A stretch of 24,886 bases of DNA from a virus. The notes beneath the pieces are model-generated. The model was not told where the DNA came from and ran no database searches. It was given only the letters and a program-made list of their open reading frames with translations. Below are positions 1 through 24,886 of the stretch, piece after piece. Location: positions 1-24,886 of the IMG/VR virus record IMGVR_UViG_3300032213_002269, one strand, 5' to 3'. Each line of letters opens with the position of its first letter. Positions within the stretch are counted from its first letter, which is position 1. Made by a program: the position numbers and the translations under genes.

Positions 1-219
1 CCAAATCACATCTTTGACTTCTTTTTCCGTGGCACCATAAAATGCTCTAGGTCCACGCCATTTGCTCCAGAACACTGGTGCTACATTTTTCACAGGCTTG
101 CGGCCAGTTTGGTTTAGCATTATGACCGCAACCATGTGTTGCCAGGCGCCGTGGGTATACTGGAAACCATCGGGCAACTGCTGTTGCACCATGAGATCAT
201 CACGCAAGGGTTGGATCAT
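1..219 (-). CDS. Unknown phage protein, 3' end cut by window edge
   Basis: I do not recognise this gene. A reading frame of 73 codons stays open from an ATG at 219 to the left edge of the window. The ATG overlaps the TGA of the gene before it (ATGA at 219-216), the same coupling seen across the window, and that supports both the start and the frame. The visible N-terminus is mostly soluble in character (begins MIQPLRDDLMVQQQLPDG), with a later Trp-rich stretch (FWSKWRGPRAFYG). No signal peptide is evident. It is the last visible gene of the folE transcription unit. The function cannot be called from the part that is seen. Confidence 0.7.
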   Translation of the reverse strand, partial: MIQPLRDDLMVQQQLPDGFQYTHGAWQHMVAVIMLNQTGRKPVKNVAPVFWSKWRGPRAFYGATEKEVKDVIW

Positions 220-434
220 TTGGCTTCGGGTTGGAATTCTTGTTTGATTTGAAGTTCTGTTGACACACATTTCATGGTAGGTGGAGTGCAGATTTCCCAT
301 GAACCATCTCGGCTGTTCATCCTATACATCTTGCCCTCCAACACTATGGGCGTGAATGCGCCATTGTCCACGCTGGGATGGACGAATGTGTAGCCTGTGA
401 GCACTACCAACACGCCTGTGAGGATGATTTCCAT
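216..434 (-). CDS. Small protein with N-terminal hydrophobic segment
   Basis: This is a 72-residue protein of unknown function. Residues 2-18 (EIILTGVLVVLTGYTFV) are hydrophobic and could be a membrane anchor or an uncleaved signal. The rest is polar and carries two Cys (in EICTP and MKCVS), which could form a disulfide if this part lies outside the cytoplasm. It starts 14 bases after the preceding gene, with an AGG about 9 bases before the ATG, and its stop overlaps the start of the next gene (ATGA). The tight placement supports a real gene. A small inner-membrane or lysis-accessory protein is possible but not shown. Confidence 0.6.
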   Translation of the reverse strand: MEIILTGVLVVLTGYTFVHPSVDNGAFTPIVLEGKMYRMNSRDGSWEICTPPTMKCVSTELQIKQEFQPEAK

Positions 435-448
435 TATTTTTGCCTAGA

Positions 449-643
449 TTATGGAGGAGAACATTGGGCTGTAGGGTATTTGGGTTTCACCAAGTTTCCA
501 GTCACGGCATCCACACGCAATCCAGCTTCGTTTATGTAGTAAGATGAAATCATTTGATTACCGTCCCATTTTTGGCCGCACCAACAGACTCCCTCAGCAT
601 TTATCATGCAGGTGCCAGATCCGCAACAGCGAGTGTCTATCAT
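449..643 (-). CDS. Small cysteine-rich protein (CCGSGTC / CWCGQKWDG type)
   Basis: This 64-residue protein has six Cys. Five are packed in its first third: an N-terminal CCGSGTC, then a CWCGQKWDG motif. The spacing suggests metal binding or disulfides. From memory, short proteins with the same CCGSGTC...CWCGQKWDG layout occur in proteobacteria and their phages without a known function; this was not searched. The start at 643 overlaps the folE stop (ATGA), so it is translationally coupled to folE. No signal peptide is visible, so a cytoplasmic metal-binding role is a little more likely than a secreted one. A link to pterin or deazaguanine synthesis is suggested only by position. Confidence 0.75.
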   Translation of the reverse strand: MIDTRCCGSGTCMINAEGVCWCGQKWDGNQMISSYYINEAGLRVDAVTGNLVKPKYPTAQCSPP

Positions 644-1479
644 CGTGGAGCAAAGTCCTGTTGCAGTTTGATATTGTCCATGAACTCTTTTTTAGTTCCT
701 GGATCTGTTTGAAAGCTACCACGCAACACTGTGGTCTGTGTCAAGCTAGAGTGTGCCATGATGCCGCGATTCTCACAACAACCGTGCGTGGCCTGTATAT
801 ACACACCAACATTCTCTGACTCGGTTGCCCGCATTATTTCTCTTGCGATGTCGTTACATAGTTCTTCTTGAAGTGTGCCACGACGAGCACACCACTGAGC
901 GATCCTAGTATATTTAGACAGGCCAATAAGTTTATTTGCGGCGATGATTCCGATGTAAGCAACACCAGACACAGGCTGATGATGATGACTGCACATAGAA
1001 CGCAATTCGCTACGAACAACAAGCATACCCTCATATCTATCCGCCGAATCATTTGGAAAAGCTGTTGCATCTGGTGCTGGATCATATCGACCTCCCATAA
1101 TTTCGTTAAAATACATTTTAGCAAGACGTCTTGCTGTGCCTTGACTGTTAGGATCGTTCTCACGATCGATAAGCAAGGCGTCTAGCACTTTCTCAAATGC
1201 ATGTGTGGCTTCATCAATCAACTGGTTGCGTACACGATCAGTTTCAATAAACTCACTGATGTTGTCGCCAGCCCAGAAACGTTTGCCACTGGCCCGCATG
1301 CTGGCACGGATAACTTGGCTGAGTGGTCGTCCATGTTCAGGGTCTACTACAGCATCTTCGTAGCCGGGATGATATGGTGCTTCTGCCACTATTTGGCTTT
1401 GGGTTAGTGCATCAAATGTGTCTTGGCTGCTGGTATTTTTCATTGCGTTGCGTAAGTCTTCACTGGTAAATGTTGTCAT
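640..1479 (-). CDS. folE: GTP cyclohydrolase I (FolE)
   Basis: It converts GTP to 7,8-dihydroneopterin triphosphate, the first step of folate and of 7-deazaguanine (preQ0) synthesis. The 279-residue protein has the zinc and active-site motif MCSHHHQP (C163, H165, H166), followed by the substrate-binding stretch IGLSKYTRIAQW (185-196), and a second site ATHGCCENRG with H232 and the zinc ligand C234. These match C110, H112/H113 and C181 of the E. coli enzyme. It is longer than the roughly 220-residue cellular enzyme because of a leading segment of about 90 residues. The ATG at 1479 has an AAGGA ribosome site 5 bases upstream and sits below two overlapping promoter-like signals. The next gene overlaps its stop. 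In a phage that also has a DpdA-like enzyme, the likely purpose is to supply precursor for DNA 7-deazaguanine rather than folate. The family call is firm; the purpose is inferred. Confidence 0.95.
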   Translation of the reverse strand: MTTFTSEDLRNAMKNTSSQDTFDALTQSQIVAEAPYHPGYEDAVVDPEHGRPLSQVIRASMRASGKRFWAGDNISEFIETDRVRNQLIDEATHAFEKVLDALLIDRENDPNSQGTARRLAKMYFNEIMGGRYDPAPDATAFPNDSADRYEGMLVVRSELRSMCSHHHQPVSGVAYIGIIAANKLIGLSKYTRIAQWCARRGTLQEELCNDIAREIMRATESENVGVYIQATHGCCENRGIMAHSSLTQTTVLRGSFQTDPGTKKEFMDNIKLQQDFAPR

Positions 1480-1490
1480 ATGTTCCTTTT

Positions 1491-1518
1491 ATTATACAAG
1501 ATATTTAGATTTTTGCAA
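1491..1518 (-). promoter_or_regulatory. Sigma70-like promoter before folE
   Basis: On the minus strand there is TTGCAA (1518-1513), a 16-base gap, then TATAAT (1496-1491). The predicted start would fall very near the AAGGA ribosome site, leaving a very short leader. The gap contains the late-like word CTAAATA. The same TTGCAA plus TCTAAATA arrangement is found before the clamp gene. Confidence 0.4.
1502..1508 (-). promoter_or_regulatory. T4-late-like promoter word CTAAATA before folE
   Basis: CTAAATA lies 22 bases upstream of the folE ATG in the 25-base gap after the DegT-like gene. Related words (NATAAATA, CTAAATA) serve as late promoters in T4-like phages. A start a few bases downstream would keep the ribosome site in the mRNA, which fits better than the overlapping sigma70-like reading. 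Confidence 0.45.
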
Positions 1519-2092
1519 GATCAAATGGAATTTTTCGTAAGTCTGGATATTGTCCAGGTTGCGATGCTGGAGTCACTTTGGACAATAAGTCTAAACCACG
1601 CTCGCAACTTTCCAAAGTTGGACAATAGTGCCAACCCCAGATCAGTTCGGTTTCTGTTTCCCAAGGAATATTTAGATCACGTCCATCTGACCGTTGGCGA
1701 CTGAAATGTCTGTATGCATTAACATCATCTGTTAGAACGGCTCCTACCTTGCCCAATTGTAAGGGTTTGGTCCAACCAAAACTCAGGCATTGAAACTGCC
1801 CAGGCCTATACATGCCAGGTTCTAGTCTACGAGCACTATCCCAGATTCTAGTATCGCCAAATTGATATTCACCTGTCCAGGTCTCGTCGGTGAATGCGAA
1901 CTGGATGCCTAGGTGATGCATGAGCATGGGCACGCTGAGATAGGTATAGGCTGTAAAACTGGTGTGTTTCACAGCGTCGTATCTAAAACACAGTTCCAGT
2001 GCGTGAGTGCAACCATCTGTGAGCACCACATAAGGTGCTCCGGTATATTCTGCTAGAGCAGACTCAAAATCAAATAATGCTTGGAAACTCAT
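1505..2092 (-). CDS. Half-length DegT/DnrJ/EryC1-like aminotransferase homologue
   Basis: This 195-residue protein resembles the N-terminal PLP-binding part of DegT-family sugar aminotransferases. The visible landmarks are FESALAEYTGAPYVVLTDGC (cofactor-loop region, near residues 9-28), IWDSAR (83-88, with D85 at the position of the Asp that binds the pyridine nitrogen), and SFGWTKPLQLGKVG (104-117, with K109 at the Schiff-base Lys position). Family members are usually about 370 residues, and the C-terminal domain is absent here. It may be a shortened but working enzyme, a partner of another protein, or a relic. The start at 2092 overlaps the galE-like stop (ATGA), so I prefer it to the ATG four codons upstream. 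Its natural context is nucleotide-sugar synthesis with the three genes before it. Confidence 0.65.
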   Translation of the reverse strand: MSFQALFDFESALAEYTGAPYVVLTDGCTHALELCFRYDAVKHTSFTAYTYLSVPMLMHHLGIQFAFTDETWTGEYQFGDTRIWDSARRLEPGMYRPGQFQCLSFGWTKPLQLGKVGAVLTDDVNAYRHFSRQRSDGRDLNIPWETETELIWGWHYCPTLESCERGLDLLSKVTPASQPGQYPDLRKIPFDLAKI

Positions 2093-3036
2093 CGGGTGTA
2101 CCAAGCCCAGGCATGGCTTAACATGTCTTTGAGCCCATATTGTGGTCGCCAGGCACTGATCTTCATAAATCTTTCGGCATCGGCTGTGAGCATGGCCGGA
2201 TCACCGGGTCTGGCCACGTCTAGCCTTAGATCCACCTGTTGACCAGTTATCTGTTCGGCCATGACAACGATTTCTCGATTGCTGTGACCTTGGTTGGTTC
2301 CAAGATTGTACACACCTGCAGGTATGTTGCTGTTACAGGCCATTATATGTGCCAGGGCAAGATCTTCTACATGTACATAATCTCTTACACATGTGCCATC
2401 TGGGGTAGGGAAGTCTGTGCCATTCAATGTAAAATGTCCACGGTCGCGTATGCTTTCTAGCACACGGGCAATGATGTGTGTGGCACCGGGTCTTTGTCCA
2501 TGCCGTGCTTGACTATCGGCACCGCAGGCATTGAAATAGCGGAAGGCCACATAGTCCAAACCATAGGCATGCTGATATGATTTCAGCATCCACTCGATCA
2601 TGAGCTTGCTTTCGCCATAGGGACTGATAGGCTCACTAGGGTCAACTTCTTTGCAAGGAGTAATTATGGGATTGCCATAGGTAGCCGCACTACTTGAAAA
2701 AATCAGTCGAGTCTTGATCTTTTGTTGTATCAGCCAGTCACACAAGCGTTTGGTCTTGACAAAATTGTTATCGTAGTATTCCTGTGGATTCAAGATACTA
2801 GGACCCACTAGACTGGTACCTGCACAGTGGATAATGGCATCGGGTTTGAATGTGCGAATGGCATCAAGTGCTACTTCACCGGCAAAATCACCGATCAGCC
2901 ATTTGGCTCCTGAATCTTGTATAGGCTTGTGGTGTAGATCACGATCTATGGCCAACACACTGTGACCAGCATCAAGTAAACCCAGCACAGTTTGTCCACC
3001 AATGTATCCTGCTCCGCCTGTGACTATTACTCTCAT
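2089..3036 (-). CDS. galE: UDP-glucose 4-epimerase-like NAD-dependent sugar epimerase
   Basis: This is an extended short-chain dehydrogenase of 315 residues that should interconvert UDP-glucose and UDP-galactose, or related UDP sugars, using bound NAD. It shows the NAD motif TGGAGYIGG (6-14), the catalytic SSSAATYG (114-121), Y140-x3-K144 (YGESK), the substrate stretch RYFNACGAD (166-174), and TPDGTCVRDYVHVEDLA (211-227), which is nearly identical to the classic GalE signature. It is slightly shorter than E. coli GalE (338). The start overlaps the stop of the SDR gene by 4 bases, and the next gene overlaps its own stop, so it sits inside a coupled sugar cassette. Family is certain; the exact sugar is not. 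Confidence 0.92.
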   Translation of the reverse strand: MRVIVTGGAGYIGGQTVLGLLDAGHSVLAIDRDLHHKPIQDSGAKWLIGDFAGEVALDAIRTFKPDAIIHCAGTSLVGPSILNPQEYYDNNFVKTKRLCDWLIQQKIKTRLIFSSSAATYGNPIITPCKEVDPSEPISPYGESKLMIEWMLKSYQHAYGLDYVAFRYFNACGADSQARHGQRPGATHIIARVLESIRDRGHFTLNGTDFPTPDGTCVRDYVHVEDLALAHIMACNSNIPAGVYNLGTNQGHSNREIVVMAEQITGQQVDLRLDVARPGDPAMLTADAERFMKISAWRPQYGLKDMLSHAWAWYTR

Positions 3037-3653
3037 GTTATCAATACCTTTTCTAAATTTTCATCCATTGCCTGTAGTATATGCTGGGCCACATGTTCGG
3101 CCGCCAACGGTTCAATTCCATTGTAGGTTTGCTCCACCTGCTCAGGTGTCATTGTGCCTTGGAAATTCCTGTATCTGAGATTGGTCCTTACCGAAGTAAA
3201 TTGTGCTTCCAGAATTGAAATGTGTGTGGCTTCTTTGCGAATCAAGTCAATGGCAAATTGGCTGCCAACTTTGGTGCTGAGATACAGTCCTTTGTAAGGA
3301 GTAACACCTGATCCAGTGTCTGTGCTACACCAAACATACTTGCCTACCGATCTAGAGTTGGCATAGTGTTTTAGCAAAAAAACATTTGCCACATAGTTTA
3401 CCATGATCTGACTCAATTGATTTTGCCAGCTGTTTCGTAAAAATCCTTGATAGGTTCCTTGATTGTGTCCTGCACAGTTGATCAAGATATCAAATCTGGA
3501 CAGATCCTGAGAAAAAATTCTTTCTGGAAAATTCAAGTCAACGTCGGCCGAGCTCCATTGTGTGACAGTGTAATCAGGATTTTTTTCTAAAAGTTTTACA
3601 CAGGCGGAACCGATTCCACCTGTTGAACCAACGATTAAAACATTCTGGGTCAC
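3033..3653 (-). CDS. Classical short-chain dehydrogenase/reductase
   Basis: This 206-residue NAD(P)-dependent oxidoreductase has the Rossmann motif GSTGGIG (9-15), the structural NCAG (59-62), N86, a CS pair near 109-110 where the catalytic Ser is expected, and Y124-x3-K128 (YLSTK). It is on the short side for the family (about 250). The start is a GTG at 3653 that overlaps the glycosyltransferase stop (GTGA), and its stop overlaps the galE-like start. The substrate cannot be read from the sequence. The neighbours suggest a sugar or nucleotide-sugar, but a reductase acting on a modified base is an alternative. Confidence 0.85.
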   Translation of the reverse strand: MTQNVLIVGSTGGIGSACVKLLEKNPDYTVTQWSSADVDLNFPERIFSQDLSRFDILINCAGHNQGTYQGFLRNSWQNQLSQIMVNYVANVFLLKHYANSRSVGKYVWCSTDTGSGVTPYKGLYLSTKVGSQFAIDLIRKEATHISILEAQFTSVRTNLRYRNFQGTMTPEQVEQTYNGIEPLAAEHVAQHILQAMDENLEKVLIT

Positions 3654-4855
3654 CCTTCGATTTTCCTTACTGCGTACTTGGCCTGGCTCACATGATCTCT
3701 ATAGCGATTGCCTGCGCGATTCCACTGCTCGCCCGAACCTTCAAGTATGTCCACGATACGATCTACAGTGCCATCAGTCCAATCCGAGATCAAGCCCATG
3801 TTATGATGTGGCGCTTGCAACAAGTTTTCCAACTTGTGATAAGCATCATCTATGCTCCAGGGAACGTATAACCGGTTAGGGTCATCAGCAAAAGTTTCAG
3901 GGAAAGACCGATAAGCAGGATATAGAACGTTACACCCAAGAGTATCTGCTTCGCTGACTGTGTTGGAAACCCAATCTTGAAGGGCGCAATTAAACAACAC
4001 ACGACTATCATTAACGAGAGAGTAGTAATCATTTTTCTTCAAGTTCTCATATATTGTCAATTTACCTCGTCGTTCCAACTGCCGGGCACGAGTCACATAT
4101 TCAGGATTGTTGCTACGCAATGGTCCACCTTGGAATACGGCAAACTCAATATTCTTGTGACGTCCTTGATTGTGGTACATCTCAATCAGGTCCATGAAGA
4201 AGCCAGGTTGTTTTTCTTGATCGAAGCGTGCAGCAAAGCCCACACGCATTTTTCTTTGGTCAAAGGGTTTTATATTCTGTGCACCGCCTATGCGTTCCAA
4301 CACTTCCTGTTTGCCAAATGCCAAGCCCGAAATATTGTAGATAGGAGCAGTCCAGCCTGCGATGCGCATGTGTGCCACCATCTCTTCATTGGTGGCTAAT
4401 ACACCTGTTACAAACTCATTAACCATCTTTTCATACGTCGACATCCACTCTGCCATGCCCCATACATGAACGAAATCATCAGGATCAATGGCCTGAGCAA
4501 GACAACGAACATAAATCCTAGGACGCTGAGCAGGATCGACTTGATCAAGAATGTAAGGTAAGCTCTCGATACCGGGCTGAAACATGTCTTCAAAATAGAT
4601 AACATCTTCATTGGTAACTTCTCCATTACGCATCATTTGCACCAGATTCATCATCTGGCTCATTGAAAAAAAACTGCGACCATGTGCATCTAACACTTGG
4701 CCCACACTGATACTCTGTGTGTTGTCAATGGTAGAACCTGGCACATAAACCACTTCAAGACCACGACGCTCAAACACACGTCGATTCCATTCTGTAAGCT
4801 GTAGAGTGTACCTTGCTTCGTAGCTCTCCAGACCCATGTAGAATAACTTTCTCAT
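3650..4855 (-). CDS. GT-B type glycosyltransferase
   Basis: This 401-residue protein resembles GT-B (GT4-like) glycosyltransferases, which move a sugar from an activated donor to an acceptor. The C-terminal Rossmann half begins near RKMRVGFAARFDQEKQP (201-217). It continues through IEFAVFQGGP (236-245) to SNTVSEADTLGCNVLYP (297-313), where E302 is at the usual donor-binding Glu position. The N-terminal half (begins MRKLFYMGLESYEARY) would bind the acceptor. The start at 4855 overlaps the stop of the preceding gene (ATGA), which argues against a longer start at 4891. It is followed by the SDR and the epimerase. The acceptor is unknown: host envelope glycan, virion protein, or a modified DNA base are all open. 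Confidence 0.82.
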   Translation of the reverse strand: MRKLFYMGLESYEARYTLQLTEWNRRVFERRGLEVVYVPGSTIDNTQSISVGQVLDAHGRSFFSMSQMMNLVQMMRNGEVTNEDVIYFEDMFQPGIESLPYILDQVDPAQRPRIYVRCLAQAIDPDDFVHVWGMAEWMSTYEKMVNEFVTGVLATNEEMVAHMRIAGWTAPIYNISGLAFGKQEVLERIGGAQNIKPFDQRKMRVGFAARFDQEKQPGFFMDLIEMYHNQGRHKNIEFAVFQGGPLRSNNPEYVTRARQLERRGKLTIYENLKKNDYYSLVNDSRVLFNCALQDWVSNTVSEADTLGCNVLYPAYRSFPETFADDPNRLYVPWSIDDAYHKLENLLQAPHHNMGLISDWTDGTVDRIVDILEGSGEQWNRAGNRYRDHVSQAKYAVRKIEG

Positions 4856-5073
4856 ATGTTGCGGCCCAGTCTGCGAGCATCTTCCAGCCACATGTTCTTG
4901 GCATTCTTGCCTTGGCTAAACTTGTTGTACTGTTGCCAGGCATAGGCCTTGAAGTTGTAGAGATCCTCTTCGCGGAATCTGTAGCCATAGTCTTGACAGA
5001 ACTCCAAGAAGTTGCCAAGATCTTCCATACACTGCATGGCACGACTGCTGGGACGATATTCACGCTTACCCAT
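4852..5073 (-). CDS. Small conserved-looking protein, unknown
   Basis: This is a 73-residue soluble protein I do not recognise. It is rich in aromatic and charged residues (for example FLEFCQDYGYRFREEDLYNF) and probably mostly helical. It has a good ribosome site (AAGGA about 7 bases before the ATG at 5073), lies 9 bases after the queD-like gene, and overlaps the glycosyltransferase start by 4 bases. That placement makes it a genuine member of the unit. No catalytic motif, membrane segment or metal-ligand cluster is seen. Confidence 0.75.
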   Translation of the reverse strand: MGKREYRPSSRAMQCMEDLGNFLEFCQDYGYRFREEDLYNFKAYAWQQYNKFSQGKNAKNMWLEDARRLGRNI

Positions 5074-5082
5074 TTTGTTTCC

Positions 5083-5532
5083 TTAATATTTGATTGATAA
5101 ATTAGGGCGAGAAAGTTCATACTTGATAAGGCAACCGTTCTCGCCATCCTCGGCCACCTCAATCCATACAGCACGCTCAGGATAGCGGTCAGCTATCTGA
5201 GTATACAGGTCATCTGCGATCATCTCGCATGATTTAAAATCCAAATCTAAAACGGAATCCTGACCGTTATACAGCGACTCGAGCCATCGCTTGAACTGGA
5301 TGAACTCGATGTCCCGGTCGTTGTGGAACACATCGATCCACACCCGGAAATGAAAAATGTGGCGATGAGCATTGGCCAAAAACGATACATCATATTCTCC
5401 TGCTGTGCATAGTTTGGGATCAGTGGCTGCCGCTGGATATCGATGTATGCCTTCTCTGCGGAATGTGATCCAAATTTTACGTTCTGCCGCTTCACGTATG
5501 CGTTCTACGGTTTGTCTTTCACTGGCTATCAT
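5083..5532 (-). CDS. QueD/PTPS-like T-fold protein (candidate)
   Basis: This 149-residue protein may be a divergent relative of 6-pyruvoyl-tetrahydropterin or 6-carboxy-tetrahydropterin synthase (QueD), the step after GTP cyclohydrolase in preQ0 synthesis. Supporting features are an early His in HRYP (H30), an HRHIFHFRVWIDV strand (H56, H58) placed like the zinc HGHNY motif, an IEFIQFKRWL helix start like the DFxxLK of QueD, and a C-terminal WIEVAEDGENG strand where QueD has its V.E. segment. Against it, the spacing from H30 to H56 is wider than in QueD and the catalytic Cys is not clear (C42 is the nearest). It has its own leader with a TATAAT and an AAAGGA ribosome site. Context with folE and the DpdA-like gene raises the odds. 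It could instead be an unrelated phage family. Confidence 0.55.
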   Translation of the reverse strand: MIASERQTVERIREAAERKIWITFRREGIHRYPAAATDPKLCTAGEYDVSFLANAHRHIFHFRVWIDVFHNDRDIEFIQFKRWLESLYNGQDSVLDLDFKSCEMIADDLYTQIADRYPERAVWIEVAEDGENGCLIKYELSRPNLSIKY

Positions 5533-5553
5533 TTTATGAGTCCTTTGTTAGAT

Positions 5554-5559
5554 ATTATA
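5554..5559 (-). promoter_or_regulatory. Possible -10 box before the queD-like gene
   Basis: A TATAAT lies 22 bases upstream of the ATG at 5532, in a 70-base gap, which would give a leader of about 15 bases that keeps the AAAGGA ribosome site. No good -35 is seen (TTCAAC at an 18-base gap is the best). This gap is one of the few long enough to house a separate promoter for the left half of the unit. Confidence 0.35.
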
Positions 5560-5602
5560 CTGTGTTATTTGGTATTTGTTGAATTTTTCATGTCCAAACT
5601 GT

Positions 5603-6709
5603 CTATAAAAAATTCCTGTAATCGGTGCCTCTGACATTGTCTTTCATGGCCGATATTTTTTCAAATTCTTGCCAAAGATCTACATTGAATTCTGACAGCT
5701 CTAATTTTTTAATAAGGTTGACAATAAATTCGGCCTGCGTTGTTTCTAATTTGGCACAGTCGATCTGTTTGAGATTCGACAGTGCTAGATCTTTGTGTGT
5801 TGTAGGAACATTGTGAACTTGCAAGTATCCAGGTTGGGTCAACAGCTCAAGATTCAACCACAAGGACCTGCTCTGGCACCAATCAATCAAGGGTGCCAAG
5901 GATGCCACATTGAAATTCTGTACCACACAATTGACCGAGCATTTGGCATTTGGTAAACTTCGCATGCTGTCTATATTTTCTTGAACGGTTTGCCAATCTG
6001 CAGGAAATCTTATGTACTGATACAGATCTTCCACAGCATCGATGCTGAACATGAATCTCACAATTTTAAATTTTTCCAGTGCTTGTTGCCAACGCAAGTT
6101 CCATATGGTTGCATTGGTGTTTATATGCAAAACCATGCTGTTGGCACGTTCCGGTGGAATCTGTTCAATCAACTCAAGAAATCGTTTTACGTACAATGGC
6201 TCGCCGCCCATGAATGCAACTATTTTGGGATTTTCCATCAGCAAGGCCTCTAAGTTCACAAAGGCCTGATCAGTCCACTTGATGTCTTTCTGAGATATGA
6301 CGTTGATGCCCAACTTGATATTTTCTGCTAGAATTTTACTGCTATAGTTTTCATTGCACATCACACATGCGAGATTGCATTGATTGGAAATGCCAATGTC
6401 GACAAAAGTTATATTCTTGGCATCAACGTCAGTGCCAAGTATTCTGTATTCTTTGGCCATCTGTTGTCGAAAGCTAACAAAGCCTTGATCTTCTTTGTCC
6501 CAACAGTGACCACACTCGGGATGCCTTTGGTCATCTAAAAAAGACTTTCTTACCGCGTTGAGATACGAGGAATCTCTCCATTGGTCAACTGAATGTGAGT
6601 TGATGTTCATTCTTTGCTGTTGCGGAACAGGATGTTTGCAACACACCGCAAAGTCACCGTTGTTTCTGACATTGACATGATGGAATGGTAACGCACAAAA
6701 ATTTTTCAT
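5603..6709 (-). CDS. Radical SAM protein with N-terminal SPASM/twitch-like Cys domain
   Basis: This 368-residue radical SAM enzyme has the cluster motif CNLACVMC (C111, C115, C118; CxxxCxxC) and the SAM-binding GGEP (168-171). Before the barrel there is a segment with C5, C23, C24, C66 and C69 (CALPFHHVNV, FAVCCKHP, CGHCWDK) that looks like an auxiliary iron-sulfur (SPASM or twitch) region placed at the N-terminus instead of the usual C-terminus. It is too long and too different to be a plain QueE (about 210-240 residues). It lies between the DpdA-like and QueD-like genes, so a role in the modified-base pathway is possible, although peptide modification is the usual task of this class. The start ATG at 6709 has no clear ribosome site. 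Confidence 0.85.
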   Translation of the reverse strand: MKNFCALPFHHVNVRNNGDFAVCCKHPVPQQQRMNINSHSVDQWRDSSYLNAVRKSFLDDQRHPECGHCWDKEDQGFVSFRQQMAKEYRILGTDVDAKNITFVDIGISNQCNLACVMCNENYSSKILAENIKLGINVISQKDIKWTDQAFVNLEALLMENPKIVAFMGGEPLYVKRFLELIEQIPPERANSMVLHINTNATIWNLRWQQALEKFKIVRFMFSIDAVEDLYQYIRFPADWQTVQENIDSMRSLPNAKCSVNCVVQNFNVASLAPLIDWCQSRSLWLNLELLTQPGYLQVHNVPTTHKDLALSNLKQIDCAKLETTQAEFIVNLIKKLELSEFNVDLWQEFEKISAMKDNVRGTDYRNFL

Positions 6710-6724
6710 TTTATATATTTTGGA

Positions 6725-7045
6725 TTACCGCTTCAACAACTCCATGGTCACGATTTTGCCAATGGCTTCTGCCAGATTTTCTTCGCCAGTTACGATGTGC
6801 AGTTTACGCTCGTTTTCGTCCTTCTTGGCATCATACCAGCGTGTTTCTACCAGGGTACCGCCCTGTACGGCCTGCACACGGAATGTGATAGGATTGTTGA
6901 GATCGATACCGCTTTCAATATCATCAATGCTGACAACATCGTACTTGCCTCGTAGACGTGCAATGGGCACCAAACCATCTTCGCGCAGGTCACGATTGAA
7001 ATCCCAACCCCACTTCATGACACGGCTCCATAACCAGCGTATCAT
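6725..7045 (-). CDS. Unknown protein, 106 aa
   Basis: This soluble protein of unknown function begins MIRWLWSRVMKWGWDFNRDL and ends in a likely helix (ENLAEAIGKIVTMELLKR). The basic and Trp-rich N-terminus could touch membrane or nucleic acid, but no known motif is visible. The start at 7045 is chosen because it overlaps the previous stop (ATGA) and has GAGGA about 7 bases upstream; an ATG nine codons earlier is less likely. It is followed by a 15-base gap and the radical SAM gene. Confidence 0.7.
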   Translation of the reverse strand: MIRWLWSRVMKWGWDFNRDLREDGLVPIARLRGKYDVVSIDDIESGIDLNNPITFRVQAVQGGTLVETRWYDAKKDENERKLHIVTGEENLAEAIGKIVTMELLKR

Positions 7046-7266
7046 CCTGCGTTCCTCATCTCGGCAATCCATTCATCCACACGGGTCTCGGCTTCCTTCT
7101 GGCTCATGGCCGGCACTGTAATACGATATGCAGTGCCTGGCTTGTGACGAATGTCATAGCGTATGGTTCCATTTAGGATCATGTCGTTTTCATCTCTAAG
7201 TACAGTGAACTCTTGCAAGTTCTGCGCCCGATAGATGGCTTGTTCTGCTAGTTCTTTCACATTCAT
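7042..7266 (-). CDS. Small alpha/beta protein, 74 aa, unknown
   Basis: This 74-residue protein has a helix (residues 1-16), two strands (FTVLRDENDMI, TIRYDIRHK) and a strand-helix ending (YRITVPAMSQKEAETRVDEWIAEM). That ending, a strand followed by an S/T-x-x-EA helix, is like other short proteins in this window. Both ends overlap neighbours by 4 bases (ATGA), so it is tightly coupled. A late-like word (TCTAAATA) lies 22 bases upstream inside the preceding gene. No function is known to me. Confidence 0.7.
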   Translation of the reverse strand: MNVKELAEQAIYRAQNLQEFTVLRDENDMILNGTIRYDIRHKPGTAYRITVPAMSQKEAETRVDEWIAEMRNAG

Positions 7267-7784
7267 TTTATGACCTCATCTTGAGTGTATTTAGACCAGT
7301 CGGTGAATACCTCACGCTTTTGTAAATCGTGTAGGCTGTGACACCATACCCCTGGATTAGTTGCTTGGAAATTTCGGTCGTCAATTTTAAGAGTGGCCTT
7401 GTACCCTAGTTGACGAATATAAGGTATTTTGACTGATATCATGGGAATAAAGTTATTGTGTTCAACCAACCCACTTTCCAACAAACCTTCTACTTGGGCC
7501 ACATCTAGATCCAAAGTACACATGAACCCATAGTCCAGACAAGTTTGGATCATGTATTCCCATTCACGCCAACCTTCGCCATCGTTGGTAGCCAGAGCTG
7601 GAAAACTCTGATTGGCACCAAAATATATGTGCTGAATGTTATGTCCATGATTTTTTACCACGGCTAGCACAGTTTGCGGATCATGTACACCTACCACAAA
7701 CAAGGTTTTCCAACCATACACAGGCGTGTGTTCTACTTCATCACCTACAAAGAAATTTATTTCAGAATGCCCAGGACGATCCAT
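7263..7784 (-). CDS. Unknown phage protein in the modification cluster
   Basis: This 173-residue protein begins MDRPGHSEINFFVGDEVEHT. Alternating strands and helices (KTLFVVGV, IQHIYFGANQSFP, FMCTLDLDVAQVEGLL, ISVKIPYIRQLGYKATLKIDD) suggest a small alpha/beta or partial TIM-barrel fold. It has Cys near the end (VWCHSL) but no iron-sulfur motif. I chose the ATG at 7784, which has AAGG 8 bases upstream, over a TTG fifteen codons earlier. It lies between the SGNH hydrolase and two small genes. I recall similar phage proteins without a function; this is unverified. A role beside the radical SAM and DpdA-like genes is inferred from place only. Confidence 0.75.
   Translation of the reverse strand: MDRPGHSEINFFVGDEVEHTPVYGWKTLFVVGVHDPQTVLAVVKNHGHNIQHIYFGANQSFPALATNDGEGWREWEYMIQTCLDYGFMCTLDLDVAQVEGLLESGLVEHNNFIPMISVKIPYIRQLGYKATLKIDDRNFQATNPGVWCHSLHDLQKREVFTDWSKYTQDEVIK
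7288..7294 (-). promoter_or_regulatory. CTAAATA word inside the 173 aa gene
   Basis: CTAAATA ends 21 bases before the ATG at 7266, the same distance as before folE. It lies inside the coding sequence of the preceding gene, so it may be chance, but the position suits an internal late promoter for the genes to its left. Confidence 0.25.
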
Positions 7785-7838
7785 GACAATTACCTTGATT
7801 AAGGATTGATAAAAACTTATTTTACACAAAAAAATTCA

Positions 7839-8699
7839 TTAATGCAACCGTTGATTATTCGAAATAGACTCATGCATATCTGGTAAGAATTTTTTTATGG
7901 AACACATGACATAATCAGCGATAAGTCTATGACCCAACTCATTGGGATGATCAGGATCAAAATCATTTGGACCACACAGGTATTGTGGTTGGTTGTCTTG
8001 TTGATCGGTAGGCAAATCTGGTTCATAATCAAACTTGTTTGGACTCCAAACTTGTTTTCTTCCAAGTATTTCGGCCCATGACTTTCTTTCAAACAACCAT
8101 TCATGTCTGTGTTTCTTGTAAAATTCAAACAAAGCAATATATCTTTGCACATTTATGTCTCGAAGGTCTCTGCACTCAGAGTGATCCAAGACCCATTTTG
8201 ACACACTGTTGGCACCGGCATCAAAGATATCATGTTCTAATTTGTCCATGTCTGCCCAGGCATTGAAAAATATCACAGGACATTTCAGAATGTGCTGACA
8301 AAAAGTATGTATTTTCCATATGGTGTTCCAGTATTGCATGGTGTATTCCATGCGATCCAAACAGCGCATGGTCCACCACATGAACGCACTCAAGTCAACA
8401 TCACCGGTGCCGTCATTGATAATGGTGGGTCCAAAATTCCAGCTTTTATTATTACTTGTGGGAAGGTGCCAACGATTTTCTCCACTCAATCCTATCAGCA
8501 CTAGATCTGGACGATTTCCTAATTGATAATGCAACTGTAATTTATCATAAACTCTGGCATTGCTGCCACCTCCGGTGCTTTCGTTGATCACATCTATACC
8601 GTAGGTCTGTTTGAGACAACTAGACCAGGAAACATCATTTGTAAATGTTGGAGACCATGTATTTCTTGACCAAGAATCACCGTTGACATAAATCATCAT
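7839..8699 (-). CDS. SGNH/GDSL-family hydrolase
   Basis: This 286-residue protein has the block order of SGNH hydrolases (esterases, deacetylases). The sequence shows VNGDSWS (5-11) with the nucleophile S9, TGGGSN (42-47) supplying the block II Gly, LSGENRW (71-77) with the block III Asn N75, and a C-terminal DPDH (D248, H251) as the Asp-His pair. There is no signal peptide, so it acts inside the cell or in the virion. Its ATG overlaps the stop of the DpdA-like gene; a second ATG follows at once and either may be used. The substrate is unknown. Removing acyl groups from a glycan, or from a modified base or nucleoside intermediate, would fit the neighbours. Confidence 0.85.
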   Translation of the reverse strand: MMIYVNGDSWSRNTWSPTFTNDVSWSSCLKQTYGIDVINESTGGGSNARVYDKLQLHYQLGNRPDLVLIGLSGENRWHLPTSNNKSWNFGPTIINDGTGDVDLSAFMWWTMRCLDRMEYTMQYWNTIWKIHTFCQHILKCPVIFFNAWADMDKLEHDIFDAGANSVSKWVLDHSECRDLRDINVQRYIALFEFYKKHRHEWLFERKSWAEILGRKQVWSPNKFDYEPDLPTDQQDNQPQYLCGPNDFDPDHPNELGHRLIADYVMCSIKKFLPDMHESISNNQRLH

Positions 8700-10252
8700 A
8701 CTGTTTGTTCTAGATTGTCCAAGGCCTTCTGATCAAATTCTGTTTCGTCGTTACTAGTTTGATCTTCGTCGTCAACTGTTTCAAACAAGGCATTGAATTG
8801 GCTGTGTGCGTTTTTGGCTTTCTTGCCTTTGAATCCACGTGTGCCCACAATGTCCATCCAATAGCGGTCATAGTGCTCAATGATGGCTTCGGCTTCGGCA
8901 CGATCCGGTGTGGCAAATATGGCATCCACAATGTCCTTGAATCGGGCATGATCACCATTTTGATTCCACATCATAGCTGGCCACGATCCGTTATCGTACT
9001 CACGATTGGCACGTTGTACTGCTTCGATATGCATCCAAACATTGTGACCCATCAACAAGGCATAGCTGAAACTATCCCACGATGTCTTGCCTTCTTTGCC
9101 AACCTTGTTGAGATCGCCGGGCTTGTAGATACAAATGTCCTTCATCTGTAGTTGACGGCTGATTGGACTTTCATCAAAATGATCGATCAGGCCATCTGCC
9201 AACACAGCTGGTCCAAACTGGCGTGTGTCTGTGGCATACTTCTTGTCGTCCACGATAGGACTCATACGATAGCACCACTTGTCGTTGTGTGGCAAATCAA
9301 TGTGATGATATACCTGTCCGTTGGCTGTGGCCAAGAACGGACTAGCACAATCAAAACTGATAGTGAAACTTGGATTCACGTACTTACGCACAGCACGCTG
9401 GATATCTGTGAGCAACACTGCCCACTCCAGTTTACTTGTACCCAAGAAGTGCATCCAGTCATGTATGCCTTCTTGTAACAAGCCATCATGTCTAAGTGCC
9501 ACTAGGCGTTTCAACACCAGGTGCACATCACACATGTTCTGGCCGCCCATGGCCCAGCCATCAAAGTGTGTGTCAGGATACTGGGCAGGGTCACAATAGT
9601 GTTTCATGATGTCATACCAACGATCAGCATCGGCATGATTGGCACCTTGTAGCACGTTTAGGATCTTGGTTCCGCCATTGGCTTTGCCTCGACGATGCTT
9701 CATGAAGTATTCGTTGTTGTACTTGGTAGCATCAACAGCTTCTTCTAAGGTGCTGATTTGACAAGCCGCCGATGCTTTCTTGTCATGAATAACCCAGGTT
9801 GGAATATCAAGTGTCATGCAATAGTCGCTGATATTGTCCAACCATTTAAGAACCGCTTCACGCTTCTTCTGTGCTTTGGGACAACCTGAGTTGGCTTTCC
9901 AGTCACCTTCCCATAGGCCCTTGGCAATTTGGAATCCACCCGAGTCGCCCAACAAAAGTGTATTTGGATCTCTATTACGAACCATGTCCTCTGACCAGTC
10001 CTGCTTGTTCAAATCCAAATTGGCATGCCCACCTGAGTACAAACTCCACCGGTAAGGAAACAAGCCCTTTTGATCATTGAGCCAGTTCATCTGTTCCATG
10101 TCCTTGATGCCAGCAGGCATTCTAGCAGGGTCTACATATGGTGGACTTGCCGGATCACGTTGCTTGCCTACAAAGGTAGCATAGAATCCTGAAATAGCCG
10201 GCAGGAATACTGCATAGTCTGACTGCTTGGCAGTTAGGTTGTCTTGGGTCAC
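8696..10252 (-). CDS. dpdA: TGT/DpdA-like DNA guanine transglycosylase
   Basis: This 518-residue protein is homologous to tRNA-guanine transglycosylase, which swaps guanine for a 7-deazaguanine. It has LLLGDSGGFQ (99-108), where D103 matches the base-binding Asp of TGT (DSGGFQ), and NVLQG (199-203) followed by FDGWAMGGQ (230-238), like the GxVQGG and GYAIGG steps. It also has FDCASPFLATANGQ (300-313), which lines up with the TGT stretch around the catalytic Asp (FDCV.PTR.ARNG), making D301 the likely nucleophile. The zinc ligands CxCxxC of tRNA enzymes are not seen downstream. Phage TGT relatives of this kind (DpdA) modify DNA. The GTG start overlaps the clamp stop (GTGA), coupling it to a replication gene. 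DpdA is my call; a tRNA-acting enzyme is less likely given length and context. Confidence 0.85.
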   Translation of the reverse strand: MTQDNLTAKQSDYAVFLPAISGFYATFVGKQRDPASPPYVDPARMPAGIKDMEQMNWLNDQKGLFPYRWSLYSGGHANLDLNKQDWSEDMVRNRDPNTLLLGDSGGFQIAKGLWEGDWKANSGCPKAQKKREAVLKWLDNISDYCMTLDIPTWVIHDKKASAACQISTLEEAVDATKYNNEYFMKHRRGKANGGTKILNVLQGANHADADRWYDIMKHYCDPAQYPDTHFDGWAMGGQNMCDVHLVLKRLVALRHDGLLQEGIHDWMHFLGTSKLEWAVLLTDIQRAVRKYVNPSFTISFDCASPFLATANGQVYHHIDLPHNDKWCYRMSPIVDDKKYATDTRQFGPAVLADGLIDHFDESPISRQLQMKDICIYKPGDLNKVGKEGKTSWDSFSYALLMGHNVWMHIEAVQRANREYDNGSWPAMMWNQNGDHARFKDIVDAIFATPDRAEAEAIIEHYDRYWMDIVGTRGFKGKKAKNAHSQFNALFETVDDEDQTSNDETEFDQKALDNLEQTV

Positions 10253-10971
10253 TTGCTTTGTGCTGGAAGGATATAGTTGTAAACAGCCAAGCCGGAATCC
10301 ACAGTAATCATGGCTGCACCATCATCTGAAATCTTGAATGTCTTATCGCCAGTCAAATCCAGGATACTAATCACAGTTGCGATCGGCCAGGCCCAGGCAC
10401 GTTTGAGTGTACCGGTTACTCCTGGATGGAACACAAAGTTGCCCGAGTGTGTGCTATGATCACCAAAGCTAAACTTGAGATCACCACCGTCGGTCTTGGC
10501 AGTGAAGTTTACTTCTTCGGCATTGGCCTGCGCCTGCATTTTTAAACGCTGAATAGCAGCCACAGTAGGAACAAACTCAATGTGCCAGTTTACACCCTTG
10601 AACTTGACAGTTTTCAACTTTTCATTCACAATCTCACTTGCCATGAAACGATAGTTGTTCTTGAAGTCTCCGGCTTTGTTTTCAAAGTTGATGCCATCAG
10701 GAGCACCGGTGTCTTTGCGTGTGATTGTGAGTTTGGCATTTTCCTGATATTCTGACAAGCCTAGCAAGATGCGCAATTTGGGCAAGTTGGGCATGCCGAA
10801 GTTGCCAACAAAGTCGGCCACTGGGCTGGTGTAAGCACCTTCTACTACCACGCTACGATCTTCGGCGATTCCATTGATCACTGTGCTTTTGTCGTCACCA
10901 GTGATCTTGACCAGGTCTATGGATCCCAGTTTGAGTGTGTGTTCTACTAAGTCTAATAAATGATCTTTCAT
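10249..10971 (-). CDS. 45: T4-type DNA polymerase sliding clamp (gp45-like)
   Basis: This 240-residue protein is the processivity ring that holds the polymerase on DNA and, in T4, also activates late transcription. Family features are the internal stretch TSPVADFVGNFGMPNLPKLR (with the preceding AY), LLGLSEYQENAKL, and a C-terminal ATVISILDLTGDKTF segment, in a protein close to the 228 residues of T4 gp45. It has a strong ribosome site (AAGGAG, 7 bases before the ATG) and a composite promoter just upstream, consistent with high expression. The DpdA-like gene overlaps its stop, so the base-modifying enzyme is made together with the clamp. Confidence rests on the pattern, since no search was done. 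Confidence 0.88.
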   Translation of the reverse strand: MKDHLLDLVEHTLKLGSIDLVKITGDDKSTVINGIAEDRSVVVEGAYTSPVADFVGNFGMPNLPKLRILLGLSEYQENAKLTITRKDTGAPDGINFENKAGDFKNNYRFMASEIVNEKLKTVKFKGVNWHIEFVPTVAAIQRLKMQAQANAEEVNFTAKTDGGDLKFSFGDHSTHSGNFVFHPGVTGTLKRAWAWPIATVISILDLTGDKTFKISDDGAAMITVDSGLAVYNYILPAQSK

Positions 10972-10989
10972 GTAATTCTCCTTTGATTA

Positions 10990-11018
10990 ATTTTACAGGG
11001 TTTATTTAGATTTTGCAA
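10990..11018 (-). promoter_or_regulatory. Composite promoter before the clamp gene
   Basis: Reading the minus strand there is TTGCAA (11018-11013), 17 bases, then TAAAAT preceded by TG (an extended -10; TAAAAT at 10995-10990). Inside the gap lies the late-like word CTAAATA (11009-11003). The block TTGCAAAA-TCTAAATA is shared with the folE promoter with a one-base length difference. It fills the 47-base gap after the methyltransferase-like gene. Confidence 0.55.
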
Positions 11019-11981
11019 CTATTTTGGTATGATTTTTGCCATGGTCTGACCTCCACGTACTGAAGTCAGTTCTCCAGGTTTTCGTAATTCTACCCAGGTG
11101 CCTGCACCACCGTCGGTCCAGGTGAATTCAATAGTGTAACCTATTTTTTTACAGTATTCCAATACCAAGGACAATGGTGTATAATAACACCATTTTTGTT
11201 CGACCAGTTTGACTCCTGGGGCACGATCACAATCATTGACAGTGATCACACATACTCCACCGGGTTTGAGCTTTTGATATAATTCATTCAAATATTTTGT
11301 AACCACTTCAAATGGCCTGAAGTGCAGATATTTGTACACAAAACAAAGTCCAAATTGATTGTCGGGTATGGCATGCAGAATTGGTTGATCCAACAGAGTT
11401 TCTGTGATAACATAAGCACACAATCTTTGACGATACAGATCGTTGAATGTTGTCAAGGCCGGAACCAACAGTTCATGCCGATCATCGATCAGATACAAAG
11501 GATCATTGGCCACCATGGTGTCAATGAAGGATTCTCTACCAGGATGTATGATCAGTCCTGGATGTTGCCAACTGCTGTATCTGCTCAGTCTACTGCGTAA
11601 AAACTCTTCGGCTTCGGGCGGAATCTTCATAGGGAGATGCCGATCCAGTCCAGTGTAGGCCGGCTGTTGTACTTCTCGATTTTTGATAGAAGTTTCGTAT
11701 CTATCTGTGCTTTCCTGAAAGTAGGCCTTGCCTCTTTCTACTATGATACTTTCAATTTCATCTTGTATTTTTTGTAGATACTGAGAAAATTTATTGAAAG
11801 AACTATTGACTTGCGTCACGCACCCATCTAGTTCAAGTTTGTACCTTTTGGGTAAAACATTGTAATCGTTCACATAGTGCAAAATCTTGTTCATGTCAGC
11901 GTGATAGGCCATCTCGCCCTGTTGCATGCTGAGAGCAAGTATTTGGTTACGATAAGTTACAAGTTCACTTAATAATTCCAT
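11019..11981 (-). CDS. Class I SAM-methyltransferase-like protein
   Basis: This 320-residue protein has a helical, charged N-terminal part (about 1-100) and a C-terminal part that ends like a class I methyltransferase: FGLCFVYKYLHFRPFEVV, then LYQKLKPGGVCVITVND, the usual strand 4/LKPGG/strand 5 signature, then a strand-7-like GTWVELRKPG. The glycine-rich SAM loop is not typical (LYLIDDRHELL may replace it), so activity is uncertain. It starts 1 base after the polymerase stop and precedes the clamp promoter, so it is made with the polymerase. A DNA or RNA methylase is possible, but there is no target motif such as DPPY or a PC pair to say which. Confidence 0.65.
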   Translation of the reverse strand: MELLSELVTYRNQILALSMQQGEMAYHADMNKILHYVNDYNVLPKRYKLELDGCVTQVNSSFNKFSQYLQKIQDEIESIIVERGKAYFQESTDRYETSIKNREVQQPAYTGLDRHLPMKIPPEAEEFLRSRLSRYSSWQHPGLIIHPGRESFIDTMVANDPLYLIDDRHELLVPALTTFNDLYRQRLCAYVITETLLDQPILHAIPDNQFGLCFVYKYLHFRPFEVVTKYLNELYQKLKPGGVCVITVNDCDRAPGVKLVEQKWCYYTPLSLVLEYCKKIGYTIEFTWTDGGAGTWVELRKPGELTSVRGGQTMAKIIPK

Positions 11982-11982
11982 G

Positions 11983-14640
11983 TTACCACTCGAATAAGGT
12001 TTGGAAAGTGTTTTCTGTGTTGGTAGCCGATTTAAGATCCCAGTCCAACACTCCCAGCAAGTTGTCTAGCTTTTGATCTACCACGGTGGTTTCCATTTCT
12101 GCGTCGTCAAACGGTAGTTCTTTGAACCAGACAGGCAAGTTGGTTTCGTCAGTGGGATAACCTATCGAAGTCCAGCCTAGTGGATTGGATTTCAACTTGC
12201 ACACAATGGTCTTCATGCCATCCACGATCTGCATCGAATACTTGTCCGAGTTCATCCGGCGTAAGTTATTCCAATTGATAGCAGCACGCACATGTCCAGG
12301 CATGTTGGCCCGGCCCTGGCGTTCTTCTTCCTTGGCATACTTGGTCAAGTTGTTCACACGCTTGGGACTGCCCTTCTCCCAACCTGGTCGCTCTTTGAAA
12401 GCATACTTGAACTCACGGATTTTTTCAATGATCTCATCACGGGTTTTGCCTGTCAGCACATCGTTCAAGATCTCGCTGAGGAAGTCTTGGATGACCTTGG
12501 GTGTGTCACTACGTTTCAAATCCAAGCCCATGGCTTTTACTTTGCCAGGCGATCCGTGTGTGTCCACACGCTTGTTCTCTTTGTCGTAGTACATGACAGC
12601 ATAACGCTTTTTGGTAATAAACAAGCCCTTGCTGGCCACGATCTCACGCCCACCTCGGATTACATCGCCCATCTCACGCGGCACATGGAATGCCTGTTCC
12701 ATAAATCCAGGAAAACTTTCATTGACCTGATCTGCGATGCTGTTGTATAGCTGCACAGCAACCTCTCGGCTCCAGGTCATGCGGCCGGCTTCAATCTCAG
12801 TTTTTAGCACAGGATAAGCACTAAAATAACACGAATCTGTGTCGCCATAGATGATGGCCTCGCCCACATGATCATAAGAGCCAGTGATACACTCATTCAC
12901 ATAGGCATCCATGTGTCGGGCAATGGCCCGACCTGTGAGCGTTGTTGATTGTCCTATGCGTTTGTCAAAAAATCTACAGCCAGGATTTAGAATAGCACCG
13001 TATAAACTGTTCAAGTTAATCTTTTTGACCAACTGACGTTTGTCCCAGTATTCTTCTTCTTCGGGTGTGGTGCATTCTTTTAACCGGGCCTGCATTTCTT
13101 TGCGTTCGGCATACCAGCGTTTCAGTAAGCCAGGGATAACTGCTTCACGTTCATAGGTGAATATGGTTCCATTGGCTGTGATCATCCAAGGCTGATTTGA
13201 ATCAAAGATCATGTGCCATACCTCGTAGGCACTGTGAACACTTTCCTCACCGTCTTGCCAGTCTATAGTGATTTCTGTGCCACGTTGTTGTTCCATCACA
13301 GCCGTATACTCCAGGCTGCCAAACAAGCCTTCCCAGGCGGCAGCGAAACTTGATCCTGACCGCATCTTGTCGGCTATGTAGCGTTCGGTCATGATGGGTC
13401 TAAGCTGTCCTACAATGGTCTCGGGTCCCATGTTAAGTGCTCGGATAGCTGATGGATATAGACTGTTGATGTCTATGCTTCCTACATACTCGTGTATGCC
13501 TTTGCGGGGATAGGCCACATAAGCACCTGCGGCCTGTGTGTCCTCGTCCGAATAACGTTCTTTGCGATTGGGCACAACAAGTCCACGCTCGTGTGCTTCA
13601 TTGATGATGGCCTGTTCGGTCACGGCCACAGCACCCATGGTGGTCTGTAGCAACACTGTGTTTTCATGTGCCAGTGTATTGGCTAGATCCAGGAACTTCA
13701 ACTTCTTGTCCATCTGTGCCAGACCATTTACGTCCTGGCGGTTATACTCAATGAACCGTTTGAAGTTCTGATTGTATAGAGCATCTAATGTGCCCTCGAA
13801 CTTGGTCTTGCCTTCAAGTCCTTCGTACTCAAGGATAGCATCCAGGCTGTAGCTGTGACGCTCTTCATATGTGTACTTGCGATACAACTGCATATAGTCC
13901 ATGTGTACACGGCCAATCAAGTCATAGGTCTGACTCTCATTGCCAAAGCGTTCAAAGGTACGCCCCTTGGGATACTGATTCCACAAGCAGAATCTCCTTG
14001 TGTCGTCTTTGCTTAACACACGGGTCACACGATTCACTGTGTAAGGGATATCATAGCCTTCGCTGTTCCAACCACTCAAGGCATCTGCGTCTTGTATAAC
14101 GTCCAAGAAGTGGTTCAGCATGTCTTCTTCACGTTCGCACAAAAAGGTATCCGGAAATTCTGCACAAATCTCTTGTGCAGTTTCCCAGCTCATGTGCTTG
14201 GGCGGAACCACAAGTGTGATCAATCTATCTACCCAGCCCAAGTAAACAGAAATTGCCGTGATAGGATTGAATGGATCTTCTGGCGGACTGAATCCACGGT
14301 CGGTATCAAAGTCTACTTCGATGTCGAAGAACGCTACATTTAATTTAGGACCGTCTTGGCCCTTGTAGTTTTCTTCCAGGCAACGGAATATGGGATTGAT
14401 GTCTGATTCATACAACTGCTTGCCCGACTGTATGCGAATTTCTTTGCGAAACTCTTTGTTGTTGCGTGTGCTAAAACGACTTACAGCATTTCCATAAATG
14501 CTTTGGAACTTACCGCGGGGATCATCATAATAGAACACATAGTTGGCCGGATATTCTTGATATCGGCGCTCGCCATCGCGGCGTTCAACTACATGTATAC
14601 GATCGTGTTCACGATCAAAAAGTGCATCGATATAACTCAT
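11983..14640 (-). CDS. 43: T4-type family B DNA polymerase (gp43-like)
   Basis: This is the replicative DNA polymerase with proofreading exonuclease, 885 residues (T4 gp43 has 898). Exonuclease motifs are FFDIEVD (D106, E108), SGWNSEGYDIPY (189-200) and EYNRQDVNGLAQMD with D303. Polymerase motifs are SIDINSLYPSAIR (D390), KKINLNSLYGAI (539-550) and IYGDTDSCYF (D600, D602), followed by a KKRYAVMYYD motif. All catalytic acids are present. The C-terminus ends TFQTLFEW, an aromatic tail like the clamp-binding peptide of T4/RB69 polymerase. The ATG has GGAG 4 bases upstream and a 73-base leader with hairpins and a TATAAATA. It is preceded by dsbA and followed by a methyltransferase-like gene and the clamp. 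Confidence 0.97.
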   Translation of the reverse strand: MSYIDALFDREHDRIHVVERRDGERRYQEYPANYVFYYDDPRGKFQSIYGNAVSRFSTRNNKEFRKEIRIQSGKQLYESDINPIFRCLEENYKGQDGPKLNVAFFDIEVDFDTDRGFSPPEDPFNPITAISVYLGWVDRLITLVVPPKHMSWETAQEICAEFPDTFLCEREEDMLNHFLDVIQDADALSGWNSEGYDIPYTVNRVTRVLSKDDTRRFCLWNQYPKGRTFERFGNESQTYDLIGRVHMDYMQLYRKYTYEERHSYSLDAILEYEGLEGKTKFEGTLDALYNQNFKRFIEYNRQDVNGLAQMDKKLKFLDLANTLAHENTVLLQTTMGAVAVTEQAIINEAHERGLVVPNRKERYSDEDTQAAGAYVAYPRKGIHEYVGSIDINSLYPSAIRALNMGPETIVGQLRPIMTERYIADKMRSGSSFAAAWEGLFGSLEYTAVMEQQRGTEITIDWQDGEESVHSAYEVWHMIFDSNQPWMITANGTIFTYEREAVIPGLLKRWYAERKEMQARLKECTTPEEEEYWDKRQLVKKINLNSLYGAILNPGCRFFDKRIGQSTTLTGRAIARHMDAYVNECITGSYDHVGEAIIYGDTDSCYFSAYPVLKTEIEAGRMTWSREVAVQLYNSIADQVNESFPGFMEQAFHVPREMGDVIRGGREIVASKGLFITKKRYAVMYYDKENKRVDTHGSPGKVKAMGLDLKRSDTPKVIQDFLSEILNDVLTGKTRDEIIEKIREFKYAFKERPGWEKGSPKRVNNLTKYAKEEERQGRANMPGHVRAAINWNNLRRMNSDKYSMQIVDGMKTIVCKLKSNPLGWTSIGYPTDETNLPVWFKELPFDDAEMETTVVDQKLDNLLGVLDWDLKSATNTENTFQTLFEW

Positions 14641-14646
14641 TTTTCT

Positions 14647-14690
14647 CCAGTTATGGCTGGTCGGCCATGATTCATGTTGCTTACGGCAAC
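14647..14690 (-). promoter_or_regulatory. Hairpins in the polymerase leader, possible translational operator
   Basis: In mRNA sense there is GTTGC-CGTAA-GCAAC (14690-14676; 5 bp stem, 5-base loop), then ATGGC-CGACCA-GCCAT (14668-14653; 5 bp stem). An alternative stem CCAG-CCATAA-CTGG (14660-14647) shares bases with the second and would tie up the GG at the edge of the GGAG ribosome site. The two arrangements exclude each other. T4 gp43 represses its own translation by binding a hairpin at the same place, so a similar control is plausible here. Confidence 0.45.
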
Positions 14691-14710
14691 GACTCGTCTC
14701 ATGATAGAGA

Positions 14711-14718
14711 TATTTATA
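14711..14718 (-). promoter_or_regulatory. T4-type late promoter TATAAATA before the polymerase
   Basis: A perfect TATAAATA lies about 70 bases before the polymerase ATG and overlaps the dsbA stop codon. It is the exact T4 late-promoter word and the only copy I find on the coding strand of this window. A start here would include both leader hairpins in the transcript. Confidence 0.5.
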
Positions 14719-14974
14719 GTGTTTTACCCACAGTGGTCAAGATTTGTTCCAACAACTCATGATCCTGTTGCTCTCTACCAAACTCACTCTTGTGTGCTAG
14801 GCGGATGGCTTTCTTGAGAACATTGGGTTTGATCTCTAACTCTTCGGCAATGGCCTTGACAGTGTCGTTGAGACCACCTGTAAGTGTTTCGATCTCGTGC
14901 ATGACCTGCATGCCTTCGTTGATCACTTGGTTGAGTTTTTTGGTTTGTTCTGCGTTGAAGTTTTTTGCTGACAT
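14714..14974 (-). CDS. dsbA: DsbA-like small dsDNA-binding protein
   Basis: This 86-residue, mainly helical protein resembles T4 DsbA (89 residues), a dsDNA-binding protein that acts at late promoters. It has an N-terminal helix (FNAEQTKKLNQVINEGM), a middle segment, then IAEELEIKPNVLKKAIRLAH, which reads like the second helix-turn-helix half of DsbA, and an acidic last helix (HELLEQILTTV). It sits directly upstream of the DNA polymerase behind its own strong host-like promoter and a CAGGAGA ribosome site, so it is probably expressed early. Its stop overlaps the TATAAATA word. The family call rests on size, helix pattern and place; another small DNA-binding regulator is possible. Confidence 0.65.
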   Translation of the reverse strand: MSAKNFNAEQTKKLNQVINEGMQVMHEIETLTGGLNDTVKAIAEELEIKPNVLKKAIRLAHKSEFGREQQDHELLEQILTTVGKTL

Positions 14975-14999
14975 TTAGATTTCTCCTGTTAGTCAAACA

Positions 15000-15027
15000 A
15001 TTATACAGGATTGTTTCTAGAAGTCAA
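15000..15027 (-). promoter_or_regulatory. Host sigma70-type promoter before dsbA
   Basis: Reading the minus strand there is TTGACT (15027-15022), a 16-base gap, then a perfect TATAAT (15005-15000). A start near 14993 gives a leader of about 19 bases with the ribosome site AGGAGA. This is the best host-like promoter in the window, in the longest intergenic gap, and probably drives dsbA and the replication genes early. Confidence 0.7.
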
Positions 15028-15049
15028 GCGAGTTTGCTCACTTCAGGGT

Positions 15050-15093
15050 AATTTGGGTAGCGATTCCAAATTGTCCTGGCCAGCAGCCGGCCA
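15050..15093 (-). other. Two inverted repeats between the methyltransferase-like gene and dsbA
   Basis: On the transcribed strand there is a TGGCC/GGCCA stem with a 7-base loop (15093-15077), then an AATTTGG/CCAAATT stem of 7 bp with a 9-base loop (15072-15050). No U-run follows either, so they are not classic Rho-independent terminators. They lie between the last gene of the right block and the dsbA promoter and could end transcription weakly, protect a 3' end, or bind a protein. Confidence 0.4.
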
Positions 15094-15113
15094 TTCGGTC
15101 CTAAGGCCAAATT

Positions 15114-15704
15114 CTATTTGCGTCCGATCACCATGTAACGAGTGTATTCGGTTTCAGGATCACGCAGTTTCATGCTTCCATGATACAGGACTTCTGTAAG
15201 AGGAAAACGATCCACAATGTCTTGTGTGCTTTCAAAGTTTCTGTTTGGATCGTGATCGCGCCCTTGCATGACCACCAAGGTACCGTCGGGTATGTTCAAG
15301 AACCAACTACGACCCGGCATGTCGGTAAGACTGGTATTGATCACACAGCCATTGTTGCCTAACTGTCGGTAGTCCAGAGTATTGGAGTCTGCCAACATGT
15401 ATTCGATATTGTTGGCGCCGGCCTTGTCAAGTAATTTTTCACTGGTACTCAGGAATTGTTTGTTTTTTTCTACTAGAATAATTTCGTCAGCCTGTATTCT
15501 ATTTTCCAAGGTCAGATACAAGGCCAAATTACCATACCATGATCCTAACATGTAGATAGTGCTGTAATTTTTTTGTATTTGTTCTAGTTCGCTCAGCAAC
15601 CAAACCTTGCTGGCGGTGAGGTCACGTGTCATGCTACCAGCCAAGCTGTAGCCACTCGACTCGTCTAAGTTAGACTGGTGAGTAAGGAAATCTTGGAGTA
15701 TCAC
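15114..15704 (-). CDS. Class I SAM-methyltransferase-like protein
   Basis: This 196-residue protein has the Rossmann core of class I methyltransferases: IYMLGSWYGNLALYL (50-64), where LGSWYGN is the SAM loop; DEIILVEKN (73-81), with E79 as the ribose-binding acid; IEYMLADSNTLDY, with the motif III Asp; and a later DGTLVVMQGRD strand. No DNA-methylase target motif is seen, so the substrate is open. The start is a GTG at 15704 with GAGG 9 bases upstream. It closes the right-hand block, being followed by the inverted repeats and the dsbA promoter. Confidence 0.7.
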   Translation of the reverse strand: MILQDFLTHQSNLDESSGYSLAGSMTRDLTASKVWLLSELEQIQKNYSTIYMLGSWYGNLALYLTLENRIQADEIILVEKNKQFLSTSEKLLDKAGANNIEYMLADSNTLDYRQLGNNGCVINTSLTDMPGRSWFLNIPDGTLVVMQGRDHDPNRNFESTQDIVDRFPLTEVLYHGSMKLRDPETEYTRYMVIGRK

Positions 15705-15751
15705 TGCCGTCGTCCTCGGGCCACACTGGGTATTGGTTTTCTTCCATACGA

Positions 15752-16321
15752 TTACTTACCGTCCACATGTAGTTGGCTGCCTTTATTGAAACTAGGGCTA
15801 AATGGACTATTGGCCACTTGCCCGCCTTTGCTTTGACTCCATGCATATCCGGCGCGATGTCCAGAACAGTCTTTGGTACACTGGCTACCTAAAAATGTCA
15901 ATTCATCTAGTTGAGCTTCTGTGACTGGACCACCTTCAACCCAGGCATCACAGGTGCGTTTGGCCGCACACTTGAACTTCAAAAATTTACAGTACCCTAG
16001 GTTACCAGCATCTATGGTATCATGTGGATCTGAACCTGGCTCACTACCAATGCCCTTAGCTATGCACGCCAACATGTCTTCGCTGATGTCAAAGGCCGCA
16101 CAGTTACCACAACGATTCTTTTTAACACTCTCAATGTCGTCGGTGTTCCATTTGTCGGCCAACTCCTGCCAGTAAGCTTCGTTGGGTTCCGCAGGATTCA
16201 AAGGACCATAGTGATATTCATCTATGGCCTTTTGACGATTACGAAGATTGAGGTCAATGCTCTGCGTGGCCGGTGGGCAACCTGATTCAATGGCTTCTAC
16301 TAGATTGATTAAATCTCTCAT
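15752..16321 (-). CDS. Cys-rich protein with HiPIP-like ligand spacing and a capsid-targeting-like N-terminus
   Basis: This 189-residue protein begins MRDLINLVEA, with LVE|A at 7-10 matching the cleavage rule of T4 prohead protease. The middle has CGNCAAF (C71, C74), C86, GYCKFLKFKC (C111, C118) and C124-DAW, an order and aromatic context like the four-Cys cluster of high-potential iron-sulfur proteins. A second pair (C148, C152, QCTKDCSGHRAGYAW) follows. The conserved-looking PPATQSIDLNLRNRQKAIDE (16-35) precedes the Cys part. Its ATG overlaps the stop of the 36-residue gene. I recall similar phage proteins of unknown function. A packaged iron-sulfur or zinc protein is my best guess, unproven. 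Confidence 0.7.
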   Translation of the reverse strand: MRDLINLVEAIESGCPPATQSIDLNLRNRQKAIDEYHYGPLNPAEPNEAYWQELADKWNTDDIESVKKNRCGNCAAFDISEDMLACIAKGIGSEPGSDPHDTIDAGNLGYCKFLKFKCAAKRTCDAWVEGGPVTEAQLDELTFLGSQCTKDCSGHRAGYAWSQSKGGQVANSPFSPSFNKGSQLHVDGK

Positions 16322-16428
16322 GCGTCACCAATCATGGCTTTTAATTTGGCCCGGGCTTCATGGAATGAATCAGCAATGATGTCAATCCATTGTTTCGTGA
16401 TAGGATGTTTGAATGTGTATGTTGCCAT
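16318..16428 (-). CDS. 36 aa protein of strand-helix type
   Basis: This very small protein reads MATYTFKHPITKQW, then IDIIADSFHEARAKLKAMIG: two strands and one helix. The ATG at 16428 has an excellent AAGGAG ribosome site filling the 10-base gap after the 601-residue gene, and the stop overlaps the next start (ATGA), so it is very likely translated. A longer frame reaching 16515 would run back into the 601-residue gene and has no such signal. The strand-(S/T)-x-x-EA-helix shape recurs in other small proteins here. The function is unknown. Confidence 0.7.
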   Translation of the reverse strand: MATYTFKHPITKQWIDIIADSFHEARAKLKAMIGDA

Positions 16429-16438
16429 GGTATGCTCC

Positions 16439-18244
16439 TTATTTTTTTGTTTTGTTGCCCCAGTTGGCGGCACCTTTTTTACGACATTGAACCAGTGCAC
16501 CTGATGCATAAGCACTGGGCCATACCTTGTAACGACTTTTTACCTTGCGGTAGCAGGCGTCTTGTTCTTCATCTACTTGTTTCAAAGCAGCAAGGATGGC
16601 ACTGGCCTCTCTGCGACTGTCAGTGTCAGATCTAGGATCGCTTAATATTGATTTGGCTGTGTCTGTTCTGTGTTTGACAGTGGCAGGATCGCGAGGATAA
16701 TCAGGCACCCGGGTGCGATCCAAGGTAACTGCTTCTGCCACACCTTCTGGTATATCTGTAGGAGCAATGGTAATAACACCGGGATCACGACCGTCGGCCT
16801 TGAATTTGGCTCGTAATTTATTTGCTACAGCTTCTGCATGATCGTCATTCTCAAAGTCTTTCCACTTCTTACCTTTGATATAAACTGAGTAAGGTGTGCG
16901 TGGACGTCCTGTTCTTTGTGCAACAATCGCATCACTCCAACCTTCCTTCATCATGATGCCATATTCACCCGAGGCTTTTTTAAGACCACCCGGCACCATA
17001 CTATCAATTTGTTGTAGTGACAGACCGTATTCTTTCATGACAGGAGCAAGTAGTTGCGCCATTGGAGCATTGGTCATACGACGTGCTTCGCCTGCTAAAA
17101 TTTTTGTTACTTGAGCATTGATAAATTGTGGGTTAACGTTGACAGCCTCTGACATACTTTGCGACAGTTTTTGTTTGAGTGCTTGAATCTTTTGCTGATA
17201 CATTTTGCATTTGGCATCATCACCGGCACGATTGGCAGCTAGAGCAAGTGCTTCCAACTTTGACATTCGCTTTTTGATATCATCAGTGCTTTCTTCTAAT
17301 TGTGAGTCCTCAAAGGGCAGGAACCAGAACCAGTTGTGGAAGCCACCAGGATTGGTGTCATATTCCATGTGAGCACGGCCGCGTGCTGTGGCCATCATGC
17401 GTTTGAATTCGCCTTCAGCACCGTGCAGTTCAGCATAGTTTTCCAACTCATCATACAGTTGTCCGGCCAGGAAGCTGTCACGATAGCGTTCAATTTTGGG
17501 AGCCAAGCGATGATATATTTCAGCCATGCCGGCCTTGACATCTGTGACTGTTTCTTTGACTCGGGTAGCCACATTTTTGGCAGGTCCTCGGCGTTCGGGA
17601 TTGGGATCTTCTCTACGCTTTTTGGCCGCGGCACTGGCACGACCTTTTTTGCCTAGAGCATGCGCCTTGCTTTGTGGTAGACATTTTGGTTTGCCTTCCT
17701 TGCTGGATCCTCTAGCACAGTCTCCACGGATTTTACCGTCGGGACCAAAACGCACCCACTTTTCCTTGAACCACTTCTTGAGATCTTCTTCTATGGCTTC
17801 CAGTGTTTTACTTGCTGGCTTGATTCGATCTGTGGGCAAGGCATGTGACTTCCAATATTCTTCAGCACCAGCAGGTGTGGGTGCCAATTTTTCTCGACGG
17901 CGTTGTTTGGCCACTTGCTTGCCTTGTTTGAGCAAGGCCAATTGGCGATCTATTTCTGCTCGTTGGGCTAATAATTTAGGAAGTTCGCTGGGCTGGTAAG
18001 GTATGCCATAGATCTTGCTGGCCTGCCGGATGGCTTGCTCATAGTCCAAGCTGATGCCTTCGTGGCTGGCGTCACGCATGGCCATGGCAGCTGCTTTGAA
18101 CAGCAGATCCCGGCCAGTGATTTCTGGTCCTGTTTTTACTTCTTCCACAGGCACACAGTTGGGTACCTGACGGTCGCCCTTTTTCTTCATGCCTTGTTGT
18201 TGATAGCCTGTCCAGCAAGCTTCACTTATTTCTTTGTATTTCAC
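16439..18244 (-). CDS. Multi-cassette basic protein, possible packaged internal protein
   Basis: This 601-residue Lys/Arg-rich protein is built from separate parts. N-terminus MKYKEISEAC has ISE|A (6-9), a prohead-protease-like site. Residues 10-32 are a CWTGYQQQGMKKK...VPNCVP cassette. Residues 155-215 (KKWFKEKWVRFGPDGKIRGD, C176, C188, then a basic tail) resemble DUF5872. Residues about 225-310 are helical. There is a helical stretch at 315-365 with two Cys-poor LEE and MSE sites. At 451-497 a strand-rich unit begins PYSVYIKGKKWKDF. IPE|G lies at 498-501. The last 40 residues are another cassette (C564, C587; YRKVKSRYKVWPSAYASG). The GTG start overlaps the previous stop (GTGA). The parts suggest a polyprotein-like virion protein that is cut, or a modular DNA-binding filler. 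The function is not established. Confidence 0.75.
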   Translation of the reverse strand: MKYKEISEACWTGYQQQGMKKKGDRQVPNCVPVEEVKTGPEITGRDLLFKAAAMAMRDASHEGISLDYEQAIRQASKIYGIPYQPSELPKLLAQRAEIDRQLALLKQGKQVAKQRRREKLAPTPAGAEEYWKSHALPTDRIKPASKTLEAIEEDLKKWFKEKWVRFGPDGKIRGDCARGSSKEGKPKCLPQSKAHALGKKGRASAAAKKRREDPNPERRGPAKNVATRVKETVTDVKAGMAEIYHRLAPKIERYRDSFLAGQLYDELENYAELHGAEGEFKRMMATARGRAHMEYDTNPGGFHNWFWFLPFEDSQLEESTDDIKKRMSKLEALALAANRAGDDAKCKMYQQKIQALKQKLSQSMSEAVNVNPQFINAQVTKILAGEARRMTNAPMAQLLAPVMKEYGLSLQQIDSMVPGGLKKASGEYGIMMKEGWSDAIVAQRTGRPRTPYSVYIKGKKWKDFENDDHAEAVANKLRAKFKADGRDPGVITIAPTDIPEGVAEAVTLDRTRVPDYPRDPATVKHRTDTAKSILSDPRSDTDSRREASAILAALKQVDEEQDACYRKVKSRYKVWPSAYASGALVQCRKKGAANWGNKTKK

Positions 18245-21075
18245 GGTCTAGCTCCTAAGATGTATTCAACTTGATCCACCCACTCCGTGATCTGATCATC
18301 GGTGATGTGTGCTAGGTCACCCACATTGTAGGCCACTGACTCTGCGGCCTGTGTGATTTTTTCAGGACCGTATTCCATCATAAGGTCACGATGTCGGACA
18401 AATATACGTTTGAGTATGGCATCTTCGGCAGCCAAGGCAGCTGTGTCTTCGCGTATCATGCGTTGTTGTATGGTCAGCCAACCTTGTTGTTCGGCCTGAT
18501 TTTCCAACTGTTTGATAGCGGATTTTAGAATTTGTTTGTTGGCTGGATCTGTTTCCAAACCAATCATACGCAACAAACGATCTCGTTCGCGGACAAAATC
18601 TTCTTTGGATAAGATTTCTTTGGCTTCAAACTGCTGACGAGATTGTGGTGGTGCTGGTTGATTTTCTGGTGCTTGTGGTGGTTCTTGCATGTTGCCACCA
18701 CGATTTATTTTGCGCCAAATACGCAGTATGTTGCTGTTGTTGAGTTCTTCTGGTCGACCACTTACACCACGCATGATGTTTTTCAATTCTTGACGCACTT
18801 CTTCTTCTGTGCCGGCACGTGTGATGTTTTTGGCATTGTATATAACACGTCCTAGATCTTGTCCTGTTTTTAAAACTTGTTGAGATGTGGTTTTTTCTGG
18901 AGCGGTAGCACAACCAGATAAACTGCCTCCAGCCAACAAACAGGCCACAACAGCAGTGGCACTGGCTGTGTCTCGGATGTTTTCGTTAATGATCTTTTCA
19001 TCGGCTGATTCTATGCGATCAATCAAACGTTCAACAGCTTGTCTAAAATTTTTCAAACTAGGAGTGCTTAACTTGACTTGATCAATGGCTGCTTCTTCAC
19101 TGTCACCACGGCGTGTAATACTGATCACACGTGAATTGGGATTGAAAAACACTGTGTAGCCCTGTATCACACTCTTGCCGGGTATAGTGGTGCCGGGCAT
19201 GGCAAATGTTTCTTTGACACTTTCGCACACACACCTTTCATTTTGTTTGCCGCACTGTGGACACATAGCAGGAGCCTTGTAAGTGTATGGTTTGATCTTG
19301 GCATTGGTCATCGTATAGAATTCACGTTTGGTTATTCCAAATTTTTTGTAAAACTCTGCGTCGCTGGATGACTGGTAATCATCCAAGGCCTGTTTCATGC
19401 GACCTTCGCGCATGAGACTTTGCCAGTGTTGACGTGGGCCTATGCCTCCGCCATGTTCTTCCACCGTTTCTGGTTCTGTACTGACTGGCACTGATTTCTT
19501 GATGGCTTTCTCTGGACGCAATCTTCCTAGTAAGGCATTTAATTCACTCTTGGCCAGCTCATCTTCTTTTTCTTTTTTGGCCCGTAGATTGGCTTTCCGT
19601 GTGGTTGCAGCTTTGGCTACGCTTTGTTTTTTCTTCTCTATGGCAGCTTGACGTTCGGCCTGCAACTCATCAACTGTGAGTTTCAGAGTGGCAATCTGAC
19701 CTTGCAAGGCTTTTTGTTGATCTGGTCTAGCAGCCATGTTCTGTTGCAGTTTGGTGATCTGCTGATTCAATTTTTGTATTTCTGCACGAGCTTTTTCATC
19801 TTGCGCGGCCATGTCACCTGGTACCTCACCGGGTACCTCACCGGGCAATGGCAATACTTCTGGAGCCGTAGCTGGTGTTGCAATCTTGGCAGGTTGTGTA
19901 GTGGCTGGTTGAGCAGGTACTCCAGTAGCGGGCGCGGCTCGAGGAGCAACCGCAAGTGTATTAACTTGTGCAGTCACATCTTGTACAGTCTGTGCCAGTG
20001 TTTGATTTTGATTCTTTACTTGTGCTAGTTGTTGCTCTAAATCTTTGATTACTGAGTCTTGGCTGTTGTTGGTTTCCAACTGATCCATGAATCCGGCTTC
20101 CAAGGCACTGTCTGCTGAAGGAAAACGAGCACGTGCCTTTTGAAGTTCACGTGCTAGCCTAGTGTCTTTTACCGAGCCGTTAGATTTTTTTTTTTGAGTT
20201 TGGCGTTCGTTTAGATCTTTGAACGGTTCCCACTTGGGTGTGTCTGTTGGTTGGGAGGCACTGGCCGGATTAGACGTGGGTGTGGTTGCCGGTGGTGTGG
20301 CAGGAACTCTGGGCGGAATCGGTGCCTGGCTCGATGTTCTCATATTTTCAGGCGGTCTGCGATATTTAAATGGCTTGGCACGACCAATGAAGAACATGAA
20401 TGTTTCAAAATTGCCAAATTCGCTGTCTATGGCTTTTTGTCTACGATTGGTGTTCATGGTCAACAATGAGGCCAACACGTTATAGATACCTTGTTTGCTC
20501 AAGGTCGCTACTTCTTGCTCACGCATGAAAGGAATTTTTACATAAGGAACTTCGGCCTTGTAGGCCTGTAACAACTGTTGATACACAGCTTCGCCTTCGG
20601 TCTTGGGATCTGTTTGTAGATCCAGAACACCTTGTTTGGGATTTTGCTCATCAAGTTCTTGACCTTCGTAGGTCGGACCTTGATCGGGTTCGCCCTTGAG
20701 CCAACGCTTGAGGCCACCAGCCACATCTTTGACTGCGCCGGCCACACCGGGCTTGCTAGGAGTGGCACCAGCCACACGCTGTTGTGGTGTTACTAGATCT
20801 TTGCCTTTGAGCAGACCCTTGGCCGGCGGCGGAGTTTGTTGTTCTTGTGTGGGTTGGCGATCAAGTATAATATCTAATCTTTTTTGTACCAGGTCTTCGT
20901 ATTCTTGTTCTAGTTTAGCCACTTGTTTGGGATCAATTCGACCCGAGCGTAACTGGGTGCGTATGTCCATGGCTCTCCGACTCAAGGGCTCAATGAGATG
21001 AGCAATGGTATCATCTACTGCACCTTCATGTAGTTTTTTTTCAAATCGTGAATCAAACAAATCTAAACTTAACAT
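18241..21075 (-). CDS. 944 aa multi-domain low-complexity protein with zinc ribbon and internal lipobox-like segment
   Basis: This is the largest gene in the window and I do not know its function. The N-terminus ends its first segment in LHE|G (15-18), a prohead-protease-like site. Two Pro/Thr/Ala-rich linkers (about 75-130 and 250-290) and a further one near 375-415, with a GEVPGEVPG repeat, separate folded parts. Coiled coils are likely near 340-372 and 425-500. A zinc-ribbon-like knuckle CPQCGKQNERCVC has C605, C608, C615 and C617. Later a segment VVACLLAGGSLSGCATAPE reads like a lipoprotein lipobox (C722) but lies deep inside the chain. The C-terminal 150 residues are helical and charged. 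A run of 11 A lies near codons 292-295. The start overlaps the preceding TAA by one base. A packaged or polyprotein-like internal protein is the favoured idea. Confidence 0.75.
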   Translation of the reverse strand: MLSLDLFDSRFEKKLHEGAVDDTIAHLIEPLSRRAMDIRTQLRSGRIDPKQVAKLEQEYEDLVQKRLDIILDRQPTQEQQTPPPAKGLLKGKDLVTPQQRVAGATPSKPGVAGAVKDVAGGLKRWLKGEPDQGPTYEGQELDEQNPKQGVLDLQTDPKTEGEAVYQQLLQAYKAEVPYVKIPFMREQEVATLSKQGIYNVLASLLTMNTNRRQKAIDSEFGNFETFMFFIGRAKPFKYRRPPENMRTSSQAPIPPRVPATPPATTPTSNPASASQPTDTPKWEPFKDLNERQTQKKKSNGSVKDTRLARELQKARARFPSADSALEAGFMDQLETNNSQDSVIKDLEQQLAQVKNQNQTLAQTVQDVTAQVNTLAVAPRAAPATGVPAQPATTQPAKIATPATAPEVLPLPGEVPGEVPGDMAAQDEKARAEIQKLNQQITKLQQNMAARPDQQKALQGQIATLKLTVDELQAERQAAIEKKKQSVAKAATTRKANLRAKKEKEDELAKSELNALLGRLRPEKAIKKSVPVSTEPETVEEHGGGIGPRQHWQSLMREGRMKQALDDYQSSSDAEFYKKFGITKREFYTMTNAKIKPYTYKAPAMCPQCGKQNERCVCESVKETFAMPGTTIPGKSVIQGYTVFFNPNSRVISITRRGDSEEAAIDQVKLSTPSLKNFRQAVERLIDRIESADEKIINENIRDTASATAVVACLLAGGSLSGCATAPEKTTSQQVLKTGQDLGRVIYNAKNITRAGTEEEVRQELKNIMRGVSGRPEELNNSNILRIWRKINRGGNMQEPPQAPENQPAPPQSRQQFEAKEILSKEDFVRERDRLLRMIGLETDPANKQILKSAIKQLENQAEQQGWLTIQQRMIREDTAALAAEDAILKRIFVRHRDLMMEYGPEKITQAAESVAYNVGDLAHITDDQITEWVDQVEYILGARP
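19821..19844 (-). repeat. Two perfect 12-base tandem copies inside the 944 aa gene
   Basis: The plus-strand unit GTACCTCACCGG occurs twice in tandem, with a degraded third copy on the left (19809-19820). It encodes the PGEVPGEVPG linker. The unit is a multiple of three, so copy changes would keep the frame and only alter linker length. Confidence 0.85.
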
Positions 21076-21746
21076 TATTCTTCATCCAGGTAATCTTGAC
21101 TCTCGTCTTGTTGTTTCAAGCGAGACATGTACATTTCCAAGGCCATTTCGGCCTGTTCTAAGTTTTTAAAACGTGTAGGCAAACTGCGTAGACCTCTGCG
21201 TATTTCAAATCCATCTTGTTCGTTGCCATGTATTTCGCATATCATTTCGTCATTGAGGCTGATTGATTTAATCGCTTTGCTTTCTGGAGTCACAGGATAT
21301 GTTTCTCCAGTTTGGGCTCCAACTGCTGGTTCTTCCTGGGTAGGATCTTCAGTGACTGGATGGTCCTTGGCTTTGAGACCCTGATCCTTGGCATCTTTGT
21401 TCTTGAGATCTGTGTCTTCTTTTTTCTTTTCTTTGATATCAGTGTCTTTGATCTGTTCTTCGGCTTGCTTGATAAAATCTGTGAATGATTTTTTGACTTT
21501 GTCTAAAACATCTTCAGCCATGTCAGCTTCCAACACTGCTTCCTTGCGTTCCGCACTTTCGTCGCTGCCTACCAGTTTACCTGCCATGGGATTCTTGGGA
21601 TCTTTTTTAGCTGTGAGCACGGCCACAGTTTTGGGTCGGAATGTTGCTGACAGTTGATTTACACTGCGTTGGTTTTTATCCAGGCCTTCTTCCAATACAC
21701 GGAGACGATCGACAATGCTGTATATATCGTTATGATCGCGTGTCAT
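21075..21746 (-). CDS. Charged coiled protein with capsid-targeting-like N-terminus
   Basis: This 223-residue protein begins MTRDHNDIYSIVDRLRVLEE followed by G21, so LEE|G is at 18-21 and fits the prohead-protease rule. Next comes QLSATFRPKTVAVLTAKKDP and a very charged helical middle (about 60-125, many EK/DK pairs). After an acidic Pro/Thr linker comes a small folded end (ISLNDEMICEIHGNEQDGFE...RSLPTRFKNLEQAEMALEMY) that looks like a strand-helix domain. It starts 3 bases after the Dps-like gene with AAGGG nearby. I recall similar N-termini in aquatic phages without function. Scaffold or core protein of the prohead, or a packaged internal protein, are options. Confidence 0.7.
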   Translation of the reverse strand: MTRDHNDIYSIVDRLRVLEEGLDKNQRSVNQLSATFRPKTVAVLTAKKDPKNPMAGKLVGSDESAERKEAVLEADMAEDVLDKVKKSFTDFIKQAEEQIKDTDIKEKKKEDTDLKNKDAKDQGLKAKDHPVTEDPTQEEPAVGAQTGETYPVTPESKAIKSISLNDEMICEIHGNEQDGFEIRRGLRSLPTRFKNLEQAEMALEMYMSRLKQQDESQDYLDEE

Positions 21747-21749
21747 GCC

Positions 21750-22190
21750 TCATGCCCTTGCGTCTTTCAAATAACTCTTCAACTGCCACATGTACTTGCC
21801 ATGACTGCTTTGGCGCTCGGCGGCAAAGTTGGCTACGTCTTCACGGCCTTCGGCAGTGGCAACATCAAACAACTGCTTGCTCAAATCCGTCATGGTCTGT
21901 GTATCTGCGAGTAATTCTTCTAACATTAATCGAGCACGGGGAACTTTGGTTTGTCCCTGTATCAGGCTCAAGTCCTGGAAGCGTTCAAAACTGCCAGGTG
22001 CATATTCTTCTGTGGTGCGTATGTATTCAGCTGTGATGTCTACTGCACCGTAGGCATCTTCATAGATATTGGCAAAAAAGTCATGCAATTCGCCGAAGTC
22101 TGGTCCTTCCACGTTCCAATGGAAATAGTGTGCTTTCAAATAGTAAGCAAATGTCGAAGCTAGAAATTGTTTTAATGCATCACTTAACAC
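21750..22190 (-). CDS. Dps-like ferritin
   Basis: This 146-residue protein of the Dps family should form a shell that oxidises and stores iron and, in cells, protects DNA. The ferroxidase ligands are intact with the spacing of E. coli Dps: H24 in HYFHWNVEG, H36 in LHDFF, D51 and E55 in AVDITAEYIR (H-12-H-15-D-4-E, as in H51/H63/D78/E82). There is no basic N-terminal tail of the kind that binds DNA in E. coli Dps. The start is a GTG at 22190 with AAGG 8 bases upstream and overlaps the preceding gene by 11 bases. It lies among likely virion genes, so it may protect phage DNA in the cell or ride in the particle. Confidence 0.88.
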   Translation of the reverse strand: MLSDALKQFLASTFAYYLKAHYFHWNVEGPDFGELHDFFANIYEDAYGAVDITAEYIRTTEEYAPGSFERFQDLSLIQGQTKVPRARLMLEELLADTQTMTDLSKQLFDVATAEGREDVANFAAERQSSHGKYMWQLKSYLKDARA

Positions 22191-22380
22191 GGTTTTTACC
22201 TTTTAATTTCTTCATCCACGCTGGTGTATTAGGCGTGGCGCTGTTAGAGTATTTACCAGAAAAGAATGATCCGCCATTTCTTGTGATCATGCCACCCAGG
22301 GGCATAGAAACAGGTGCTATGCTGCCTGCTGTTGTGGAGGCTACACTGGCATTTTCAGTGATAAATTCGCTGGCTCTCAT
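22180..22380 (-). CDS. Small protein with a clear T4-like capsid-targeting N-terminus
   Basis: This 66-residue protein begins MRASEFITENAS, very like the 10-residue packaging signal of T4 internal proteins (such as MKTYQEFIAE), with ITE|N at 7-10 as the cut site. The remainder is Ser/Gly/Ala rich with a basic end (WMKKLKGKNRVK). It would suit a small basic protein packed with DNA. It starts 13 bases after the previous stop with a weak GAGAAG ribosome site and overlaps the GTG of the Dps-like gene. No enzymatic motif is present. Confidence 0.65.
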   Translation of the reverse strand: MRASEFITENASVASTTAGSIAPVSMPLGGMITRNGGSFFSGKYSNSATPNTPAWMKKLKGKNRVK

Positions 22381-22393
22381 AGATTTATTCTTC

Positions 22394-22681
22394 TCAATTA
22401 TGTATTCTAAACAGTTCTGCTCCTACTATGGTAGCAGGACCATGATCCACACGTAGATTCTGCACTGTCAGTTTGGCCAAGTGTGGCGGTACCAGTTCAT
22501 ATTTCAATGTGTAATCTCCTGGGTTGCCTTCTACTTGTAGTTCTTCTTCAAGATACGAATCGTTCCAGCGCCAGGTACGTTCTACAAAAAGTTCGTCATT
22601 GACATACACTCGATAAATGGGATCTAATCCTTCCCACTGGCAGTGTACATCGGCTTTGATACGCACAAACTTTTTGTCCAT
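22394..22681 (-). CDS. Beta-sandwich-like small phage protein
   Basis: This 95-residue protein is almost all strands: FVRIKADVHCQWEG, IYRVYVNDELFVERTW, YLEEELQV, DYTLKYELV, KLTVQNLRVD. It ends GPATIVGAELFRI. The order resembles small jelly-roll or carbohydrate-binding-like phage proteins that I recall without a proven role. There is no signal peptide. Its ATG has no ribosome site and lies only 4 bases after a CTAAATA word. Binding of sugar at the cell surface or a minor structural role are guesses. Confidence 0.65.
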   Translation of the reverse strand: MDKKFVRIKADVHCQWEGLDPIYRVYVNDELFVERTWRWNDSYLEEELQVEGNPGDYTLKYELVPPHLAKLTVQNLRVDHGPATIVGAELFRIHN

Positions 22682-22685
22682 GCTG

Positions 22686-22692
22686 TATTTAG
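22686..22692 (-). promoter_or_regulatory. CTAAATA word just before the 95 aa gene
   Basis: CTAAATA ends 4 bases before the ATG at 22681 in a 16-base gap. A start from here would give a leaderless or nearly leaderless mRNA, which fits the missing ribosome site but may be chance. Confidence 0.2.
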
Positions 22693-22697
22693 CGGGT

Positions 22698-22886
22698 TTA
22701 TTTTGCCTCGCGTATGCTGCCTATATGCCAATCAGGCACGCCGTATTGGGCTTTCATGAGTCGACGGGCGTCACTCAGTGTAGGAGCCGTGACTGTGACA
22801 TCGATATAACCAACATAGTCGCGCTGGTTTATACGCACAGGTGCTGTCCACAGCTTGTATTTTGGATAGATTTCTTTTGCTTTCAT
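22698..22886 (-). CDS. Small strand-helix domain protein, 62 aa
   Basis: This small soluble protein has the core YIDVTVTAPTLSDARRLMKA followed by QYGVPDWHIGSIREAK. The same strand, S/T/D-x-x-EA or DA helix, YG, W-I pattern is seen in the first repeat of the right-edge protein. I chose the ATG at 22886 because it overlaps the stop of the acetyltransferase (ATGA); an ATG four codons earlier is possible. The function is unknown; a stand-alone copy of a repeat domain is what the sequence shows. Confidence 0.65.
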   Translation of the reverse strand: MKAKEIYPKYKLWTAPVRINQRDYVGYIDVTVTAPTLSDARRLMKAQYGVPDWHIGSIREAK

Positions 22887-23476
22887 CGTCCAGTCCATTT
22901 AGCTATCATACTAACACGGTTACTGCTGTAAATGCCAGTGCCACGTCGAGTACTACGCATACTACGCTTGCCGGGCTCTACAGGAAATGTGTAGCGAGTC
23001 CATGTGTCGTTTTGATCTACTACGCGGTCACCTGGTCGTGGACGATACTTATTGGTCGGTTCCATGGCATATCCTAGAACTTCTACTCCAGGAATACTGT
23101 TCAACATGATCCACATGGCTTGTCCAAATTTGGTCTGGGTTGCCCCGGCTTCTAAGGTAAGTTTGAGTATGCTAAGAGCAATGCCATACAAGGACTTGCC
23201 CAACCCGCGATTGCGATAATCAGGATCAACGGCTATGGTTTCAACTATCCAAGTGTTTAATGGATCAAGTGTTGCCGCCAGATCTAGTTCGGCAACCAAT
23301 GTGTCACCATCAAAGATCATGATTTCCATAAACTCAGGATCTTTTTTGTTTACGGCATAGGAAAATTGGCCTCCGCCTGGCAAGGGTTTAGTTTCAGGGC
23401 GAGTTGCCATGGGCTCAAGGGTGTCTTTGTCACCAAAGTCACCTTGTGGTATGCGAGCTATTTCAAAAAATCTCAT
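22883..23476 (-). CDS. GNAT-family N-acetyltransferase-like protein
   Basis: This 197-residue protein has a GNAT core: a substrate-side strand (MEIMIFDGDTLVAELDL), then TIAVDPDYRNRGLGKSLYGI, with the acetyl-CoA loop R88-N-R-G91-L-G93, and a following helix. It begins MRFFEIARIPQGDFG, which looks like the start of the packaged proteins nearby but has no (L/I)xE site. A basic tail (residues 170-197) follows the fold. The ATG overlaps the previous stop by 4 bases. It probably acetylates an amine on a protein or small molecule; the target is unknown. Its place among likely virion genes is unusual. Confidence 0.8.
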   Translation of the reverse strand: MRFFEIARIPQGDFGDKDTLEPMATRPETKPLPGGGQFSYAVNKKDPEFMEIMIFDGDTLVAELDLAATLDPLNTWIVETIAVDPDYRNRGLGKSLYGIALSILKLTLEAGATQTKFGQAMWIMLNSIPGVEVLGYAMEPTNKYRPRPGDRVVDQNDTWTRYTFPVEPGKRSMRSTRRGTGIYSSNRVSMIAKWTGR

Positions 23477-24886
23477 TTTTTACGACCCGACTTCATGTTG
23501 GCACACCAATGATACATTTTGGCCTTTTCACCCGAAGCATTTTTAGCTCGCCGGCGTAGATCAGTTACACTTCCATTACAACTAGCACCTGCACGTTTGA
23601 CACGTCCTGGTCTGCTTTTGCCTTTGACCTTGCCGTCGGCAAAATTTTCAGAAAGTTTTTGTAATGGAATAAAACGTTTGGTAGCCGAGTGACGCAGTAT
23701 GGCACCATAATTTTTGGTAGAAGTAATTTGCCAACCCAGATCAGCCAATTGACGTTGCAGTCCTGCCAACACCTGATTACGATCTGCGCTATCAGCATTG
23801 TTAAATGCTTCAATCCATTCTGCAGCTATCTTTTTAGCAGGCCCAAGATTGCTAGGGAAAGCAACGACTTCTGATTCGTTGACATCATCGCCCAGTTTCC
23901 TGGCCATCTGTATTTGCCGGCTCAAGTTTTCTAAATCAGTTTTTGATATGGTTTGTCCAATAGCACTCTTGTAGGGCAAACCTTGGCCGGGTCGATCGTG
24001 TGTTAGCACTGCATCGAGCTTGGCTTTTTCCACAGGCGTCACGGCAGTTTTGGAAATTGCTTTGGGATCTTTTCTAGGAGGTACAGCGCCAGCACCTGAT
24101 ACAGGATCTATGGATTCAGATAATCCTCGGACCGACATGTTATGTCCAGTGCTACGTTCAAGTTCGTTGGCACGATCATTGGCCTGTTGCCATGGGACAT
24201 CGTTCATTCTAGTGATTTCACGCCCCAAGGTAACATCGTATATGCTCCAGGAACCCAATCTTTGTGTGGCATCTTGTGCTTGCCTTTGTTGTGCTCTAAT
24301 GGCGTCAATACGATCACTGTTGCGTTCAAACGCACTGTAATCACCAGAGAAGTTCTGTGCCACATCCGTGTCTATATCCTGCACACCCAGTCTGCGTTGT
24401 ATATCTGCTGAATCTCTTTGATTGTCTGCGGCCTGCGCATTTTTACGATAGCCATAGTTGGCAGTGTCATCGGGCAGGTCTTTGCTCTGCAACCATTGAC
24501 TGTAAATCTTTTCTGCTTCTGCTGGTGTTTCGGCACGGAACCTGTCAACTACCCGCAACTCTACAGTGCGTTGATCCACTATGTCATAGTTGAATTGGGT
24601 CGCAGTTTTTGGTTTGGTTGTGATACGCTTGGCCACTTGAGCACGTGGACTCAGTTTCTTTTCTGGCTCAGGTGACTCATCGGGTCTGCGATATATGTTC
24701 CAGTCTTTGGACCGCTCGCCATATTCGTATTGGACCCGTTGCGTGGCTTTGTCAATGTCAGGAGCACGCATGGTCAGTATGTTTTTGCCCGTGGCATCTT
24801 GCACATCAAACCATGGTTGTTTTAGGCGTATATCAGTCTGTGTCCAGCGAGGGTCGTTGACGTATTTTTTAGTGTACTGCTCATAG
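23473..24886 (-). CDS. Repeat-containing basic protein, 5' end cut by window edge
   Basis: The frame is open from the right edge to the stop at 23473 (471 codons), so the true start lies outside; a GTG at 24804 is only internal. At least three units of about 40-45 residues follow a strand-helix-strand pattern, for example KNILTMRAPDIDKATQRVQY...DWNIYRR, then TVELRVVDRFRAETPAEAEK, then SWSIYDVTLGREITRM. Then LSE|S, a Pro/Lys linker and a helical part with AAEWIEAFNNADSADRNQVL follow. The chain ends in a strongly basic cassette after LSE|N: FADGKVKGKSRPGRVKRAGA, two Cys (SCNGS, HWCAN) and a KSGRKK end. I recall this C-terminal cassette from aquatic phages. A virion-packed, DNA-contacting protein is possible. 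Confidence 0.75.
   Translation of the reverse strand, partial: YEQYTKKYVNDPRWTQTDIRLKQPWFDVQDATGKNILTMRAPDIDKATQRVQYEYGERSKDWNIYRRPDESPEPEKKLSPRAQVAKRITTKPKTATQFNYDIVDQRTVELRVVDRFRAETPAEAEKIYSQWLQSKDLPDDTANYGYRKNAQAADNQRDSADIQRRLGVQDIDTDVAQNFSGDYSAFERNSDRIDAIRAQQRQAQDATQRLGSWSIYDVTLGREITRMNDVPWQQANDRANELERSTGHNMSVRGLSESIDPVSGAGAVPPRKDPKAISKTAVTPVEKAKLDAVLTHDRPGQGLPYKSAIGQTISKTDLENLSRQIQMARKLGDDVNESEVVAFPSNLGPAKKIAAEWIEAFNNADSADRNQVLAGLQRQLADLGWQITSTKNYGAILRHSATKRFIPLQKLSENFADGKVKGKSRPGRVKRAGASCNGSVTDLRRRAKNASGEKAKMYHWCANMKSGRKK

Follow-up and report, generated by a model that had tools for sequence, protein, structure and literature searches.

The proteins encoded by a block of neighbouring genes in this DNA, from an uncultured giant phage of the T4 type, probably start with capsid-targeting propeptides like those of T4, cut by gp21, as judged by comparison of their N-termini with those of relatives. 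The window, i.e. the whole analysed stretch of 24,886 nucleotides, had been proposed from its letters to carry five neighbouring proteins with prohead-protease-like targeting segments at 15752–22380, and the five N-termini are indeed as described: MRASEFITE|N, LEE|G at residues 20/21, LHE|G at 17/18, MKYKEISE|A, and MRDLINLVE|A. The comparison with relatives supports the interpretation of these segments, the 223-aa protein being the weakest case due to a register shift; a sixth tagged protein and a likeness to the capsid had been missed by the sequence-only reading. This likeness, between the 66-aa protein of the block and the N-fist of the capsid protein of its own lineage, is well supported at the level of sequence.

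By the DNA polymerase of the window, the nearest cultured phages are the jumbo phages Phosso (50%) and Atu_ph07 (46%). The same polymerase is found at 80–96% identity in 80 IMG/VR loci, some of them on contigs of 317–337 kb, and three related contigs of this length, G001, G002, and G003, have 1267 predicted proteins in total. A head gene cluster of the T4 type, including gp21 and gp23, is present on long related contigs. In particular, gp21 (Peptidase S77) was found in four of seven long IMG/VR contigs, in Phosso, and in Atu_ph07. Hence, the prohead protease, suggested earlier as something to be sought in the full genome, has a homologue in the relatives, while the 24.9 kb window, a fragment, contains neither gp21 nor gp23. 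The capsid protein (MCP) of the lineage carries LxE|N near the expected cut, with R, K, or M at P2. The known cut in T4 gp23, E65|A66, aligns near two candidate MCP sites, ILE34|N and LRE42|N, either of which may be the cut site in this lineage. In addition to its capsid gene, Phosso has two partial gp23-family matches, at 182280–182546 and 114103–114294.

The motif [LI]xE[AGSN], with E within residue 21, was found in five of the seven ORFs at 15752–22380, while its background rate in the three related contigs was 86 of 1267 proteins (6.8%; binomial P=2.7e-5). The ORFs without the motif are Dps (21750–22190) and a doubtful 36-aa ORF; the former is a Dps/ferritin-like gene lying untagged inside the block. 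The densest seven-gene window of each relative is the homologous block, with 5/7 genes in G001, 4/7 in G002, and 3/7 in G003, whose contig ends at the block; as the three contigs are kin to one another, these results are not independent. Applied to T4, the same scan singled out the cluster of head genes, which comprises known substrates of gp21. No sharp peak appeared when [LIV]xE was counted by position across whole genomes, presumably because few proteins are tagged. PADLOC matches of the block proteins were weak (E 2.7e-4 to 8e-3), and we took them as coiled-coil or chance matches.

All tagged proteins are encoded on the minus strand. The 66-aa protein (22180–22380), MRASEFITE|NASVASTTAGSIAPVS..., has a CTS-like tag followed by an N-fist-like stretch and a basic tail. 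The predicted cut after E9 separates the putative propeptide, residues 1–9 (22354–22380), from the N-fist-like stretch, residues 10–34 (22279–22353). In its 16 distinct homologues, P3 is I, L, V, or M, P2 is one of nine residue types, P1 is E, and P1' is N, D, or T, the site E falling anywhere from position 8 to 12. Unrelated phages yielded only weak matches to this protein. The 944-aa protein (18241–21075), modular and coiled-coil-like, has LHE|G at 17/18 and a predicted propeptide at residues 1–17 (21025–21075); all 14 distinct N-termini of its family have LxE|G, VxE|G, or IxE|G with H, Q, R, V, N, T, or A at P2, and its homologues vary in length from 422 to 1433 aa. A scan of viral contigs with this protein produced no match. 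The modular 601-aa protein (16439–18244), MKYKEISE|A, with a weak C-terminal match to DUF5872, begins with GTG preceded by Shine-Dalgarno-like AGGAG, and its predicted propeptide comprises residues 1–8 (18221–18244).

The 189-aa Cys-rich protein (15752–16321), MRDLINLVE|A, is HiPIP-like by annotation of its homologues, the predicted propeptide being residues 1–9 (16295–16321). Its similarity to other phages begins after the tag, and the HiPIP-like module occurs there without this tag; within the family, two sequences have R or D at P3 under the pattern used. In Actinomycetia phage DSL-LC01, the gene for the HiPIP-like homologue adjoins an annotated capsid maturation protease. The sixth member of the set, the 196-aa protein (15114–15704) with a class I methyltransferase-like predicted fold, has LDE|S at 15/16 and a predicted propeptide at residues 1–15 (15660–15704). 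E15 is invariant in 17 aligned sequences, with tags of 8, 9, or 15 residues. In the structural model, residues 1–17 have pLDDT<50 and lie outside the confident methyltransferase-like fold, the remainder being folded. We rate the 223-aa protein (21075–21746; LEE|G at 20/21, possible propeptide at residues 1–20, 21687–21746) lower than the others, since the register of the site shifts between homologues, although 85% of the 20 homologues have the motif in the first 25 residues. No matches to the 944-, 223-, and 196-aa proteins were found in cultured phages.

Alignment of the N-termini across relatives, as suggested by the sequence-only reading, demonstrated that P3 (L/I) and P1 (E) are conserved and P2 is variable. 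The respective entropies H(P3) and H(P2) are 1.65 vs 2.98 bits in the 66-aa family, 0.73 vs 2.66 bits in the 944-aa family, and 0.78 vs 1.67 bits in the 196-aa family, compared to 0.32 vs 0.32 bits in the control family of an 86-aa protein (14714–14974). Moreover, the site is kept when the tag length differs. In the 196-aa family, MILQDFHTHQRNLDE|SSGYSL is found beside MNIRDLAE|SSGYSL, and the 66-aa family contains MRASEFIAE|N, MRLHEFVNLKE|D, as well as MRIREIME|T. The INE|G of the control protein is shared by 98% of its homologues, but does not resemble a protease site because its P2 is fixed, and hence the motif alone is not diagnostic. This protein and the base rate of such a short motif would fit an explanation by which the LxE sites belong to ordinary L/I/E-rich N-terminal helices, kept by fold or by chance, in proteins that remain in the cell. 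However, a helix of this kind does not agree with the freedom of P2 between constant P3 and P1 or with the survival of the site in tags of different length. In addition, the block is the densest run in each of the three contigs, and the tag of the 196-aa protein falls outside the confident fold. We consider this explanation unlikely.

Starts of the form M(R/K)(A/S)xEF, hereafter MRAxEF, are found in the relatives in 22 groups of otherwise unrelated proteins. As single-linkage clustering had merged shared modules, the tagged proteins were re-clustered with homology required near the N-terminus. E is at residue 9 in ∼15 of the 22 groups and V, I, or L at residue 7 in ∼19, residue 8 being variable; some tags have no E at residue 9, and the residue after E may be K, R, Y, or Q, which is less strict than in T4. 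Together with the HiPIP-like module, untagged in other phages, the 22 groups of protein bodies indicate that the tag is exchangeable among unrelated proteins. The tagged bodies in the relatives include GNAT proteins and weak matches to RegB and LPD22.

T4 gp21 cuts after L/I-X-E, and the propeptides of T4 internal proteins target the core, residues 4 and 7 of the capsid-targeting sequence (CTS) being linked to targeting, and residues 8 and 10, to processing (PMC9026906). MKTYQEFIAE, given in the sequence-only reading as a signal of T4 internal proteins, is indeed the start of IPII and IPIII in the T4 genome, whereas IPI begins with MKTFKEF...ITE|A (MKTFKEFTSTTTPVSTITE), with LxE at 19. Like the CTS of IPI, IPII, IPIII, and Alt, the tags considered here are short N-terminal propeptides of the form M[KR]xx(x)EF(I/V)xE with a cut at L/I-x-E; E5-F6-I7-x-E9 of the window tag lines up with T4 E6-F7-I8-A9-E10, and both gp21 and gp23 have homologues in relatives of the window. 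On the other hand, no homology to T4 internal proteins was found for the putative cargo, the predicted cut is in many cases followed by N, D, S, K, or R, and the tagged set is larger and more varied. In T4 itself, gp2, the DNA end protector (76061–76885), begins with MAIFQIINE|ST, which is a CTS-like site.

A few MRAxEF starts without LxE at residue 9 (MRAKEFVKK, MRAQEFQEV, MRASEFTSV) could mean that MRAxEF is a shared N-terminal signal with no role for proteolysis, serving instead for docking to the core or the membrane, as a common context for the start of translation, or as a hot spot of recombination. Yet T4 IPI also begins with MKTFKEF and has its LxE later, most tags retain V/I/L-x-E, and the other block families have different tags with the same site, which makes a signal of this kind very unlikely.

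In the cultured relative Atu_ph07, the densest LxE block is the tandem array gp53–gp63 (by CDS order), most members of which start with M[RK]W.QL(T/N)E. This array lies inside CDS 31–76, a cluster that as a whole has 29 of its 46 proteins in virions (PMC6102473). LxE was found in 13 of 51 proteins vs 44 of 761 (Fisher P=1.6e-5), although this value overstates independence, because the tagged genes of the array are related to one another. In this array (39484–50592), YRG(M/I) motifs are also seen, and gp53 has a tail resembling the N-fist. The ejection proteins of the giant phages phiKZ and SPN3US are internal to the head and are cut by prohead proteases after a short motif whose last residue is E, but several of their propeptides exceed 100 residues, far longer than those of T4 (PMC5694885). 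Packaging in phage heads has been proposed for polyvalent proteins in a paper whose themes include GNATs and large polyvalent-protein domains (PMC5512222). The tagged proteins in the relatives of the window share with them matches to GNAT and, weakly, to RegB and LPD22, but are short and single, whereas polyvalent proteins are long and multidomain.

To return to the 66-aa protein, its family HMM was searched against about 3,270 proteins. After the family members themselves, the best matches were MCPs of its own lineage (E 1e-5 to 1e-4), followed by the Phosso MCP, a 65-aa Phosso protein, and the Atu_ph07 MCP. In hhalign, residues 4–34 aligned with residues 37–67 of the MCP alignment with the cut in register (probability 80%, E 1.4e-5); since the gp23 gene of the window is outside the fragment, this comparison with its own capsid was made through relatives. 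The copy in G001 is short, and its capsid match does not stand out. The same contig encodes a 642-aa protein (321742–323670) with internal VEE|TTVAGSVATAPTGG, similar to the 66-aa stretch, and nearby, at 325390–326150, a second cluster, of MRAREF-tagged genes.

A comparable likeness is seen in T4 gp61.1, which is annotated as hypothetical. Its top PDB match is T4 gp23 residues 58–94 (E 0.0067), and gp23 is also its top match in the T4 proteome (phmmer E 1.2e-4; observed score 82 vs shuffle mean 29), the similarity spanning the cut E65|A66. When each MCP was tiled and compared with the proteome of its own phage, the best match other than itself paired the N-fist region with a single protein in four cases: T4 (with gp24 omitted), the cyanophage S-CAM9, Atu_ph07, and G002. 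In Phosso, a capsid fragment scored best. Matches to gp61.1 are found in 1402 phage records, some of them being the capsid gene itself or an annotated capsid protein. The protein exists in a short form, PHROG 1823 (54 aa), and a longer one, PHROG 2086. We found no paper on its function in the open-access literature, and no earlier description of the capsid N-fist likeness of gp61.1 or the 66-aa protein. Both have a CTS-like start (gp61.1 in its short form), a likeness to the N-fist of their own capsid, the cut in register, and a basic tail. They differ in that each resembles its own capsid protein and in gene neighbours, Dps for the 66-aa gene and the primase gene for gp61.1. The 66-aa HMM had no significant match to gp61.1 (E=3.1), and hence we rejected membership of the 66-aa protein in the gp61.1 family (PHROG 1823); PHROG 17311, a weak match of the 66-aa protein, was likewise rejected as the gp61.1 family, as gp61.1 matches PHROG 1823. 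The N-fist-like protein of S-CAM9, of 77 aa and encoded near the primase gene, has no clear LxE site.

These likenesses could be remnants of gene duplication or sequence shared on the side of the protease rather than mimicry of a binding site, and we give this explanation a chance only somewhat short of even. It would agree with the S-CAM9 protein lacking a clear LxE site and with the unremarkable match of the short G001 copy. Moreover, own pairs among nine related phages of the T4 group have a modest excess of similarity (P=0.02), so that co-adaptation of the capsid and a mimic is suggested but not shown. At the same time, a remnant would not readily explain why the small proteins of the T4 group resemble the MCP of their own group and hardly that of the jumbo group (mean 79 vs 23), or why T4 gp24, another gp21 substrate, has no N-fist likeness. 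The alternative, that T4-type phages encode a head protein mimicking the N-fist of their own MCP, is tentative, and we consider it less likely than not; its candidate members would be T4 gp61.1, the 66-aa protein, the C-terminal tail of Atu_ph07 gp53, and the 77-aa S-CAM9 protein.

For the tagged block as a whole, we infer packaging, cleavage, and ejection along the lines of T4. The proteins would be bound for the interior of the head: a propeptide of 8–20 residues would bind the prohead core, like the T4 capsid-targeting sequence, a gp21-type prohead protease would then cut after (L/I)xE, and the mature protein would stay with the packaged DNA. The cargo would be mixed: besides the two long modular proteins, it would include the protein with a methyltransferase-like fold, the iron-sulphur-like Cys protein, and one more small protein, and a part of it may be ejected into the host. 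After the cut, the new N-terminus of the 66-aa protein would resemble the mature N-terminus, or N-fist, of the capsid protein of its own lineage, followed by the basic tail, and the protein may enter the prohead and interact with N-fist sites during capsid maturation. As to the function of such a mimic, we speculate that, once freed in the prohead, in most members by the prohead protease, it might occupy N-fist sites that have no donor, e.g. beside the portal or pentamers, or compete with N-fists as the capsid expands.

If the tags act as proposed, the head-import tag of T4 would extend to a large clade of uncultured phages, and candidate head cargo could be recognized from sequence by a simple rule: P3 and P1 are kept, while P2 and the tag length are free. 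The capsid likeness would provide the first idea about T4 gp61.1, and T4 itself would serve as the system to test it.
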